Assembly: GCF_017309385.1 (NCBI RefSeq)
Contig: NZ_JAFJMJ010000001.1
Span: 2,914,001-2,978,000, forward strand
DNA: 64,000 bases
DNA from: Amycolatopsis sp. 195334CR
GTDB taxonomy: Bacteria > Actinomycetota > Actinomycetes > Mycobacteriales > Pseudonocardiaceae
Direction of reading: 5' to 3'
A program made the translations under genes and the position numbers. The notes beneath the pieces were generated by a model. It searched no databases and was not told the DNA's origin. It saw only the letters and a list, made by a program, of their open reading frames with translations. Every line of letters begins with the position of its first letter. Within the stretch, counting starts at the first letter, position 1. Shown here piece after piece: positions 1-64,000 of the stretch.

Positions 1-435
1 GGTCTGGAGTTTGCCGTCCCCGCGCAGGGAAGCGATGCGGTCGTCGGCGAGCAACTGCGGCCCGGACCGCCCGAACACCACGATCGGGCTGTCCGCGAGC
101 ACCAGACCGTCGAGCCGGTCCTCGGTCCAGCGCACGATGGCCACCGTGCTCGACGGCGAAGCTCCCGGGCGCAGGCCGTTTTCCTCGGCCACCGCGGTGA
201 TCGAGGCGGCGAGTACGGCGGCGAGATCGGCCTCGGGCGCGGCACGCAGACCCTCCGCGAGACGGGCCGAGAGCAGTCCGGCGTACCAGCCGCCGCTGGG
301 CACGTCCGGGCTCGGCGCGGTGGCGCCGTCGAGCAGCACCACCGCGTTGTCCAGAACCAGGAGGTGGTCCTCGCTCGGGCGCGGACACCCGTCCGCCCCG
401 ACGCCTGCCTGTTCGGCGACCTCGATCACGGGCAT
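1..435 (-). CDS. PP2C-like protein phosphatase, N-terminal part (runs off left edge)
   Basis: The minus-strand frame is open from an ATG at 435 to the window edge, giving 145 residues without a stop. It reads like the N-terminal half of a small actinobacterial PP2C-type serine/threonine phosphatase: an early acidic DGAT segment at about residues 36-39 where PP2C enzymes bind metal, a SSTV stretch near residue 97 and an LADSPIVVF stretch near residue 115 corresponding to the usual GDS strand. The usual DG-x-GG motif is not perfect, so activity is uncertain. It diverges from the HTH/Clp-N gene pair across a 61-base gap filled with inverted repeats. The C-terminal half, with the remaining metal ligands, lies outside the window. 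Confidence 0.55.
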   Translation of the reverse strand, partial: MPVIEVAEQAGVGADGCPRPSEDHLLVLDNAVVLLDGATAPSPDVPSGGWYAGLLSARLAEGLRAAPEADLAAVLAASITAVAEENGLRPGASPSSTVAIVRWTEDRLDGLVLADSPIVVFGRSGPQLLADDRIASLRGDGKLQT

Positions 436-450
436 GCGCCGACGATAGCC

Positions 451-494
451 GTCAACGGCGGTTGACAACGCCGGATTGTCAATCTACGTTGACA
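451..494 (+). promoter_or_regulatory. Operator array and promoter of the HTH/Clp-N pair
   Basis: A TTGAC-type half-site occurs four times in alternating orientation: GTCAAC 451-456, GTTGAC 461-466, TTGTCAA 476-482 and GTTGACA 488-494. TTGACAA (462-468) and TTGTCAA (476-482) are a perfect inverted repeat with a 7-base spacer. The same bases form a good promoter: -35 TTGACA at 462-467, 17 bases, -10 TACGTT at 485-490, placing the transcript start at about the ATG at 497. An HTH protein binding here would block the promoter; autoregulation is inferred. Confidence 0.6.
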
Positions 495-496
495 TC

Positions 497-706
497 ATGA
501 CGGAAGCGACGGATCTGGCCGAGCGGGCGGGCGACCGCGATCCCCGGGTGGGATTGCGCGCGGTCGCGGCGCTCCGCCGGTTGCTGGAACAACTGGAAGC
601 GGTGCAGGTGCGCAGTGCGCGGGTGCACGGCTGGTCGTGGCAGGAGATCGCCGGTGAGCTGGGCGTGACCCGCCAGGCCGTGCACAAGAAGTACGGGAGG
701 AGCTGA
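497..706 (+). CDS. Small helix-turn-helix protein
   Basis: This 69-residue protein has an acidic N-terminal helix region followed by a helix-turn-helix at about residues 46-67 (WSWQEIAGELGVTRQAVHKK), a DNA-recognition motif of the kind seen in small actinobacterial regulators. ATG 497 is chosen over the upstream TTG at 476 because a -10 box (485-490) ends 6 bases before it, making the mRNA leaderless. Its stop is 1 base from the next gene, a Clp-N protein, so the two are co-transcribed; small HTH genes paired with Clp N-domain genes are common in actinobacteria. The target is not proven, but the TTGAC repeats immediately upstream are the obvious candidate. Confidence 0.75.
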   Translation: MTEATDLAERAGDRDPRVGLRAVAALRRLLEQLEAVQVRSARVHGWSWQEIAGELGVTRQAVHKKYGRS

Positions 707-707
707 G

Positions 708-1256
708 ATGTTCGAACGATTCACCGTCGGCGCGCGCCTGAGCGTGGTCGGCGCGCAGGAGGTGGCGCGCGACGCGGGCGCCGGGGAGATCGGGCCCGAG
801 CACCTGCTGATCGCCTTGCGCGGCAACGCCGACGGCCCGGTCGCGGAACTGCTCGACGCGCGGTTGCCCGACCAGGCCGGGCTGATCGCGCAGTTCGAGG
901 AGATCCGACGGCGCGGCGGGCTCAGCGACGCCGACACCGAAGCGCTGGAGCAACTGGGGATCGACGTGTTCAAGATCGTCGACGCGGTCGAGCGCTCGCA
1001 CGGCGAATACGCACTCGCGGGCCGCGCGCCGCAGTCCCGCCGCCGGTTGAGGCACCTGCCGTTCACCAGGGAGGCCAAGGCCGCGCTCGAAGGGAGTCTG
1101 CGCGAGGCGACGGAAATGGGTGACCGCCACATCGGCAGCGAGCACCTGCTGCTCGCGCTGACCGTGCAACCGGGTCTCGCCGCCGACCAGCTCGCCGCGC
1201 ACGGCATCACCGTCGCGAGCGTGCGGCTGGCGCTATCCCGCCGTCGTACCGCGTGA
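708..1256 (+). CDS. Clp amino-terminal (double Clp-N) domain protein
   Basis: The protein (182 aa) carries two Clp-N repeats, about residues 5-75 and 105-178, each with the characteristic GxEHLLLAL helix (IGPEHLLIALRG near 27 and IGSEHLLLAL near 143). It has no AAA+ ATPase domain, so it is not a ClpC/ClpA unfoldase; stand-alone Clp-N proteins are thought to bind substrates or adaptor partners. A GGGAGGAG ribosome site precedes ATG 708, and the gene starts 1 base after the HTH gene stop. Its 3' end overlaps the convergent YczE-like gene by 24 bases. A role in presenting the HTH partner to ClpCP is a reasonable inference only. Confidence 0.8.
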   Translation: MFERFTVGARLSVVGAQEVARDAGAGEIGPEHLLIALRGNADGPVAELLDARLPDQAGLIAQFEEIRRRGGLSDADTEALEQLGIDVFKIVDAVERSHGEYALAGRAPQSRRRLRHLPFTREAKAALEGSLREATEMGDRHIGSEHLLLALTVQPGLAADQLAAHGITVASVRLALSRRRTA

Positions 1257-1883
1257 GCGCGGCCGCCAGGCCACGTAGCCGAGCATCCACTGGGTGAGCG
1301 GGCCGATCGAGACCGCGTAGAGCACGGTGCCCAGGCCGACGGTGCCGCCGAGCAACCAGCCGCCCGCCAGCACGACGATCTCGATCAGCGTCCGCACCAG
1401 GCGGACCGACCAGCCGGTGCGGGCGGCCAGGCCGGTCATCAGCCCGTCGCGCGGGCCGGGGCCGAGGCGGGCGCCGACGTAGGTGGCGGTGGCGAGCGCG
1501 TTCAGCACCACCCCGCCGACCAGCAGCACCACCTGCCAGAACAGGTCGTGCTGATCGGGCAGCACCAGGCGCACCGCGTCCACGGTGACCGAGATGATCA
1601 GCACGTTGGCCACGGTGCCGATGCCGGGCCGCTGGCGGAGCGGGATCCACAGCAGCAGCACGACCAGTGACGCGATCCCGGTGACCGTGCCGAACGACAG
1701 GCCGACCTGCTTCATCACGCCTTCGTGCAGCACGTCCCACGGGTCCAGCCCGAGGCCGGCTCGAGTCAGCATGGCCATGCTCGCGCCGTAGAGCGCGAGT
1801 CCGCCGATCAGCTGCGGGAAGCGCCGTCCGGGATCGACGGTCGCCTTGACGGGGTGCAATTCCAACTGGGCCACATGTCCCAC
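1233..1883 (-). CDS. YczE/YitT-like integral membrane protein
   Basis: A 216-residue hydrophobic protein with about five predicted membrane segments (roughly 25-45, 55-75, 85-105, 115-135, 165-205) and the family signature region GLGLDPWDVLHEG near residues 43-55. Function of YczE-like proteins is not settled; they are suspected small-molecule transporters. The gene is divergent from a MocR-type regulator with only about 50 bases between, a pairing widely seen in bacteria and taken to mean that the regulator controls this membrane protein. The start is a GTG at 1883, with an alternative GTG at 1874. The 3' end overlaps the Clp-N gene tail to tail. Confidence 0.75.
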   Translation of the reverse strand: MGHVAQLELHPVKATVDPGRRFPQLIGGLALYGASMAMLTRAGLGLDPWDVLHEGVMKQVGLSFGTVTGIASLVVLLLWIPLRQRPGIGTVANVLIISVTVDAVRLVLPDQHDLFWQVVLLVGGVVLNALATATYVGARLGPGPRDGLMTGLAARTGWSVRLVRTLIEIVVLAGGWLLGGTVGLGTVLYAVSIGPLTQWMLGYVAWRPRSRGTTAG

Positions 1884-1911
1884 TATCGGAAAGAGTGGCT
1901 CGATTTACCAT

Positions 1912-1933
1912 GGCCAATTGGCAATAATTGGCC
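1912..1933. promoter_or_regulatory. MocR operator, inverted repeat with 6-base spacer
   Basis: GGCCAATT (1912-1919) and AATTGGCC (1926-1933) are perfect 8-base inverted arms; inside them GCCAATTGGC (1913-1922) is itself a palindrome. The repeat lies directly before the ATG of the MocR regulator, in the 52-base gap to the divergent YczE-like gene, the expected position for an operator controlling both. Confidence 0.6.
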
Positions 1934-1935
1934 TT

Positions 1936-3378
1936 ATGAACGAAGCACTCCCACCAGGTGGACGGGTATCCGGCAGTCGACTGGCCACCATGCTGGGGGT
2001 GTGGCGGAAGAGCGGCTCGCGGCAGGGCGCGGCCGACCTCGCCGCGGCCATCGAACTGCAGGTGTTCGACGGCCAGCTCCCGCTGGGCACCCGGCTGCCC
2101 GCCGAGCGGGAGCTGGCCGAGGCACTCGGGGCGAGCCGGACCATGGTCGGCGCCGCGCTGGACCGGCTGCGCGCGGACGGCGTGGTGGCCAGCAGGCGCG
2201 GCTCCGGCTCGTGGATCACTTCCCCGCGCAAGGCGCTTCCGGACGCCGAGCCGTCCGGGCGCGGCCTGATCGACTTCGCGCGCGCGGCCCCGCCCGCGGT
2301 CGCCGGGCTCATCCCCGCGGTGGACTCGGCGAGGAACCTGCTCGCCGCGGAACTGCCCGAGCACGGGTACTTCGACCAGGGCCTGCCGTTGCTGCGGGAG
2401 CGCATCGCGGCGCGGTTCACCGCCCGCGGCCTGCCCACCACGCCGGACGAGGTGATGATCACCAACGGCGCGCACCACGCGTTCGTGCTGGCCCTGCGCA
2501 TGCTCGCCGGGCCGGGCGACCGGGTGCTGGTCGAGCAGCCGACCTATCCGAACGCGCTGGAGGCGATCCGCGGGGTGCACGCCACCGCCGTCCCGGTCGC
2601 GCTCGGCGACGGCGGCTGGGACCTCGACGGCATCGAGGCGGTGCTGCGGCAGGCCTCGCCCCGGCTGGCCTACCTGGTGGTCGACTTCCACAACCCGACC
2701 GGGCACCGGCTCGACGCGGCCGGGCGCGAACGGCTCGGTTCGCTGCTGACCCGCGCCCGCACGCCGGCCGTGATCGACGAAACCCTGGTGGAACTGGATT
2801 TGGAGGGTGATCCGCTCGACGGGCCGCCGCCGCTGGGGAGGTTCGCGCCGGACTGGACGATCACCATCGGCTCGGCGTCGAAATCGCACTGGGGCGGCCT
2901 GCGGATCGGCTGGATGCGGGCCCCGGAGGAGCTGCTCGGGCGGCTGCGGTCGGCCCGGTACGCGATCGACCTCGGTTCACCGGTGCTGGAGCAGCTGATC
3001 TTCGCGGAACTGCTCGCCGATCCGCGGCCACGACTGGCCGAGCGGCGCGGCGAGCTGCGCGACCGGCGGGACGCGCTGGTCGGAGCGCTGCGGTGGTACT
3101 GCCCGGACTGGGAGTTCCTCGTGCCCGCCGGCGGGCTTTCGGTGTGGTGCAAGCTGCCCGAGCCGATGAGCACGCGGCTGGCGGTGACCGCGGCGAACCA
3201 CGGACTGCAGATCGCGCCGGGTTCGCGCTTCGGCGTGCACGGCGGCCTCGAACGACGGCTGCGGTTGCCGTTCGCGCTGCCTGCGGACCAGATCCACGAC
3301 GCCGTCCGGCGGCTGAGCACGGCAGCGGCGGCGGTCCGCGGCTGCGACCGGTCCGGATTGGACGTGCCGGTGGCCTGA
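1936..3378 (+). CDS. MocR-type regulator (GntR winged helix fused to aminotransferase fold)
   Basis: The 480-residue protein begins with a GntR-family winged helix at about residues 22-95 (LPAERELAEALGASRTMV near 55) and continues into a full class I aminotransferase fold. The PLP lysine is K316 in GSASKSHWGG, and the DFHNPTG loop near residue 253 is intact. MocR proteins use PLP or a substrate adduct as effector and usually control PLP, GABA or transporter genes. ATG 1936 is chosen because it follows the operator; upstream in-frame codons lie inside regulatory sequence. It is divergent from the YczE-like gene, its likely target. The 3' end leads into a run of hairpins starting 20 bases after the stop. 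Confidence 0.88.
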   Translation: MNEALPPGGRVSGSRLATMLGVWRKSGSRQGAADLAAAIELQVFDGQLPLGTRLPAERELAEALGASRTMVGAALDRLRADGVVASRRGSGSWITSPRKALPDAEPSGRGLIDFARAAPPAVAGLIPAVDSARNLLAAELPEHGYFDQGLPLLRERIAARFTARGLPTTPDEVMITNGAHHAFVLALRMLAGPGDRVLVEQPTYPNALEAIRGVHATAVPVALGDGGWDLDGIEAVLRQASPRLAYLVVDFHNPTGHRLDAAGRERLGSLLTRARTPAVIDETLVELDLEGDPLDGPPPLGRFAPDWTITIGSASKSHWGGLRIGWMRAPEELLGRLRSARYAIDLGSPVLEQLIFAELLADPRPRLAERRGELRDRRDALVGALRWYCPDWEFLVPAGGLSVWCKLPEPMSTRLAVTAANHGLQIAPGSRFGVHGGLERRLRLPFALPADQIHDAVRRLSTAAAAVRGCDRSGLDVPVA

Positions 3379-3397
3379 ACCAGCCGCGAAAACACGA

Positions 3398-3784
3398 TGC
3401 GGCCGGTGCACTGGATTTGGTCCGTCGCTTCCAGGGAGGTGAAACGGCGATGGAATCCAGCGCACCGGCCGCACGGCCGCCGCAGCTTCCCGGCACAGCC
3501 CCTCGACGTGCCGGGAAGCGCGCGGCCTCAGGCTCGTACCGGGTGGTTGCCGCTGCTCGGCGCGGTGAGCAGCGGCGCCCGGTATGAGCCCGGTGCGGGC
3601 CCCGGCGTCGCAGGGGCAGTGCGACGCCGGGGCCAGGTCCCGAAACGGCCGGGCGCGGTCGGCCGAACGGGAAGCTTGATGGGCGAACGGAACAACGAAG
3701 ACCCCGATGAATGGCGGAGGCAAAGGACTCCGAACAGCGCAACGCGGGAGAAGTTGATCTTGAACTGAACGCAGTTCTCCCCGC
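3398..3784. other. Intergenic region of six successive inverted repeats
   Basis: The 420-base gap between convergent genes holds six inverted repeats in a row. (1) 3398-3417 with 3454-3473: 20-base arms, one mismatch. (2) 3485-3496 with 3508-3519: 12 bases, perfect. (3) 3531-3543 with 3578-3590: 13 bases, one mismatch, enclosing 3550-3558 with 3567-3575 (9 bases, perfect). (4) 3598-3612 with 3620-3634: 15 bases, perfect. (5) 3646-3651 with 3660-3665. (6) 3744-3752 with 3775-3784: one bulge. Gaps between hairpins 1 to 4 are only 7-11 bases. An ATG at 3450 with a GGGAGG site could encode 45 Ala/Arg-rich residues (to 3587), but the hairpins run through it. This looks like a structured RNA or repeat element rather than one terminator. 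Confidence 0.6.
3598..3634. terminator. 15-bp perfect hairpin, likely terminator
   Basis: Arms 3598-3612 and 3620-3634 pair over 15 bases with a 7-base loop. No U-run follows, as is usual for high-GC actinobacterial terminators. It lies between the convergent MocR and secreted-protein genes and could serve both strands. Confidence 0.5.
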
Positions 3785-3798
3785 GGGACCGGGTGGGG

Positions 3799-4878
3799 TC
3801 AGTCGGGGGAGGTGGTCGGCAGGGCGGCGTCCCTGCCCGCACCGTCGGCCGCGTGGTCGCGGCTGGTGCCGATCAGCCGGAGCTGGGTCGTGCTGTCCGA
3901 AGAGGTCAGCACGCCGAAGTGACCCCGGCCGCCGTTGTTGTCCTGCCCCGGGTGGGCGGACGCGGAATGCCCGGCTGGTGCGCAGGGCGGTGCCGATGGC
4001 GCGCTGCCGCCCGGTGAACCGCCGCCACCGCCGGAACCGGCGCGCACCTTGGCGTCGTCGTCCGACTTGGGCGCGGGGGCCACGGGAGCGGGCGCGGGTT
4101 TGTCCTTGACCGGCGCGGTGACCGTGGTCAGCTGCGCGGGGGTGACCCTGGCGGGTTCCGGCTCGTCGGCCGGAGCTTCGGTGGTCCCGGTGGCGGCGGG
4201 CGCGTCGGCCGGCTCGACCACGGCGATCGTGCTAGTGCGGCCGCGCGCGTCGCCGGTGGCGGGCGCGGGCCAGGCGTCGAAACCGCTGTCCAGCTCGGGA
4301 ATCGTGACCACGATGTCCGTGCCGCCGGGGCAGTGGTCGATCGGCGCCACGATGGGCGCGATGATCGGCTTGAGCACCGCGTCACCGACCGAGCCGACGG
4401 TGCTGGTGACCGCGTTGAGCACGCCGCCGACGGTGTTCACCAGGCCGCCGAGCAGGCCGCCGCCGCTGGACTGCGGCTTCACCGGCTCGGGCTCCGGCTC
4501 GTCCTCGACAGTCGAGGTGGCCGTGGTGGCCAGCGCGGTCGAGCTGGTCTCCGGCTCGGTGGTCTTCGGCGATTTCGCCTGCTGGGTACTGGTTTTCCCG
4601 GTCGACGGGGTGGCTTCCGGCTCGGCCGTCTCGGTGGACGGCTCCTCGGCGGGCTCGCTGGCCGCCGGGGCCGAAGTGGTCTCGGCGGTCACCGCGGCCG
4701 TGGTGGAGGACTGGCCGGTACCGCTGGAGGTGCTGGTGTCGTCGGCCCAGGCGGCCGAGCTGAAGGTGAAGGTGAGCGCGGCCCCGGCGACGGTGAGACC
4801 GGCGGTGACCAGGAACCGGCGCGCGGCAGCACGAACGGCGGAGCGGCGCTCCGTTTCCGTTGTGCTGTGCACCGCCAT
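3799..4878 (-). CDS. Secreted Ala/Thr/Pro-rich protein of unknown function
   Basis: I do not recognise a family. The 359-residue product has a signal peptide (basic start, hydrophobic stretch at about residues 22-42, likely cleavage after SSAAWA), then a Thr/Ser/Glu/Pro-rich low-complexity segment to about residue 130, a short Gly-rich hydrophobic patch (GGGLLGGLVNTVGGVLNA), a central part with two Cys and more Pro/Ala-rich spacers. Such composition suggests an exported, wall- or envelope-associated protein. ATG 4878 is preferred over an in-frame start 41 codons upstream because AGGACGG precedes it and the signal peptide follows directly. It is monocistronic and convergent with MocR across the hairpin region. 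Confidence 0.6.
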   Translation of the reverse strand: MAVHSTTETERRSAVRAAARRFLVTAGLTVAGAALTFTFSSAAWADDTSTSSGTGQSSTTAAVTAETTSAPAASEPAEEPSTETAEPEATPSTGKTSTQQAKSPKTTEPETSSTALATTATSTVEDEPEPEPVKPQSSGGGLLGGLVNTVGGVLNAVTSTVGSVGDAVLKPIIAPIVAPIDHCPGGTDIVVTIPELDSGFDAWPAPATGDARGRTSTIAVVEPADAPAATGTTEAPADEPEPARVTPAQLTTVTAPVKDKPAPAPVAPAPKSDDDAKVRAGSGGGGGSPGGSAPSAPPCAPAGHSASAHPGQDNNGGRGHFGVLTSSDSTTQLRLIGTSRDHAADGAGRDAALPTTSPD

Positions 4879-5183
4879 CACCACCGTCCTGGACCGGGTG
4901 CCCGGAAGATCGTCGGTTCGCTGGGGACGGGGGGAACTGTCGAAACCTGCGACGGACCCCCGGGTTCGCCTTCTTTCTAGCATTCGTGTGGAGTGTTTCA
5001 CTTCGATCGCGTTCGATCCACCCCGGAAGGCGGAACAGGGCTACCGTGCCCGGTGGCTCTCCGCTGGTTGTTGATCACTCACCGTTGCCCACCCGGGGGT
5101 GCGCACGACCACCCGGTTGCGCTGAGTGTAACCAGCCGGCCCGCTTTCCGTGTCCGATTCGGACCCCGAGCACCGGGCGCGGC
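4879..5183. other. Intergenic region, promoter side of the secreted-protein gene
   Basis: About 300 bases with no supported gene. It must hold the promoter of the secreted-protein gene on the minus strand. I note a repeated TTCGATC at about 5000-5020 but no clear -10/-35 pair, no strong hairpin and no mobile element. Confidence 0.4.
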
Positions 5184-6350
5184 CTAGCCGGCCAACTTGT
5201 GCAGGCGCACGATCGCTTCGTCGAGCACCTCGTCCCGCTTACAGAAAGCGAACCTCAGCACGTGCTGCCACTCGTCCGGGTGGTCTGTGAACACCTTGAC
5301 CGGAACGGCGGCCACGCCGACCCGTTCCGGCAGCTGCCAGGCCAGTTCCGCGGCGTCGGTGAAGCCGAGCGGACGCACGTCGGCGCAGATGAAGTAGGTC
5401 CCCGCGCTCGGCCGGACGGCGAACCCGGCCTCGGCCAGGCCGGCGGCGAGCCGGTCGCGCTTGGCCGACAGCGACCGCCGCAGCTGCTCGACCCACTCCA
5501 GTTCGTGCTCCAGCGCGTGGGCCACCGCCGGTTGCAGCGGGCCGCCGGAGACGAAGGTGATGAACTGCTTGGCCGCCTTCACCGCGGCCACCAGCTCGGG
5601 CGTCGAGCAGACCCAGCCGATCTTCCAGCCGGTGCAGTTGAACGTCTTCCCAGCGCTGGAGATGCCGACCGTGCGCTCGCGCATGCTGGGGAAACCGGCC
5701 AGCGGCAGGTGCTCGGCGTCGTCGAAGACCAGGTGCTCGTAGACCTCGTCGGTGATCGCGATCAGGTCGTGGTCCACGCAGATCGCGGCGAGCGCGGTCA
5801 GCTCGGCCGGGGTGAACACGGTGCCGGTCGGGTTGTGCGGCGAGTTGACCAGGATGGCCCGCGTCTTCGGGGTGACCGCCGCGCGCACGGCCTCGGTGTC
5901 CAGCGCGAACCGGCCGTCCCGCTCGACCAGCGAGACCACCCGCCGGGTGGCGCCCGCGAGCGCGACGGCGGCCGCGTACGAGTCGTAGTAGGGCTCGATC
6001 ACGATCACCTCGTCGCCCGGCTGCGTGAGCGCGAGCAGGCTGGCGGCGATCGCCTCGGTGGCGCCGGCGGTGACGAGGATCTCGCCGTCGGGGTCGTAGT
6101 CGAGGCCGTAGCGGGCGCGGTGCGCGGAGATCGCCTTGCGCAGTTCGGGGCGGCCGGGACCCGGCGGGTACTGGTTCGCGCCCCCGAACAGCGCGTCCTT
6201 CGCCGCGTCGAGCATCCCGGCGGGGCCGTCGGTGTCGGGAAAGCCCTGGCCGAGGTTGACCGCCCCGGTGGCGGTGGCCAGTGCGGTCATCTCGGCGAAG
6301 ATCGTCGAAGTGAACGGCTGCAGACGGGGGACGAGAGCTGGTTCGCGCAC
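5184..6350 (-). CDS. dapC: N-succinyldiaminopimelate aminotransferase (DapC-type)
   Basis: A 388-residue class I PLP aminotransferase. The PLP lysine is K235 in SSAGKTFNCTGWKIGW, with NSPHNPTG (169-176) and DEVYEHL (201-207) completing the cofactor pocket. The opening (FAEMTALATATGAVNLGQGFPD) and the NCTGWKIGW segment closely match what I recall of M. tuberculosis DapC (Rv0858c), which transfers an amino group in the succinylase branch of lysine/meso-DAP synthesis; meso-DAP also cross-links the peptidoglycan of these bacteria. Related enzymes include kynurenine and methionine aminotransferases, so substrate is inferred. Its start is only 29 bases from the divergent DUF445 gene, so promoters must overlap. 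Confidence 0.75.
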   Translation of the reverse strand: MREPALVPRLQPFTSTIFAEMTALATATGAVNLGQGFPDTDGPAGMLDAAKDALFGGANQYPPGPGRPELRKAISAHRARYGLDYDPDGEILVTAGATEAIAASLLALTQPGDEVIVIEPYYDSYAAAVALAGATRRVVSLVERDGRFALDTEAVRAAVTPKTRAILVNSPHNPTGTVFTPAELTALAAICVDHDLIAITDEVYEHLVFDDAEHLPLAGFPSMRERTVGISSAGKTFNCTGWKIGWVCSTPELVAAVKAAKQFITFVSGGPLQPAVAHALEHELEWVEQLRRSLSAKRDRLAAGLAEAGFAVRPSAGTYFICADVRPLGFTDAAELAWQLPERVGVAAVPVKVFTDHPDEWQHVLRFAFCKRDEVLDEAIVRLHKLAG

Positions 6351-6379
6351 AAGGGTGAATCTTCACGGAGAATGGCGGT

Positions 6380-7666
6380 GTGGAGCAACTGACGAAGCCC
6401 GCCGACCCGCCGGGCGGACTGGCCGGCGAGGAAGCCAAGCGCGCCGGCCTGCGGAAGATGAAGCTGGTCGCGCTGTCCTTCCTCCTCGGCGCGTTCGTGA
6501 TCTTCCTGCTGACCAGCTGGGCCCAGTCGGCCGGGTGGCCGGGCTGGGTGGGGTACGTCCGGGCGGCCGCGGAGGCGGGCATGGTCGGCGCGCTGGCCGA
6601 CTGGTTCGCGGTGACCGCGTTGTTCCGCCACCCGCTGGGGATCAAGATCCCGCACACCGCGATCATCCCGAACAAGAAGGACACCCTCGGCAAGAGCCTC
6701 GGCGAGTTCGTCGGCAGCAACTTCCTGTCCGAGGCGGTGGTCCGGGACAAGCTGCGCCGGATCGGCATCTCCGAACGGCTCGGCGGCTGGCTTTCGCAGC
6801 CGGAGAACGCCGACCGGGTGACCTCCGAGCTGGCCACCGTGCTGCGGGGCGCGGTGACCGTGCTCCGCGACGACGACGTGCAGGCGGTGGTGGAGCAGGC
6901 CGTCACCCGCCGCCTGCTGGACCGGCCGTGGGGCCCGCCGCTGGGCAGGCTGCTGGCCTCGGTGTTCGCCGACGGCGCGCACCACAAGCTGGTCGACCTG
7001 CTGTGCGACCGCGGGTACGAGTGGGTGCGGGACAACCACACCTCGATGCTGCGGGTGGTCTCCGACCGCGCGCCGAGCTGGTCGCCGAAGTTCGTCGACG
7101 AGATGCTGGCGGACAAGGTCTACGGCGAGGTGCTCTCCTTCGCCTGGGCGATCAAGACCGACGTGAACCACCCGATGCGGCTGGCGCTGGACAAGTTCCT
7201 CGGCGAGTTCGCGCAGGACCTGCAGTCCGACCCGAAGACGATGGAGCGCGCGGAGCAGGTCAAGCAGCAGGTGATCGAGCACCAGGAGGTGCAGAAGCTG
7301 ATCGGCTCGGCGTGGGGCACGGCCAAGGGCATGCTGCTGACCGCCGCCGAGGACCCGTCGAGCGAGCTGCGCAAGCGCGTGCGCGACGGCCTGCTCAGCC
7401 TGGGCGGCAAGCTGAAGTCCGACGACTCCCTGCGGGAGAAGGTGGACGGCTGGGTCGAAGGCGCGGCGGCGTACGTGGTGCTGAACTACTCCAACGAGAT
7501 CACCACGATCATCACCGACACCGTGGAGCGCTGGGACGCCGAGGAGACCTCGCGGAAGATCGAGCTCCAGGTGGGCCGCGACCTCCAGTTCATCCGGATC
7601 AACGGCACCGTGGTGGGCGCGCTGGCCGGACTGCTCATCTACACGCTGGCGCAACTGCTCTTCTGA
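6380..7666 (+). CDS. DUF445 family membrane protein
   Basis: The 428-residue protein matches DUF445: a hydrophobic segment at about 27-46, then the family hallmark GALADWFAVTALFRHPLG near residues 72-89 followed by IPHTAIIPNKKD, a long helical middle, and a C-terminal membrane segment (about 408-428, GTVVGALAGLLIYTLAQLLF). It is therefore anchored at both ends. The biochemical role of DUF445 is unknown. GTG 6380 follows a GGAG site at 6367. The gene is divergent from dapC with a very short shared control region and is followed by a weak hairpin. Confidence 0.85.
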   Translation: MEQLTKPADPPGGLAGEEAKRAGLRKMKLVALSFLLGAFVIFLLTSWAQSAGWPGWVGYVRAAAEAGMVGALADWFAVTALFRHPLGIKIPHTAIIPNKKDTLGKSLGEFVGSNFLSEAVVRDKLRRIGISERLGGWLSQPENADRVTSELATVLRGAVTVLRDDDVQAVVEQAVTRRLLDRPWGPPLGRLLASVFADGAHHKLVDLLCDRGYEWVRDNHTSMLRVVSDRAPSWSPKFVDEMLADKVYGEVLSFAWAIKTDVNHPMRLALDKFLGEFAQDLQSDPKTMERAEQVKQQVIEHQEVQKLIGSAWGTAKGMLLTAAEDPSSELRKRVRDGLLSLGGKLKSDDSLREKVDGWVEGAAAYVVLNYSNEITTIITDTVERWDAEETSRKIELQVGRDLQFIRINGTVVGALAGLLIYTLAQLLF

Positions 7667-7675
7667 TTTTTCCCG

Positions 7676-7700
7676 CGGCGGGTGTCGAACGGGCCCGCCG
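7676..7700 (+). terminator. Weak GC-rich terminator hairpin
   Basis: CGGCGGG (7676-7682) pairs with CCCGCCG (7694-7700) ten bases after the DUF445 stop. The stop is followed by a short T-run (ATTTTT) placed before, not after, the stem. Confidence 0.3.
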
Positions 7701-7760
7701 TCGTTCGTAGCCAAGGTGAGGGACCGGCACCGGGCCGGTCACCGCGCACCGGAGGCACCC

Positions 7761-8159
7761 ATGTCCGTCACCACCGTTCCGTTCGTGAAACCCCTGATCA
7801 CCGGCGGCCTGACCGCCGCGGCCGTGGCCGGCGCGGCCACCGCGACCGTCGCCGCGGCGGCGGAGTTCGCCGGGATCGTCCCGGTGGTCGGCGGCACGCC
7901 GATCCCGGCGTTCGGCTTCGCCGTGCTGACCGTCCTCTGCTCCGTGCTCGGCCTGGTGCTCGCGCTGGTGCTGGCCCGTTCGGCGCGTCACCCCCGCACG
8001 GCCTTCGTTCGCGGCACTATCGCTCTCACCGCGCTGTCGCTGGTACCGGATGTGCTCGCGGACGCGTCGGTGGCGACGAAGGCGCTGCTGATGCTGACGC
8101 ACGTGGTCGCCGCCGCGATCGTCATCCCGGCCATCGCCCGCCGCCTGTCCGACCGCTGA
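7761..8159 (+). CDS. DUF6069-like four-helix membrane protein
   Basis: A 132-residue membrane protein with four predicted helices (about 10-35, 45-70, 75-95, 100-125) and a very short C-terminal tail, resembling the DUF6069 proteins often found beside ECF sigma operons. No catalytic motif is visible. ATG 7761 is supported by a GGAGG site seven bases upstream. It is followed after 11 bases by the DGPF/YCII gene and then the ECF sigma factor, so all three probably form one transcript; a link to sigma-factor signalling is an inference from position. Confidence 0.65.
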   Translation: MSVTTVPFVKPLITGGLTAAAVAGAATATVAAAAEFAGIVPVVGGTPIPAFGFAVLTVLCSVLGLVLALVLARSARHPRTAFVRGTIALTALSLVPDVLADASVATKALLMLTHVVAAAIVIPAIARRLSDR

Positions 8160-8170
8160 GGGAGTTCGCC

Positions 8171-8521
8171 GTGAAGCAGTACCTGCTCGCCGTCCAGCTC
8201 GACGAGACCACCATGGAGACCGGCGCCGAACTGGACGCGCAGATGGCGCGCACGAGCAAGGTCACCGAGGAGATGCGGGCCGCCGGGACCTGGCTGTTCG
8301 CCGGTGGCCTGCGCCCGTCGCACGCCAGCACGGTGGTCCGGCCGGGCAACGGCACGACCACGATGACCGACGGCCCGTTCGCCGAGACGAAGGAGCAGCT
8401 CGGCGGGTTCTGGGTGATCCAGTGCGAGGACCTCGACCAGGCGCTGGCCTGGGCCGACAAGTGCGCGCTGGCCTGCGGGCGCCCGATCGAGGTGCGGCCG
8501 TTCGACGGCATCGTCGAATGA
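8171..8521 (+). CDS. YCII-related DGPF-motif protein, partner of ECF42 sigma factor
   Basis: This 116-residue protein has the YCII-like ferredoxin fold and the diagnostic DGPF motif in TMTDGPFAETKEQLGGF (about residues 63-79). DGPF proteins are the conserved genomic neighbours of ECF42 sigma factors; they are encoded with and probably regulated by the sigma factor, but their reaction is unknown. GTG 8171 starts 11 bases after the membrane gene. Its stop overlaps the ATG of the sigma gene (ATGA at 8518-8521), implying translational coupling. Confidence 0.85.
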   Translation: MKQYLLAVQLDETTMETGAELDAQMARTSKVTEEMRAAGTWLFAGGLRPSHASTVVRPGNGTTTMTDGPFAETKEQLGGFWVIQCEDLDQALAWADKCALACGRPIEVRPFDGIVE

Positions 8522-9708
8522 GCGTGGACCTCGACGGCGTCTACCGCGCGGAGTACGGCCGGTGCGTGGCGACGCTGACGCGCCTCCTCGGCGACATCGG
8601 GCTCGCCGAGGAGGCGGTGCAGGACGCGTTCGCGGTGGCCGTGCGGAAGTGGCAGGAGGCGCCGCCGGCCAACCCGGGCGCGTGGATCGTGACCACCGCC
8701 CGCAACCGCGCGATCGACCGCCTGCGCCGGGAATCCACCAGGGAGGCCCGGCACGCGCAGGCCTTGCTGCTGCACCAACCCGACGAGCCGGAGGAGGTGG
8801 GACCGGTGCGCGACGACCAGCTCCGGATGATCTTCACCTGCTGCCACCCCTCGCTCTCGCCGCTCGCGCAGACCGCGCTCACGCTGCGGTTGATCGGCGG
8901 GCTGGAGGTGGCCGAGATCGCGCGGGCGTACCTGGTGCCCGAGGCGACGGTCTCGCAGCGGATCGTCCGGGCGAAGAAGAAGATCCGCGACGCGAACATC
9001 CCCTACCGGGTGCCGGGTGCGGCGGAACTCCCCGACCGCCTTTCGTCCGTGCTGACCGTGTTGTACCTGGTGTTCAACGAGGGCTACACGTCGACTTCCG
9101 GCGAGTTGCTGCGGACGGACCTGTGCCTGGAGGCGGTCCGGCTGGCGCGGGCGCTGGCCGGGCTGATGCCCGACGAGCCGGAGGTGACCGGCCTGCTGGC
9201 GTTGTTGCTGCTCACCGAGGCCCGGCGGCCGGCGCGGGTGGGGCCGTCGGGTGAGCTGGTCGTGCTGGCGGAGCAGGACCGGTCGTTGTGGAACCGGGCG
9301 CTGATCGCCGAGGGTCACGAGCTGGTCCGGCAGTGCCTGCGGCGTGGCCGGCCGGGGCCGTACCAGTTGCAGGCCGCGATCAACGCCGTGCACACGGACG
9401 GGCCCGCCACGGACTGGACGCAGGTGCTGGCGCTGTACGACCAGCTGCTGGAGTACGCGCCCACCGCGATCGTGTCGCTGAACCGGGCGGTCGCCGTCGC
9501 GGAGGTGCACGGCCCGGCGCTCGCGTTGGCCACGATCGAGGACCTGGAGTTACCGGGGTACCACCTGCTTCCGGCCACGCGGGCGGATTTCCTGGCGCGG
9601 CTGGACCGCCCGGCCGAGGCAGCGGCGGCCTACGACGAGGCGATCTCCCTGTGCACGAACGACACCGAACGCGCTTTCCTGCAGCAGCGGCGGGACCAGC
9701 TCACCTGA
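8518..9708 (+). CDS. ECF42-type RNA polymerase sigma factor with C-terminal extension
   Basis: Residues 1-75 form sigma region 2 (GLAEEAVQDAFAVAVRKW near 27) and residues 110-165 form region 4 (PEATVSQRIVRAKKKIR near 142). Unlike minimal ECF factors, a further 200 residues follow (LVFNEGYTSTSGELLRTDLC near 182, then TPR-like helices), the extension typical of ECF42 (DUF6596). In that group there is usually no anti-sigma factor and the extension is needed for activity. The gene is coupled to the DGPF gene by ATGA. No target promoter can be called here. Confidence 0.88.
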   Translation: MSVDLDGVYRAEYGRCVATLTRLLGDIGLAEEAVQDAFAVAVRKWQEAPPANPGAWIVTTARNRAIDRLRRESTREARHAQALLLHQPDEPEEVGPVRDDQLRMIFTCCHPSLSPLAQTALTLRLIGGLEVAEIARAYLVPEATVSQRIVRAKKKIRDANIPYRVPGAAELPDRLSSVLTVLYLVFNEGYTSTSGELLRTDLCLEAVRLARALAGLMPDEPEVTGLLALLLLTEARRPARVGPSGELVVLAEQDRSLWNRALIAEGHELVRQCLRRGRPGPYQLQAAINAVHTDGPATDWTQVLALYDQLLEYAPTAIVSLNRAVAVAEVHGPALALATIEDLELPGYHLLPATRADFLARLDRPAEAAAAYDEAISLCTNDTERAFLQQRRDQLT

Positions 9709-9777
9709 GCCGAGTTCACTCTGAGCGTCACCTGGATGGCGGTTGGCGTTCCTCCGGGTGACCCTCCAGCGGGGGAG

Positions 9778-9817
9778 TTATCCACAGAATCCCGAGTTAT
9801 CCCCCGGGTTGTCCACA
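9778..9817. promoter_or_regulatory. Cluster of DnaA boxes between convergent genes
   Basis: Within 40 bases there are a perfect TTATCCACA (9778-9786), a TTATCCCCC (9797-9805, two changes) and a TTGTCCACA (9809-9817), the preferred box in high-GC actinobacteria, all in the same orientation. The 137-base gap lies between two gene ends, so it is not expected to contain a promoter. A DnaA titration or control site is the likely reading; it is not the chromosome origin, as no dnaA/dnaN genes are nearby. Confidence 0.6.
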
Positions 9818-9845
9818 GGTGGAAGGCGTGTGGTAGGGCCTGGCT

Positions 9846-10322
9846 TCACGATTGGGTGGAGCGCTGCCGCCAGGCGCGGGCCTTCTCGCGGTTGCCGCAC
9901 GCGCTCATCGAGCACCACGAGCGGGAACGGTTGCGCGAACGGTCGTAGAACGCCCAGCGGCAGTTGTCGGCCGGGCAGATCTTGACCCGCGAGAACTCGC
10001 CGAGCAACGACAACCGCGTCGCGGCGGCGAGCACGGACCCGACCGCCGAATCCGCGACCAGCGACGGTCCGTTCGCGGTGACCGAAATCCGCACGGGTAT
10101 CTCAACGTCTTCGGCGGGTGCGGCGGTCGTGTCGCCGACCAGCGCGCGGAGCGACTTCCGCGCCGCCCTGGCCTCGGGCACCGGGCACGGGCGCAGATCG
10201 CGCGCGGAAACCCAGGCGCGCCAAGAATCAGCACCGTCCAGCGCGTCGGTGCCCTCCTCGACGTCCAGCGTGTTCAGGAAGTCGAGCACCAGCGTGACAT
10301 CGGCTTCCGGGGTGGTGCGCAC
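9846..10322 (-). CDS. CGNR zinc-finger protein (ABATE domain)
   Basis: A 158-residue protein with the ABATE N-terminal domain (LVLDFLNTLDVEEGTD, residues 11-26) and a C-terminal CGNR zinc finger: Cys116, Cys121, Cys137 and Cys142, the last in SACGNREKARAW. CGNR proteins are putative stress-related transcription regulators in actinobacteria. The GTG at 10322 is chosen because TACACT ends 6 bases before it (leaderless) and the family starts at this point; an upstream in-frame ATG is less likely. It is divergent from a VOC protein and convergent with the ECF42 sigma gene across the DnaA boxes. Confidence 0.85.
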   Translation of the reverse strand: MRTTPEADVTLVLDFLNTLDVEEGTDALDGADSWRAWVSARDLRPCPVPEARAARKSLRALVGDTTAAPAEDVEIPVRISVTANGPSLVADSAVGSVLAAATRLSLLGEFSRVKICPADNCRWAFYDRSRNRSRSWCSMSACGNREKARAWRQRSTQS

Positions 10323-10412
10323 GTCACCAGTGTAGGCGTCACGCGGGTTGTGGCTGCCGACGATAACCGCCATACTTCTCATGCTGGTTACGCAGAACGG
10401 AGAGGATCCCGG

Positions 10413-10790
10413 ATGACCACCGCGGTACCCGCGTTCGGCTCGGTCGTGCTCGACTGCGCCGACACCCTCGAACTGGCCGACTTCTACGCCAAGCTCCTCG
10501 ACTGGCCCGCCGCCGACGGCGACGAGGGCTGGCTGACCCTGACCAACCCGGCGGGCGGGCCCAAGATCGAGTTCCAGCGCGTGGCCGACTTCCGCGCCCC
10601 CGACTGGCCGTCGGCGAAGAAGCCGCAGCAGTTCCACCTCGACCTGACCGTGTCCGACCTGGCCGCCGCGCACGAGCGCGCGGTGCACCTCGGCGCCCGC
10701 CTGCTCGACGACACCCGCGACCACGAGGGCAAGGGCTTCCGCGTCTACGCCGATCCGGCGGGTCACCCGTTCTGCCTCTGCGCTTGCTGA
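10413..10790 (+). CDS. VOC (glyoxalase/bleomycin-resistance fold) protein
   Basis: A 125-residue single-domain vicinal oxygen chelate protein with the two beta-alpha-beta-beta-beta halves: VVLDCADTLELADFYAKLL at residues 11-29 and LTVSDLAAAHERAVHLGA near 77, ending in YADPAGHPFCLC. Members bind metal and include dioxygenases, glyoxalases and antibiotic-binding proteins; substrate cannot be predicted. GGAGAGG lies 9 bases before ATG 10413. A 12-codon upstream reading frame (ATG 10381) ends in the ATGA at this start and could couple translation, but may be chance. Confidence 0.82.
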   Translation: MTTAVPAFGSVVLDCADTLELADFYAKLLDWPAADGDEGWLTLTNPAGGPKIEFQRVADFRAPDWPSAKKPQQFHLDLTVSDLAAAHERAVHLGARLLDDTRDHEGKGFRVYADPAGHPFCLCAC

Positions 10791-10831
10791 GGCGCACCCA
10801 TGCGGCCCCGGTTATGCGTAGGCTGTGACAC

Positions 10832-11248
10832 GTGATTTGTCCGAAGTGCCAGAACCAGATGAGGACGCTGAACAAGAACGGCGTCCACCTCGAACAGTGC
10901 GGTGGCTGCCGCGGCATCTTCCTGGATGCCGGTGAGCTGGAGCAGATCGTCGCGGCCGAGGGCTCCTACTACAGCCATGGCGCGCCGCCGCCGTACGCGG
11001 CGGGCGGGCACATGCCGCGGCACGGCGACTCGCCGAAGCCTTTCCGCGGTGGCCACGGCGACTCGCCGAAGCCCTTCCGCGGCGGCCACGGCGACTCCCC
11101 GCGGCCCTACGGCGGACACGGTGGTCACGGGTACTCGGACTCGCCCCGCGGTTACCGCGGCGGGCACGGGTACGGCGACTCGCCGCGGGCCTACGGCGGG
11201 CACGGGCACAAGCGCCGCAAGAGCTTCCTCGAGAACCTGTTCGACTGA
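10832..11248 (+). CDS. Zinc-ribbon (zf-TFIIB) protein with GGHGDSP-type repeats
   Basis: Residues 1-45 form a TFIIB-type zinc ribbon with Cys3, Cys6, Cys23 and Cys26 (CPKC and CGGC) and the conserved IFLDAGELEQI. The remaining 90 residues are low-complexity: GGHGDSPKPFR-type units repeated about six times, rich in Gly, His, Ser and Tyr, ending in a basic RRKSFLENLF. The His-rich tail could bind metal or nucleic acid. GTG 10832 has TAGGCT (10819-10824) seven bases upstream and no ribosome site, fitting a leaderless mRNA. It is followed after 3 bases by a kinase-like gene. Confidence 0.8.
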   Translation: MICPKCQNQMRTLNKNGVHLEQCGGCRGIFLDAGELEQIVAAEGSYYSHGAPPPYAAGGHMPRHGDSPKPFRGGHGDSPKPFRGGHGDSPRPYGGHGGHGYSDSPRGYRGGHGYGDSPRAYGGHGHKRRKSFLENLFD

Positions 11249-11251
11249 GTA

Positions 11252-11887
11252 GTGCTCGACCTGAAGATCTGCCCGGCGTGTGGTGACCGGGGCGACCACC
11301 CGGTCACCGCCGGCGCCGAACTGGCGTGCGCGCGCTGCGGTCACCACTGGCCGTTCCGCAGGCTGCCGCTGTTCGCGCTCACCGGGCCCAGCGGCGCGGG
11401 CAAGTCCACCGTCGGCCCCCGGCTGGCGGAGAAGCTGAGCGGCCGGGTGGTCGCGCTGGAGCAGGACGTGCTCTGGACCGGCGTGCTGCGCGAGAACTCG
11501 CCTGACGGGTACGGCCACGGCGCGTTCCGCTCCACCTGGCTCCGGATGGCCGCGATGATCCACCAGAGCGGGCGCCCGGTGGTGCTCTGCGGCACGGTGG
11601 CGCCACCGGAGTTCGAGCCGCTGCCCGAGCGCGCCTACTTCGATCCCATCCACTACCTCGCCTTCGTCGCCGAACCGGACGCGCTGGCCGAGCGGCTGCG
11701 CGCGCGACCGGCCTGGCGCGAATGGGACGAGCCGCGGATCGCGGAGATGCTGGAGTTCAACGACTGGCTGCGTGCCTCGGCGGCCACGCTCGACCCGCCG
11801 GTGGAGTTGTTCGACACCACCCGCGCCACCATCGACGACGCGGTCGACCACGCCCTCGCCTGGATCGAAAAGCGCCTACCCGCCTAA
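11252..11887 (+). CDS. P-loop kinase-like protein with N-terminal zinc ribbon
   Basis: The 211-residue protein opens with a zinc ribbon (Cys7, Cys10, Cys26, Cys29) and then has a clear Walker A motif GPSGAGKST (45-53) followed by a small nucleoside/gluconate-kinase-like fold with LEQDVLWTGVLREN near residue 67. It probably phosphorylates a small molecule, but the substrate is not recognisable. GTG 11252 lies 3 bases after the zf-TFIIB stop, so the two zinc-ribbon genes are co-transcribed. Its end overlaps the convergent methyltransferase gene by 12 bases. Confidence 0.75.
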   Translation: MLDLKICPACGDRGDHPVTAGAELACARCGHHWPFRRLPLFALTGPSGAGKSTVGPRLAEKLSGRVVALEQDVLWTGVLRENSPDGYGHGAFRSTWLRMAAMIHQSGRPVVLCGTVAPPEFEPLPERAYFDPIHYLAFVAEPDALAERLRARPAWREWDEPRIAEMLEFNDWLRASAATLDPPVELFDTTRATIDDAVDHALAWIEKRLPA

Positions 11888-13021
11888 CGGCCACCGGTGC
11901 CGGCTGCCCGGGTCGTCCAGCCAGAACTCCTGCCGGTCGCCGTCGACGGTGACACCGAAGCGCGCGCGGCCGGGCTTGCCGAGCTTGCGCCAGCGCACAC
12001 GGGCCTGTTCGGCGAGGTCCCAGAGGTTGCGCGGCCCGCCCTGCGACACCACCAACCGGCCGTTCTCCTCGGCGTGCCGAACCCAGGAACCGTCGGGGTG
12101 CACCAGGTAGACGACGCCCGTTTCCCCGGGGTAGGCGGGTAAAACGCCCTCCAGCGCCAGGCTCGCGAAGAACTCCAGCGGACTCGACGGGCTCAGCACC
12201 GCCGAGACCGGCAACGAGGTGCGGCGCGTTTCGCGGGCGTCGCCGATATCGGACAGCAGCCTGGCCGGGTCGGCGAGCCGATGGGCCCGCAACGGCATGA
12301 AGCGGCCGTCCTTCGCCAGCACCCGGCCGTAGGCAAGGGTGCCCTCCTCGGCGACCAGCCGGACCAGTCCCGCGCCGATCGGCCGGTTCAGCGTGGTGAC
12401 GATCAGCCCGCCCGGGCGCGTCTGCGCCACCCAGTCCGGCGGGATGGTGGACACCGCGCAGGTGCAGAGCACGCGGTCGAACGGCGCACTGCCGGGCAGC
12501 CCGCGCGCCCCGTCGCCGGTGACGCACTCCGGGTGGTGACCGGCTTCGGCGAGCGCGGCGGTGGCGGTCCGCACCAGCGCCGGGTCGATGTCCACAGTGG
12601 ACACGTTCGGAGCGCCGACGCGGTGGCACAGCAGCGCGGTGTTGTACCCGGTGCCGGTGCCCACCTCCAGCACCCGCGCCCGGTCGCCGGTGTGCAGCTC
12701 CTCCAGCATGATCGCCATGATCGTCGGCATGCTGGAGGAACAGGTCGGCGTGCCGGGCAGCGGGCCGTCCGCGCGGGCCCGGTCCCACGCCGAGTCGTCG
12801 CCGTCGAGCTGGGTGACCAGCACCTGGTCGGAGTAGACCTGGTCGAGCCAGCCGTCGTCGCCCGCGGCGACCGCGCGCCAGCCGTCGCCCGCCGCGGCGA
12901 AGAACCGCCGCACGAACAGTTCGCGCGGCACCGCGGCGAAGGCCTCGACCCAGGCGCGCTCGGTCAGCACACCGGACCGCCGCAGGCGGGCGGCCAGCGC
13001 CTGGCTCCGCTCGAGTGCCAT
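11876..13021 (-). CDS. PCMT-like (protein-L-isoaspartate) O-methyltransferase
   Basis: A 381-residue SAM-dependent methyltransferase of the PCMT superfamily: RELFVRRFF near 33, the SAM-binding strand VLEVGTGTGYNTALL (117-131), acidic VDIDPALV near 143 and the DRVLCTCAVSTIPP active-site region near 182. About 150 residues of extra C-terminal sequence follow, longer than classic Pcm (about 210 aa), as in actinobacterial methyltransferases that act on ribosomal peptides or unknown substrates. No RiPP precursor or ATP-grasp gene is visible nearby, so repair of isoaspartyl damage remains the simplest guess. It is divergent from the XRE regulator. Confidence 0.75.
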   Translation of the reverse strand: MALERSQALAARLRRSGVLTERAWVEAFAAVPRELFVRRFFAAAGDGWRAVAAGDDGWLDQVYSDQVLVTQLDGDDSAWDRARADGPLPGTPTCSSSMPTIMAIMLEELHTGDRARVLEVGTGTGYNTALLCHRVGAPNVSTVDIDPALVRTATAALAEAGHHPECVTGDGARGLPGSAPFDRVLCTCAVSTIPPDWVAQTRPGGLIVTTLNRPIGAGLVRLVAEEGTLAYGRVLAKDGRFMPLRAHRLADPARLLSDIGDARETRRTSLPVSAVLSPSSPLEFFASLALEGVLPAYPGETGVVYLVHPDGSWVRHAEENGRLVVSQGGPRNLWDLAEQARVRWRKLGKPGRARFGVTVDGDRQEFWLDDPGSRHRWPLGG

Positions 13022-13061
13022 AAGCCCAGGTTAACCCCGTGACGCAGACCTCACTCGATGG

Positions 13062-13082
13062 TTGCAAGCAGAGTGCTTGCAA
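13062..13082. promoter_or_regulatory. Operator palindrome upstream of XRE regulator
   Basis: TTGCAAGCA (13062-13070) and TGCTTGCAA (13074-13082) are perfect 9-base arms with a 3-base spacer, in the 113-base gap between the methyltransferase and XRE genes. Its position fits an autoregulatory site of the XRE protein. Confidence 0.6.
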
Positions 13083-13134
13083 TAGCTAGCACTGCCGCGT
13101 ACCGTCGGTGGTGTCGAGAGGAGAGGTTCCGCGG

Positions 13135-13572
13135 ATGACCGATTCGGGCGAGCAGCACGGCAAGCCGATGGACAAGGTCGCGGACATCGCTTCCGACATC
13201 GGCGAGTACATCAAGCAGCAGCGCAACAGCGCGAAGATCTCGTTGCGCCAGCTGTCGAAGCTCGCCGGCGTGTCCAACCCGTACTTGAGCCAGATCGAGC
13301 GCGGGGTCCGCAAGCCGAGCGCGGAGATCCTGCAGCAGATCGCGAAGGGTCTGCGCATCTCCGCCGAAGCGCTCTACGTGCAGGCCGGGATCCTCGACCT
13401 GCCGAAGGGCGGACCGGTCGGCGACGCCATCCGCGCCGATCCGGAGCTCAGCGAACGGCAGAAGCAGGTCCTGCTCGACGTGTACGAGTCGTTCCGCCGC
13501 GAGAACCACGTGGCGGAGGCGGCCACCAAGCCACCAGCCACCGCTGGCGAAACCGGAACCAGCAAGGAGTGA
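13135..13572 (+). CDS. XRE-family transcriptional regulator (Rv0474-like)
   Basis: The 145-residue protein has a lambda-repressor-type HTH at about residues 20-80 (SLRQLSKLAGVSNPYLSQIERG near 38) and a charged C-terminal tail with few features. It precedes an HbhA-like gene exactly as Rv0474 precedes hbhA (Rv0475) in M. tuberculosis. ATG 13135 is favoured by GGAGAGG 8-14 bases upstream, over a GTG 27 bases earlier. The next gene begins 8 bases after its stop. Autoregulation through the upstream palindrome is inferred. Confidence 0.88.
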   Translation: MTDSGEQHGKPMDKVADIASDIGEYIKQQRNSAKISLRQLSKLAGVSNPYLSQIERGVRKPSAEILQQIAKGLRISAEALYVQAGILDLPKGGPVGDAIRADPELSERQKQVLLDVYESFRRENHVAEAATKPPATAGETGTSKE

Positions 13573-13580
13573 GGAAGCAG

Positions 13581-14288
13581 ATGAGCACCCCCACCAGCAG
13601 CAACCGCACCGAAGAAGCCCGCAAGAACCTGAACGCCGCGCTGGAGCAGGTGCGCACGCCGCTGCTCGCCGCGCTGGGTGCGGGCAACCTGGCCGCCGAG
13701 GCCGTCGCCGACGCGGTGAACAAGGCCAAGACCCGGGTCACCGAGGGCAGCGAGACCGCCCGCAAGAACATCGAAGAGCTGCCCACCGACGTGGAGAGCC
13801 TCCGCGAGAAGCTGGACCCGGCCGAGCTCCGCAAGGTGATCGACGAGTACACCGACGCGGCGCTGAAGCTGTACCACAAGCTGGCCGAGTCCGGTGAGCA
13901 GGCGTGGGACAAGTTCGCCGCGCAGCCGCAGGTCAAGAACGTGATCGACCAGCTGGAAGAGGTCGTGCACACGGTCGAGGAGCGCGTCGAGGGCGTCACC
14001 GCCGAGACCCGTGAGCGCGTCGAGGACGTGCTGGGCAAGGTCACCCGCAAGACCCGCTCGGTGGGCGAGAAGACCGCCCGCACCGTGGAGAAGGTCGCCG
14101 ACGAGGCCGCCGAGTCCGTCGAGGAGTTCGGCGACGACGTGGCGCACGAGGTCCGCAGCGCGAGCCGCAAGGCCGCCAACCGCACCTCGCCGAAGCCCGC
14201 CACCACCACCCGGCGCAGCACCACCACCAGCACCGGCACGGCGAAGAAGAGCACCGGCAACACCGCCACCCCGAAGACCGAGAAGTAG
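13581..14288 (+). CDS. Heparin-binding hemagglutinin-like coiled-coil protein
   Basis: The 235-residue protein is mostly long amphipathic helix from about residue 8 to 190, rich in Glu, Lys, Ala and Val with heptad spacing (coiled coil), then a tail of about 45 residues of Lys, Thr, Pro and Ser. This layout and the gene position match HbhA (Rv0475), a surface-associated protein with a Lys-rich heparin-binding tail; here the tail is Thr/Lys-rich rather than the PAKKA repeats of mycobacteria, so heparin binding is doubtful. ATG 13581 follows GGAGTGAGGAAG. A strong terminator lies 22 bases after the stop. Confidence 0.75.
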   Translation: MSTPTSSNRTEEARKNLNAALEQVRTPLLAALGAGNLAAEAVADAVNKAKTRVTEGSETARKNIEELPTDVESLREKLDPAELRKVIDEYTDAALKLYHKLAESGEQAWDKFAAQPQVKNVIDQLEEVVHTVEERVEGVTAETRERVEDVLGKVTRKTRSVGEKTARTVEKVADEAAESVEEFGDDVAHEVRSASRKAANRTSPKPATTTRRSTTTSTGTAKKSTGNTATPKTEK

Positions 14289-14309
14289 GTCTTCGCCAGC
14301 GCGGAACCG

Positions 14310-14342
14310 CAGGCCCCGGCACCCGTGAGGTGCCGGGGCCTG
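14310..14342 (+). terminator. Strong 14-bp hairpin terminator
   Basis: Arms 14310-14323 and 14329-14342 pair perfectly over 14 bases with a 5-base loop, just after the HbhA-like gene. There is no U-run. Confidence 0.7.
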
Positions 14343-14375
14343 AGCCGTTCGCCCGGTTTGCCGTACCCTGGCAGC

Positions 14376-14672
14376 GTGCCGTTAATCGCAGGGTGGATCG
14401 TGGACATCATCCACTGGGCCGGGGTGGTGGCTGGTGCGTTCGCGTTCCTGCACTCGCTGACCCAGCGGGCGGACGCCTACACCGCGGCGGACCGCAAGAC
14501 CAAGCCGATCTGGATGGCCATCACCGGTGGCAGCACCGCGGCGATGGCGTTGTTCGGCTTCTACGGGCCGGGCATGATCTTCTGGCTGGCCGGGCTGGTC
14601 GCCTCGCTGGTCTACATAGTGGACGTCCGGCCGAAGCTGATCGAGGTCCAGCGCGGCGGCCACAACTGGTGA
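14376..14672 (+). CDS. DUF2516 membrane protein (Rv0476-like)
   Basis: A 98-residue protein with three hydrophobic segments (about 3-25, 45-65, 68-85) and the DUF2516 pattern, occupying the place of Rv0476 after the HbhA-like gene. Function is unknown. The GTG at 14376 is chosen because TACCCT (14364-14369) ends 6 bases before it and no ribosome site exists, suggesting a leaderless mRNA. It is read separately from the HbhA-like gene, being behind its terminator. Confidence 0.8.
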   Translation: MPLIAGWIVDIIHWAGVVAGAFAFLHSLTQRADAYTAADRKTKPIWMAITGGSTAAMALFGFYGPGMIFWLAGLVASLVYIVDVRPKLIEVQRGGHNW

Positions 14673-14713
14673 GGCCCGTCACCATCCGCAGCGGACGCCA
14701 CTAGCCTGGTCGC

Positions 14714-15265
14714 GTGACCACCTGGACCATCGCCGGTTCCCTTTCGGTCGAACCGGCCACGCAGCGCACCGATCTGCTCGCCGAGCCCGTGGCCAAGGCA
14801 CTGGCCGCCATCGAGCACGAGGTGGGCGTCGCCTCGATCGATCCCGAACTCGCCGACACGGCCGCCTTCTGCGAGGCCTACGGCTCCCCGCTCGCCGCTT
14901 CCGCCAACTGCGTGGTGGTCTCGGGCAAGCGCGCCGGCGAGGTCCGCTACGCCGCGGCCATGGTGCTCGCCACCACTCGCGCAGACGTGAACAACGTGAT
15001 CAAGCGGCGGCTCGACGTTCGCAAGGCGAGCTTCGCGCCGATGGCCGAGGCGGTGGAGCTGACCGGGATGGAGTACGGCGGCATCACCCCGGTCGGGCTG
15101 CCCGAGGGCTGGCCGATCCTGGTGGACAAGGCCGTGGCCGAGGCACCCGAGCTGGTGATCGGCAGCGGCGTCCGCGGCAGCAAGCTGCTCGTCTCGGGGG
15201 CGCTGCTGGCGTCGCTGCCCGGCGCGGAGGTCATCGAGGACCTCGGCAAACCGGTAGCAGGCTGA
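14714..15265 (+). CDS. YbaK/EbsC-family aminoacyl-tRNA deacylase-like protein, copy 1
   Basis: The 183-residue protein has the YbaK/ProX fold: a conserved KR-GE-RYAAAMVLATTR strand region, the IKRRLDVRKASFAPMAEA segment carrying the basic patch, and GGITPVGLPEGWPILVD near residue 122 that lines the pocket. Family members hydrolyse mischarged tRNA (such as Cys- or Ala-tRNAPro) in trans. It is about 80% identical, by eye, to the next gene. GTG 14714 has TAGCCT at 14702-14707 six bases upstream, a leaderless arrangement repeated in copy 2. DUF2516 ends 41 bases upstream. Confidence 0.82.
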   Translation: MTTWTIAGSLSVEPATQRTDLLAEPVAKALAAIEHEVGVASIDPELADTAAFCEAYGSPLAASANCVVVSGKRAGEVRYAAAMVLATTRADVNNVIKRRLDVRKASFAPMAEAVELTGMEYGGITPVGLPEGWPILVDKAVAEAPELVIGSGVRGSKLLVSGALLASLPGAEVIEDLGKPVAG

Positions 15266-15339
15266 CCCGCCGCTTTCCCCCGCGAAACCTGGATCCGCTG
15301 ATATACCTGCGGTATTTCCGGCGTGGCTAGCTTGGCGCG

Positions 15340-15876
15340 GTGACCCGCACTTGGACCATCGCCGGTTCCCTCACCGTCGAACCGGCCATCGAGCGCACCG
15401 AACTCCTCGCCGACCCCGTCGCCAAGGCGCTGACCGAGCTCGAGGGCGAGGTGGGCGTCGCGGAGATCGACCCCGGCCTCGCCGACACCGCGGCCCTCTG
15501 CGCCGCCTACTCCTTCCCGCTGTCCGCCGCCGCCAACTGCGTGGTGCTCTCCGGCAAGCGCACCGGGGAGGTTCGCTACGCTGCGGCGATGGTGCTCGCC
15601 ACGACCCGCGTGAACAACGCGATCAAGCGCCGGATCGACGTGCGCAAGATCAGCTTCGCGCCGATGGCCGAGGCGGTGGAGCTGACCGGGATGGAGTACG
15701 GCGGCATCACCCCGATCGGCCTGCCCGGCGACTGGCCGATCCTGGTGGACAAGGCCGTGGCCGAGGCGCCCGAGCTGGTGCTCGGCAGCGGGATCCGGGG
15801 TAGCAAGCTGCTGGTCTCCGGGGCCTTGGTGGCCTCGCTGCCGGGCGCGGAAGTGGTGGAGGGCTTGGGCAGGTGA
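15340..15876 (+). CDS. YbaK/EbsC-family aminoacyl-tRNA deacylase-like protein, copy 2
   Basis: This 178-residue paralogue of the preceding gene shares the same TWTIAGSL start, the RYAAAMVLATTR segment and GGITPIGLP pocket strand; a two-residue deletion follows ATTR and the C-terminus is shorter. TAGCTT at 15328-15333 stands six bases before GTG 15340, the same promoter layout as copy 1, so the duplication probably included the promoter. Its stop overlaps the start of the cyclodeaminase gene (GTGA at 15873-15876), tying this copy to the downstream operon. Confidence 0.82.
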   Translation: MTRTWTIAGSLTVEPAIERTELLADPVAKALTELEGEVGVAEIDPGLADTAALCAAYSFPLSAAANCVVLSGKRTGEVRYAAAMVLATTRVNNAIKRRIDVRKISFAPMAEAVELTGMEYGGITPIGLPGDWPILVDKAVAEAPELVLGSGIRGSKLLVSGALVASLPGAEVVEGLGR

Positions 15877-16880
15877 CCTCGGTCTGGCTGCGGTACCTCA
15901 ACGCCGCCGATATCGACTCCCTCGGCGTGACCGGCGCGGACATCGTCGGCGCGGTCGAGGACGTGCTCGTCGACCACGGCCACGACCGCGTGGTCTTCGA
16001 GCCGCGCACGCACCTGGTGCCGGACAACGGCGGCAAGGGCCACTTCAACGTGCTGCGCGGGCACCTGTCCTCGCAGCAGGTCAGCGGGGTCAAGGTGGTC
16101 GGCGACTTCGTCACCAACTTCGAGCGCGGCCTGCCCAGCGAGATGGCGCTGATCCTGCTGCTCGACCCGGACACCGGCATGCCGAAGGCCATCGTGGACG
16201 GCACGATGATCACCGACGCGCGCACCGGCGCGATGACCGCGGTCGGCGCGAAGTACCTGGCGCGCCGGGATTCCCGCGTGCTGGGACACATCGGCGCGCG
16301 GGGTACCGCGTGGTGGAACGTGGTGCTGCTGGACTCGCTGTTCGACTTCGCCGAGATCCGGGTGACCAGCAAGCGGCCGGAGTCGCGGGAGGCGTTCGGG
16401 GCGAAGCTGAGCGAGCACCTCGGCAAGCCGGTGCGGGTGCTCGACAACGCCGCGGACACCCTGGACGGCGCCGACATCATGGTCGAGGCGTCCCGGCTGG
16501 TCGAGCCGGAAGCGCTGGTGCGCAAGGAGTTCCTGCGGCCGGGCAGCTTCCTGGTGCCCTACGGCACGATCAGCGCGCTGGAACTGGACCTGCTCGACGC
16601 GATCGACAAGGTCGTGGTGGACAACTGGCGTGAATCCCGGTCGGGCAACCCGAAGTTCGGCGCGCTGCGGCCGCAGCTCAACGCCGGACTGCTCACCGAG
16701 GACCGGGTGCACGCCGAAATCGGTGAGGTGGTCGCGGGCAAGCGCCCGGGCCGGGAAGGCGACGACGAGCGCATCCTCTTCTGGCATCGTGGACTGTCCA
16801 CAACGGACCTGTCGGTGGCGAACATGATCCTCAAGCGGGCCGAGGCGGCCGACGTCGGCACCATGCTGCCCTACCGATGA
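15873..16880 (+). CDS. Ornithine cyclodeaminase/mu-crystallin family protein
   Basis: A 335-residue NAD(P)-dependent enzyme of the OCD/mu-crystallin family: substrate-side residues in RTHLVPDNGG (near 45) and GVKVVGDFVTNFERGLPS (near 72-90), the LLLDPDTGMPKAIVDGTMIT hinge near 96-115, TGAMTAVGAKYLAR and the Rossmann glycine loop GHIGARGT near 137. Members convert ornithine to proline with loss of ammonia, or reduce or dehydrogenate cyclic imino acids and amino acids; which applies here is not visible. The gene overlaps both neighbours by four bases (GTGA and ATGA), so it is translated together with the YbaK copy and the lyase-like gene. Confidence 0.85.
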   Translation: MTSVWLRYLNAADIDSLGVTGADIVGAVEDVLVDHGHDRVVFEPRTHLVPDNGGKGHFNVLRGHLSSQQVSGVKVVGDFVTNFERGLPSEMALILLLDPDTGMPKAIVDGTMITDARTGAMTAVGAKYLARRDSRVLGHIGARGTAWWNVVLLDSLFDFAEIRVTSKRPESREAFGAKLSEHLGKPVRVLDNAADTLDGADIMVEASRLVEPEALVRKEFLRPGSFLVPYGTISALELDLLDAIDKVVVDNWRESRSGNPKFGALRPQLNAGLLTEDRVHAEIGEVVAGKRPGREGDDERILFWHRGLSTTDLSVANMILKRAEAADVGTMLPYR

Positions 16881-18184
16881 TCACCGCGCCCGAAGACCTC
16901 GACGCCGCCGCGATCGTCGCGGTGGCGGAAGGAAAGCACGTCGAACTGGCGCCGGGGTTGCTGGCCTCGCTGGCGGCGAACCGGGCCGCGGTGCTCGACG
17001 CGCTGACCGCCGCCGCGCGTCCCGTCTACGGCGTGAACACCGGCATGGGGCGCATGGTGGACGTGGTGCTGTCGGCCGAGGAACAGGCCGGGCACCAGCG
17101 CCGCCTGCTGATCGGACGGGCCGTCGGCGGACCGCCGTGGTTGCCGGAACGCGATGTCCGCGCGCTGTTCGCCGTACGCCTGCGCGGAATGCTGCTGCCG
17201 TCCACCGGCGCGAGCGCGGAAGCGGTGGAGTTCCTGGTGGACCGGCTCGGCGACGGGTTCGTCCCGGCCGTACCGCGTGACGGAATCGGCAGCGCGGGCG
17301 AGATCCTGCCGCTGAGCCACGCGTTCCAGACGTTCGTCGGGATCGGACGGATGCTCGACGGCCAGTCCGCCGTGGACGCGCTTGCGGAGCGTGGGGTCCA
17401 GCCGTACCAGCCGGGGCCGAAGGAGGGGCTGACCTTCATCCAGGGCACCCCGATCGCGATCACGCACGCGATTCTCCGTGGCGCGGAAGCAAACCAGGTG
17501 GTGGACCGGTTCGCGGCGGCGGAGTTCCCGGTCAAACCGGGGACCGTGCAGCCGCCGGTCTCGGCGCGGGTGGGCGCCCGCGCCACCGCGCACGCCCGCC
17601 GCGTGCTCGCCGAGTTGGCCGAGGAGGTCGAACGCGCGCTGGTGGTCACCGACTCGCCCGCCTTCCTGGACGGCGAGTTCGTCTCCACCGACGTGTTCCA
17701 CGGCTCGGACCTCGGGCTCCGGATGGACGCGGTGAGCGCGGCGCTCGCGCACCTCGGGGAGATCGGCGTCCAGCGACTGCACCGCCTGCTCGACGAGCGC
17801 TTCAGCGGGCTCAACCCGCAGCTGGCGGTGACCCCGGGACCGCAGACCGGCCTCACCCCGCTGCACAAGCGGGCGGTCGGGGAACTGCACGCACTGCGAC
17901 GGCTCGCCGCCCCCGCGACGCTCGGCTCGATCGACACCTCCAACGGTCAGGAGGACGTGCAAGCGTTTGCCTGTGCGGCCGGGGAGCAGTTGCGCGCGGC
18001 CGTCGAGCGGCTGCTGGTGATCACCGCGTGTGAGCACATCGGACTCGCGCAGGCGGCTTTCCTGCGGGGTGAACCGACCGGGCTGATCGACCCGCTGACC
18101 GAGGACCGGCCGCTCGGGCCGGAACTCGAAGCGCTGGTCAGGAAATGGTCGCCTTGGCGCGACTCGGCAGCTCGTTCCGCGTGA
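16877..18184 (+). CDS. Aromatic/histidine ammonia-lyase family protein with altered MIO motif
   Basis: The fold is that of the HAL/PAL family: YGVNTGMGR (around residues 50-58) with the catalytic Tyr, KEGLTFIQGT near 181, SNGQED near 355. However the tripeptide that must cyclise to the MIO electrophile is Ser-Ala-Gly (residues 139-141, GIGSAGEILPLSH) instead of Ala-Ser-Gly, so the serine that becomes dehydroalanine is absent, and the QDPYS tyrosine is also missing (QPPVSAR). At 435 residues it is shorter than HutH (about 510). A non-MIO lyase, mutase-like or binding role is more likely than histidine deamination. It overlaps the cyclodeaminase (ATGA) and converges on the permease gene with 47 bases overlap. 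Confidence 0.82.
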   Translation: MITAPEDLDAAAIVAVAEGKHVELAPGLLASLAANRAAVLDALTAAARPVYGVNTGMGRMVDVVLSAEEQAGHQRRLLIGRAVGGPPWLPERDVRALFAVRLRGMLLPSTGASAEAVEFLVDRLGDGFVPAVPRDGIGSAGEILPLSHAFQTFVGIGRMLDGQSAVDALAERGVQPYQPGPKEGLTFIQGTPIAITHAILRGAEANQVVDRFAAAEFPVKPGTVQPPVSARVGARATAHARRVLAELAEEVERALVVTDSPAFLDGEFVSTDVFHGSDLGLRMDAVSAALAHLGEIGVQRLHRLLDERFSGLNPQLAVTPGPQTGLTPLHKRAVGELHALRRLAAPATLGSIDTSNGQEDVQAFACAAGEQLRAAVERLLVITACEHIGLAQAAFLRGEPTGLIDPLTEDRPLGPELEALVRKWSPWRDSAARSA

Positions 18185-18872
18185 GCCGGAGCCCGCGCGG
18201 CACGGCGAACCGGGTGATCAGGGAGAACACGGCTTCGCAGACCAGCGCCAGCACGATCACCGCGATCCCGCCGCCGAGGATCTCGCCGTAACCACCGGCG
18301 CCCTGCGCGAACCCGTCGACGATGTAGCGGCCGAGGCCGCCGCCGTCGTTCACGATCGCGCCGATCGCGACGGTGGCCACCAGCTGCAGGAACGCCACGC
18401 GGGCACCGGCGAGCACCACCGGCAGCGCCAGCGGCAGTTCGATGCGCAGCATGATCTGGGTCTCGGTGTAGCCGGTGCCGCGTGCCGCGTCGACCGGGGC
18501 CTGGTCGAGCGTGGTCACGCCGGCGTAGGTGTTGGTGAACAGCGGTGGCAGGGCGAGCGCGACCAGCGCGATCAGCAACGGCCAGAAGGTGGTGTCGACC
18601 TCCCAGCGGCTGGCCAGGAACCAGAACAGGATGATCAGCCCGAAGCTCGGGATGGCCCGGCCGATGTTCACCGCGCTGGAGGCGAGGAAGGCGGCCTTGC
18701 GGTAGTGCGCGAGCCAGAGCGCGAGCGGGATGGTCAGCACCGCGGCGACGGCCAGCGACAGCAGCGAGAAGCCCAGGTGCTCGACGGTCCGGTACGGGAT
18801 GCCCGCCGAATCGGTGAAGCTCCAGCGGCCCGGCTGCCCGAGCCAGGCGGTGAGCTGGTCGAAGACGTTCAT
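18138..18872 (-). CDS. Osmoprotectant-type ABC transporter permease (OpuCB/YehY-like)
   Basis: A 244-residue permease with about six membrane helices and the cytoplasmic EAA loop (VDAARGTGYTETQIMLRIELPLALPVVLAG, here residues about 125-155, given in part). It belongs to the choline/glycine betaine uptake permeases. Its ATG at 18872 overlaps the stop of the other permease (18869-18872), so they are translated as a pair. The 3' end overlaps the lyase-like gene on the opposite strand by 47 bases. No ATPase gene is adjacent. Confidence 0.87.
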   Translation of the reverse strand: MNVFDQLTAWLGQPGRWSFTDSAGIPYRTVEHLGFSLLSLAVAAVLTIPLALWLAHYRKAAFLASSAVNIGRAIPSFGLIILFWFLASRWEVDTTFWPLLIALVALALPPLFTNTYAGVTTLDQAPVDAARGTGYTETQIMLRIELPLALPVVLAGARVAFLQLVATVAIGAIVNDGGGLGRYIVDGFAQGAGGYGEILGGGIAVIVLALVCEAVFSLITRFAVPRGLRLTRNELPSRAKATIS

Positions 18873-19552
18873 GCGCGGGCCTTCCGCGTCCAGGGCGCGA
18901 GTGCGCGTTCGCTCAGCCACAGCAGCAGGTCGACCAGCACGGCGAGCACGATGGACAGGCCGATGCCGACGATGATCGCGGTCGGGTTCGGCGTGGTGGT
19001 CTGGATGCCCTGGCGGATGAAGAAGCCGAGGCCGCCCATGCCGAGCATGGAGGTGACGGTGACCAGGCCGATGGTGGTCACCGCGGCCACCCGGAGCCCG
19101 GCGATGACCACCGGCAGCGCCAGCGGGAGCTCCACCTTGAACAACAGGTTCGCCCGGGTGAAGCCCATGCCGATGGCGGCTTCGCGGACTTCGGTCGGCA
19201 CCTGCTGCACGCCGGTGACGATGTTCCGGACCAGGATGAGCAGGGTGTAGGTGGCCAGCGGGATCACCGCGGTGGTGAACGACAGCCCGGTGAACGGCAC
19301 GAGCAGCGCGAAGGCGCCGAGGCTCGGGATGACGTACAGCGCGCCGGCCGTGCTCAGCGCGACCGGGTAGAACCAGCGCCAGCGCAGGGACAGCACGGCC
19401 AGGCCGATGGAGAGCACCAGCCCGATGCCGAGCGCGGTGGCGGTCAGCGAGAGGTGCTCGGTGAAGCGCGTGACGATGTTGTCCGCGTTGCGCTCGACCC
19501 AGCGCCATTCGAACAGGGGCCGATCGCTTTGAGTAGCGAAGGGGGCTCGCAC
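18869..19552 (-). CDS. Osmoprotectant-type ABC transporter permease (second subunit)
   Basis: A 227-residue permease paralogous to the preceding one, with the EAA loop VREAAIGMGFTRANLLFKVE near residues 122-141 and about six helices. Together the two form the membrane channel of a glycine betaine/proline/choline importer. GTG 19552 lies 130 bases from the divergent substrate-binding lipoprotein, which completes the uptake system except for the nucleotide-binding subunit. Confidence 0.87.
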   Translation of the reverse strand: MRAPFATQSDRPLFEWRWVERNADNIVTRFTEHLSLTATALGIGLVLSIGLAVLSLRWRWFYPVALSTAGALYVIPSLGAFALLVPFTGLSFTTAVIPLATYTLLILVRNIVTGVQQVPTEVREAAIGMGFTRANLLFKVELPLALPVVIAGLRVAAVTTIGLVTVTSMLGMGGLGFFIRQGIQTTTPNPTAIIVGIGLSIVLAVLVDLLLWLSERALAPWTRKARA

Positions 19553-19682
19553 CGCGTGAGCCTACCCCGGATGGACCTGGTGCTCCCGCGATTTGGGAAG
19601 CGGTCTCGGTCGTATCTCGGAATGTGGATGGATGTCGTGGCTCTTGGTTAGCGTTGCCACTCCCGGACGAAAGAGACTTCTC

Positions 19683-20591
19683 ATGCGCAGGACATTCCGA
19701 CTGGCCGCCGTACTGGCCGCCGCGACGCTCGGCCTGACCGCCTGCGGCGGCGGGGACACCGGCAGCACCGCCGAGAGCAAGGGCGGCGCACCGATCGTGC
19801 TCGCGTCCTTCAACTTCACCGACAGCACCATTCTCGCCGAGCTGTACGGCAACGCGCTGGAGGCGAAGGGCTACCCGGTCGAACGCAAGCTGAACCTCGG
19901 CTCGCGCGAGCTGATCTACCCGTCGCTGCAGAAGGGCGAGCTGCACTTCCTCCCCGAGTACCAGGGCGCGGCGATCGTGAACGGGTTCAACGAGACCGCG
20001 CCGAAGGACGCCGCCGCCGAGCACGCGAAGCTGACCGAGCTGTTCGCGCCGTCGAACATCGGGCTGCTGAACTACGCGCCCGCGGAGAACAAGAACACCT
20101 ACCTGGTGAAGGCGGACCTGGCGCAGTCGCAGGGGCTGGCGAAGATCAGCGACCTGAAGAAGCTGCCGAACGTGGTCGTCGCCGGTGGGCCGGAGTGCGA
20201 GAAGCGGTCGACCTGCTTCGCCGGCATCCGCGACACGTACGGGGTCAACGCCACCTTCCAGGCGGTGCAGGAGGCCGGGCCGCGGGTGGAGCAGCTGCGC
20301 TCGGGCGCGGTCACGGTGATCCCGGTCGACTCGGTGAACCCGCTGGTGGTGGACCCGGCGTTCAAGGCGCTGGAGGACGACCTGTCGATCGTGCCCACCG
20401 AGAACGTGGTGCCCGCGGTGGCGAAGAAGGTGCTCGACGAGCGCGGCCCGGACTTCGCCGCGGTGGTCAACGCGGTGAGCGCGAAGTTGACCACCGACGA
20501 GCTGCGGGGCCTGAACAAGCTCGTCGACTCCGACGGTGAACTGCCCGCCGACGTGGCCAAGGAATGGCTGACCAACCAGGGGTTGATCTAG
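19683..20591 (+). CDS. Glycine betaine/osmoprotectant ABC transporter substrate-binding lipoprotein
   Basis: The 302-residue protein has a lipoprotein signal with lipobox LTAC (Cys21) and the OpuAC-like fold: FNFTDSTILAELYGNALEAKGYPVERK near residue 42 (shown in part), LGSRELIYPSLQKGELHFLPEYQG near 78. The set of aromatic residues that cage quaternary ammonium groups cannot be confirmed from sequence alone. It diverges from the two permease genes, and the shared 130-base gap must contain both promoters. Import of betaine, proline betaine or choline is inferred. Confidence 0.86.
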   Translation: MRRTFRLAAVLAAATLGLTACGGGDTGSTAESKGGAPIVLASFNFTDSTILAELYGNALEAKGYPVERKLNLGSRELIYPSLQKGELHFLPEYQGAAIVNGFNETAPKDAAAEHAKLTELFAPSNIGLLNYAPAENKNTYLVKADLAQSQGLAKISDLKKLPNVVVAGGPECEKRSTCFAGIRDTYGVNATFQAVQEAGPRVEQLRSGAVTVIPVDSVNPLVVDPAFKALEDDLSIVPTENVVPAVAKKVLDERGPDFAAVVNAVSAKLTTDELRGLNKLVDSDGELPADVAKEWLTNQGLI

Positions 20592-20643
20592 TCGCTGTGG
20601 GAGGGTGGTGACCTGCCGGAACCCGTTTTCAGAAGGAGTCTTC

Positions 20644-21075
20644 ATGGGCAAGGTCACCGCCACCGCGGAGCGCAAGATCGACGCGCCGGTGGAGAAGGTG
20701 CGCGAGCTGGTCGCCGACTACACCGCGCGGCCGACCATCCTCACCGAGCAGTACCGCGACTACGAGGTCGTCGAGGGCGGCACCGGGGCGGGCACCGTGG
20801 CCAAGTGGAAGCTGCAGGCGACCTCGAAGCGCGTGCGCGACGTCGCGGCCACCGTGTCCGAGCCCACCCCCGGCACCCTGGTCGAGACGGACGCCAACTC
20901 CACCATGGTGACCACCTGGACCGTGCGCGAGGTCGGCGAGGGCAGCCTGGTCCGGATCGAGACCAGCTGGACCGGCGCGGGCGGCATCGGCGGCTTCTTC
21001 GAGAAGACCTTCGCGCCCGGCGGGCTCAAGCGCATCTACGACGGCGTGCTGCAGAACCTCGAGAAAGCGGTCTGA
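20644..21075 (+). CDS. SRPBCC-fold (polyketide cyclase-like) protein
   Basis: A 143-residue START/Bet v1-type protein with the family opening (VTATAERKIDAPVEKVRELV), a middle of alternating beta strands (TMVTTWTVREVGEGSLVRIE) and a long C-terminal helix (GLKRIYDGVLQNLEKAV). Such proteins bind hydrophobic ligands in a cavity; no ligand can be assigned. AGAAGGAG stands at 20630-20637 before ATG 20644. It lies between the transporter lipoprotein and an oxidoreductase, all on the plus strand. Confidence 0.78.
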   Translation: MGKVTATAERKIDAPVEKVRELVADYTARPTILTEQYRDYEVVEGGTGAGTVAKWKLQATSKRVRDVAATVSEPTPGTLVETDANSTMVTTWTVREVGEGSLVRIETSWTGAGGIGGFFEKTFAPGGLKRIYDGVLQNLEKAV

Positions 21076-21150
21076 GCCACAGACCGGAATGCCCCGCCTA
21101 CTGAGCCCGTTCTGCCCAGAGGCACGTCCTCGACGAACAGGAGTTCCGCG

Positions 21151-22161
21151 GTGACCGCACCGACCGAGGCGACCGAGATCCGGCTCGCCGCCCGCCCGCA
21201 CGGCCGTCCGACCCCGTCGGACTTCTCCATTGTGGACACCGAGGTCCCGTCGCCGGGGCCCGGGCAGATCCTGGTGCGCAACGAGTTCATCAGCGTGGAC
21301 CCGTACATGCGTGGCCGGATGTCCGAGGCGAAGTCCTACGCCGAGCCGTACGAGCTGGGCAAGGTGATGCACGGCGGCGCCGCCGGCGAGGTGGTCGAGT
21401 CCACTGTGGACGACTTCAAGCCGGGCGACAAGGTGGTGCACCAGCTCGGCTGGCGCAGCCACGCCGTGCTGGACGCGAAGCACGCGGTGAAGGTCGACGC
21501 GAACCTGGCGCCGTTGAGCAGCTACCTCGGCGTGCTCGGCATGACCGGGCTCACCGCCTGGGTCGGCCTGCACGAGATCGCGCACTTCACCCCGGCGGAC
21601 ACCGTGTTCATCTCGGGCGCGGCCGGTGCGGTCGGCTCGGTGGCCGGTCAGCTGGCGAAGCTCAAGGGCGCGAAGCGGGTGATCGGCAGCGCCGGTTCCG
21701 CGGAGAAGGTCCGCTGGCTGACCGAGGAACTCGGCTTCGACGCGGCGTTCAACTACAAGGACGGGCCGGTCGCGGCGCAGCTGGCCGAGGCCGCGCCGGA
21801 CGGGATCGACCTGTACTTCGACAACGTCGGCGGGGAACACCTCGAAGCGGCGATCGAGTCGTCGAACCTGCACGCGCGCTTCGCGGTGTGCGGCATGATC
21901 TCGACCTACAACGACACCGAGGCCGCGCCCGGGCCCCGGAACCTGATGAAGATCGTCGGGAAGCGGTTGAACATCCAGGGTTTCCTGGTCTTCGACCACA
22001 ACGCCAAGCAGCCGGAGTTCGTCGCCGAGGTGGCGCCGCTGGTGGCCGGCGGGCAGCTGAAGTACTCCGAAACCGTGGTGGACGGTATCCGCAACGCGCC
22101 GCAGGCCTTCATCGATCTGCTGGGCGGCGCCAACACCGGGAAGATGCTGGTCCGTGTCTGA
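21151..22161 (+). CDS. NADP-dependent medium-chain oxidoreductase (CurA/prostaglandin reductase type)
   Basis: The 336-residue protein belongs to the zinc-free MDR group that reduces alkenal/one double bonds: N-terminal RPHGRPTPSDFSIVDTEVP, substrate-side SVDPYMRGRM near 50-59, Rossmann AAGAVGSVAGQLAKLKGAKR near 157-177 and the YFDNVGGEHLEAAI motif near 228 typical of CurA and PTGR enzymes. It acts in the cytosol with NADPH. GTG 21151 follows a GGAG site. Its 3' end overlaps the small glutaredoxin-like gene by 8 bases. Confidence 0.86.
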   Translation: MTAPTEATEIRLAARPHGRPTPSDFSIVDTEVPSPGPGQILVRNEFISVDPYMRGRMSEAKSYAEPYELGKVMHGGAAGEVVESTVDDFKPGDKVVHQLGWRSHAVLDAKHAVKVDANLAPLSSYLGVLGMTGLTAWVGLHEIAHFTPADTVFISGAAGAVGSVAGQLAKLKGAKRVIGSAGSAEKVRWLTEELGFDAAFNYKDGPVAAQLAEAAPDGIDLYFDNVGGEHLEAAIESSNLHARFAVCGMISTYNDTEAAPGPRNLMKIVGKRLNIQGFLVFDHNAKQPEFVAEVAPLVAGGQLKYSETVVDGIRNAPQAFIDLLGGANTGKMLVRV

Positions 22162-22393
22162 ACCGATCGTCTACGGGGCCGGTTGGTGCCCCGATGTGCG
22201 CCGCAGCCGGGCGTTCCTCGACCGCGAGGGCGTCGCCTACCGGTACGTCGACGTGGAAGCCGATGCCGAAGCGGAAGCCGCCGTCCGCGCGCTGCAGGAC
22301 GGTGCCCGCCGCATTCCCACCATCGTCTTCGACGACGGCACCTTCCTGGTCGAACCCACGGACGAGGCCCTCTCCGCCCACCTGAGCCGGTAA
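22154..22393 (+). CDS. Monothiol glutaredoxin-like (mycoredoxin-type) protein
   Basis: A 79-residue thioredoxin-fold protein: VYGAGWCPDVRRSRAFLDRE at 6-25, YRYVDVEAD, and the cis-Pro region RIPTIVFDDG near 53-62. The active site reads Cys-Pro-Asp-Val, so only the N-terminal cysteine of the CxxC pair is present. Mycoredoxins in mshA-bearing actinobacteria normally have CxxC and reduce mycothiol mixed disulfides; a monothiol form could still do this. It overlaps the oxidoreductase gene, suggesting coupled expression, and converges with purU. Confidence 0.78.
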   Translation: MSEPIVYGAGWCPDVRRSRAFLDREGVAYRYVDVEADAEAEAAVRALQDGARRIPTIVFDDGTFLVEPTDEALSAHLSR

Positions 22394-22412
22394 CGCCGGG
22401 ACCGCGCCGCCG

Positions 22413-23279
22413 TCAGAAGACGACGGTGCGGTTCCCGTGCACCAGCACGCGGTTCTCCAGGTGCCACCGCAGGCCCTTGGCCAGGGTGAACTTCTCGATG
22501 TCGCGGCCCTTCCGCACCATGTCGACCACCGAATCGCCGTGGCCGACGCGGATCACGTCCTGCTCGATGATGGGCCCGGCGTCGAGGTCCGCGGTGACGT
22601 AGTGGCAGGTCGCGCCCACCAGCTTCACGCCCCGCGTGTGCGCCTGGTGGTACGGCCGCGCGCCGATGAACGACGGCAGGAAGCTGTGGTGGATGTTCAG
22701 CGCCCGCCCGGCCCACGCTTCGCACAGTTCCGCGGGCAGGATCTGCATGAAGCGCGCCAGCACGACCGCGTGCGGGTCGTGCGAATCGACCAGCTCCCGG
22801 ACCTTGGCGAACGCCTCGGCCTTGCCGTCGGCCGGGAACGGCACGTGGTGGAACGGGATGCCGTGCGCCCTGGTGATGTCGCCGAGCGACTCGTGGTTGC
22901 CGATCACCGCGCTGACGTCGACGTCCAGCTCGCCGGAGGCGACCCGCCCGAGCAGGTCGTACAGGCAGTGCCCCTCCTTCGAGACGAGGATCACCACGCG
23001 CCGCCGCTCGGCGGAGTCGGCCACCGCCCAGTCCGTGTCGCTGCCCAGCGAGCGCGCCACCCCGGCGAACCGGGCGCGCAGCTCGTCGACGTCGAACGGG
23101 AGCGAGTCGGCCCGCACCTCCTGCCGGGTGAAGAACCAGCCGGTCTCCGGATCGGTGTGGTAGGCGGCCTCGACGATCCAGCCGCCCGCCTCGGCCAGGA
23201 AGGAGGCGATGCGCGCGACGATCCCGGTCCGGTCGGGACAGCCGAAGGTGATCACATATCTGCGTTCTGACGGTGGCAC
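22413..23279 (-). CDS. purU: Formyltetrahydrofolate deformylase
   Basis: PurU hydrolyses 10-formyl-THF to formate and THF. The 288 residues give an N-terminal ACT domain (about 8-85, FGCPDRTGIVARIASFLAEAG region) and a C-terminal formyltransferase-fold domain with NIHHSFLPSFIGARPYHQA near 196-214 and DAGPIIEQDV near 239, carrying the catalytic Asn, His and Asp. Length matches the family. The GTG start at 23279 lies within the end of the DedA gene (28-base overlap), so the two are probably co-transcribed. Confidence 0.92.
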   Translation of the reverse strand: MPPSERRYVITFGCPDRTGIVARIASFLAEAGGWIVEAAYHTDPETGWFFTRQEVRADSLPFDVDELRARFAGVARSLGSDTDWAVADSAERRRVVILVSKEGHCLYDLLGRVASGELDVDVSAVIGNHESLGDITRAHGIPFHHVPFPADGKAEAFAKVRELVDSHDPHAVVLARFMQILPAELCEAWAGRALNIHHSFLPSFIGARPYHQAHTRGVKLVGATCHYVTADLDAGPIIEQDVIRVGHGDSVVDMVRKGRDIEKFTLAKGLRWHLENRVLVHGNRTVVF

Positions 23280-23881
23280 GGTTGCCCATCCTTCCCCGTG
23301 CGCCCCGGCACGGCGCGGCGGGCCACCTCCAGCGCGGCCACCACGGCGAGCCCGATGCCGAACGCCAGCGCGAGCCCCTTCACCGGCTCGTCACCGAACT
23401 GGGCACCGCCGAGCAGGCCGAGCACCACGCTGTACACCGCCCACAGCGAGGCGCCGAGCGCGTCGAGCGCGATGAACCGGCGCAGCGGGTAGCGCATGCT
23501 CCCGGTGGCCAGCCCCGTCGCGACCCGGCCGCCGGGCAGGTAACGCGCGGCGACGATCAGCAGCGCGCCGCGTTCGGCCACCTTCCGCTGCGCCCAGGCG
23601 TAGCGCCGGGCACCCTTCTCGCCGCGTTGCAGCCGCGCCACCACGGACGGGCCCGCGGTGCGCCCGATCGCGTGGCTGAGCAGGTCGCCGCCGAAGGCCC
23701 CGGAGGCGGCGACCGCGGCCAGCAGCGCGAGCATCCCGAAGTCGACGCCGACCAGCACGGCCAGGCCGACCACGGCGGTCTCGCTCGGCATGAACGGCAG
23801 CAGGGCGTCCAGTGCGGACACCGCGAACACCAGCAGCCACAACCACGGCGAACCGAGCGCGGCCTGCAGGAATTCGAGCAC
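23252..23881 (-). CDS. DedA/SNARE-associated family membrane protein
   Basis: The 209-residue protein has the DedA pattern: five or so helices, the acidic membrane-entry segment (LLPFMPSETAVVGLAVL near 28-44), the GDLLSHAIGR segment near 65 and the RYLPGGRVATGLATGSMRY segment near 112-130 with the essential Arg and Gly residues. DedA proteins are implicated in undecaprenyl-phosphate or phospholipid flipping and proton-dependent envelope homeostasis. GTG 23881 is the likely start. It is upstream of and overlaps purU. Confidence 0.85.
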   Translation of the reverse strand: MLEFLQAALGSPWLWLLVFAVSALDALLPFMPSETAVVGLAVLVGVDFGMLALLAAVAASGAFGGDLLSHAIGRTAGPSVVARLQRGEKGARRYAWAQRKVAERGALLIVAARYLPGGRVATGLATGSMRYPLRRFIALDALGASLWAVYSVVLGLLGGAQFGDEPVKGLALAFGIGLAVVAALEVARRAVPGRTGKDGQPCHRQNADM

Positions 23882-23933
23882 GAACTCATCGTCGGCAACC
23901 GCGGTGACGGCCCGGGATGATCGGGATGAACAC

Positions 23934-24734
23934 TCAGCGTGGGGCGACGCTCGAATAGGGCACGGTCACCTCGCCGAGCCGCCAGCGCGGGTGCCGGTCG
24001 AGCACCGGCCAGCCCCGGTCGGCCAGCAGGCGGACCGCCTCGGCCCACCGCGCCCGCGCGCCGAAGGCCTGGTGCCCGGCCGCGGTGTCCCAGCAGGCGT
24101 CGAACACCGTGAGGAACTCGTGCACCGGTTCACCCGGCACGTTGCGGTGGATCAGCGACTTCGGCAGCCGCTCGGCGATCCCGGACGGCCGGTCGAGGCT
24201 CTCCGCGCGGCACGACAGCGTCAGCGTGCGCGGCCCGTCCACGGCCAGGGTGATCCACGCGCACCGGCGGCCGATCTCGTCACAGGTGCCCTCGACCAGC
24301 AGTCCACCGGGCGCGAGCCGGTCCAGCACGCTCCGCCAGGCCGCCTCGACCTCGTGCTCGGCGTACTGCCGCAGCACGTTGAACGCCCGGACCAGCACCG
24401 GTCGCGCCCCGGCCAGTTCGAACCCGCCGCGCCGGAACTCCAGCCACGGCGGATCGGCGGCGGGTGCCGCCGCGGCCACCCGCTCGGGATCCAGTTCGAG
24501 CCCCAGCACGCGCACGCCGGGGCACACCGAACGCAGCCGGTGGGCCAGTTCGACCGTGGTCACCGGTGACGCGCCGTAACCGAGATCGACCACCAGCGGG
24601 TCGTCGGCCGCTCGCAGCACGGCCCCGATCGCGGGCGTGCCGGTCAGCCAGCGATCGATCCGGCGCAGGCGGTTCGGATTGGTGGTCCCCCTGGTCGGCG
24701 CGCCGACGGGGTGGGTCAGCCGTCCGCGAGCCAC
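23934..24734 (-). CDS. Class I SAM-dependent methyltransferase-like protein
   Basis: A 266-residue protein with a Rossmann methyltransferase core: VVDLGYGASPVTTVELAHRL (48-67) as motif I, VLGLELDPERV as motif II and a FNVLRQY strand near 118. The glycine motif is GYGASP rather than GxGxG, as in a conserved actinobacterial group found beside murB. Substrate is unknown. Its GTG start at 24734 overlaps the end of the DUF2505 gene by 19 bases, so both are read from the promoter facing murB. Confidence 0.75.
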   Translation of the reverse strand: MARGRLTHPVGAPTRGTTNPNRLRRIDRWLTGTPAIGAVLRAADDPLVVDLGYGASPVTTVELAHRLRSVCPGVRVLGLELDPERVAAAAPAADPPWLEFRRGGFELAGARPVLVRAFNVLRQYAEHEVEAAWRSVLDRLAPGGLLVEGTCDEIGRRCAWITLAVDGPRTLTLSCRAESLDRPSGIAERLPKSLIHRNVPGEPVHEFLTVFDACWDTAAGHQAFGARARWAEAVRLLADRGWPVLDRHPRWRLGEVTVPYSSVAPR

Positions 24735-25213
24735 TTGGCGGTGAACTCCGCTTCCCGCACCAGCAGCCGGGTCACCTGCTCGGCGATCACCTGCTCCAGC
24801 TTGGCGCCGACCAGCGGGATGCGGACCTTGACCTCACCGCTGGTGACCAACGTCGCGCCGGTGCCGTTCGGCACCAGCTCGGTGCGCGCGGTGATCTCGC
24901 CGGGCACGCCGTCCACGGTGGCCTTCGCCGAGCCGGTGTACCCGTCGCCGGACCGCTCCCACACCTGTTCGCGGTGGACGATCAGATCACCCTTGTGGAG
25001 GGCCCGCACGGCCGACGGCAGCTGGTCCGCGCCGATGCCCTGCACCAGCTTGTAGGCCGCGCGGTGCTCGTCGGCCGAGTGCTCCGGCAGCCCGGCGTGC
25101 TTGCCGCCCAGCAGCTCGAGGCGGGCCCGCAGCACCTCTTCGGCGGACTGCGCGTCGTAGACCTCGTGCACGTCCTGCGCGAACTCCGCGCGGTGCTCGA
25201 TACGGGATGCCAT
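24716..25213 (-). CDS. DUF2505 protein (Rv0481c-like, SRPBCC fold)
   Basis: The 165-residue protein matches DUF2505: ATG at 25213, IEHRAEFAQDVHEVYDA at 5-21, helical HAGLPEHSADEH region, then beta strands ending with a long amphipathic helix. Its place next to murB equals that of Rv0481c beside murB (Rv0482). Ligand and function are unknown. The start codon overlaps on the opposite strand with a possible ATG for murB, so transcription starts of the two genes must be back to back. Confidence 0.85.
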   Translation of the reverse strand: MASRIEHRAEFAQDVHEVYDAQSAEEVLRARLELLGGKHAGLPEHSADEHRAAYKLVQGIGADQLPSAVRALHKGDLIVHREQVWERSGDGYTGSAKATVDGVPGEITARTELVPNGTGATLVTSGEVKVRIPLVGAKLEQVIAEQVTRLLVREAEFTAKWLADG

Positions 25214-25238
25214 GAGCGGGACAGTACCGTTCAAGGGC

Positions 25239-26312
25239 GTGAGCACTCTCCGATCTCCCGCCCAAGCGGCCCTGCGCGAGCACACCACGTTGCGCCTCGG
25301 GGGCCCGGCCGTCCGCTTCGACGAGGCCACCACCAGCGACGATCTGGTCGCCAAGGTGCGTGCCGCGGACGACGGCGGCGAACCGCTGCTGCTGCTCGGG
25401 GGCGGCTCCAACCTGGTGGTCGCCGACGAGGGCTTCGACGGCGCCGTGCTCAAGATCTCCACCAAGGGCCGCAGCCTCAGCCAGGACGGGCCGATCGTGC
25501 GGGTGACCGCCGAAGCCGGCGAGAACTGGGACGAGTTCGTCGAGTGGACCGTGCGCGAGGGCCTCGGCGGGCTGGAGTGCCTGTCCGGCATCCCCGGTCT
25601 GGTCGGCGCCACGCCGATCCAGAACGTCGGCGCCTACGGGTTCGAGATCGGCGACCTGCTGCGCTCGGTGCGCCTGTACGACCGGCGGATGGGCGAGGTG
25701 CGCACGCTGGTCAAGGAGCAGCTCCGGCTCGGCTACCGCACCAGTGTGCTCAAGGGCACCGACCACGGCGTGGTGCTCTCCATCGACGTCGACCTGCACG
25801 GCGACGGCCTGTCCAGCCCGATCCGGTACGCCGAGCTGGCCAAGCGGCTCGACGTGGAGATCGGCGCGCGGGTGCCCACCGCGTCGGTCCGCGACGCGGT
25901 GCTCGACCTGCGGCGCGGCAAGGGCATGGTGCTCGATCCGGCCGACCACGACACCTGGAGCGCCGGCTCCTTCTTCACCAACCCGATCCTGCCGGAGGCC
26001 CGCGTGGCCGCGGTGCTGGCGCGGATCGGCGAGGTGGTCGGCGACGACGTGCCGGTGCCGCAGTACCCCGCCGACAATGGGGTGAAGCTGTCCGCCGCGT
26101 GGTTGATCGAACGGGCCGGGTTCGGCAAGGGTCACCAGGGTGCGGGTGGCCGGGTTTCGTTGTCCACCAAGCACACCCTGGCGCTGACCAACCGCGGTTC
26201 GGCGACCACGGCCGACTTGCTGGAACTGGCGCGCGAGGTCCGCGACGGGGTTGAAAACCGCTTCGGCGTGGAACTCCACCCGGAGCCGCTCTTGATCAAC
26301 TGCGGCCTGTGA
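25239..26312 (+). CDS. murB: UDP-N-acetylenolpyruvoylglucosamine reductase
   Basis: MurB reduces UDP-GlcNAc-enolpyruvate to UDP-MurNAc with NADPH and FAD, the second committed step of peptidoglycan synthesis. FAD-binding segments are LLLGGGSNLVVADEG near 51 and CLSGIPGLVGATPIQNVGAYG (in part) near 120; the catalytic serine is in SAGSFFTNP and the Glu is near the C-terminus in LHPEP. I place the start at GTG 25239 because TACCGT (25225-25230) lies 8 bases upstream with no ribosome site; an in-frame ATG at 25212 overlaps the divergent gene's start. Length 357 fits the actinobacterial type. Confidence 0.93.
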   Translation: MSTLRSPAQAALREHTTLRLGGPAVRFDEATTSDDLVAKVRAADDGGEPLLLLGGGSNLVVADEGFDGAVLKISTKGRSLSQDGPIVRVTAEAGENWDEFVEWTVREGLGGLECLSGIPGLVGATPIQNVGAYGFEIGDLLRSVRLYDRRMGEVRTLVKEQLRLGYRTSVLKGTDHGVVLSIDVDLHGDGLSSPIRYAELAKRLDVEIGARVPTASVRDAVLDLRRGKGMVLDPADHDTWSAGSFFTNPILPEARVAAVLARIGEVVGDDVPVPQYPADNGVKLSAAWLIERAGFGKGHQGAGGRVSLSTKHTLALTNRGSATTADLLELAREVRDGVENRFGVELHPEPLLINCGL

Positions 26313-26389
26313 CCTGGGCCGCAAGCAACCGGCGACGGGTCGGCGGCGTCTAGGGGGCGAGTGCTTCATCGGGGACATGGAGGTGTGCG

Positions 26390-27568
26390 GTGTTCGAACG
26401 GCGGACGGTTCTGCGGGCGGCGATGGTGACTCCGGTGGTGCTGTCGCCCATCGCGCTGGCCGCCTGCTCCGGGGACGAGGGCGGCGGTACCAATCCGGGC
26501 GGTGGCGAGGCGCAGGCGCCCGAGCCGCCCAAGGCCGTGGTCACCGCCGAACCCGCCGTGGACGCCAAGGACGCGCCGGTGGCCAAGCCGGTGACGGTCA
26601 AGGTCACCGACGGCACGCTCACCGAGGTCAAGGTGACCAATCCGGAGGGCAAGGAGCTCGAAGGCGGGCTCAACCCGGAGAAGACCGTCTGGACCAGCAC
26701 CGAGCAGCTCGGTTACGGCAAGTCCTACACCTACGCGGCGAAGGCGGCGGGCAGCGACGGCAAGCCGGTCGAGCTGGCGGGCAAGTTCGACACGGTCAAG
26801 CCGGCCAAGGTGATCCGCGCCACGCTGAACCCCGGTGACGACGCCGAGGTGGGCGTCGGCATGCCGATCAGCGTGAAGTTCGAGGCCGCGGTCGGCGACC
26901 GCAAGGCCGCGCAGGCCGCGCTGGAGGTGAAGACCTCGAAGGAGGTCGAGGGCGCCTGGGCCTGGCTGTCCGACCGGCAGGTCAACTGGCGGCCGAAGGA
27001 GTACTGGCCGGCCGGCACCGAGGTCGAGGTCAGCGCCAAGCTGTACGGGGTGGACCTGGGCAAGGGCGTCTACGCCAAGGCCGACGTGACCACCAAGTTC
27101 AAGATCGGCCGCAACCAGGTGGTCAAGGTGAACACCCCCGACCACGTGATGAAGGTCTACCGGAACGGCGCCGAGCACGCGAGCTACCCGTGCAGCAACG
27201 GCAAGGACGCCGACCCGAACCTGAACACGCCGAACGGCACGCTGATCGTGATGACCAAGGAACCCACCTCGATCTTCGACAACGCGCGCTACGGCTACAC
27301 CAACGTCAAGAAGAAGTGGTGCTGCCGCATCTCCAACCACGGCGAGTTCATCCACGAGAACGAGGAGAACCGCGGCAACATCGGCAAGGCCAACACCTCG
27401 CACGGCTGCGTGAACCTGCTCGAAGCGGACGCCAAGGCCTACTTCGACTCGGCGCTGATCGGCGACCCGGTGGAGATCACCGGCTCCAAGGCGAGCATGC
27501 CGACCACCTCCGATGTGATGGACTGGCTGCTCGACTGGAAGACTTGGCAGTCCAAGTCGGCCATCTAG
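26390..27568 (+). CDS. L,D-transpeptidase lipoprotein (LprQ/Rv0483-like)
   Basis: The 392-residue protein has a lipoprotein signal (lipobox LAAC, Cys26), two Ig-like domains (about 40-120 and 125-235) and a C-terminal YkuD domain. The catalytic signature is complete: H338 and C340 in TSHGCVNL, preceded by the ISNHGEFIHEN strand. L,D-transpeptidases make 3-3 cross-links in peptidoglycan and attach proteins; the lipid anchor places it on the outer face of the membrane. It follows murB as in M. tuberculosis (murB-lprQ). GTG 26390 has a GGAGGTG-type site upstream. Confidence 0.92.
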   Translation: MFERRTVLRAAMVTPVVLSPIALAACSGDEGGGTNPGGGEAQAPEPPKAVVTAEPAVDAKDAPVAKPVTVKVTDGTLTEVKVTNPEGKELEGGLNPEKTVWTSTEQLGYGKSYTYAAKAAGSDGKPVELAGKFDTVKPAKVIRATLNPGDDAEVGVGMPISVKFEAAVGDRKAAQAALEVKTSKEVEGAWAWLSDRQVNWRPKEYWPAGTEVEVSAKLYGVDLGKGVYAKADVTTKFKIGRNQVVKVNTPDHVMKVYRNGAEHASYPCSNGKDADPNLNTPNGTLIVMTKEPTSIFDNARYGYTNVKKKWCCRISNHGEFIHENEENRGNIGKANTSHGCVNLLEADAKAYFDSALIGDPVEITGSKASMPTTSDVMDWLLDWKTWQSKSAI

Positions 27569-27585
27569 GTTCTCGGGAGCCAGCC

Positions 27586-28416
27586 TTGCTCACCGAAGTA
27601 GTCGGTGCCGGTGGTGTGCGGCTCAGCCTGCGGGTAGCGGGTGCGGCGAACGCCTCGGCCATCGTTTTTGTGCACGGCTGGGCCCAGTCTTCGCTGGCCT
27701 GGTCCCCGCAGCTGGCCGATCCGGGGCTCAGCGGCCGGTACCGGCTGGTCGGTATGGACCTGCGCGGGCACGGGGGTTCCGATGTGCCCGCGCTCGGCTA
27801 CGACGACCCGCGGGCCTGGGCCGAGGACCTGGCCGCGGTGATCGACTTCGCCGGGGCGGGCGCGCCGGTGCTGCTGGTCGGCTGGTCCTACGGCGGCCTG
27901 GTGATCACCGACTACCTGCGGGTGCACGGCACCACCAACGTGGCGGGCATCGTGCTGGCCGGGGCGATCACCGAGATCGGGCGCGGCAGGCCCGGCGGGA
28001 AGACCGGCCCGGCGATGCGGGGTGCGCTGCCCGCGGCGTTGTCCGACGACCCGGCCGAGGCGGTGCCCGCGCTGACCGCGTTGTGCGCCGGGATGTCCTC
28101 GCGGCCGGTCGACGGCCCGCTGGCGCAGTCGCTGCTCGGCACCAGCCTGTCGGTGCCGCCCGCGGTGCGCGCGGCGCTGTTCCGCCGGGACGTGGACAGC
28201 TCGGTGGTGCTCGGCGGGCTGGACGTGCCCGCGCTGGTGGTGCACGGCGTGGAGGACCAAGTGGTGGATCTCTCCGCCGGGGAGTACGCCGCCGGGAAGA
28301 TTGCGGGGGCCCGGACGCGTTGGATGCCAGGGACAGGGCATCTCCCGTTCGTCGAGGCCGCCGCGGAGTTCAACTCCGCGCTCGCGCAGTTCGCCGGCGA
28401 GCGATTCGCCCACTGA
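27586..28416 (+). CDS. Alpha/beta hydrolase
   Basis: A 276-residue alpha/beta hydrolase: oxyanion strand FVHGWAQSSLAW near residue 26, nucleophile elbow GWSYGG (Ser near 91) and acid/His residues in HGVEDQVV (Asp near 227) and GTGHLPFVEA (His near 254). It is probably a small-molecule esterase or lipase. The start is a TTG at 27586 preceded by GGGAG at 27575-27579; there is no in-frame ATG at a sensible position. It lies between the transpeptidase and mshA, a place filled by other genes (Rv0484c, Rv0485) in M. tuberculosis. Confidence 0.85.
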   Translation: MLTEVVGAGGVRLSLRVAGAANASAIVFVHGWAQSSLAWSPQLADPGLSGRYRLVGMDLRGHGGSDVPALGYDDPRAWAEDLAAVIDFAGAGAPVLLVGWSYGGLVITDYLRVHGTTNVAGIVLAGAITEIGRGRPGGKTGPAMRGALPAALSDDPAEAVPALTALCAGMSSRPVDGPLAQSLLGTSLSVPPAVRAALFRRDVDSSVVLGGLDVPALVVHGVEDQVVDLSAGEYAAGKIAGARTRWMPGTGHLPFVEAAAEFNSALAQFAGERFAH

Positions 28417-28445
28417 GCTGCGCGGAGTGAACAAGGAGCGACCAC

Positions 28446-29741
28446 GTGACGGTCTCGTTGCACAGGGCCACCCGCTGGCCACGCCGGGTTGCGGTGCTGT
28501 CGGTGCACACCTCGCCGCTGGAGCAGCCGGGCACCGGTGACGCCGGCGGGATGAACGTGTACGTCAGCCAGACCGCCACCGAGATGGCGCGCCGCGGGAT
28601 CAGCGTGGAGGTGTTCACCCGCGCCACCTCCTCCGACCAGCCGCCGGTGGCCGAGCTGGTGCCGGGCGTGCTGGTGCGGCACGTGCCCGCCGGGCCGTTC
28701 GAGCCGCTCGGCCGCGACGAACTGCCCGCGCAGCTGTGCGCGTTCACCTCCGGCGTGCTGCGCACCGAGGCCTTCCACGAGCCGGGTCACTACGACGTCA
28801 TCCACTCGCACTACTGGCTGTCCGGGCAGGTCGGCTGGCTCGCGCGCGACCGGTGGGGCGTGCCGCTGGTGCACACCGCGCACACGCTGGCCAAGGTGAA
28901 GAACGCCGCGCTCGCCGACGGCGACACCCCGGAGCCGCGGACGCGGGTGATCGGCGAGGAGCAGATCGTCGCCGAGGCCGACCGGCTGGTGGCGAACACC
29001 GCGGTCGAGGCCCGCGAGCTGGTCGGCCTGTACGACGCCGCGCCGCAGGCCGTGCACACCGTTTCGCCGGGCGTGGACCTGGACCGCTTCACCCCGGGAT
29101 CGAAATCCGCCGCGCGGGCCGCGCTGGGCCTGCCGCCGGACGCGGTCGTGCTCGCCTTCGCGGGCCGGATCCAGCCGCTGAAGGCCCCGGACGTGCTGCT
29201 GCACGCGGCCGCGGCGATGGTGCGGCGCGATCCGTCGCTGGCGGAGAAGCTGGTGGTGCTGATCGTCGGCGGGCCGTCGGGCAGCGGGCTGGAGCAGCCG
29301 CAGGCGCTCAAGGAGCTGGCCGTCACGCTCGGTATCGACCGGCAGACGCGGTTCCTGCCACCGCAACCCGGTCCGGCGCTCGTGGATGTTTACCGGGCGG
29401 CCGATGTGGTAGCCGTGCCCAGTTACAACGAGTCGTTCGGGCTGGTGGCGCTCGAGGCGCAGGCGTGCGGGACCCCGGTGGTCGCGGCGGAGGTCGGCGG
29501 GTTGCCGGTGGCGGTGGCGCACGGCGTCTCCGGGCTGCTGGTGCCGACGCACCGCGCGCGGGACTGGGCCGGTGCGCTGGCTTCGGTCGCGCTGAAGCCG
29601 GGACGACGCGGGGAACTGGCGGCGAACGCCGTGCAGCACGCGCGCCGCTTTTCCTGGCGGCGCACCACCGACGCGCTGCTGGACGCCTACGCCGAGGCGG
29701 CGGCGTCGTTCAGCGCGTTCCGGACGGAGGTGGCGGTTTGA
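28446..29741 (+). CDS. mshA: D-inositol-3-phosphate glycosyltransferase (mycothiol synthesis)
   Basis: MshA joins UDP-GlcNAc and inositol-3-phosphate in the first step of mycothiol synthesis. The 431 residues show the GT4 GT-B fold: [20 protein letters not shown] near 33-52, [20 protein letters not shown] near 337-356 with both conserved Glu residues, and [12 protein letters not shown] near 206. It is preceded by AAGGAG eight bases before GTG 28446 and overlaps the YbjN gene by four bases (TTGA), matching the Rv0486-Rv0487 pair. Mycothiol is the main thiol of such bacteria, linking this gene to the glutaredoxin-like genes in the window. Confidence 0.94.
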
Positions 29742-30250
29742 CCGTGGACGGTGTGATCCGGTCCACTTTGGACGCGGCGGAACTGAAGTACGAGCGCAAG
29801 GGCGAGGGGCGGTACTTCGTCACCCTGCCCGGGACCAAGAAGCTGCAGACGAACTGCTGGCTGGTGGCCGGGGAGCACGCGTTCTCGGTGGAGGCGTTCG
29901 TCTGCCGACGGCCGGACGAGGCGCATGAAGAGGTTTACCGCTATCTGTTGCGCCGCAACGCGAAGCTGTACTCGGTGCACTACACGGTGGACGCCATCGG
30001 CGACATCTACCTGGTCGGCAGGCTGGCGCTGGACGCGGTCACCGAGGCCGAACTGGACAAGATCCTCGGCCAGGTGCTGGAGGCCGCCGACGGCGACTTC
30101 AACACGTTGCTGGAGATCGGTTTCGCCACCTCGATCCGGCGGGAGTGGGACTGGCGCGTCTCGCGGGGCGAGTCGCTGGCGAACCTCGAGGCGTTCAAGC
30201 ACCTGATGCAGCCGGAATCGGCGTCGACCGGGCCGGTGATGGATTCGTGA
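29738..30250 (+). CDS. YbjN-domain protein (Rv0487-like)
   Basis: A 170-residue YbjN/type III chaperone-like fold protein with alternating beta and helical stretches ([19 protein letters not shown] near 29-47 and [20 protein letters not shown] near 91-110). In M. tuberculosis the equivalent gene (Rv0487) also follows mshA. Its function is unknown; a regulatory or chaperone role in mycothiol metabolism is only suggested by position. The TTG start at 29738 has GGAGG 7 bases upstream and overlaps the mshA stop. Confidence 0.85.
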
Positions 30251-30296
30251 TGCCGGGCGTGCAACTGTCCTGAGGCCGTTCTCCGTCTACTCGCCC

Positions 30297-31214
30297 ATGA
30301 AGCGCATGGGACAGAGACGTTTTGCGGTAGCGGCGCTCGTGCTGGGGGCCATCGTGCTGGGCGGGTGCACCGCCGAGGAGAAGGGTGCGTCGAGCGGTGC
30401 CGCGGCGCCGGAGGTGGCCGCGCCGAACGCGGCGCCCGACAAGGGGACGGAGAAGGGGGCTTCGAAACCGCAGCAGCAGAGCGAAAGCGCGCCCGCCGGG
30501 GACGCCGGGGTGCCGCCGGGCCAGGCGGTGGCGATCACCGACCGGAAGCTGGTGCGCACGGCGACGTTGTCGCTCAGCTCGGGTGATGTGGCCGTGACGG
30601 TGCAGAAGGCCGCGCAGATCGCGACCGGCGCGGGTGGTTACACCGGCCAGGAGCGCACCGACGAGCGGTCGGCCTCGCTGAGCATCGTGGTGCCCGCGGA
30701 GCGGCTGGACCAGGTGCTGTCGGATCTGGCGGGCACCGGCGAGAAGGTGCTGCGGCGGGAGCTGCAGACGAAGGACGTCACCGAAGAGGTGGTGGACGTC
30801 GAATCGCGGCTGAACAACCAGCGCGCGAGCGTGGAACGGGTCCGGGCGCTGCTCGGGCAGGCGAGCTCCATCAGCGAGATCACCTCGGTGGAGCGGGAGC
30901 TGACTTCGCGGGAAGCGGAGCTGGAGTCCTTGCAGGCGCGGCAACAGGCATTGGCGGGGAGCGTGGCTATGTCGACCATTTCACTGAACGTCAGCATGGT
31001 GCCGGGCGGTCCGCCGACGGTGGAGGAGGACCGCGGTTTCGTCGGGGGGCTGGCGGGCGGCTGGGACGCGTTCCTGGATTTCGGGGGCGGGTTGCTGACG
31101 GTGCTGGGGGCGGTGCTGCCGTTCGCGGTGCTGCTGGGGGTGCCGTTGTACTTCGCGATCCGGTACGTGCTGAAGCGGCGGGCTGCTGCGCCGTCGGAGG
31201 GGGTTGAGGGGTGA
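30297..31214 (+). CDS. DUF4349 lipoprotein with C-terminal membrane helix
   Basis: The 305-residue protein has a lipobox VLGGC (Cys24), a Pro/Ala/Glu-rich spacer to about 75, the DUF4349 domain (RKLVRTATLSLSSGDVAV near 84; a coiled-coil hairpin with SRLNNQRASVERVRALL near 178) and a C-terminal membrane helix (about 265-295) ending in basic residues. DUF4349 proteins span or cross-link the envelope; their role is not known. It is lineage-specific relative to the M. tuberculosis gene order. A long perfect palindrome begins 29 bases after the stop. Confidence 0.85.
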   Translation: MKRMGQRRFAVAALVLGAIVLGGCTAEEKGASSGAAAPEVAAPNAAPDKGTEKGASKPQQQSESAPAGDAGVPPGQAVAITDRKLVRTATLSLSSGDVAVTVQKAAQIATGAGGYTGQERTDERSASLSIVVPAERLDQVLSDLAGTGEKVLRRELQTKDVTEEVVDVESRLNNQRASVERVRALLGQASSISEITSVERELTSREAELESLQARQQALAGSVAMSTISLNVSMVPGGPPTVEEDRGFVGGLAGGWDAFLDFGGGLLTVLGAVLPFAVLLGVPLYFAIRYVLKRRAAAPSEGVEG

Positions 31215-31242
31215 GGGGCCATCCCGGTTTTTCAGTGTGACT

Positions 31243-31301
31243 ACGGCGGGAGTTCTGTTGTCAAGGCGGGAAAGATGCCTTGACAACAGAACTCCCGCCG
31301 T
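31243..31301. terminator. 25-bp perfect palindrome after the DUF4349 gene
   Basis: Arms 31243-31267 and 31277-31301 match perfectly over 25 bases with a 9-base loop. The size exceeds what a terminator needs and resembles the two palindromes bracketing the nuclease gene near 44 kb, though the sequence differs. Confidence 0.6.
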
Positions 31302-32016
31302 GCCGAGTGATGCGGCGAAGCCGCGAACGTTTCCCGTTTGTGGCCGCGAGGTCCTGTCCCGTGGCAGCCCAGCTCCCGTCCCGAGGGCGAACCCGGCAGG
31401 CACCCAGTGATGCGGCGAAGCCGCGAACGATCCACCGCAAGGGCCGCGCTGGTTCCCCCACAACGTGCCCAGCGCTCGCCAAGACGAGGAGCTCGCACCG
31501 TGGGGGTCCGGGGGGGCTCGGCCCCCCGCTACCGGCACGCCGTCCCGCCGCCGGGGGCGAAGTGGCGCAGCCACGAAGTCCCCCGGGGAAAGGCGGGACG
31601 GCTCGAGGGAGGGGGGAGTCGCGAACTCGAGCCGCCCCGCTTAACGTTCCCGCCGCTTCTGGACCCGGTGACGAGGGGGGTGCCAACGGGGCCGGCGGGC
31701 CGCAGCTCGGCAGGGGGGAGACGAGCTGCGTCCTAGCTCGCTCAGGCCGGGGAGTGCGTGGATCCGGCCGAGCGAGTCGATAGCCAACTTGGCAGAAGCA
31801 GGTCTGTAATCACAAGACTACTGGCTACTCCATTCGAGTGAAATCTGCCGTTGGGGCTAACTGAGCGCAGTTCGCTGGCCAACCGAATGCTGACTTGCGT
31901 GTCACTACCAGCATTCGGGTGATACTCCTACCCGGCGGTAACGCACTGTGGGTAGAACCCTGTTCACCCCGCACCCGACCACACCCGCCGGGCGCGCGGC
32001 TGGCAGGCTGACCACC
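31302..32016. repeat. 715-base intergenic region with direct repeats and many hairpins
   Basis: No gene can be supported. A 24-base sequence is repeated exactly 100 bases apart (31306-31329 and 31406-31429), each copy holding a GCGGCgaaGCCGC hairpin. Further inverted repeats: 31701-31709 with 31722-31730; 31737-31743 plus 31745-31750 with 31764-31776; a 71-base element 31784-31854 closed by an 11-bp stem with a TT bulge and two inner 4-bp arms; and CCGAATGCTG near 31884 pairing with CAGCATTCGG about 26 bases later. Base composition from 31780 to 31960 is less GC-rich than the neighbours. The promoter of gpmA must lie at the right end. Confidence 0.5.
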
Positions 32017-32760
32017 ATGGCCGATCTAGGGACCTTGGTGCTCCTCCGACACGGGCAGAGCACGTGGAATGCGGAAAACCTGTTCACCGGCTGGGTGGAC
32101 GTGCCGCTGTCCGAGCAGGGCGCCGCGGAGGCGAAGCGCGGCGGCGAACTGCTCGCCGAGGCGGGGCTGCTGCCCGACCTCGTGCACACCTCGCTGCTCC
32201 GCCGCGCGATCTCGACCGCGAACCTCGCGCTCGACGCCGCCGACCGGCACTGGATCCCGGTCCGCCGGGACTGGCGCCTCAACGAGCGCCACTACGGCGC
32301 GCTCCAGGGCAAGAACAAGAAGCAAACCCTGGACGAGTTCGGCGAGGAGCAGTTCATGCTCTGGCGCCGCTCGTACGACACCCCGCCGCCCCCGATCGAG
32401 CCCGGGGACGAGTTCAGCCAGGCGGGCGAGCCGCGCTACGCCGGCATCGACGCCCCGCTGACCGAATGCCTCAAGGACGTGGTCGAGCGGTTCATCCCGT
32501 ACTGGGAGTCCGACATCGTGCCGGACCTGCGCGCGGGCAAGACCGTGCTGGTCGCCGCGCACGGCAACTCGCTGCGTGCACTGGTCAAGCACCTCGACGG
32601 GATCTCCGACGCGGACATCGCCGGGCTGAACATCCCGACCGGCATCCCGCTGCGCTACGACCTGACCGAGGACCTGAAGCCGATCAACCCCGGCGGCACC
32701 TACCTCGATCCCGAAGCCGCCAAGGAAGCCGCGGCCGCCGTGGCCAACCAAGGGCGATAA
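32017..32760 (+). CDS. gpmA: 2,3-bisphosphoglycerate-dependent phosphoglycerate mutase
   Basis: This glycolytic enzyme interconverts 3- and 2-phosphoglycerate. Its 247 residues carry the phospho-histidine in [10 protein letters not shown] (His12), the ERHYGALQG segment near 90 with the catalytic Glu and [10 protein letters not shown] with the second His near 184. Length equals the family. The ATG at 32017 has no ribosome site; a degenerate -10 (CAGGCT, 32004-32009) ends 7 bases upstream. It keeps the Rv0489 position before senX3-regX3, though a GNAT, a lipoprotein, a LuxR-like and an AKR gene intervene here. Confidence 0.94.
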
Positions 32761-32765
32761 AAAGC

Positions 32766-32805
32766 TTGACGGACGTCACGGACATCGGGATACGGTGTCC
32801 GTGAC
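32766..32805 (+). promoter_or_regulatory. Promoter with overlapping inverted repeat upstream of GNAT gene
   Basis: A TTGACG at 32766-32771 and TACGGT at 32791-32796 (19 bases apart) look like a promoter. GTCACGGACA (32775-32784) and its exact complement TGTCCGTGAC (32796-32805) span the spacer and -10 end, so the repeat may be an operator; it could instead act as the gpmA terminator, which ends 5 bases upstream. Confidence 0.5.
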
Positions 32806-32835
32806 GCCCGCTGGGACGAGGAAGAGGTGTGAGCG

Positions 32836-32898
32836 ATGAACGTGAACCTGTTTGCCGCTCCCGCCGCCACCGGGCGTCGTCAGCTTGCCGATTGCTGA
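32836..32898 (+). CDS. Possible 20-residue leader peptide
   Basis: ATG 32836 preceded by AGAGG opens a 20-codon frame reading MNVNLFAAPAATGRRQLADC and a stop. It lies in the 5' leader of the GNAT gene, after the promoter and before a hairpin (GGAGCG 32902-32907 with CGCTCC 32920-32925) that ends just before the GNAT ribosome site. This arrangement suggests translational or transcriptional attenuation, but the peptide could be chance. Confidence 0.35.
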   Translation: MNVNLFAAPAATGRRQLADC

Positions 32899-32940
32899 CC
32901 GGGAGCGTGTTTCCCCCACCGCTCCTGAAAGGCAACCACC

Positions 32941-33852
32941 TTGACCGATCTGGTCATCCGCCCGCTCACCGCGGGCGAAGGTTCTCTGTTCGACACCCTG
33001 GACCTGCCTCAGCTGGTCGGGTTCGGCATCTTCGGCCGGGACTTCGCCGAGATGTGGGCCAAGGGTGAGTACCGGCCCGACTGGACCTGGGTCGCCCTCC
33101 GCGAAGGCCGCGTGGTCGCCCGCGCCGCCTGGTGGGGTGGCCCCGAGGACACCGAGCCGGTAGCACTGGACTGGTTCGACTTCACCGACTTCGACGCCGG
33201 GGTGGCGGTGCTGCGCGCCGCCGGGTTCCGCGCCGAGTACGAGCTGGCGCTCCCCGCCGACTGGCGGGAACGGCCCGAGGTCGTGGCCGCCAGGCAGACC
33301 CGCATCGACGCCGCGCTGGCGGCCGGGATGCGGCAGCTGGTCGACCGGTTCCGCTACACCTGGACCCTCGACGACGGCCTGCCCGAGCGGCCGGGCCGCC
33401 TCGTCTTCCGGCCCGAACCGGACGACGACGTGATCCACGCCGCGTTCATGCGCACCCACGAGGGCACGCTGGACGCCCACGCACAGCGCGCCATCGCCCA
33501 GGGCGGCCTGAAGCAGGCCGCCGACGAAGAGCTGGAGTTCCTGCGCTGGCTGCCGTCCCCGCGCGAGTGGTGGCGGCTGGCCTTCACCCCCGACGGCGAC
33601 CTGGTCGGCATCACCGTGCCGGGCCGCAACTACTCGGGCGCGGTGGTCGGCATCATCGGCGTGGTGCCCGAGCACCGCGGCCACGGCTACGGCTACGACC
33701 TGCTGGTGGAGTGCACGCACGTGCTCGTCGAACACGGCGAGACCACCGTGCTGGCGGCCACCGACCTGGGCAACAAGCCGATGGCCGCCGCGTTCGAGCG
33801 CGCCGGGTACCCGGTTTCGCAGGAACGCGCCGTGCTGGAGTGGCCGGGCTAA
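32941..33852 (+). CDS. GNAT-family N-acetyltransferase
   Basis: The 303-residue protein has a C-terminal GNAT domain with the acetyl-CoA motif VPEHRGHGYGYDLL near residue 240 and the closing strand KPMAAAFERAGYPV near 281. The N-terminal half (WVALREGRVVARAAWWGG near 45) looks like a second, degenerate GNAT domain, as in tandem GNAT proteins. Acceptor unknown. TTG 32941 is supported by GAAAGG eight bases upstream; there is no in-frame ATG nearby. It ends four bases into the convergent lipoprotein gene. See the leader features just upstream. Confidence 0.85.
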   Translation: MTDLVIRPLTAGEGSLFDTLDLPQLVGFGIFGRDFAEMWAKGEYRPDWTWVALREGRVVARAAWWGGPEDTEPVALDWFDFTDFDAGVAVLRAAGFRAEYELALPADWRERPEVVAARQTRIDAALAAGMRQLVDRFRYTWTLDDGLPERPGRLVFRPEPDDDVIHAAFMRTHEGTLDAHAQRAIAQGGLKQAADEELEFLRWLPSPREWWRLAFTPDGDLVGITVPGRNYSGAVVGIIGVVPEHRGHGYGYDLLVECTHVLVEHGETTVLAATDLGNKPMAAAFERAGYPVSQERAVLEWPG

Positions 33853-34742
33853 CCGGGCAGGATCGACAGGGCGCGGAACTTCCAGCCGTCGGGCTGCCGC
33901 GCCAGCTCGAACGCCACCCGGTCCACCCGCTCGGCCGGTTGCGGACTGGCGGTGCTGGTCACCGAGGTCTTCACCACCGCCAGTCCGACCACCAGGTCCG
34001 GGGTGGCCGACTTCGCCGCGACCGCCGCGTCCGGCGCGACGGTGACCTTCGTGCCCTGCTGCCGCACCGCGGCGGCGGCCCCCTGCTGCCCGGCGCGGAG
34101 TTCCGAGAGCAGCGGGTCGGTGGCGATGGCCAGCTGGCCGCTGAACCAGCCGTCGACGTCGTTGCTGTCCACGGACATGAAGGTGACCAGGCCGGAGCGG
34201 GCCGCGGCCAGCGCGGAGTCACGGGCGTCGGCCACCGGGCCGCCCGGCGACGCCGGTACCGGCGGGAGCGCCGGGTTGACCACGATGTCGGCGGCGCGCC
34301 AGGTGGTGCCCTCGCGCTGGGCCGTCACCAGCACCGCCGCGCCACCGGTGCTCGACGCGGCGGAGCCCGGCCGGGTGCTGGTCTGGTCGAGCATCATCAG
34401 CACCTTCGCCGAGGCCGGGGTCAGCTCGGCCACCGCGGCCTCGCGCACGGTGGTGGTGGCCTTGACGCCCGCCTGGCGCACCTGGCCGAGCGTGCTCTCC
34501 ACCTGCGTGCGCGCGCCGCCGGTCAGGTGCTTCGCGGCGGCGTCGGCCTGCGCGCCCGGATTCGCCGGGTCGAAGCTGAACACGGCCTCGATCGCGGTCC
34601 TCGACGCAGTCAGCACGTCATTGGTGGCCACGACGTCGACCAGCGCCAGGTTCGACGACACCGGCGGCAGCGCGGGCGCGCCGGGCACCGCCTGCGCGCA
34701 TCCCACCAGCACCACCAGGCACAGAACGGGCCAAACCCTCAC
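33849..34742 (-). CDS. Lipoprotein of unknown function (Mce-associated-like)
   Basis: The 297-residue protein starts with a short lipoprotein signal (lipobox LVGC, Cys15) then an NTF2-like region with about 70-residue helices, SFDPANPGAQADAAAKHLTG near 60, similar to actinobacterial proteins described as Mce-associated membrane proteins. Its function is not known. GTG 34742 overlaps the stop of the upstream LuxR-like gene (GTGA at 34739-34742), so the pair is coupled, suggesting joint regulation. Confidence 0.6.
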   Translation of the reverse strand: MRVWPVLCLVVLVGCAQAVPGAPALPPVSSNLALVDVVATNDVLTASRTAIEAVFSFDPANPGAQADAAAKHLTGGARTQVESTLGQVRQAGVKATTTVREAAVAELTPASAKVLMMLDQTSTRPGSAASSTGGAAVLVTAQREGTTWRAADIVVNPALPPVPASPGGPVADARDSALAAARSGLVTFMSVDSNDVDGWFSGQLAIATDPLLSELRAGQQGAAAAVRQQGTKVTVAPDAAVAAKSATPDLVVGLAVVKTSVTSTASPQPAERVDRVAFELARQPDGWKFRALSILPG

Positions 34743-35365
34743 AGCAACCCCAGTTCTCCCGCTCGGACCCCGGCCTGGAAGCGCGAAGTGGCCCCCAGCG
34801 CGGTCATCAGTTCGGCCACCCGGCGGCGGTAGGTCCGCAGGCCCAGCCCGAGCGAGCGGGCCGCGGTCTCGTCCTTGCACCCCGACGCCAGCATGTCGAG
34901 GATGCGCGGCGCCAGCACCCGGATCTCCGCCACCCGCGCGTCGTACACGGCCAGCTCGGTCGCGCCGCGCCAGGCCGCCTCGAACAGCGACACCACGCCC
35001 TGCACGGTCTCCTCGGCGGTCAGCACGCTGTAGGAGCGCGTGCCGGCGACCAGGTCGCCCGCCAGGATGACCACCCGCCGGTCCAGGATGATCGTCTCGT
35101 TGATCTCGTCCGCGCTGATCCGGATGTCCGCGCCCATGCCGACCAGCTGCTCGAGGTGCGTGGCGGCGACGGGTTCCAGCAGCACCGGCGGCCGGTAGAT
35201 CTTGCGGACCCGCTTGCCCCGGTGGTCCGCGGCGGTGACCGGGGGCCGCTGGGACACGGCGAAGGTGCGCAGATCGGCCGCCGCGCAGGCGACCTCGGTC
35301 GCGCTCGCGAACAGGTGCGCGGTTCGCGCGAACAGTTCTTCCTCACCCTTGACCACGGTGATCAC
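34739..35365 (-). CDS. LuxR-type regulator with N-terminal sensory-like domain
   Basis: A 208-residue protein whose C-terminal 70 residues form a LuxR-like HTH (ILDMLASGCKDETAARSLGL near 150 and YRRRVAELMTALGATSRFQAG near 172). The N-terminal part (residues 20-130) resembles the sensor segments of actinobacterial orphan LuxR proteins that have no phosphoacceptor. No histidine kinase is adjacent. The GTG start at 35365 follows a CAGAAT element seven bases upstream. It is divergent from the aldo/keto reductase gene and coupled to the lipoprotein gene. Confidence 0.75.
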   Translation of the reverse strand: MITVVKGEEELFARTAHLFASATEVACAAADLRTFAVSQRPPVTAADHRGKRVRKIYRPPVLLEPVAATHLEQLVGMGADIRISADEINETIILDRRVVILAGDLVAGTRSYSVLTAEETVQGVVSLFEAAWRGATELAVYDARVAEIRVLAPRILDMLASGCKDETAARSLGLGLRTYRRRVAELMTALGATSRFQAGVRAGELGLL

Positions 35366-35431
35366 GAGTTCGATTCTGGCAGCAAGTTGCCGATGGTGGA
35401 TGAAATAACGATGACCGCGAAGGCTGGAGCC

Positions 35432-36283
35432 ATGACCAACTCCACCTGGAAACTCGGTGACAAGCTCGTGCACCGGCTCGGCTTCGGCGCGATGCGGCTG
35501 GCGCTCGGCCCGAACGGCGCCGAACGCGACCCCGAGCAGGGCATCGCCGTGCTGCGCCGGGCCGTCGAACTCGGCGTCGACCACATCGACACGGCCGCCT
35601 TCTACTTCCACGGCGCGGTCGCCGCCAACGACCTGATCAAGCGGGCCCTCGCCCCCTACTCCGACGACCTGGTGATCGCCACGAAGGTCGGCCCCAGCCG
35701 GAACGCGGCCGGTGAGCACCAGCCCGAGGCCCGTCCCGACCAGTTGCGCGCGCAGGTCGAGCAGAACCTGCGTGAACTCGGCCGCGACGAGCTCGACCTG
35801 GTGTACCTGCGGATCGGCAACGCGCTCGACCGCGGTTCCGGCTCGCTCGCCGAGCGGTTCGGCGTGCTCGCGGACCTGCGCGAGCGGGGCCTGATCCGGC
35901 ACCTCGGCATCTCCAACGTCGGACCGGAGCACCTGGCCGAGGCCACCGCGATCGCCCCGGTGACCGCCGTGCAGAACTGGTACGGACTGTCCAAACGGGA
36001 CGACGACGCGCTGCTGGACACCTGTGCCGAAGCCGGAATCGCCTTCGTCCCGTTCTTCTCCGTGCAGGACGGAGCCCCGGACGGGGCGGTGGCCGCGGTC
36101 GCCGCCGCGCACGGGGTGACCGAGGCGCAGGTCCTGCTCGCGTGGACCCTGCACCGGTCGCCGAACGTACTGGCCATTCCGGGCACCGGCAGCGTCACGC
36201 ATCTCGCCGAAAACGTGGCGGCCGGGAGCCTCGAACTCACATCGGAGGAACTCGGCCGACTGAATTCGGCTACGAATGCGTGA
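35432..36283 (+). CDS. Aldo/keto reductase
   Basis: The 283-residue protein has the AKR barrel: GFGAMRL near 17, HIDTAAFYFHG (Asp53, Tyr58) and ATKVG (Lys85). The usual tetrad His, in DLxxLH, is Arg127 here (DLVYLRIGN), as in some actinobacterial members, so catalytic efficiency or specificity may be altered. An NADPH-linked oxidoreductase of unknown substrate. ATG 35432 is favoured; an in-frame ATG at 35411 is possible. It is divergent from the LuxR-like gene. Confidence 0.84.
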   Translation: MTNSTWKLGDKLVHRLGFGAMRLALGPNGAERDPEQGIAVLRRAVELGVDHIDTAAFYFHGAVAANDLIKRALAPYSDDLVIATKVGPSRNAAGEHQPEARPDQLRAQVEQNLRELGRDELDLVYLRIGNALDRGSGSLAERFGVLADLRERGLIRHLGISNVGPEHLAEATAIAPVTAVQNWYGLSKRDDDALLDTCAEAGIAFVPFFSVQDGAPDGAVAAVAAAHGVTEAQVLLAWTLHRSPNVLAIPGTGSVTHLAENVAAGSLELTSEELGRLNSATNA

Positions 36284-36390
36284 ACACGCACTGACGCGCG
36301 CGCGAACAAACCGCCCAAAGGTGTCACGGGCGTCACGACCAGGCAGCCAGGACTAGGCCAAACGGCCACCTGACTGCTTACGATTCCCCC

Positions 36391-37620
36391 GTGACCGTGC
36401 CCGCTTCACTCGCTCTGGCCATCGGTGCACTGGTGGTCGGCGCGGTAGCCGGTTTCCTGGCGGCCTCGCTGCGCCGCCGTCGAACCGAGCGCCGACGGCC
36501 GGTCGGCCCCACCGTGGCCGAACTGCTGTCCCGGCTGATCCACTCCTCGACCAACGGCGTGGTGGTGCTGAACCGCTTCGGCGACATGGTGCTGCACAAC
36601 CCGCGGGCCGAGGAGCTGGGCCTGGTCCGGGACAACCGCGCCGACGCCAGGGCGCGCAAGGCCGCCGAGCAGGTGGTCGAGACCGACGACCCGATGGAGA
36701 TCGACCTGTCCCCGCTGGAGACCAGGGGTCGCCAGCCGGAGGCGGTGCTCGGCGTGCTCCGCCCGCTCGGGGACGGGTTCACCGTGGTCGAGGCGGTGGA
36801 CCACTCGGACGCGGTCCGCCTGGAAGCCACCCGGCGGGACTTCGTGGCCAACGTCAGCCACGAGCTCAAGACCCCGGTCGGTGCGATCGCGCTGCTCACC
36901 GAGGCCGTGCTCGACGCGGCGGAGGACACCGAGGAGGTCCGCCGGTTCGGCGGCAAGATCCTGCGGGAGTCGACGCGGCTGGGCCAGCTGGTCACCGAGC
37001 TGATCGCGCTGTCGCGGCTGCAGGGCGCCGAGCGGCTGCCCGACCTGAACGTGGTCGAGGTGGACGCGGTGGTGCGCGAGGCGCTCGGCCGGGTCCGGCT
37101 CTCGGCCGAGTCCTCGGAGATCGCGGTGACCACCGACCAGCCCAGCTCGCTGCTCATCGAGGGCGACCGCACGCTGCTGGTCACCGCGTTGTCCAACCTG
37201 CTGGAGAACGCGATCAACTACTCCTCGCCGGGCAGCCCGGTCTCGGTGAGCAGGCGGCTGGTCGACGGCGCGGTCGAGATCGCGGTGACCGACCGCGGCA
37301 TCGGCATCGAGGAAGCCGACCAGCAACGCGTGTTCGAACGCTTCTACCGCGCCGACAAGGCGCGCTCGCGGGCCACCGGCGGGACCGGGCTCGGCCTCGC
37401 CATCGTCAAGCACGTCGCCGCCAACCACGGCGGCGACGTGCGCCTGTGGAGCAGCCCGGGAACCGGCTCCACGTTCACCCTGCGCATACCCGCGCACCTG
37501 CCGGAGAACGGCCGCGGCGCCGGTGCTCCGGCCGCGGCCACCCGCGCCGACATGCCCCCCGAGCGGACTCCCCGCCTCGTGGTTGCCCAGGACGTCACCG
37601 ATCATGGAGGACAGTTGTGA
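36391..37620 (+). CDS. senX3: Phosphate-responsive sensor histidine kinase SenX3
   Basis: SenX3 senses phosphate limitation through the Pst-PhoU system and controls RegX3. The 409 residues give one N-terminal membrane segment (about 5-27), a PAS-like region, the HisKA motif FVANVSHELKTPVGAI with His157, N-box LLENAINY, and G-boxes DRGIGIEE and GGTGLGLAIVK. The GTG at 36391 lies 7 bases after a TACGAT -10 (36379-36384), consistent with a leaderless message. The stop overlaps the regX3 GTG (37617-37620). Confidence 0.93.
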   Translation: MTVPASLALAIGALVVGAVAGFLAASLRRRRTERRRPVGPTVAELLSRLIHSSTNGVVVLNRFGDMVLHNPRAEELGLVRDNRADARARKAAEQVVETDDPMEIDLSPLETRGRQPEAVLGVLRPLGDGFTVVEAVDHSDAVRLEATRRDFVANVSHELKTPVGAIALLTEAVLDAAEDTEEVRRFGGKILRESTRLGQLVTELIALSRLQGAERLPDLNVVEVDAVVREALGRVRLSAESSEIAVTTDQPSSLLIEGDRTLLVTALSNLLENAINYSSPGSPVSVSRRLVDGAVEIAVTDRGIGIEEADQQRVFERFYRADKARSRATGGTGLGLAIVKHVAANHGGDVRLWSSPGTGSTFTLRIPAHLPENGRGAGAPAAATRADMPPERTPRLVVAQDVTDHGGQL

Positions 37621-38306
37621 CCAGGGTGCTCATCGTCGAGGACGAGGAGTCCTTCGCCGATCCGCTGGCCTTCCTGCTGCGCAAGGAGGGCTTCACCGCC
37701 GCGGTGGCCACCACCGGCCAGCAGGCGCTGGAGGAGTTCGACCGCAACGGCGCCGACATCGTGCTGCTCGACCTGATGCTGCCGGGCATGAGCGGGACCG
37801 ACGTGTGCAAGCAGCTGCGCCAGCGCTCCGGTGTGCCGGTGATCATGGTGACCGCGCGCGACAGCGAGATCGACAAGGTGGTCGGCCTGGAGCTGGGCGC
37901 CGACGACTACGTGACCAAGCCGTACTCGGCCCGCGAGCTGATCGCCCGCGTGCGCGCGGTGCTGCGGCGCGGTGGTGAGCCGGGCACCGACGGCGAGCTG
38001 GCCCCGCTGGTGCTGGCGGCCGGTCCGGTGCGGATGGACGTCGAACGGCACGTGGTGACCGTCGACGGCGCGGACGTCTCGCTGCCGCTCAAGGAGTTCG
38101 ACCTGCTCGAGTACCTGCTGCGCAACGTGGGCCGGGTGCTCACCCGCGGCCAGCTGATCGACCGGGTGTGGGGCGCGGATTACGTCGGGGACACCAAAAC
38201 CCTGGACGTGCACGTCAAGCGGCTGCGGTCGAAGATCGAGCCGGACCCGGGCTCGCCGAGGCACCTGGTCACGGTGCGTGGTCTCGGCTACAAGTTCGAG
38301 TCATGA
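37617..38306 (+). CDS. regX3: OmpR-type response regulator RegX3
   Basis: The 229-residue protein is a receiver (1-120, phospho-acceptor Asp52 in LLDLMLPGMSG, Lys102 region TKPYSARELIARV) joined to an OmpR winged helix (about 130-229, VWGADYVGDTKTLDVHVKRL near 183). RegX3 activates the phosphate regulon under starvation. GGAGGACA precedes the GTG at 37617, which overlaps the senX3 stop, so the two are translated in tandem. Confidence 0.94.
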   Translation: MTRVLIVEDEESFADPLAFLLRKEGFTAAVATTGQQALEEFDRNGADIVLLDLMLPGMSGTDVCKQLRQRSGVPVIMVTARDSEIDKVVGLELGADDYVTKPYSARELIARVRAVLRRGGEPGTDGELAPLVLAAGPVRMDVERHVVTVDGADVSLPLKEFDLLEYLLRNVGRVLTRGQLIDRVWGADYVGDTKTLDVHVKRLRSKIEPDPGSPRHLVTVRGLGYKFES

Positions 38307-38366
38307 TCTCGGTTTAATCTCGGTTGCCGACCAGCGGGTCTGCTCAGCCGGGTACCGTTTACCCCC

Positions 38367-39365
38367 GTGCGCCTTGGGGTCCTCGACGTCGGTTCCAACA
38401 CCGTCCACCTGCTCGTGGTGGACGCGCACCGTGGTGCGCACCCGCTGCCGATGCACTCCGAGAAGACCGTCCTGCGGCTGGCCGAGCAGATCACCGGCTC
38501 CGGTGAACTGAGCAAGGCGGGCGGGGACGACCTGGTCCGGGCGGTGGAGTCGGCCAAGGCGGCGGCCGCGCGGCTGGGCTGCGCCGAGGTGATGGCGTTC
38601 GCCACCTCGGCCGTGCGGGAGGCGAAGAACTCGGCGAAGGTGCTCCGCAAGGTCACCGAGGAAACCGGGGTCGACCTGCAGGTGCTCTCCGGGGTGGACG
38701 AGGCGCGGCTGACCTTTCTCGCGGTCCGCCGGTGGTTCGGCTGGTCGGCGGGCAAGCTGCTGGTGCTGGACATCGGCGGTGGCTCGCTCGAGGTCGCGAT
38801 GGGCATGGACGAGGAGCCGGAGCTGGCCGAGTCGCTGCCGCTGGGCGCCGGGCGGATCACCAGGACGCGGTTCAAGCACGACCCGCCGAGCCGGTCCGAG
38901 CTGATCGCCACCTCGGCCTGGCTGGAGGAGCAACTGGCCGGGCTGGCGAAGAAGGTGGCCAAGCAGGGGCTACCCGATCGGGTGGTGGCGACTTCGAAGA
39001 CCTTCCGCTCACTGGCCCGGCTGACCGGTGCGGCACCGTCGGCGGACGGACCCCGGGTCCGCCGCGCGCTCACCGACACCGCGCTGCGGCAGTTGATCTC
39101 GTTCATCTCGCGGATGACCGCGGCCGACCTGGCCCAGCTCGAGGGGGTCAGCGGCAGCCGTTCCCACCAGCTGGTGGGCGGCGCGCTGGTGGCACAGGCC
39201 GCCATGCGAGCTTTGTCACTGCCGGAACTCGAGATCTGCCCGTGGGCGTTGCGGGAGGGAGTGATCCTGCGGCGGCTGGACCATTCCAACGGGGCCGAGG
39301 ACACTGCACTGGGCGGACGGGGACTGGACTTCGACGACGGGCGACAGGCACGGTGGAAGGGATGA
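38367..39365 (+). CDS. ppx: Ppx/GppA exopolyphosphatase-like phosphatase
   Basis: A 332-residue Ppx/GppA enzyme: LDVGSNTVHLLVVDAHRG at 6-23 (phosphate-binding loop), AFATSAVREAKN near 77, LDIGGGSLEVAMG near 133, LPLGAGRITR near 154. It releases phosphate from polyphosphate or hydrolyses pppGpp; the adjacent senX3-regX3 pair fits phosphate metabolism. GTG 38367 follows TACCGT (38353-38358) at leaderless distance. Its stop overlaps the next gene (ATGA at 39362-39365). Equivalent to Rv0496. Confidence 0.9.
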   Translation: MRLGVLDVGSNTVHLLVVDAHRGAHPLPMHSEKTVLRLAEQITGSGELSKAGGDDLVRAVESAKAAAARLGCAEVMAFATSAVREAKNSAKVLRKVTEETGVDLQVLSGVDEARLTFLAVRRWFGWSAGKLLVLDIGGGSLEVAMGMDEEPELAESLPLGAGRITRTRFKHDPPSRSELIATSAWLEEQLAGLAKKVAKQGLPDRVVATSKTFRSLARLTGAAPSADGPRVRRALTDTALRQLISFISRMTAADLAQLEGVSGSRSHQLVGGALVAQAAMRALSLPELEICPWALREGVILRRLDHSNGAEDTALGGRGLDFDDGRQARWKG

Positions 39366-40879
39366 CCCAAGACAGCGGTGGCGAGCAGCCCCAGAAGACG
39401 GTGGCCGAACTGCTCGCCCAACACGGTGCACAGGGCGGCTCACGCCGCCGTCGTCGGCGTGCCGACGACGAGGAGGAGACTCCCCGGCGCGACATCAGCG
39501 ACACCGCTCCGCAGGCGATCATCGAGCGCGTCCAGGGCGACACCCCGCCCCCGGCGAACCGGCGCAACGGCACCCCGCGCCGGTCGGGCTCGCGACACGA
39601 CTCCGGCGCGCTGCCCCGGCCGCCGCGGCAGGAGTCGGGCGCGTTCCCGCGGCCGCAGCAGGACTCGGGCGCCATGCCGCGCCCCCAGCAGGAGGCGCGT
39701 CCGCAGGAATCGGGGGCCTTCGCGCGGCCCGCGCAGGACTCCGGGGCGCTGCCGCGTCCGCAGCAGGAGTCCGGCGCGCTGCCCCGGCCCCAGGACGAGC
39801 CGCCCGCTCGCGCGCCCCGCTCGCGGCATGGCGCCCCCGCGGCCGAGAACCCGGTCGACCCGCCCACCCGGCGGGTCCCGCCACGAGGCCGCCGCCAGCA
39901 GCCACCACCCCCCGCCGCACCGCCGCCCGGCGCGCTCTCGGCGCGCCTGGACGGCCTCGACTCCGACGCCGAGGCGCCGCCCGCCGAGCCGGAGGCCGGT
40001 CCGCCGCCGACCGGCGGGTACCCGGTGCCGCCGCGGGCGCCGCGCCGCCGTGGTGGCCCGGTGCGCCGGCCCACGCCGCCGAAGCGCGAGGAGCACACCG
40101 AGCAGATCCCGGTGGTGCCCGACGAGCCGGACAACGGCCCGCCCAGCGGGTACAACAGCGGTTACGCGAGCGGGTACGCCAGCGGTTACCAGAGCGGGTT
40201 CAACCCGAGGCCCGCCCAGCCGCCGGAACCGGAGCCCGAGCCCGACGAGCCGCCCGCCGGGCTGGCCGGCTGGCGCCAGCGCCGGGAAGAGGCGCGCCTG
40301 GAGGACACCCAGGCCGCGATGACGCCGGTGGACGACCCGATGGACGGGCCGCCCGGCGACCCGTACGCCAGCGGTCAGTTCGCCTCGGGCCGGTTCAGCA
40401 CCGGTGACTTCGAAGCCGTGCAGCGGCCGGTCGCCGGCGAACTGGGCGGTCCCGCCTACGCCGACGACTTCGACGCCCCGCCGCGGCGGGACCGCGGGCC
40501 CGGCTACGACGACGGGTTCGACACCGAGCTCGACGCCGAGGACGGCGACTTCGCCGAACTGGACGACCCGTACGACGGGGTCGCCGGGGTCGACGAACTG
40601 CCCGAGGACGAGGCGTCGCCGGGCAAGCAGTGGCTGGTCATGGGCGCGCAGCTGGCGCTCGGCGTGATCGGCGGGGCCGGCGTCTGGCTGGGTTTCAACT
40701 GGCTGTGGGGCCGGATCCCGGCCGCCGCGCTGATCGCCGCGCTGCTGGTGATCGTGGCGCTGGTGTGGATCGTCCGGAAGATCCGCCGGGCCGACGACAT
40801 GCAGACCACCGTGCTCGCGGTGCTGGTCGGCCTGGTGGTCACGGTGAGCCCCGCCGCACTGCTCCTGCTGTCCAAGTAG
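39362..40879 (+). CDS. Large membrane-anchored low-complexity repeat protein (Rv0497-like)
   Basis: The 505-residue protein is disordered for about 400 residues, with a basic RRRRRR patch near 32, about eight SGALPRPQQ-type repeats between about 80 and 145, Pro-rich segments and SGYASGY repeats near 265, then two C-terminal membrane helices (about 425-455 and 480-500). It has no enzymatic motif. It is coupled to ppx by the overlapping ATGA at 39362-39365 and occupies the position of Rv0497. It may scaffold at the membrane; function unknown. Confidence 0.7.
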   Translation: MTQDSGGEQPQKTVAELLAQHGAQGGSRRRRRRADDEEETPRRDISDTAPQAIIERVQGDTPPPANRRNGTPRRSGSRHDSGALPRPPRQESGAFPRPQQDSGAMPRPQQEARPQESGAFARPAQDSGALPRPQQESGALPRPQDEPPARAPRSRHGAPAAENPVDPPTRRVPPRGRRQQPPPPAAPPPGALSARLDGLDSDAEAPPAEPEAGPPPTGGYPVPPRAPRRRGGPVRRPTPPKREEHTEQIPVVPDEPDNGPPSGYNSGYASGYASGYQSGFNPRPAQPPEPEPEPDEPPAGLAGWRQRREEARLEDTQAAMTPVDDPMDGPPGDPYASGQFASGRFSTGDFEAVQRPVAGELGGPAYADDFDAPPRRDRGPGYDDGFDTELDAEDGDFAELDDPYDGVAGVDELPEDEASPGKQWLVMGAQLALGVIGGAGVWLGFNWLWGRIPAAALIAALLVIVALVWIVRKIRRADDMQTTVLAVLVGLVVTVSPAALLLLSK

Positions 40880-40891
40880 GACCATGCCCGC

Positions 40892-41683
40892 GTGAGCACT
40901 CCGATCGGCCTGTCCACCGCCTCGGTCTGGCCGCTGAAAGCCGGCGCCGGGTTCGAGCTCGCCGCCGACCTCGGTTACGACGGGGTCGAGGTGATGGTCT
41001 GGGCCGATCCGATCAGCCAGGACGTCGGCGAGCTGCGGAAGTGGTCGAAGCGCACCGGGATGCCGGTGCTGTCGGTGCACTCGCCGTCGCTGCTGATCAC
41101 CCAGCGCGTGTGGTCACCCGATCCGGTGGTCCGGTTGCGCCGGAGCGTGGAGGCGGCCGAGGAGCTGGGCGCCGCCACCGTGGTGGTGCACCCGCCGTTC
41201 CGCTGGCAGCGCCGCTACGGCGACGGCTTCGCCGACCTGGTCGCCGAGCTGGAGGACCGCAGCGGGGTGGCGATCGCGGTGGAGAACATGTTCAAGGTCC
41301 GGCCGCCGGGCCGGAACCGGGACGCGCGGGTGTCCGCGTTCCGGCCGTCGATCGACCCGACCGACGTCGGCTACCGCCACTACACGCTCGACCTGTCGCA
41401 CACCGCGGCCGCCGGGATGGACCCGATCGCGCTGGCCGAGCGCATGGGCGCGGGCCTGGTCCACCTGCACCTGGCCGACGGCACCGGCCTGCCGAAGGAC
41501 GAGCACCTGGTGCCCGGCCACGGCGGGCAGCCGTGCGCGGAGGTGCTGGAACTGCTGCGCGGCAGCGGGTTCGCCGGGCAGGTGGTGCTGGAGATCAACA
41601 CCCGCCGCGCCGGGGAGCGGTCCCGCCGGGTCAAGGACCTCGCCGAAGCGCTGCTGTACGCGCGCCTGCACCTCGGGCAGTAA
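40892..41683 (+). CDS. Sugar phosphate isomerase/epimerase-like TIM-barrel protein (Rv0498-like)
   Basis: A 263-residue xylose-isomerase-like TIM barrel (AP endonuclease family 2 fold): GLSTASVWPLKAGAGFELAA at 6-25, EVMVWAD near 41, VVVHPPFRWQRRYGDGF near 94, HLHLADGTGLPKDEHLVPGHG near 196 with the metal ligands. Likely an isomerase of an unknown sugar or cyclitol phosphate. GTG 40892 starts 12 bases after the repeat protein. Rv0498 in M. tuberculosis. Confidence 0.84.
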   Translation: MSTPIGLSTASVWPLKAGAGFELAADLGYDGVEVMVWADPISQDVGELRKWSKRTGMPVLSVHSPSLLITQRVWSPDPVVRLRRSVEAAEELGAATVVVHPPFRWQRRYGDGFADLVAELEDRSGVAIAVENMFKVRPPGRNRDARVSAFRPSIDPTDVGYRHYTLDLSHTAAAGMDPIALAERMGAGLVHLHLADGTGLPKDEHLVPGHGGQPCAEVLELLRGSGFAGQVVLEINTRRAGERSRRVKDLAEALLYARLHLGQ

Positions 41684-41750
41684 CGAACCAAGATCATTTT
41701 TGTCTCGGGCTGACTCGGTTTCGGGACGGCGAACACGTAAAGTTCCGGGC

Positions 41751-42671
41751 GTGAACCCCGTGCGATCAACGATCCTCGCCGCCGCAGGCAACGACCGCCT
41801 GCGCCGGCTCGTGGCCACCGCACCGGGTACGCGGTCGGTGGTCGACCGCTTCGTCGCCGGGGAGAGCTGCGCGCGGGCGGTCGAGGCGGTGCGTGCGCTC
41901 GCCTCGGACGGGCTCACCGCCACCCTGGACTACCTCGGCGAGGACACCACCGACGCCGAGCAGGCCGAGCGCACCGTGCGGACCTACCTGACCCTGCTCG
42001 ACCAGCTGCACGGCGAGGGGCTGGCGCCGCACGCGGAGGTGAGCGTCAAGCTGTCGGCGGTGGGGCAGAAGCTGTCCGAGCGGCTGACCATGGACAACGC
42101 CTACCGGATCTGCGCGGCGGCCGAGCAGTGCGGCACCACGGTGACCCTCGACATGGAGGACCACACCACCACCGACGCCACCCTGGCCACGGTCGCGGAG
42201 CTGCGCCGCACCTGGCCGTGGGTGGGGGCGGTGCTGCAGTCGTACCTGCACCGGACCGAGGCGGACGCGGTGGCGCTCGCCGGTTCCCGCGTCCGGTTGT
42301 GCAAGGGGGCCTACGCGGAACCGGAGTCCGTGGCCTTCGCCACCGCGCACGAGGTGGACCTGAGCTACGTGCGGGCGGCGAACGCGCTGCTGGCCGGCGA
42401 GGGTTACCCGATGTTCGCCACCCACGACCCGAGGCTGGTGGACATCCTCGGCGAGCGGGCGCGCTGGTACGGGCGCAAGCAGGGCAGCTACGAGTTCCAG
42501 ATGTTGTACGGGATCCGGCCGGACGAGCAGCGCCGGCTGGCCGGGGAGGGGGAGACCGTGCGGGTGTACGTCCCGTTCGGGGAGCAGTGGTACGGCTACC
42601 TGATGCGGCGCCTGGCCGAGCGCCCGGCGAACCTGAGCTTCTTCCTGCGCGCGCTGGCCAGCCGTTCGTGA
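41751..42671 (+). CDS. Proline dehydrogenase (monofunctional)
   Basis: The 306-residue FAD-dependent enzyme oxidises proline to pyrroline-5-carboxylate. The PRODH barrel shows SVKLSAVGQKL near 103, LDMEDHTTTDATL near 134, RLCKGAYAEPESVAF near 187, MFATHDPRL near 221 and YEFQMLYGIRPDEQRRL near 248. The GTG at 41751 lies 7 bases after a TAAAGT -10 (41738-41743). A proC gene, which makes proline by the reverse step, follows beyond the nuclease insertion. The stop overlaps the next start (GTGA at 42668-42671). Confidence 0.91.
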   Translation: MNPVRSTILAAAGNDRLRRLVATAPGTRSVVDRFVAGESCARAVEAVRALASDGLTATLDYLGEDTTDAEQAERTVRTYLTLLDQLHGEGLAPHAEVSVKLSAVGQKLSERLTMDNAYRICAAAEQCGTTVTLDMEDHTTTDATLATVAELRRTWPWVGAVLQSYLHRTEADAVALAGSRVRLCKGAYAEPESVAFATAHEVDLSYVRAANALLAGEGYPMFATHDPRLVDILGERARWYGRKQGSYEFQMLYGIRPDEQRRLAGEGETVRVYVPFGEQWYGYLMRRLAERPANLSFFLRALASRS

Positions 42672-43489
42672 GCGCAGCAGAAGAGGCCGTGCCGTTCGGC
42701 GCGGCGATTTCGGTCCGCTCGCTGGGCGACGGCACGTTCACCGCCGATCTGCGGCCGGAGTGGTCGATCGGCACCCACCCGCACGGCGGGTTCCTGCTGG
42801 CGCTGCTGGCCAGGGCCGCGCAGGCGGCGCTCGGCGAACGCGGGGAGTCGCAGGCGGAACCGCTGGTGGTCTCGGCCGAGTTCCTGCACCCGCCCGCCAT
42901 CGGGCCGGTGCTGCTGCGCACCGAGCTGCACAAGCTGGGCCGTCGCGCCACGGTGATCGGGGTGCGGCTGGAGCAGCGCGGGCGCAGTTGCGTCGAGGCC
43001 AGGGTGACCACCGGGCGGCTGCCCGTCCGGCGTCCGGAGTGGACGGACGTGCCGCCGGTGCCCGCCGAACCGCCGCCCGGCGCGATCCAGATCGGCGGCA
43101 ACACCGCCGAAGGCGCGTTCAACCTGGCGAAGGCCTGCGACGTGCGGCTCGACCCGTCGACCGTGGGGTACCTGGCGGGGCGGACCGCGGACGCGCCGAG
43201 GATCCGGCTGTGGGTCCGGCCGAGGGCCGGGCAGCCGGACCCGTTCTTCGCGCTGCTCGCCGGGGACGTGAACCCGCCGGTGGTGTTCAACGTGGGCCGG
43301 ATGGGGTGGGCGCCGACGGTGCAGCTGACCGCACTGGTCCGGTGCCGCCCCGCGCCCGGCTGGCTCCGCGTCCAGGTCGACTGCCGCTCGATCCACGAGT
43401 CCTGGTTCGACTCGGACGCCACGGTGATCGACTCGGCGGGTCGCCTGATCTGCCAGGCGCGCCAGCTGGCGCTGGCCCCCGGCAGCTGA
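42668..43489 (+). CDS. Hot-dog-fold acyl-CoA thioesterase family protein (Rv0499-like)
   Basis: A 273-residue double hot-dog protein of the TesB-like/acyl-CoA thioesterase type: WSIGTHPHGGFLLALLARAAQ at about 24-44, SAEFLHPPAIGPVLLRTE near 63, and a second half with a PTVQLTALVRCRPAPGWLRV strand near 215. Substrate unknown. It starts at GTG 42668, overlapping the proline dehydrogenase stop. Its 3' end faces the palindrome at 43530-43588. Confidence 0.75.
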   Translation: MSAAEEAVPFGAAISVRSLGDGTFTADLRPEWSIGTHPHGGFLLALLARAAQAALGERGESQAEPLVVSAEFLHPPAIGPVLLRTELHKLGRRATVIGVRLEQRGRSCVEARVTTGRLPVRRPEWTDVPPVPAEPPPGAIQIGGNTAEGAFNLAKACDVRLDPSTVGYLAGRTADAPRIRLWVRPRAGQPDPFFALLAGDVNPPVVFNVGRMGWAPTVQLTALVRCRPAPGWLRVQVDCRSIHESWFDSDATVIDSAGRLICQARQLALAPGS

Positions 43490-43529
43490 CCACCGCCCGT
43501 GCTACACCCATGCCGACCGCGCCCAGCTG

Positions 43530-43588
43530 AATGCTATGAGTGGGGCATTACTTGCATTCAACGCAAGTAATGCCCCACTCATAGCATT
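43530..43588. repeat. Long palindrome, left copy of a bracketing repeat
   Basis: Arms 43530-43555 and 43563-43588 pair perfectly over 26 bases with a 7-base loop. The 24-base core TGCTATGAGTGGGGCATTAC plus TTGC is identical to that of the palindrome at 44608-44668. It lies 41 bases after the thioesterase stop and 20 bases from the nuclease-like gene end. Confidence 0.8.
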
Positions 43589-43607
43589 GGACCTCCGGCA
43601 GAGCCCG

Positions 43608-44567
43608 TTATGAGGCGGGTAGCTGGAGCATGATCTGCGGGCGTGGGCGCTTCTTCGCGACCTCGTAGGCAGCGCGAAGTTCCTTGACCACCTCGCCCGG
43701 CTCTGCTGTCAACCGGCTGGGCAATGTCTGCAGGAAGACGATGCCCAGGCTCGTATAACGCGCGTTGCGCGCAAGCGTCTGGCGGTAGTCGGCGTGCTGG
43801 TAGTGATGTTCGAACGAGTCGATCTCCCAGGCGAGACCGACCTCATCGCACCACAGGTCGGGCATGGCGACGCATTCACCGGTGAGATCGAAGAGCGGAG
43901 TGTTGAGCCTGGCCGGTGGTAATCCGGCACGGCGCCAGATCGTGGCCGCCGTGGCCTCGGGCACCGAGCGGACGTCCTCGTCGAGGAGTTTCAGCAGTGC
44001 ACGCGGGAGGGCGGTGCCCCGGCGGCTGCCCGTCTCGAGTTCCGCGCAGAGCTCAGAGCGTGAGCAGAGGCCGGTGCGGACTGCCTCGATCAGCAGTGCG
44101 AGGACCGGATCCCGCTTGCGCACGCGTCTTACGCCGTCGAGCACCGCGCGAGCTGGGGGCGCGAGCGGGATGCCGTCGATCCACCTTGGTTCGGGCGGGT
44201 GGATGGTGCGTTCGACGAACGCGAAACCAGAGCTGCGCACTTGCTGGGTGGCCGGCAGCAAGAGGTGGATTTCGCTGCTGGTGGGCACGTTCCGCAGGCC
44301 GTACCGGCGGGCAGCCTCGAACCCGGTCACGATCCCGTGCCCCTCGGCGTGCAGCAATGCCGCTTCCACGCGTTGTCGCGGGGTTGGACTGGCTCTGGCG
44401 AGCAGCACGATTCCGGGTAAGAGATGCGTCCACGGACCACCGGGCTGGCAACGTCGGTACGTGGTGCTCTCTGGCACGGCCAAGCACCGCAGTTCGGCGG
44501 CGCGGATTACTCCGTACCTGGCGTGTTTGCGCAGGTAGGACTCGGTTGAATGCGGTAGACGGCTCAT
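43608..44567 (-). CDS. Nuclease-like protein (AbiEi-like N-terminus, DUF559/Vsr-like C-terminus)
   Basis: The 319-residue protein starts with an AbiEi-type winged helix segment (YGVIRAAELRCLAVPESTTYRR, residues about 17-39, given in part) and ends with a domain of the Vsr/DUF559 restriction-like fold: MPDLWCDEVGLAWEIDSFEHH near residue 233, with the acidic Asp and Glu of the active site, then FLQTLPSRL. This is the PD-(D/E)XK-type arrangement; catalytic lysine is not obvious. It has no partner toxin or methylase nearby. It interrupts an otherwise conserved gene order (thioesterase-proC) and is bracketed by two copies of the same palindrome, suggesting recent insertion. Confidence 0.65.
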   Translation of the reverse strand: MSRLPHSTESYLRKHARYGVIRAAELRCLAVPESTTYRRCQPGGPWTHLLPGIVLLARASPTPRQRVEAALLHAEGHGIVTGFEAARRYGLRNVPTSSEIHLLLPATQQVRSSGFAFVERTIHPPEPRWIDGIPLAPPARAVLDGVRRVRKRDPVLALLIEAVRTGLCSRSELCAELETGSRRGTALPRALLKLLDEDVRSVPEATAATIWRRAGLPPARLNTPLFDLTGECVAMPDLWCDEVGLAWEIDSFEHHYQHADYRQTLARNARYTSLGIVFLQTLPSRLTAEPGEVVKELRAAYEVAKKRPRPQIMLQLPAS

Positions 44568-44607
44568 GCGGCCGGATCCTGCCCGTCAACACCGACAGTT
44601 CCGGATC

Positions 44608-44668
44608 GATTGCTATGAGTGGGGCATTACTTGCGTTGATTGCAAGTAATGCCCCACTCATAGCAATC
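44608..44668. repeat. Long palindrome, right copy of the bracketing repeat
   Basis: Arms 44608-44634 and 44642-44668 pair perfectly over 27 bases with a 7-base loop (gttgatt). The loop of the left copy reads gttgaat on the other strand, so the two are the same element in opposite orientation, differing at the edges and one loop base. Confidence 0.8.
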
Positions 44669-44734
44669 AACCGGGGGTGGGGGCGGAGGAGGCCCGGGGC
44701 GGTGCGCGGCCGGGCGGGCCGGTGATAATCGGGT

Positions 44735-45541
44735 ATGGCTGTCATCGCGGTGCTCGGGGCGGGAAAGATCGGCGAGGCCCTTCTGTCGGGGCTGTTGCAC
44801 GGCGGGCGCAGGCCCGACGAGCTGCTGTTCACCGAGCGCTACCCGGAGCGCGTCGACGAGCTGACCCGCCGCTACGGCGTGCGCGGCGTCGACGTGCCCG
44901 AGGCCGCGAAGCTCGCCGACGTGCTGATCGTCGCGGTCAAGCCGCAGGACATCGAGCCGTTGCTCGACGAGCTGGGGCCGCTCCTGCGCCCCGAGACGCT
45001 GGTCGTCTCGCTGTGCGCGGGCCTGCCGACCGCCCTCTACGAGCGCCGCCTGGCCGAGGGCACCCCAGTCGTCCGGGTGATGCCGAACACCCCGATGGTG
45101 GTCGGCGAGGCGATGAGCGCGATTTCACCCGGTCGGTACGCCACCGCCGACCACTTGGCGCTCGTCGAAGAGCTGCTCACCTGCGTCGGCAGCGTGGTGC
45201 GCGTGCCCGAGTCGCAGCAGGACGCGGTCACCGCGCTCTCCGGTTCCGGCCCGGCGTACTTCTTCTTCCTGGTCGAGGCCATGATCGATGCGGGCATCCT
45301 GCTCGGCCTCCCGCGCAACATCTCGGAGAAGCTCATCGTGCAGTCGGCCGTCGGCGCGGCGAAGATGCTCGCCGAGACGGGCGAGCACCCGGTCACCCTG
45401 CGTGAGGCGGTCACCTCACCGGCGGGCACCACGATCAACGCGATCCGCGAACTGGAGAACCACGGCGTCCGCGCGGCGCTGCTCGCGGCCATCGAAGCGG
45501 CCCGCGACCGGTCGGTGGAATTGGGCAAGGCACACGACTGA
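44735..45541 (+). CDS. proC: Pyrroline-5-carboxylate reductase
   Basis: ProC makes proline from pyrroline-5-carboxylate using NADPH. The 268 residues open with the Rossmann motif VLGAGKIGEALLSGLL (6-21), then VAVKPQDIEPLL near 66, RVMPNTPMVVGEAM near 112 and the C-terminal TALSGSGPAYFFFLVEAMIDAG (in part, near 168) that binds P5C. A GATAAT (44724-44729) lies 5 bases before the ATG at 44735, so the message is probably leaderless. Equivalent to Rv0500. Confidence 0.94.
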   Translation: MAVIAVLGAGKIGEALLSGLLHGGRRPDELLFTERYPERVDELTRRYGVRGVDVPEAAKLADVLIVAVKPQDIEPLLDELGPLLRPETLVVSLCAGLPTALYERRLAEGTPVVRVMPNTPMVVGEAMSAISPGRYATADHLALVEELLTCVGSVVRVPESQQDAVTALSGSGPAYFFFLVEAMIDAGILLGLPRNISEKLIVQSAVGAAKMLAETGEHPVTLREAVTSPAGTTINAIRELENHGVRAALLAAIEAARDRSVELGKAHD

Positions 45542-45736
45542 CCGCCCCCGTTCCCCCAGGTGGCTGGCCAGCAAACGGGGGAATCCTGGCGATATCGGGC
45601 CTGGTTGGGGCCATTTCCGGTGACAGGCGTCGCATTAGTCTCACCTGTCCCGCTACCCTCGCTAGAAGCACGTGCGTGTCGGTACCGCCGGTGGGGAAGC
45701 CGCGCGGCGCGACACGTGTCGAAGGACGCGGTGACT

Positions 45737-45955
45737 ATGCCGACGAAGAAGAAACAAGAGGACCTGACACCACCACGCCAGGTCCAGTTCCTGACGGTTG
45801 CCGAGGTGGCCACGCTGATGCGGGTCTCCAAGATGACCGTCTACCGGCTCGTGCACTCGGGCGAACTCCCGGCCGTCAGGGTCGGGAAGTCGTTCCGGGT
45901 GCCGGAGAAGTCGGTGCACGAATACCTGGACAGCGCCTACTACGACGTGGGATGA
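45737..45955 (+). CDS. Excisionase-family small HTH protein (Rv0500A-like)
   Basis: The 72-residue protein is a winged helix of the MerR/excisionase type: FLTVAEVATLMRVSKMTVYRL at about 18-38 and GELPAVRVGKSFRVPEKSV near 42. In streptomycetes and mycobacteria a gene of this kind stands between proC and bS22, as here. It is a DNA-binding regulator, target unknown; BldC belongs to the same broad family. ATG 45737 follows an AAGGAC site. Confidence 0.82.
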   Translation: MPTKKKQEDLTPPRQVQFLTVAEVATLMRVSKMTVYRLVHSGELPAVRVGKSFRVPEKSVHEYLDSAYYDVG

Positions 45956-45969
45956 CACCTCCCCCGCCG

Positions 45970-45993
45970 ACCGGTGGCCGCGCGGCCACCGGT
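45970..45993. terminator. 24-base perfect palindrome
   Basis: Bases 45970-45993 are fully self-complementary (twelve-base arms, no loop), 15 bases after the HTH gene stop. It could terminate that gene or serve as a binding site near the bS22 promoter, whose TAACCT (45993-45998) touches its edge. Confidence 0.5.
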
Positions 45994-46073
45994 AACCTAG
46001 TAGGCCGCTCGTCCTGTTGCGCTGCACGCCGCGCCGGGCCGGGTGATCACTGACGAGAGGTTAAGGAGCACCT

Positions 46074-46175
46074 GTGGGCTCGGTCATCAAGAAGCGCCGC
46101 AAGCGCATGTCCAAGAAGAAGCACCGCAAGCTGTTGCGCCGCACGCGGATGCAGCGTCGCAAGCAGGGCAAGTGA
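46074..46175 (+). CDS. Small ribosomal protein bS22 (AURKAIP1/COX24 family)
   Basis: This 33-residue, extremely basic protein ([19 protein letters not shown] as its first 19 residues, ending RKQGK) is the actinobacterial bS22, a small-subunit ribosomal protein found in mycobacterial ribosome structures and encoded beside the excisionase-like gene (Rv0500B). AAGGAG lies seven bases before the GTG at 46074. It is too short for many gene finders. A hairpin terminator follows 45 bases downstream. Confidence 0.9.
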
Positions 46176-46220
46176 GCGGCGAACCACAGGTTCCATCGGC
46201 TGCGTGACCAACGCAGCGAA

Positions 46221-46249
46221 CGGCCCGTCCGGCTCAGCCGGGCGGGCCG
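46221..46249 (+). terminator. Hairpin terminator after bS22
   Basis: CGGCCCG (46221-46227), T, CCGGC pairs with GCCGG, G, CGGGCCG (46243-46249): a 13-bp stem including one G-U pair around a 3-base loop. The remaining 46250-46461 must hold the promoter of the epimerase gene. Confidence 0.65.
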
Positions 46250-46461
46250 CCGCCATTAGTGTGGTCCATCCCCGGAATCGGTTGAGCTGCGTTAACAGCT
46301 GGTAAGACGGTCTTCCGGCCCGCTCGTCGCGGGGTAACATCTCCGGTGCGTCAGCGCGATACGGTCTTGAGTAACCAGCCGCGCACCGAGTGACAGCGTC
46401 CGGAGTTGCGGCTGTCCCGCCCGAGAGACCCGATGCCCGCACAATCCCGCCAGGGGGCCGA

Positions 46462-47507
46462 ATGCCGTCCAGAATCGTGCTCGTCACCGGAGTCGGCGGA
46501 GAGCTCGGCGGGCGCCTGCTCGCCCGGCTCGGCAGCAACCCCGACTTCGAGCGCGTGATCGGCGTCGACACCACCTCCCCGGCCAAGTCCGTGCTCCAGC
46601 GCATGGGCCGGGCCGAGTTCGTCCGCGCCGACATCCGCAACCCGCTGATCGCCAAGGTGATCAGCACCGCACAGGTCGACACCGTGGTGCACGCCTCCAC
46701 CACCTGCCACCCGGCCGCCCCCGGCCGCCGGACGGCGATCAAGGAGGTGAACGTGATCGGCACCATGCGCCTGCTCGCCGCGTGTCAGCGATCGCCGCAG
46801 GTGCGCAAGCTGGTGGTGAAATCCACCGCCGCGGTCTACGGCGCCAGTTCGCGGTCGCAGGCGGTGTTCACCGAGGACTCCGAGCTCATCCCCACCTCCA
46901 GCAGCGGGTACGCCAAGGACGCGGTGGAGATGGAGGGGTACGTGCGCGGGCTCTCGCGCCGCCGCCCGGACATCACCATCACCATGGCGCGGTTCACCAA
47001 CCTGATCGGCCCCGAGGTCGACACCGTGCTCTCGCGCTACTTCTCGCTCCCGGTGGTCCCGACCGTGCTCGGCTACGACGCGCGGATGCAGCTGCTGCAC
47101 TCCTCGGACGCGCTGGCCGTGCTGGAACAGGCCACGCTGGAGGACAAACCCGGGGTGTTCAACGTGGGTAGCGAGGGGGTACTCACCCTCTCGCAGGCGA
47201 TCCGGCGAGCCGGCCGAGTCGAGTTGCCGATGCCGCGCGGTGTGGTGCCGTCGGTCGGCAAGGTGCTCCGCGGGGCGAAGCTGGTGGACTTCTCCGCCGA
47301 CCAGGTGCGGTTGCTGAACTTCGGCCGCGTGGTGGACACCACCAAGCTCAAGCGGGAGTTCGGGTACACGCCCCGGTGGACCACCCGCGAGGCGTTCGAC
47401 GACTACGTGCAGGGGCGCGGGCTGCGGCCGGTGCTCGACGGCCCGCGGCTGGCCAAGCTGGCAGGCAAGGTGGCCGTCGCCGCCGCCACCGGTCAGGCCG
47501 GCGGGCG

Positions 47508-47511
<4 letters not shown>
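46462..47511 (+). CDS. NAD-dependent epimerase/dehydratase, SDR family (GalE2/Rv0501-like)
   Basis: A 349-residue extended SDR: Rossmann loop VTGVGGELGGRLLARL at about 7-22, MGRAEFVRADIRNPLIAKVI near 49, HAST near 79, and the catalytic Tyr replaced by SGYAKDAVEMEGYVRG near 153 (Tyr/Lys kept as YAKD). It resembles M. tuberculosis GalE2, whose sugar-nucleotide substrate is uncertain. ATG 46462 is chosen with CAGGGGG upstream; an in-frame GTG at 46390 would add 24 residues. Its stop overlaps the acyltransferase start (ATGA at 47508-47511). Confidence 0.83.
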
Positions 47512-48581
<1,070 letters not shown>

Positions 48582-48593
48582 GCTACGGGAAAG

Positions 48594-48794
48594 TTCGGCG
48601 TGGCTTGCGTGGCGGTGCGGGTGGCGGAACCTCAGGCGTCTTCTCGCTCCGGGATCTCCACCTCATGAATAACCGATTCACCACGGTGAAGCTGTCCTCG
48701 CGAGAAGCCGCCTGAGAACCCGCTGCGGTGCGAGCTGACGGCCCACAGCAAGCGGCTCCGCCGCTTCGGCGTGGCTGGCGTGGCTGGCGTGGCG
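48594..48794. repeat. MITE-like palindrome between direct repeats
   Basis: CTCAGGCG... arms at 48631-48647 and 48700-48716 pair over 17 bases with one mismatch and enclose a shorter repeat (TTCACC-ac-GGTGAA, about 48677-48690), making an 86-base element. It is bracketed by related direct repeats of TTCGGCGTGGCTTGCGTGGC (48594-48614, one base longer) and 48765-48794, the latter with three GCGTGGC units in tandem. No gene is supported. The layout suggests a small non-autonomous element or expanding repeat. Confidence 0.5.
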
Positions 48795-48802
48795 ACCGTG
48801 CG

Positions 48803-49795
48803 TCAGCGGCGGCGGTACGCCAGGCCCGCCGCGACCGCGCCGGCGACGGCGCCCGCGCCCAGGACGGAGGGCACGCCGATCTTGGCGGCCTTCCGGCCGG
48901 TGCGGAAGTCCCGGATCTCCCAGCCCCGCGCCCGCGCGACCTCCCGCAGGCCCGAGTCCGGGTTCACCGCGACCGAGGTGCCCACCGCGGACAGCATCGG
49001 GATGTCGTTCGACGAGTCCGAGTACGCGGTGCAGCGGCGCAGGTTCAGGCCCTCACGCGCGGCCAGCGCCCGCACCGCGTGGGCCTTCGCGCGCCCGTGC
49101 AGCAGGTCACCGACGAGCCGTCCGGTGTAGACACCGTCGACGCTTTCCGCCACCGTGCCGAGCGCGCCGGTCAGGCCGAGCCGCCGCGAGATGATGGCGG
49201 CCAGCTCCACCGGGGTGGCGGTGACCAGCCAGACCCGCTGCCCGGCGTCAAGGTGCATCTGCGCCAGCGCCCTGGTGCCGGACCAGATCTTCTCGGCCAT
49301 CAGCTCGTCGTAGATTTCCTCGCCGACGTCGACCATCTCCTGCACCGTGCGACCGGCCACAAAGGACAGGCCCTTCTCCCGGTGCGACTTGATGTCGTCG
49401 TGGTTCTCCCGGCCGCCGACCCGGAACTTCAGCTGCTGCCAGGCGAACCCGGCCAGGTCGGAGGTGGTGAAGAAGTTCCGCGAGGCCAGCCCGCGCACGA
49501 AGTGGAAGATCGACGCGCCCATCATCATCGTGTTGTCCACGTCGAAGAAGGCGGCGGCGGTCAGGTCCGGCGGCGCGGCGGCGACCGGGGGCTCGGCCCC
49601 GTCGGCCTCGGCCGGCCCGGCGACCGGCTCCGGCGGCACCGTACCGGCGGCCAGGTCCTGCGCGGGAACGGTCAGCACGGCGGACGGCGACTGCTCCATC
49701 GCGACGGCGGCCTCGGCGGAGGCCTCACCGGCCAGTTCCGCGAGCCGCTCCAGTTCCTGACTCTTATCCTTGCCACTCCACCGCGACACGCTCAC
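48803..49795 (-). CDS. HAD-IB family phosphatase (SerB1/Rv0505c-like)
   Basis: The 330-residue protein has a disordered, Pro/Ala-rich first 75 residues, then a HAD-IB core: nucleophile motif FFDVDNTMM (Asp85, Asp87), VTATP near 199 (motif II), [10 protein letters not shown] near 238 (motif III Lys) and [11 protein letters not shown] near 258 (motif IV). A C-terminal hydrophobic segment (about 305-330) may anchor it. SerB1 homologues are annotated as phosphoserine phosphatases but the true substrate is uncertain. GTG 49795 is the start. It faces the acyltransferase gene across the repeat region. Confidence 0.83.
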
Positions 49796-49854
49796 CGCCT
49801 CCGATTTGTGGGAAACGCCTGTGCACAGGGTAGCGAGCCGGAGTGGCCGCCGGG

Positions 49855-50913
49855 TTACCAGCCGACCCTCACCTCGGGCAATCCCGGCAACAGTGGGGGA
49901 AGTCTCAGGAGTTCACCAGGTGGCGGCGGCATTATCGGCGGCCTGGGCCGCGTGACCGGTGGTGGCGCTTCGGTCACCGGTGGTGCCGGGAGCGAGGGCG
50001 CGACGAGGACCGGCGTGGCCGTGATCGGGCGGTCGTCGACCGGCGGCGTGGCCACCGTGGGTGACTCCGGCCGGTCCACCGGCACGAGCGCCGGGTCGTC
50101 GGGATCGGCAGGGGCGCCGGGATCGGCCGGTACGGCGGGTGGCGGACTGCCGTCACCGCAGCCGGCCGTGGCGGGCAGTGCGCCCAGGTCGTCGTGCTTG
50201 CCCGAGGTGATCTGGTAGCAGCTCATCCGCTCGGCGAGCGCGGCCGCACGCCGGTCGACCCGGTCCATCAGTACGACAGCGTTGTCAAAGGCGACACTGG
50301 CTCCTTCCGGCACCGAAGGTCGCAGGTCGGCGAGCACCCGCGCCTGCTCGGCGGCCCACGACCGCAGGCCGGTGAGCTGCGCGCCGGAGGTCCCGGTGGC
50401 GACCGCGGTCAGCTCGGCGGTGCCCTCCCGGGCGGCCTGGCCGAAGCTGTCCAGGGTGGCCCGGAACTCCGCGGCGTCGCGGCCACCGAGTTCACGGAGT
50501 TCGGCGAGCCGCCCGCCCGCGTGGTCGAGCCGCTTGCCCGCCCTGGCCTCGTCGTCGAAGGTCAGCCCGACGGTGGCGGTCTCACCAGCGAGTTTCATGC
50601 CGTAGAGGGAGTCGCCGGGCAGGGCGTCCCCGGCGAGGGCCACGCCGAGACCACCGATCCCGATCAAGCCGGCCAGCCCGCCCGCGATCACCGGACCCCA
50701 CCGCGTGCGGCGCCGCGGTGGGGGCACGACCGGACGCGCCTCGATGGCGGCGGCGATGCGCTCCCTGGTCTCCGGACCGGGGGTGGCGGTGTTGCCGAGC
50801 CTGCGGAGCTGGCCGACCAGGTCCAGCTCGTGGCGGAACTCGTCGTCGTCCGGCGACGGGTCCTCGACGGCGCGCGCGAACCGGTCGCGCTCACGCTCCC
50901 ACGGCAACTTCAC
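49855..50913 (-). CDS. Single-pass membrane anti-sigma-like protein (RsbN-like, DUF5667)
   Basis: The 352-residue protein has a cytosolic N-terminal part (1-70), one membrane helix at about 73-94, and an extracytoplasmic DUF5667 domain ([20 protein letters not shown] at about 98-117) followed by a long Pro-rich tail from about 250. It lies directly downstream of a BldN-type sigma factor gene, the arrangement of bldN-rsbN in streptomycetes, where RsbN is the anti-sigma factor holding BldN inactive. Binding to the sigma factor is inferred from this context. GTG 50913 is the start. Confidence 0.75.
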
Positions 50914-50973
50914 GGCTGGCTAACGAACAGCGGATAACGACAGTTACGGCGTACTGGCCAGTATCAATCCGGG

Positions 50974-51654
50974 TTACCGCAAACCGCTCGGCATGAGCTG
51001 GGCCAGCCGCCGGACCGCGCGGTGCTGCAGTGCCTTGATGGCGCCCTCGTTGCGGTTCATGATCTCCGCCGTCTCGGCCACCGAGAGCCCCTGCATGAAC
51101 CGCAGCAGAATGCATTCGCGCTGGTCACTGCCCAGCTCGTCGATGCAGCGGAACAGCTCGGAGCTGGTCGCGCGGCTGATCACCTGCTGCTCGGGCCCGG
51201 CCGGGCTCTGCGCGGTGGACCCGGTGAACGGGCTCGCCCCGCCCTCGGCCACCTCGTCGGTGACCACTTCGAGGCGGAAGCGGCTGGACTTCACGTGGTC
51301 GAGGATCAGGTTGCGGGCGATGGTGACGAACCAGGCGCCGACGTCCCGGCCCTGGTAGGTGACCGAGGTGATCCGGCGCAGCGCGCGCAGGAAGGTCTCA
51401 CTGGTCACGTCCTCGGCCAGGTCGCGGTCGCCGAGGCGGAACAGCACGTACCGGAAGACCATGTCGACGTACCGGTCGTACAGCTTGCCGAAGGCGCCGG
51501 CGTCGCCCTGCTGGGCGGCGTGCACCAGGTCCCACGCCTCGGCCTTGACGGCCTCGGCCTGCGCGGCGCGCTGCGCGGCGACGGCCCGGCGGCTCGGCGC
51601 GCTCGTGCCGATGAGCGTGCCCGAACCCCCGGCCAAGGCGACCTGCAGGCTCAT
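50974..51654 (-). CDS. bldN: BldN-type ECF sigma factor
   Basis: A 226-residue ECF sigma factor with a 48-residue N-terminal extension before region 2 (YDRYVDMVFRYVLFRLGDRD near 62-81, DLAEDVTSETFLRALRRI following) and region 4 near 173-220 (LSVAETAEIMNRNEGAIKAL). BldN of streptomycetes has a removed pro-sequence of this kind, and controls aerial growth genes. ATG 51654 is selected over upstream in-frame codons because GGGAGG lies 9-14 bases before it. It is followed by the anti-sigma-like gene and diverges from the ligase gene at about 51.8 kb. Confidence 0.8.
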   Translation of the reverse strand: MSLQVALAGGSGTLIGTSAPSRRAVAAQRAAQAEAVKAEAWDLVHAAQQGDAGAFGKLYDRYVDMVFRYVLFRLGDRDLAEDVTSETFLRALRRITSVTYQGRDVGAWFVTIARNLILDHVKSSRFRLEVVTDEVAEGGASPFTGSTAQSPAGPEQQVISRATSSELFRCIDELGSDQRECILLRFMQGLSVAETAEIMNRNEGAIKALQHRAVRRLAQLMPSGLR

Positions 51655-51869
51655 CGATCCGCACCTCCCGGGCCCCGTTGGCGAGTCGTCAGTCCGTCGC
51701 TGAGTGATCAACACCACCTCAGGACCAGTGCAGCATACGTGTTGTTACCGCGAAGTAGGTAGTGGTGTTCCGGTGATGTGACCGCCACGAACGGGCGATA
51801 TCCCCGCTTCGGGGGAGGGGGATGACAGACTGGTTACGGTGTGGGTGCGCTCGCGGAAGGGGTTGGGAT

Positions 51870-53417
51870 TTGTCGTCCGAACAGGGGAATCACCAGAACC
51901 ACCAGGCCACGGCAGGCACCGCGGGCTCCGTCTCGGCGCTGGTTTCCGCGGCCGCCGGGAGCTGGCCGGATTCACTCGCACTTATCGATTCAGGAACCGG
52001 CCGGAAGAGCACCTGGGCACAGGTCGACGCGGCGGTGAACGCTGAAGCGCGCCGCCTCACCGACGCCGGGCTGAGCCCCGGTGACCGGGTGGTCGTGCGC
52101 CTGCCGACCTCCACCGCGTTCGCGGTGACGCTGTTCGGCGTGGTGCGCGCGGGCGGGATCGCGGTCCCGCTGTCGCCGCAGGCGCCGGGCGCCGAGATCC
52201 AGCCGCTGGTCGAGCACTCCGGGGCGAAGCTGGTGGTCAGCCACGACCCGGAGGCCGAGGAACTGCCGGACGGGGTCACCGCGCTGCCCGCCGCCGACGT
52301 CAGCGCGACCGGGGAGCGAGTCGAAGCGGTCGGCGGTGGTGAAGACATCGCCGTGGTCTCGTACACCTCGGGCACCACCGGCCCGCCGCGTGGCGTGATG
52401 TTGTCGCACCGGGCGCTCCTCGCCAACATCGAGCAGCTCTCGTCGGTGCGGCCGCTGGTGCTCCAGCACTCCGACCGCGTGTTCGTCGCGATCCCGCTGT
52501 TCCACGTCTACGGCCTGGGCCCCGGGCTGCTCCAGGCCGCCGCGGTCGGCGCCACCGTGGTGCTGTCCGAGCGGTTCGACGCCCGGCGCGCGCTGGCCGA
52601 TTGCGCCGAGTACCGCGTCACCACGATCGCCGGCGTGCCCGCGATGTACGCCGAGTTCGCCGCGCTGGACGCCGACGAACTGGGCACCGGGCTGGCCACC
52701 GTGCGCCGGATGACCTCGGGCGCGGCGCCGCTGCACCCCAGGGTGCTGGCCGCGATCCGGGCCGCCACCGGGCTGGACGTCTACGAGGGCTACGGCCTGA
52801 CCGAGGCCGCGCCGGTGGTGACCACCACGCTGGTCACCGGTTACCCGAAGCCCGGTTCGGTCGGGCGCGCGCTGCCCGGCATCGAGCTGCGGCTGGTGGA
52901 GAGCGACGGCACCACCGGGCCGGTGCTCTCCGATCCGGAGGACCTGGTGGACAGCTTCGACGAGGAGGACGGCGGCACCGGGCTGGTGGCGCTGCGCGGC
53001 GCGAACCTGTTCTCCGGGTACTGGCCCGACGGCGCGCACGGCCCCGACGACGAGGGCTGGTTCCGCACCGGCGACGTCGGCTACCTGGACACCGACGGCG
53101 ATCTGCACCTGGTCGACCGCGCCAACGACCTGATCATCGTGAACGGGTTCAACGTGTACCCGAACGAGGTCGAGTCCGTGCTCACCGAGTTGCCCGAGGT
53201 GGTCGAGGCGGCGGTGGTCGGCGTGGTGGACGAGCGCAGCGGCGAGGCGGTCAAGGCCGTCGTCGTGGTCGCGCCGGGTGCCTCGCTGTCCGCCCAGCAG
53301 GTGGTCGACCACTGCGCGGGCAAGCTCGCCGGGTACAAGGTGCCGCACACCGTCGAGTTCGCCGAGAGCCTGCCGCATTCGGCGACCGGCAAGCTCCGCA
53401 GGCTGCGGTTGCGGTAG
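51870..53417 (+). CDS. AMP-forming acyl-CoA ligase-like protein
   Basis: A 515-residue member of the AMP-binding (ANL) family: P-loop SYTSGTTGPPRGVMLSHRAL near 164-183, LFHVYGLGPGLLQ near 211, YEGYGLTEAAPVVTT near 305, DRANDLIIVNGFNVYPNEVE near 421, and the C-terminal catalytic Lys in HSATGKLRRLRLR. It activates a carboxylic or fatty acid as an adenylate; the substrate is unknown. TTG 51870 with GGAAGGGG upstream is preferred; an in-frame ATG at 51822 is an alternative. It is followed after 11 bases by a glutaredoxin-like gene. Confidence 0.83.
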   Translation: MSSEQGNHQNHQATAGTAGSVSALVSAAAGSWPDSLALIDSGTGRKSTWAQVDAAVNAEARRLTDAGLSPGDRVVVRLPTSTAFAVTLFGVVRAGGIAVPLSPQAPGAEIQPLVEHSGAKLVVSHDPEAEELPDGVTALPAADVSATGERVEAVGGGEDIAVVSYTSGTTGPPRGVMLSHRALLANIEQLSSVRPLVLQHSDRVFVAIPLFHVYGLGPGLLQAAAVGATVVLSERFDARRALADCAEYRVTTIAGVPAMYAEFAALDADELGTGLATVRRMTSGAAPLHPRVLAAIRAATGLDVYEGYGLTEAAPVVTTTLVTGYPKPGSVGRALPGIELRLVESDGTTGPVLSDPEDLVDSFDEEDGGTGLVALRGANLFSGYWPDGAHGPDDEGWFRTGDVGYLDTDGDLHLVDRANDLIIVNGFNVYPNEVESVLTELPEVVEAAVVGVVDERSGEAVKAVVVVAPGASLSAQQVVDHCAGKLAGYKVPHTVEFAESLPHSATGKLRRLRLR

Positions 53418-53428
53418 GAAGGCAAACC

Positions 53429-53665
53429 ATGGCGCATGAGGTGACGGTGGTGACCAGGGATGGCTGCTCGGCGTGCGTGCGCGCCGAGGCCGACGTGGCG
53501 CGCATCTGCGGGGAGCTCGGGGTCGCGTGGTCGACCTTCGACGTGGACAGCGATCCGGAGTGGCGGGCCGAGTACGGCGACCGCGTGCCGGTGATCCTGG
53601 TCGACGGCGACGAGCACGGGTATTGGTCGGTCGAGGAGGACCGGCTGCGCGCGGCGCTCGCGTAA
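53429..53665 (+). CDS. Glutaredoxin-like protein (Rv0508-like)
   Basis: A 78-residue thioredoxin-fold protein with CSAC at residues 13-16 (VTRDGCSACVRAEADVAR) and the cis-Pro strand RVPVILVDGDEHGYW near 52-66. Both active-site cysteines are present, unlike the glutaredoxin-like gene at 22154. In M. tuberculosis the comparable gene (Rv0508) precedes hemA. ATG 53429 follows an AGGAAGG site. It sits 11 bases after the ligase and 57 bases before the molybdenum oxidoreductase. Confidence 0.85.
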   Translation: MAHEVTVVTRDGCSACVRAEADVARICGELGVAWSTFDVDSDPEWRAEYGDRVPVILVDGDEHGYWSVEEDRLRAALA

Positions 53666-53722
53666 TGCACTCGTAAGGGCGCGGGAGCGGCGATCCGGCC
53701 CGCGGCTGACGACGATGGAGGC

Positions 53723-55246
53723 ATGGACACACGCCTGCCACGCCTTCGCGCGGCCGCGATCGGGGTGGTCGCCGTCGGCGCGGCGGCCGCGGCCGGGCAC
53801 CTGCTGTCCGCGTTCCTCGGGCGGAACTCGTCGCCGGTGGTCGCGGTGGGCAGCACCATCGCGGAGTTCTCGCCGAGCTGGCTGACCGAGTTCGGCAAGG
53901 ACACGTTCTACCTGTACGACAAGCTCGCGCTCTTTGTCGGCATGGGCCTGGTGATGCTGGTGCTGGCCGCCGTCGCGGGGTTGATCTCGCGGCGTTCGCG
54001 CACGCCGGGGCTGGTGCTGATCGGGGCGTTCGGCGTGCTCGGCGTGGTTGCCGTGCTGCGGCGGCCGGACCTCGGGCAGCTGGCGATCCTCGCGCCGCTG
54101 GCCACGCTGCTCGTCGGGTGCTGGGTGTTCTCCTGGCTGCACGGGGTGGCGTCCGCCGAGGAGGCCGTCGACGGCGGCATGAGCAGGCGGCGGTTCCTGG
54201 TCGGCGGGGCCGGGGTCGCGGCCGGTGCCGGGGTCGCCGCGCTGGCCGGTCAGGTGATCGGGGTGAGCCGCGACGCCGAGCTTTCGCGGGCAGAAGTCGG
54301 TGGGCTGGTCCCGGCGCGGCCCGCGCCGCCGATCCCGGCCGACGCCGACTTCCGCAAGCTCGGCACACCGTCCTTCCTGACCCCGAACGCGGACTTCTAC
54401 AAGATCGACACCACCCTGGCGCTGCCGCAGGTGCGGGCCGAGGACTGGCGGCTGCGGGTGCACGGCCTGGTCGACCGCGAGCTCACCTTCACCTACGCGG
54501 ACATCCGCGACCGCCCGCTGGTCGAGCGCGCGGTGACGTTGTGCTGCGTGTCGAACGAGGTGGGCGGCGACCTGATCTCCACCGCCACCTTCGTCGGCGT
54601 CGACCTGCGGGACCTGCTGAACGAGGCGGGCGTGCGGCCGGGGGCCGAGCAGCTGTTCTCCACCAGCACCGACGGCTGGACCTGCGGCACGCCGATCTCG
54701 GCGGTGCTCGACCCCGGCCGCGGCGCGATGCTCGCGCTCGGCATGAACGGGGAACCGCTGCCGGTGAAGCACGGCTTCCCGGCGCGGCTGGTGGTGCCCG
54801 GCTTGTACGGCTACGTGTCGGCGACCAAGTGGGTCACCGATCTCGAGGTGACCACCTGGTCGGCGCGGCGGGCGTACTGGCTGGAGCGCGACTGGGCGCG
54901 GGAGGGGCCGGTGAAGACGCAGTCCCGCATCGACGTGCCGAAGCCGTTCGCCGCGCAGGCGGCAGGGAAGACCGTGGTCGCCGGGATCGCCTGGGCGCAG
55001 CACACCGGGATCGACCGGGTGGAGGTGCGCCTGGACCAGGGGCCGTGGGTGCCCGCGACGCTGTCGGCCGAGGTGAACGCGGACACCTGGCGGATGTGGT
55101 GGGTGCAGCTGGACGTGCCGAAGGGGCCGCACCAGCTGTACTGCCGGGCGGTGGACCGGTCGGGTTACGTGCAGACCGGCGAGGTACAGGGCACCGTCCC
55201 GGACGGCGCCACCGGCTGGCACTCGATCTCGATCACCGCCGCCTGA
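53723..55246 (+). CDS. Sulfite oxidase-like molybdopterin oxidoreductase with N-terminal membrane bundle
   Basis: The 507-residue protein begins with about four membrane helices (8-32, 66-90, 95-113, 117-143), then MSRRRFLVGGAG near 153 that resembles a twin-arginine motif but lies internally, then a molybdopterin domain (HGLVDRELTFTYADIRDRP near 243) with the molybdenum Cys in LCCVSNE (Cys274 or Cys275) and a C-terminal Ig-like dimerisation domain from about 425. The catalytic part is predicted outside the membrane. Electron partner and substrate (sulfite or an organic oxo compound) are unknown. A 15-bp palindrome follows 3 bases after the stop. Confidence 0.84.
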   Translation: MDTRLPRLRAAAIGVVAVGAAAAAGHLLSAFLGRNSSPVVAVGSTIAEFSPSWLTEFGKDTFYLYDKLALFVGMGLVMLVLAAVAGLISRRSRTPGLVLIGAFGVLGVVAVLRRPDLGQLAILAPLATLLVGCWVFSWLHGVASAEEAVDGGMSRRRFLVGGAGVAAGAGVAALAGQVIGVSRDAELSRAEVGGLVPARPAPPIPADADFRKLGTPSFLTPNADFYKIDTTLALPQVRAEDWRLRVHGLVDRELTFTYADIRDRPLVERAVTLCCVSNEVGGDLISTATFVGVDLRDLLNEAGVRPGAEQLFSTSTDGWTCGTPISAVLDPGRGAMLALGMNGEPLPVKHGFPARLVVPGLYGYVSATKWVTDLEVTTWSARRAYWLERDWAREGPVKTQSRIDVPKPFAAQAAGKTVVAGIAWAQHTGIDRVEVRLDQGPWVPATLSAEVNADTWRMWWVQLDVPKGPHQLYCRAVDRSGYVQTGEVQGTVPDGATGWHSISITAA

Positions 55247-55248
55247 GC

Positions 55249-55282
55249 GTCACGGATGTGGCTCGGAAGCCACATCCGTGAC
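55249..55282. terminator. Perfect 15-bp hairpin between convergent genes
   Basis: Arms 55249-55263 and 55268-55282 pair perfectly with a CGGA tetraloop. It starts 3 bases after the oxidoreductase stop and ends 6 bases before the stop of the convergent coiled-coil gene, so it can stop transcription from both sides. Confidence 0.75.
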
Positions 55283-55287
55283 CCGGG

Positions 55288-56010
55288 TCAGTTGCCGCCG
55301 CTGCCCGCGCCGCCGGACGGGGCCTGATGGCCCTCGCCCCCGTCGCCGCGGTTGACGCCGCCTTCGGAGCCGCCGCCGTCGGAGGTGCCGGCTTCGGCTT
55401 CACCCTCGTTGACGCCGCCCTCCGAGGAACCGGGGCTCCCGCCGCCCGCTTCCGCCTCGGCGGGTCCCGGCACCAGCGACTGGAACTTCTGGCGCAGCTG
55501 GTCGACCTGCGCCTGGAACTGCTGCGCGAGCCGGATGATCTCGTCGATCGCCTTGATGACGCGCTCTTCGTCCCCGTCCTCGGCGACCCCGGCGGCCACC
55601 GCCTCGGCGGCCGGCCTGGCCCCGTTCGCGATCGAGGCGATCTGCTCGCACGTCGACACGACCAGCTGTTCCATCTGCTGCCCGATCTCGCTGATCTGGC
55701 CGCTGAGCTTGTCCAGCTCCGCGCGGTCCTGCTCGAGTTCGGAGAGTTCCTTCTTGGCCTCGTCGATCGCGGCGGCCGCGCCCTCGCCCTCCTCTTCCTG
55801 GAGTTCGGTGATCGTCGCCTTCTGCTCGTCGATGGCCTTGTCCAGCTCGGCGACCGAATCGCGGAGCTTGGCGGCGTAGGACTCGATCGACGCGGGATCG
55901 CAGTCGACGTGCGCGAGGACCTCGGCCGGGTCGGCGGCACCGAGGGTGCTCGCCGCGGCCGAGAGCGGACGGCAGGCGTCCAGTGCCTTCTGCAGTGCCG
56001 GGTGCGTCAT
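55288..56010 (-). CDS. Coiled-coil protein with Gly-rich tail, type VII cluster
   Basis: A 240-residue acidic protein: long coiled coil over about residues 45-185 (Glu/Lys/Gln heptads) and a Gly/Ser/Glu-rich tail of about 45 residues. It has few or no aromatic residues of a WXG motif. It is the last gene of a compact minus-strand cluster, overlapping the EspC-like gene by four bases (ATGA at 56007-56010). Function unknown; an exported partner or scaffold for the EspC-like protein is a guess. Confidence 0.65.
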   Translation of the reverse strand: MTHPALQKALDACRPLSAAASTLGAADPAEVLAHVDCDPASIESYAAKLRDSVAELDKAIDEQKATITELQEEEGEGAAAAIDEAKKELSELEQDRAELDKLSGQISEIGQQMEQLVVSTCEQIASIANGARPAAEAVAAGVAEDGDEERVIKAIDEIIRLAQQFQAQVDQLRQKFQSLVPGPAEAEAGGGSPGSSEGGVNEGEAEAGTSDGGGSEGGVNRGDGGEGHQAPSGGAGSGGN

Positions 56011-56330
56011 TCCGACCGCCCGGCGGCTCGCAGGTCTTCCTGGGTCTCGGCGTCGGAGCGGTCGTAGTCGTCGGCGGCGGTGTCGAGCTTCCCGGCGAGT
56101 TCACCGAGGCGGGTCTGCCGCGTGCGCAGCCGCTCCAGCCGGTGCCCGACGGCCTTCTCGATGTCGGCGGCCAGTTCCGGCCCCGGCCCGGAGATGCCGA
56201 AGGCCTCGGCCGGCACCTTGGCCGCCGAGAGCCGCTCCACCGTGGTGCCGACGGAATCCGCGTTCGCGCGGAACCCGCCCGCCGTCCGGCGGAGCCGCCC
56301 GGTGTCGACGCGGAACCCTGATCCGGTCAT
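56007..56330 (-). CDS. EspC-like small helical protein (type VII secretion substrate type)
   Basis: A 107-residue helix-turn-helix bundle of the EspC/DUF2580 kind: FRVDTGRLRRTAGGFRAN near 6 and LGELAGKLDTAADDYDRSDAE near 75, where YDRSD (Tyr89, Asp93) fits the YxxxD/E signal recognised by type VII secretion. AAGGGGGAAAG precedes ATG 56330. No EccC/EccCa1 transport gene lies in the window, so the secretion machine would be elsewhere. It is coupled to the coiled-coil gene through ATGA. Confidence 0.72.
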   Translation of the reverse strand: MTGSGFRVDTGRLRRTAGGFRANADSVGTTVERLSAAKVPAEAFGISGPGPELAADIEKAVGHRLERLRTRQTRLGELAGKLDTAADDYDRSDAETQEDLRAAGRSE

Positions 56331-56388
56331 GCTTTCCCCCTTCGTGCTGGTCCGCGCCATGATGCCGGGGGCTGCTTTCCCGGCGCTT

Positions 56389-56583
56389 TCATCTCGGCGG
56401 CAGCTCGAACGACGGCACCAACCAGGTCGACGGCGGCTCGTGCTCGTCCTCCACGCGCACCCGCACCCCTGCCGGTAATGCCTTGACTTCGCCATCCGCC
56501 TTGATCCAGACCGGCTTTCCCGCCGCGGGCACGCGGATCGGCGCCGCCTCGTCGTCGACGTGCGCGCGGACCCAGGTGCTCAT
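56389..56583 (-). CDS. Small hypothetical protein between YbaB-like and EspC-like genes
   Basis: A 64-residue protein without a recognised family: VRAHVDDEAAPIRVPAAGKP region followed by DGEVKALPAG and a run ending in WLVPSFELPPR. Its four-base ATGA overlap with the YbaB-like gene (56580-56583) supports it as real and coupled. Possibly a short beta-rich or disordered adaptor. Confidence 0.6.
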   Translation of the reverse strand: MSTWVRAHVDDEAAPIRVPAAGKPVWIKADGEVKALPAGVRVRVEDEHEPPSTWLVPSFELPPR

Positions 56584-56873
56584 GTGCCCAGGTGGTACGC
56601 CCGGCGTTCCGCGACCAGCTCCGCCGCCGCGCGCTGGGCGCCGGTGGAGGCCTGCAGGATCGCGTTCGCCAGCGTCTTCGCGTCGACCTTGCGCACCAGC
56701 GTCGAATTCACCGAAACCGCGAGCACCTTGCCGCCGGAGTCCACCTCGACCTCGACCAGGTCCCCGCGGTCCCGCGCGGTGACCGTTCGCTGGGCGAGGT
56801 CCTTGCGCAACGCGAGCAGGCCCTCGTCGGCGCGGTTGTTGCGCGCGGCCAGCGCGGTCAGCGAAGTCGCCAT
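56580..56873 (-). CDS. YbaB/EbfC-family nucleoid-associated-like protein
   Basis: A 97-residue protein resembling YbaB/EbfC (LVEVEVDSGGKVLAVSVNST near 38-57 is the central beta hairpin; flanking helices on both sides). YbaB proteins bind DNA as dimers, but actinobacterial copies in type VII-like clusters may have another role. It begins 36 bases after the SARP gene stop, on the same strand, and overlaps the next gene by four bases. Confidence 0.75.
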   Translation of the reverse strand: MATSLTALAARNNRADEGLLALRKDLAQRTVTARDRGDLVEVEVDSGGKVLAVSVNSTLVRKVDAKTLANAILQASTGAQRAAAELVAERRAYHLGT

Positions 56874-56909
56874 GCCGGAAGGGTGGCAGTTGCCGCTTTC
56901 ATCGTGGTT

Positions 56910-59582
56910 TCACCCGATCTCGGCGAGCAGTTTCCGCACTTCCGCCGCCTCCGCGTCGCCGTTGCGCAGGAACACCTCCAGCGCCTCGCGCAGGAACTCG
57001 CGCGCTTCGCCGTCCCGCCCGATGCTGTGCAGGACCGCACCGAGGCGCGCCTGGACCCGCGCCGCGCGCCAGCTTTCGTTGAGCAGCCTGCTGATCTCCA
57101 CCGCCTCCCGGTACGCCTCCAGCGCGCGTTCCGGCTCACCGCTGTCGCGGTGCAGATCTCCGAGCGTGCACAGGGTGAACCGGCGCGCGGGGGTGTCGGC
57201 GGCCCGCCGATGGACCTCCATCGCTTCCCGCAGGTACGCCTCGGCTTCGGCGTAGGAACCTTGCTGCCGGAGCACATCGCCGAGGTTGTTCAGGCAGTAG
57301 CCCTCGCCACGCGGGTCGTCGAGCGCGCGGAACCGCCGCAGGCCGTCCTCGTAGCAGGCGGCGGCTTCGGGGAACCGCTTCGCGTTGTCGTAGGCCACAC
57401 CGAGGTTGTTCTGGTTCCACGCCGCCGCGAGCCCGTCATCCTCGGCGTCAAAGAGCTCAGCCGCCTCCAGGTGACAAGCGATCGCCCGGTCGTGGTCGTG
57501 CAGGTCGTCGTAGGCCACGCCGAGCCCGTTCAGCATGTGCGCGCGGCCCAGCGCGTCGGCGCCTTCGAGCGCGGTCCGGTGCGTGCCCAGCCAGTCGTCC
57601 CAGCGGCGGCTCGAATAGAAGTAGATGAGCAACGCCGACGCCAGCTGCCAGGCGACCGTGGTGTACCCGCGGGCCACGGCGTCGCGGACGGCCGCGCCGA
57701 AGTTCTCCCGCTCCAGCTCGAACCAGGCCAGTGCCGCCGCGCGGTCGCCGAAGACGGGCAGGTGGGACGGCGGTTCGACGGCGTCGCTCCACATCGGCCG
57801 GGCGTGCGGATCGAGCGCGGCCCGCGCGGCGATCGCCGAATGCACGTACCAGCCGAGGATCCGCCGTGACGCCTCATCGTCCTCACCGGCCGACTCACCG
57901 GCATATGCCCGCAGAAGGTCATGCATCGCGTAGCGGCCGTCGGGGCCGGCCTCGACCAGGTTCGCGCGCCGGAGCTGCCCGAGCGCGCGCCGCGCGGTCC
58001 GCAGGTCGGTGTCCGCCAGCGCGGCCACCGCCTGCTCACCGGTGTCGTGCCCGGGGTGCAGCCCGAGCAGCCGGAACACCCTGGCGGCTTCCGCGGGCAG
58101 GTGCTGGAACGACCACGAGAAGGCCGAGCGGACGGCGGCCCTCGGGTCCCCGTCGGCGTCGAGCAGGTCGAGCCGCGCGCGTTCGTCGGCCAGTTCCTCG
58201 ACCAGTGCGGAAATGCTGCGAGCTGGCCGGTCGCGAATGGACTCGGCGGCGATCCGCAGCGCCAGCGGCAGCCGCGCGCACAGCTCGATCACCTCGGCGG
58301 CGGCTTCGGGCTCGGCGTCCACGCGGTCGCCGGTCAGCTCGCGGAGCAGGGTGAGCGAGGCCGCCGGGGACAGCCGGTCGAGCTCGTGCCGCCGCGCGCC
58401 GTCGACCGCGGCCAGTCCGGTCAGCGTGTCGCGGCTGGTCACCAGCACCACGCACGAACCGGTGCCGGGCAGCAGCGGCCGCACCTGCTCGGCGGTCCGC
58501 GCGTTGTCCAGCACGATCAGCAGCCGCCGCCCGGCGACCTGCGTGCGGAACTTCGCCGAGCGCTCGGCGAGCACCGGCGACAGCGCGGCGCCGTCCACCC
58601 CGAGCGCGCGCAGGAACCCGGCGAGCACGTCGGACGGGTCGGCGGGGCGGTCGGGGCCGTAGCCGTGCAGGTCGGCGTAGAGCTGCCCGTCGGGGAACCG
58701 GTCGCGCGTGCGGTGGGCCCAGCGCAGCGCCAGCGCCGTCTTGCCCGCGCCCGCGGTCCCGGTGATCACCGACAGCGGGGTGAGCACGTCCAGCTCGGCG
58801 AGTTCGCGCTCGCGGCCGGTGAACCCGCGTGCCTGCGCGGGGAGTTGCGCCGGAACGGGTGACGGCCCGGCTGGCTCGGTCTCGCGGCCTTCGAAGATCG
58901 CCTGTTCGAGTTCCCGCAGTTCGGCGCCCGGCTCCAGGCCCAGCTCGTCCCGCAGCACGCGGCGGGCGGTCCGGCACGCGGCGAGCGCGTCGGCCTGCCT
59001 GCCGCCGCGGTACAGGGCCCGGACGAGCAGCGCGTGCAGGCGTTCGCGCAACGGGTGCGCCCCGGCCAGCGCGCCCAGCTCACCCACCACGGCCAGGTGC
59101 CGCCCGGCGGTCAGCTCCGCCTCGAACAACGCCTCCAGCAGGTTGAGCCGGGTCTCGGCGAGGCGCCGGGCTTCGTCGGTGAGCAACGGCACGTCGAGCC
59201 CCTCGAACGGCGTGCCCTGCCACAGGTCCAGCGCCTTCCTGGCCAGTGCGGGGTCGTCGGACGCCTCGCCGGAAAGTGACGCGAATCTCTCCGCGTCCAG
59301 CTCACCGGGCAGCACGCGCAGCAGGTAGCCGCCGGAGTCGAAGACCAGCCGGTCCGGTTCGCCGAGCAGCCCGCGCAGCCGGTGGACGTGCAGCTGCAGC
59401 TTCTGCGCGGCCCGCCGGTCGGCGCGCTCCCCCCACATCGCGTCGGTCAGCACGTCGACGGGGACCGGGCGGTTCGCCCTGGTCAGCAGCACTCCCAAGA
59501 GGATCCGCTGCAATCTCCCGGCCGGCTGGGACGGACCGTCGGCCCGGCGGACGCGCATCGGGCCGAGCACTTCGAACTCCAT
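56910..59582 (-). CDS. SARP-family regulator with NB-ARC and TPR domains (AfsR-like)
   Basis: An 890-residue AfsR/SARP protein: OmpR-like DNA-binding domain (1-95, LQLHVHRLRGLLGE near 62), bacterial transcriptional activator domain (100-235), NB-ARC ATPase with P-loop GTAGAGKT (275-282) and VLDNARTAEQV, then TPR repeats from about 640 to the end. These STAND-type regulators usually activate secondary metabolism or differentiation genes and may respond to ATP. ATG 59582 is the first plausible start. It is the first gene of the run SARP-YbaB-hypothetical-EspC-coiled coil (36-base gap, then overlaps) and diverges from rex. Confidence 0.88.
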   Translation of the reverse strand: MEFEVLGPMRVRRADGPSQPAGRLQRILLGVLLTRANRPVPVDVLTDAMWGERADRRAAQKLQLHVHRLRGLLGEPDRLVFDSGGYLLRVLPGELDAERFASLSGEASDDPALARKALDLWQGTPFEGLDVPLLTDEARRLAETRLNLLEALFEAELTAGRHLAVVGELGALAGAHPLRERLHALLVRALYRGGRQADALAACRTARRVLRDELGLEPGAELRELEQAIFEGRETEPAGPSPVPAQLPAQARGFTGRERELAELDVLTPLSVITGTAGAGKTALALRWAHRTRDRFPDGQLYADLHGYGPDRPADPSDVLAGFLRALGVDGAALSPVLAERSAKFRTQVAGRRLLIVLDNARTAEQVRPLLPGTGSCVVLVTSRDTLTGLAAVDGARRHELDRLSPAASLTLLRELTGDRVDAEPEAAAEVIELCARLPLALRIAAESIRDRPARSISALVEELADERARLDLLDADGDPRAAVRSAFSWSFQHLPAEAARVFRLLGLHPGHDTGEQAVAALADTDLRTARRALGQLRRANLVEAGPDGRYAMHDLLRAYAGESAGEDDEASRRILGWYVHSAIAARAALDPHARPMWSDAVEPPSHLPVFGDRAAALAWFELERENFGAAVRDAVARGYTTVAWQLASALLIYFYSSRRWDDWLGTHRTALEGADALGRAHMLNGLGVAYDDLHDHDRAIACHLEAAELFDAEDDGLAAAWNQNNLGVAYDNAKRFPEAAACYEDGLRRFRALDDPRGEGYCLNNLGDVLRQQGSYAEAEAYLREAMEVHRRAADTPARRFTLCTLGDLHRDSGEPERALEAYREAVEISRLLNESWRAARVQARLGAVLHSIGRDGEAREFLREALEVFLRNGDAEAAEVRKLLAEIG

Positions 59583-59701
59583 GTGCACCACCGGCCACCC
59601 CCTATCGACCAGTGTGACGCGGAATACCGGGACTCGGTTTCCGTTTTCGGCGGATGGAAGCCGGGCGGGTAGCCTCGGGTTCAAGCGCTCTACCAGTCAC
59701 T

Positions 59702-59730
59702 TTGTGCATGCGTTCACAAGTGGCTACCGT
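59702..59730 (+). promoter_or_regulatory. Rex operator overlapping the rex promoter
   Basis: TTGTGCATGCGTTCACAA (59702-59719) matches the known Rex operator form TTGTGAAxxxxTTCACAA. It covers a promoter with -35 TTGTGC (59702-59707), 17 bases and -10 TACCGT (59725-59730). Rex would bind when NADH/NAD+ is low and repress its own operon, as in Streptomyces coelicolor. The rest of the 262-base gap (59583-59844) holds the SARP promoter and nothing else I can call. Confidence 0.75.
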
Positions 59731-59844
59731 AGTGCCATCGCCCCGCGCGGCGCCGGGTATCGAACACTGAGTCGCCCGCCGGGTCAAGGGTTGATTTTTC
59801 GACCCGGATCTGTCAGCAGAACGGCATCAACGAGGAGAGCAGGC

Positions 59845-60687
59845 GTGGTCGCACAGGGGGGCCATCGGGGCCGCCGAGGTGGTTCGGCCAGGCAGGCGGG
59901 CACCCCCGACGCCGACAACGCGCCGACCGCCGAGATGCCGACCGTGCCGGTGAACGGCAACGGGGCCAACGGGGCCAGTGGAGTCAATGGGGTCGCCGAC
60001 CCGGTCCGCGCCAAGTCCATTCCCGAGGCCGCCGTCGCCCGCCTCGCCGTCTACCTGCGGGTGCTCTCCGCGATGGCGGAGCAGGGCGCGACCACGGTCT
60101 CCAGCGAAGAGCTCTCCTCGGCCGCCGGGGTCAACTCGGCGAAGCTGCGTAAGGACCTGTCCTACCTCGGTTCCTACGGCACCCGCGGCGTCGGCTACGA
60201 GGTCTCGGTGCTGGTCGGCCACATCGAGCGCACGCTCGGGCTGACCCGCAAGCACAAGGTGGCCGTGGTCGGCATCGGCAACCTCGGCCACGCGCTGGCC
60301 AACTACGGCGGTTTCCCCGGCCGGGGCTTCCCGGTGGAGGCCCTGTTCGACCTCGACCCCGACCTGATCGGCGTGCCGGTCGGCGGGCTGCCGGTCTCCC
60401 ACCTGGACGAGATCCCGAAGGTGTGCGCCGAGCGCGAGATCTCCATCGGCGTGATCGCCACCCCGCCGACCGCCGCGCAGTCGGTCTGCGACCGGCTGGT
60501 GGCCGGTGGCGTGCAGTGCATCCTCAACTTCGCGCCGGTGGTGCTCCAGGCTCCGCCCCACGTCGAGGTGCGCAAGGTAGACCTGGCGGTGGAACTGCAG
60601 ATCCTCTCGTTCCACGTGGCGCGCAGGGCCGACGAAGAAGCGGGTGTGAACGGCGTGGCGAACAACGGCATGGTGGTGCGATCGTGA
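59845..60687 (+). CDS. rex: Redox-sensing transcriptional repressor Rex
   Basis: Rex senses the NADH/NAD+ ratio through a Rossmann domain and represses respiratory and haem genes. The 280 residues have a disordered 55-residue N-terminus, a winged helix (about 60-125, [20 protein letters not shown] near 88) and the NAD(H) domain ([15 protein letters not shown] near 140). GTG 59845 is preceded by GAGGAGAG. The rex stop overlaps hemA (GTGA at 60684-60687), so rex-hemA-hemC form a coupled operon with hemD beyond. Confidence 0.93.
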
Positions 60688-62006
60688 GCATTCTGGCCAT
60701 CGGGCTCTCCCACCGCACCGCGGACCTGACCATGCTGGAGCGGGCCGCGGTGCCCGCCGCCGAGCTGGGCAAGGTGCTCCACGAACTGCAGCAGGCCCCG
60801 CACATCGCCGAGGTCATGGTGCTCTCGACGTGCAACCGCATCGAGGTCTTCGCGGTGGTCGACGCCTTCCACGGTGGGCTGTCCGACGTCTCCGCGGTGC
60901 TCGCGCGCCAGGCCGGGGTCGAACCCGCCGCGCTGTACGACAACCTCTACGTGCACTACGCCGGTGCCGCCGTCGAGCACATGTTCTCGGTGGCCTCCGG
61001 CCTCGACTCGATGGTCATCGGCGAGACGCAGATCCTCGGCCAGGTGCGCACCGCCTACGCCACCGCGCGGGAGGCGGGCACGGTCGGCCGCGTGCTGCAC
61101 GAGCTGACCCAGACCACCCTGCGCGTCGGCAAGCGCGTGCAGACCGAGACCGGCCTCGGCGAGCTGGGCGCCTCCGTGGTGTCCGAGGCGCTGCGGGCCG
61201 CCGGGGACATCGAGGGCAAGCACGCGCTGGTCATCGGTGCCGGGTCGATGGGCGCGCTGACCGGCTCGCACCTGCGCAAGGCGGGCATCGGCTCGATCAC
61301 CGTGGCGAACCGCACGCTGGCCAACGCCCAGCGGCTGGCCGCCTCGATCGCCGAGCAGGGCGTGCCCGCCACCGCGGTGCCGATGACCGAGCTGACCGCG
61401 GCGGTCGGCCGGGCGGACGTGGTGGTCTCCAGCACCGGTGCCGCCGACGCCGTGCTCGACACCTCGCACGTGCTCCCGCGCGACGGCCGTGAGCTGGTCA
61501 TCTGCGATCTCGGCCTGCCGAGGGACGTCGAACCGGCCGTCGCCGAGCTGGCCGGCGTCCGGGTGGTCGACCTGGAGACCGTCCGCCGCCGGATGAGCGC
61601 GGCGACCGGCACCTCCGAGACCGACCGCCAGCTCGCCAAGGCCACCGGCATCGTGCTGGACGAGGTGCGCGAGTACCTCGCCGGCCAGCGCAGCGCCGAG
61701 GTCACCCCGACCGTCACCGCCCTGCGCAAGCGGGCCGCGGAGGTGGTCGACGCCGAGTTGCTGCGGCTGGACAACCGGCTGCCGGAACTCGACACCACGG
61801 TCCGCGAGGAGCTGGGCCGCACCGTCCGCCGCGTGGTGGACAAGCTCCTGCACGCGCCGACCGTGCGCGTGAAGCAACTCGCCGGACAGGACGCCGGAAC
61901 CGACTACGCCAGCGCGCTGCGCGAGCTGTTCGAGCTCGACCCCGCCGCGCCGCAGGTGGTCGCGCGTCCCTCCGATCCACAAGAAACCAACGGTGAACTT
62001 CAGTGA
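60684..62006 (+). CDS. hemA: Glutamyl-tRNA reductase
   Basis: HemA reduces glutamyl-tRNA to glutamate-1-semialdehyde, the first step of the C5 haem pathway. The 440 residues show the catalytic Cys50 in [30 protein letters not shown] near 103-122, NADPH loop [10 protein letters not shown] near 184 and [12 protein letters not shown] near 204. Length and motifs are typical. It overlaps rex and hemC by four bases each (GTGA), so translation is coupled. Rex control links supply of haem precursors to the redox state. Confidence 0.95.
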
Positions 62007-62944
62007 GCAGGACCATCAGGATCGGCACGCGCGGCAGCAAGCTCGCGCTGGCCCAGACCGGCACCGTGGCCAAGGCGCTGGAAGAGACCGGCGCCAAGGT
62101 CGAGCTGGTCACCATCTCCACCCCCGGCGACCGCTCCAGCGCGCCGATCACCGAGATCGGCATCGGGGTGTTCACCTCCGCGCTGCGCGACGCGCTGACC
62201 GCCGGGGAGATCGACGTCGCCGTGCACTCCTACAAGGACCTCCCCACGGCGCCCGCGCCGGGACTGGTGATCGCGGCGGTCCCGCCGCGCGCCGACCCGC
62301 GTGACGCGCTGATCGCCCGTGACGGCCTGACCCTCGGCGAACTGCCGCCGGGGTCGACCGTGGGCACCGGCTCGCCGCGGCGGACCGCGCAGCTGCGCGC
62401 GCTCGGCCTCGGCCTGGAGATCGTGCCGATCCGCGGCAACATCGACACCCGCATGGGCAAGGTGTTCAGCGGTGAGCTCGACGCGGTGGTGCTGGCCAGG
62501 GCCGGCCTGGCCAGGGTCGGCAAGCTGGACCGGATCACCGAGACGCTCGACCCGATCCAGCTGCTGCCCGCGCCCGCGCAGGGCGCGCTGGCGGTGGAGT
62601 GCCGGTCGGACGACGCCGAGGTGGCCGCGCTGCTCCAGTCCACTTTGGACGACGAAGCCACCCGGATCGCGGTGACCGCGGAACGGGCCATGCTGGCCGC
62701 GCTGGAGGCCGGGTGCAGTGCCCCGGTCGGGGCGCTGGCCGAAGTGGTGGAGGACCTCGACGAGAACGGCTCGGTGATCGAGCGGGTTTCGCTGCGGGGC
62801 ACCGCGGCCGTCGGTGGTGACGGTGAAGCGGTGGACATGCTGCGCGCCTCCGCGGTGGCCGGCAAGGCCGAGGCGGAGAAGCTCGGCCGCGAGCTGGCCG
62901 CCGAGTTGCTCGACCTCGGCGCCGGCGCGCTGACCGCGAACTGA
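62003..62944 (+). CDS. hemC: Porphobilinogen deaminase (hydroxymethylbilane synthase)
   Basis: HemC links four porphobilinogen molecules into hydroxymethylbilane. The 313 residues start [19 protein letters not shown], have [11 protein letters not shown] near 73 and the dipyrromethane-cofactor Cys238 in [25 protein letters not shown] near 164 is standard. It overlaps hemA by four bases. hemD starts 90 bases after its stop, with no strong terminator between. Confidence 0.95.
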
Positions 62945-63033
62945 TTCTCGTTTTCCCTGGTCAACCGGGGAACAATGCTTGCCAGATGGCCGAGGTGTTC
63001 AGGCGGCCGATTGTAAAGAGGAGAGACGTAGAG

Positions 63034-64000
63034 ATGACCCCCGCGCGCAAGACCACCGGGCGCGTCGCCTTCGTGGGCTCGGGCCCCGGCGACGCCGGTC
63101 TGCTGACCGTCCGCGCCCAGGAGCTGCTGGGCAAGGCCGAGGTCGTGGTGACCGATCCGGACGTGCCCGCCGGCGTGCTGGCCTTCGCCCACCCCGACGC
63201 CGAGGTGCGCCCCGCCGTGGGGGACCCGGCCGAAGTGGCCAAGGACCTGGTCAACGAGGCCAAGTCGGGCCGGCTGGTGCTCCGGCTGGTCGCCGGTGAC
63301 CCGCTGACCCAGTCCGCCGCGGTGGCCGAGGTGCAGGCCGTGGCCAAGACCAGCGCCGTGTTCGACGTGGTGCCCGGCGTCTCGCCCGGTGCCGCGGTGC
63401 CCGCCTACGCCGGGGTCGCGCTCGGCGGCACGCACATCGAGGTCGACGTGCGCGGTGAGGTCGACTGGGCCGCGCTGGCCGGCACCGGTGCCCCGCTGGT
63501 GCTGCACGCCACCTCCAGCCACCTCGCCGAAGCCGCCTCCCGGCTGACCGAGCACGGGCTGGCCCCGGCCACCCCGGTCGCGGTCACCTCGAACGGCACC
63601 ATCAACACCCAGCGCACGGTGGACTCCACGCTGGCCTCGCTCTCGGCGGACGCCGGTGAGCTGGTCGGCCCGCTGGTGGTCACCGTCGGGCAGGCCGCCG
63701 GGCAGCGCTCGAAGCTGTCGTGGTGGGAGTCGCGCGCGCTGTACGGCTGGAAGGTGCTGGTCCCGCGCACCAAGGAGCAGGCGGGCGACATGGCCGACCG
63801 GCTGCACAGCCACGGCGCCACCTCGCACGAGGTGCCGACCATCTCGGTCGAACCGCCGCGCAGCCCGGCGCAGATGGAGCGCTCGGTCAAGGGCCTGGTC
63901 GACGGCCGGTACCAGTGGCTGGTGTTCACCTCCACCAACGCGGTGCGCGCGGTGTGGGAGAAGTTCGAGGAGTTCGGCCTGGACGCGCGGGCGTTCTCCG
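63034..64000 (+). CDS. hemD: Bifunctional uroporphyrinogen-III methyltransferase/synthase (HemD), cut by right edge
   Basis: 322 codons are visible and the gene runs past the window. The N-terminal 230 residues look like a SUMT/CysG-type methylase (VAFVGSGPGDAGLLTVRAQE near 11, LVLRLVAGDPLTQ near 81, VVPGVSPGAAVPAYAGVALG near 111-130), though shorter than stand-alone SUMT. The visible end begins the HemD domain (GWKVLVPRTKEQAGDMADRL near 240), which closes hydroxymethylbilane to uroporphyrinogen III. M. tuberculosis Rv0511 has the same fusion. ATG 63034 follows AAGAGGAGAG. The operon continues to the right. Confidence 0.9.
   Translation, partial: MTPARKTTGRVAFVGSGPGDAGLLTVRAQELLGKAEVVVTDPDVPAGVLAFAHPDAEVRPAVGDPAEVAKDLVNEAKSGRLVLRLVAGDPLTQSAAVAEVQAVAKTSAVFDVVPGVSPGAAVPAYAGVALGGTHIEVDVRGEVDWAALAGTGAPLVLHATSSHLAEAASRLTEHGLAPATPVAVTSNGTINTQRTVDSTLASLSADAGELVGPLVVTVGQAAGQRSKLSWWESRALYGWKVLVPRTKEQAGDMADRLHSHGATSHEVPTISVEPPRSPAQMERSVKGLVDGRYQWLVFTSTNAVRAVWEKFEEFGLDARAFS

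Follow-up and report, generated by a model that had tools for sequence, protein, structure and literature searches.

The window, which is the whole 64,000-nucleotide stretch of Amycolatopsis sp. 195334CR DNA that was analysed, carries a conserved gene set composed of an OCD-fold enzyme and a HAL-fold lyase, often accompanied by an OpuA-type importer. Its probable role is the degradation of a histidine-like compound taken up by the cell. MIO, a built-in cofactor, is what textbooks give as the hallmark of the HAL-type lyase superfamily. As judged by alignment, the lyase represents a conserved subfamily that is mostly devoid of the MIO serine and, in every aligned member, of the residues at the Tyr280 and His83 positions. 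We assign a probability of roughly 0.4 to the reading in which this protein is an MIO-independent C-N lyase whose substrate is an N-modified histidine taken up from outside, perhaps hercynine derived from ergothioneine, and whose product, urocanate, feeds the hut pathway. The features of the locus are as follows.

14702..14707, + strand: TAGCCT, candidate -10-like box 5' of the GTG of YbaK copy 1 (consensus match only)
14714..15265, + strand: YbaK copy 1 (PF04073), an old DUF2516 neighbour, judged to lie outside the module
15328..15333, + strand: TAGCTT, candidate -10-like box 5' of the GTG of YbaK copy 2 (consensus match only)
15340..15876, + strand: YbaK copy 2 (PF04073), missing in the two nearest relatives, judged to lie outside the module
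15873..16880, + strand: OCD-fold partner (PF02423), 335 aa, with GARGTA instead of GxGxxA
16877..18184, + strand: predicted MIO-free HAL-fold lyase (PF00221), 435 aa, the module core, with S139-A140-G141, R81, V228, K331 and E359
18180..18872, - strand: importer permease 1 (PF00528), which adjoins the lyase at other loci too
18869..19552, - strand: importer permease 2 (PF00528), which adjoins the lyase at other loci too
19671..20591, + strand: OpuAC-type substrate-binding protein (PF04069) with an altered pocket, start approximate

The four plus-strand open reading frames match the Pfam families tRNA_edit (twice), OCD_Mu_crystall and Lyase_aromatic, each above the cut-off, as anticipated by the sequence-only reading, which had placed an OCD-family enzyme and a HAL-family protein downstream of the YbaK genes. 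The four-base overlaps that it described are also present, both between YbaK copy 2 and OCD (15873-15876) and between OCD and the lyase (16877-16880).

A lyase family with an altered active site

The window lyase keeps the HAL fold and shares with HutH (TIGR01225; 1gkj and others) the Tyr53, Arg283 and Glu414 positions of histidase, but it differs at the MIO serine, Tyr280 and His83 positions, and it scores only 181.6 bits against TIGR01225 (cut-off 539.15). Its MIO tripeptide indeed reads Ser-Ala-Gly at residues 139-141, as had been pointed out from the sequence, but this is neither a private mutation nor a sequencing error because SAG is the commonest form in the family. When tripeptides were tallied by regular expression over the 120 homologues listed among 1313 matches, the expression misfired or missed in 16, and the 104 scored comprised 70 SAG, 22 SSG, 6 CAG, 3 AAG, 3 CSG and 0 ASG. 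Among 74 aligned family members, none has ASG; the MIO serine position is occupied by Ala in 59, the window protein included, and by Ser in 15. An intact Ala-Ser-Gly was seen in a single member, G270, which lies outside this alignment.

In all 74 aligned lyases, His83 of histidase is replaced by Arg and Tyr280 by Val, Leu or Ile. We take both residues to be catalytic in MIO-dependent ammonia-lyases (HAL/PAL). Histidase positions 83, 195 and 280 are all altered in the window protein. Such genes are publicly named as histidine ammonia-lyase or aromatic amino acid lyase, and many of these annotations are therefore probably wrong.

Relative to most relatives, the window lyase is missing internal stretches of about 38 and 12 residues. 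A decaying pseudogene was rejected because the two nearest relatives share this short form and because dN/dS values of 0.128 and 0.147 in the window lineage indicate purifying selection on the SAG form. The altered histidase positions, these internal gaps and the loss of the GxGxxA motif from OCD had escaped the sequence-only reading.

A lysine is present at the aligned K331 position in 74/74 lyases. It aligns with Lys 383 of ergothionase, the ergothioneine trimethylamine-lyase of Treponema denticola (PDB 6s7j). This Lys is presumably catalytic there and is absent from the HALs compared. Ergothionase itself lacks MIO (PMC13405746), and the window lyase, by its sequence, appears to do likewise. 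The two nevertheless differ in sequence. The MIO loop of ergothionase is one residue shorter, whereas the window lyase loop retains all three residues, and ergothionase keeps His at position 83 where the window family has Arg. In the tree, the window family forms its own clade (100/100); ergothionase is a long branch of unsure placement and does not come out as its sister.

The OCD partner and its association with the lyase

The partner protein is also changed. GARGTA replaces the GxGxxA dinucleotide motif in the window and in 15/15 rows among those listed, and a PYGT[IV]SA loop, which aligns with a two-residue gap, stands where the OCD family has its GxD loop, whose Asp is presumably catalytic in ornithine cyclodeaminase. 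The window protein falls below the cut-offs of all 13 NCBIfam models listed, including every cyclodeaminase and proline-type model. Its relatives in the OCD/mu-crystallin family are dehydrogenases and reductases that act on amino acids or imines, such as pyrroline-2-carboxylate reductase (6t3e), archaeal alanine dehydrogenase (1omo) and SbnB; they have the PF02423 fold in common with it but differ in the two regions just described. The window enzyme is probably NADP-type. By sequence, it belongs to a distinct subfamily, found only where an MIO-free or ergothionase-like lyase is present. A lyase that has kept the HAL fold while dropping the MIO serine, the Tyr and the His, and whose partner has changed as well, offers a concrete system for learning how this fold works without MIO.

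In a sample of 396 Actinomycetota genomes, many of them drafts, the OCD gene occurs in 13, and 12 of these also carry the lyase, which is present in at least 15 genomes (pairing p 2e-19). The latter figure is a minimum, since up to three candidates were scored per genome and fragments elsewhere could be missed; it includes 11 matches above 400 bits and four split or partial genes (G000, G013, G028 and G200) that were checked by motif. The exceptional genome, G161, has OCD followed directly by an ergothionase-like lyase. Every OCD-bearing Amycolatopsis genome has the lyase (42/42), and 26 of the 68 lyase-bearing Amycolatopsis genomes are without OCD. Lyase-family genes were seen in many Actinomycetota and in one Chloroflexi MAG.

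The neighbourhood is likewise conserved across 80 loci drawn from 168 relatives, where OCD is directly upstream of the lyase in at least 49 (the rule of immediate adjacency misses locus L082, which has OCD) and OpuAC is present in 45. Genes at these loci were predicted with an in-house script based on codon usage, so their starts are approximate; the lyase fell into the family cluster at 73 of the 80. In the open-licence literature, we found no description of an MIO-less lyase paired with OCD, to this extent in line with the earlier suggestion of an unrecognised pathway. A strong link between the window family and a second short-loop lyase (c10) was considered and rejected, as only 2 of the 12 c10 genomes are among the 15 or more lyase genomes (p 0.07).

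Importer, histidine and sulfur context

Next to the OCD-lyase pair lie genes for an OpuAC binding protein and for a pair of permeases, as expected from the proposal of a neighbouring osmolyte importer. The binding protein has PF04069, matches the EgtUC chains of the ergothioneine importer EgtU in sequence, and keeps E375 and R379. In EgtU (PMC9732360), the ergothioneine-binding cage consists of F293, Y341, Y419 and Y443 together with N339. In the window protein, however, Tyr419 is replaced by Asp and Tyr443 by Glu, as in 33/33 Amycolatopsis rows; other rows have Phe or Tyr at the first position and Glu, Gln or Asp at the second. The aromatic cage of EgtU is not reproduced in the window protein, where most of the trimethylammonium-binding cage is gone, and the altered pocket weakens the case for a plain trimethyl-betaine importer.

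Histidine-utilisation genes adjoin the gene set in 6 of the 15 or more lyase genomes, and these 6 belong to two families. A single-copy hutU is no more than 2 kb away from the lyase in G118, G070, G017 and G221, and hutF and/or hutI is beside OCD, the importer or the lyase in G205, G070, G017, G200 and G118. No such link was found at the Amycolatopsis, Kribbella, Rubrobacter or Actinoplanes lyase loci. A HutH-type gene is also beside hutU in G070, G017 and G221, and the lyase is therefore not a simple HutH replacement.

The Actinoplanes and Arthrobacter clusters include a cupin 65% identical to PDB 8qfl, beside an amidohydrolase-like gene (c8) that has no Pfam hit. We take 8qfl to be an actinobacterial ergothioneine dioxygenase, although the PDB file itself says cysteine dioxygenase; such an enzyme, with a desulfinase, was reportedly described in Angew. 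Chem. in 2024. Nothing close to this cupin is encoded in the window genome (best matches only 31 and 35%), and the cupins of the hut-linked genomes reach just 38-42% identity with that of Actinoplanes.

Candidate pathways and the YbaK neighbours

Starting from the observed family and pairing, we infer a substrate and a role for the OCD protein. The lyase would act on an imported N-modified histidine, with hercynine made from ergothioneine as the best guess, and would eliminate the amine without MIO, as ergothionase does, to give urocanate, which would enter the hut pathway. OCD, probably NADP-dependent, may act in this pathway on an imine or an N-methyl amine, which is the least certain step. 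The fuller scheme, an undescribed pathway in which both enzymes degrade imported N-methylated or thio-histidine and urocanate joins the histidine pathway below HutH, is tentative and somewhat doubtful. If hercynine is the substrate, ergothioneine breakdown would be connected with the histidine pathway in actinobacteria. The main reading, an MIO-independent lyase acting on an N-modified histidine, draws on the loss of MIO, Tyr280 and His83 from the family (no ASG in 74/74), the ergothionase-like Lys, the OCD-lyase pairing, the hut and sulfur links, and the lyase dN/dS. Against it stand the lost importer cage, the absence of a close 8qfl cupin from the window genome and the divergent cupins of hut-linked genomes, a hut link confined to two families, the HutH-type gene beside hutU, a tree that does not place ergothionase as sister, the Ser at the MIO position in 15/74, the one ASG member, and the unexplained role of OCD.

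Somewhat less probably, the imported substrate may instead be another amino acid or an amine whose amino group is free or secondary. Oxidation to an imine by OCD would come first, followed by elimination or rearrangement of the product by the MIO-free lyase, leaving hut linked only through a shared product or regulon. This would suit an importer pocket that is acidic or amide where betaine binders have Tyr, the dehydrogenases and reductases among the OCD relatives, and the limited spread of the hut link, but it fits poorly with the ergothionase-like features of the lyase and with the Amycolatopsis genomes that lack OCD, where OCD is therefore not an obligate first step. It is improbable that both proteins are catalytically dead and have only a sensory or scaffolding role for the importer or for regulators. 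Hallmark catalytic motifs are gone from both, but their replacements are invariant (R81, K331 and E359; the GARGTA region; PYGT), which is what a remodelled active site would show, and G161 has OCD with a different, ergothionase-type lyase in place. It is very unlikely that some members still form MIO as plain ammonia-lyases and that the SAG proteins are drifting paralogues. Although the Ser-bearing members and G270 would accommodate this, Ala predominates, the Tyr280 and His83 positions are altered throughout, and the SAG form is under purifying selection.

The sequence-only reading had proposed the synthesis or breakdown of a proline-like amino acid, with YbaK removing mischarged tRNA at the same time. 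We consider this extremely unlikely, despite the YbaK-OCD-lyase adjacency in Amycolatopsis and the pyrroline-2-carboxylate reductase among the OCD relatives. OCD misses every relevant NCBIfam cut-off, nothing was found for a proline-like substrate, and the context points to histidine degradation. Protection of translation fares no better, since YbaK is present at 39/39 Amycolatopsis lyase loci but at 0/41 others. Among 30 Pseudonocardiaceae loci, YbaK has DUF2516 nearby in 28, mostly without OCD or lyase, and in 27 neither gene is within about 1.5 kb of it. YbaK is therefore an old neighbour, and the two genes look like bystanders outside the OCD-lyase module. Neither copy approaches the cut-off of TIGR00011, the YbaK Cys-tRNA(Pro) deacylase model (40 and 34.7 bits; cut-off 153.25).

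The two copies, described as near-identical in the sequence-only reading, are both tRNA_edit genes but share only 144/177 residues (81%) and 84% of their DNA. The two nearest relatives have a single YbaK each. With dN/dS at 0.285 and 0.290, against 0.045 and 0.114 for copy 1, copy 2 is the faster-evolving gene. The matching leaderless promoters ascribed to them were recovered as consensus matches: TAGCCT and TAGCTT each end 6 bases 5' of the respective GTG start, compatible with a leaderless -10 box, and TAGCCT also lies 5' of YbaK in the two nearest relatives.

The lyase and its OCD partner

The four open reading frames described in the sequence-only reading are real and overlap as it stated. 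With the adjacent importer, they occupy part of a 9.9-Mb genome:

14714..15265, plus strand, YbaK copy 1
15340..15876, plus strand, YbaK copy 2
15873..16880, plus strand, OCD (PF02423)
16877..18184, plus strand, HAL-fold lyase (PF00221, 435 residues)
18180..20591, importer (two permeases and a binding protein)

Histidase-type lyases form their MIO cofactor from Ala-Ser-Gly. The proposal that the window lyase carries Ser-Ala-Gly instead (residues 139-141) is borne out. This protein is 94% identical to a lyase named Amycolatopsis lurida. A profile scan of named genomes yielded 168 relatives, of which the best 80 defined our lyase loci, and proteins from 73 of these loci were aligned with the window lyase. 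Among the 74, the tripeptide is SAG in 44, SSG in 14, AAG in nine, CAG in four, and TAG, VAG and NSG in one each. Alignment with the histidase structure 1gkj set the positions of the catalytic histidase residues (e.g., His83 and Tyr280). All 74 carry Arg at the His83 position and Val, Leu or Ile at the Tyr280 position. Arg283, Glu414 and a Lys (K331 in the window) are retained throughout, and Tyr53 in 73, with one gap. Because a later motif check found Ala-Ser-Gly in the G270 member and Ser-Pro-Gly in the G013 member, the serine position evidently drifts within the family. Of 16 PF00221 loci further removed, 14 read Ala-Ser-Gly-Asp in the same check, and the other two escaped the pattern. Relative to most relatives, the window lyase lacks ~38 residues in one stretch and ~12 in another, a short form that is common to its nearest relatives and under purifying selection.

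OCD lies immediately upstream of the lyase in 49 of the best 80 loci (Amycolatopsis 17/39, Kribbella 15/16, others 17/25, including Rubrobacter and one Chloroflexi MAG). Among 396 Actinomycetota genomes, this OCD occurs in 13 and the lyase in at least 15 among the matches listed; 12 carry both (Fisher p 2e-19, kinship ignored). The thirteenth, G161, has OCD followed immediately by a lyase resembling ergothionase (short loop, Val280, Lys, Arg). The lyase is present (E 1e-60) in 68 of 80 Amycolatopsis genomes and OCD in only 42; the lyase can therefore function in the absence of OCD. Since all 42 fall within the 68, and G161 has its ergothionase-like enzyme, OCD was found only with a lyase of such kind. 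There is good support for a conserved family of MIO-free lyases that has OCD as a dedicated partner.

The aligned OCD proteins (15 of 48 listed) have GARGTA at the site of the usual GxGxxA and a VPYGT[IV]SA loop. G141, R143, G144, A146 and V228-T232 are invariant in 23 sequences, and A142 and T145 nearly so. A TS-RPESRE stretch suggests NADP as the cofactor, and the predicted structure is a confident model of the standard fold. Gene calling gave the OCD frame of G111 (L144:9543-11762, minus strand) a length of 739 residues, which may reflect either a fusion or a wrongly called start.

YbaK as a bystander

The YbaK copies had been called near-identical, yet share only 81% protein identity. Nearest relatives G449 and G422 lack copy 2, the faster-evolving one, and each has a single YbaK (97 and 93% to copy 1) directly before OCD. 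Copy 1 has a match in 55 of 60 sampled family genomes. Of the 30 YbaK loci listed (~1.5 kb each side), 28 contain DUF2516 and three, including the window's own, contain OCD or the lyase. The neighborhood expected by the sequence-only reading recurs elsewhere as the OCD-lyase pair, but YbaK, present in 39/39 Amycolatopsis lyase loci, is absent from all 41 outside that genus. YbaK is a bystander of these genes, and the suggested proline-like substrate with tRNA protection is not supported.

Histidine and sulfur genes near the lyase

In G118, hutU, an M20 hydrolase gene, hutF, hutI and OpuA genes succeed one another on one strand, facing the lyase and the gene of a YeiH-like exporter (score under the cut-off); beyond these lie DUF2294-like, cupin, rhodanese-like and second-lyase genes. 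No hutH adjoins this cluster, and another PF00221 gene lies elsewhere in G118. Single-copy in all 14 genomes searched, hutU lies no more than 2 kb from the lyase in G118, G070, G017 and G221, the last three also having a HutH-type gene beside it. One or both of hutF and hutI, identified by their resemblance to the G118 genes, sit next to OCD, importer or lyase in G205, G070, G017 and G200. The six hut-linked genomes represent two families. Away from the window locus, the window genome carries a canonical hutH-hutU-M20-hutF-hutI block.

Actinoplanes, Paractinoplanes and Arthrobacter share a cluster, gapped or rearranged in places, of genes for an RpiR regulator, OCD, the lyase, a LacI regulator, an amidohydrolase-like protein, a cupin, a second lyase lacking MIO and OpuA. 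The cupin of locus L077 is 65% identical to PDB 8qfl, which is labelled cysteine dioxygenase in its file and which we take to be ergothioneine dioxygenase. In the hut-linked genomes, the cupins share 38-42% identity with the L077 protein and could be ordinary cysteine dioxygenases. EgtD-type PF10017 was found in five of 16 genomes searched, including the window genome, and in none of the six hut-linked ones.

In a second PF00221 family, c10, the MIO loop is short by one residue (GTAD or GTGD), like that of ergothionase, a MIO-free trimethylamine lyase. This family occurs in 12 of 396 genomes, with the window genome copy at G000:C3:1042552. Further PF00221 proteins near OCD read A-S-D or V-S-D, as against A-S-G-D in MIO enzymes, and therefore miss the tripeptide Gly.

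L077:14405-15844, c10 member
L209:5685-7139, c10 member
L212:9550-10992, c10 member
L143:10625-12142, A-S-D or V-S-D protein near OCD
L061:16817-18337, A-S-D or V-S-D protein near OCD
L067:15835-17268, A-S-D or V-S-D protein near OCD

The importer and the candidate substrate

Our best guess is that the lyase eliminates an amine from a histidine derivative. Hercynine heads the candidate substrates but is unproven, and the importer pocket speaks against it. OpuAC is present in 34/39 Amycolatopsis and 11/41 other lyase loci, and among 14 phylum-sample genomes with visible context (of 16 with OCD or lyase), OpuA genes adjoin in 12, the exceptions being G221 and G111. Compared with the cage of EgtU, a known ergothioneine importer, Tyr419 is replaced by D in the window (F, D or Y elsewhere) and Tyr443 by E (E, Q or once D elsewhere), whereas E375 and R379 are retained in the importer rows of one alignment. 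Near Y341 the alignment is uncertain, phmmer and MAFFT differing by two residues. Two query ATPases revealed no ATPase gene for the importer in the window or in the 20-kb loci of two relatives; the best match in the window genome (64% identity, G000:C1:1267136) is 1.6 Mb away.

By eye, the frame at 22413-23279 (minus strand) resembles formyltetrahydrofolate deformylase PurU; related genes occur close to the lyase in 25 of the called loci (22 Amycolatopsis, two Actinoplanes, one Chloroflexi). In a Pseudonocardiaceae MAG (L040:11456-16452), a set resembling carnitine degradation by eye (thioesterase, hydroxyacyl dehydrogenase, BKACE and BCCT transporter) lies downstream of OpuA-OCD-lyase.
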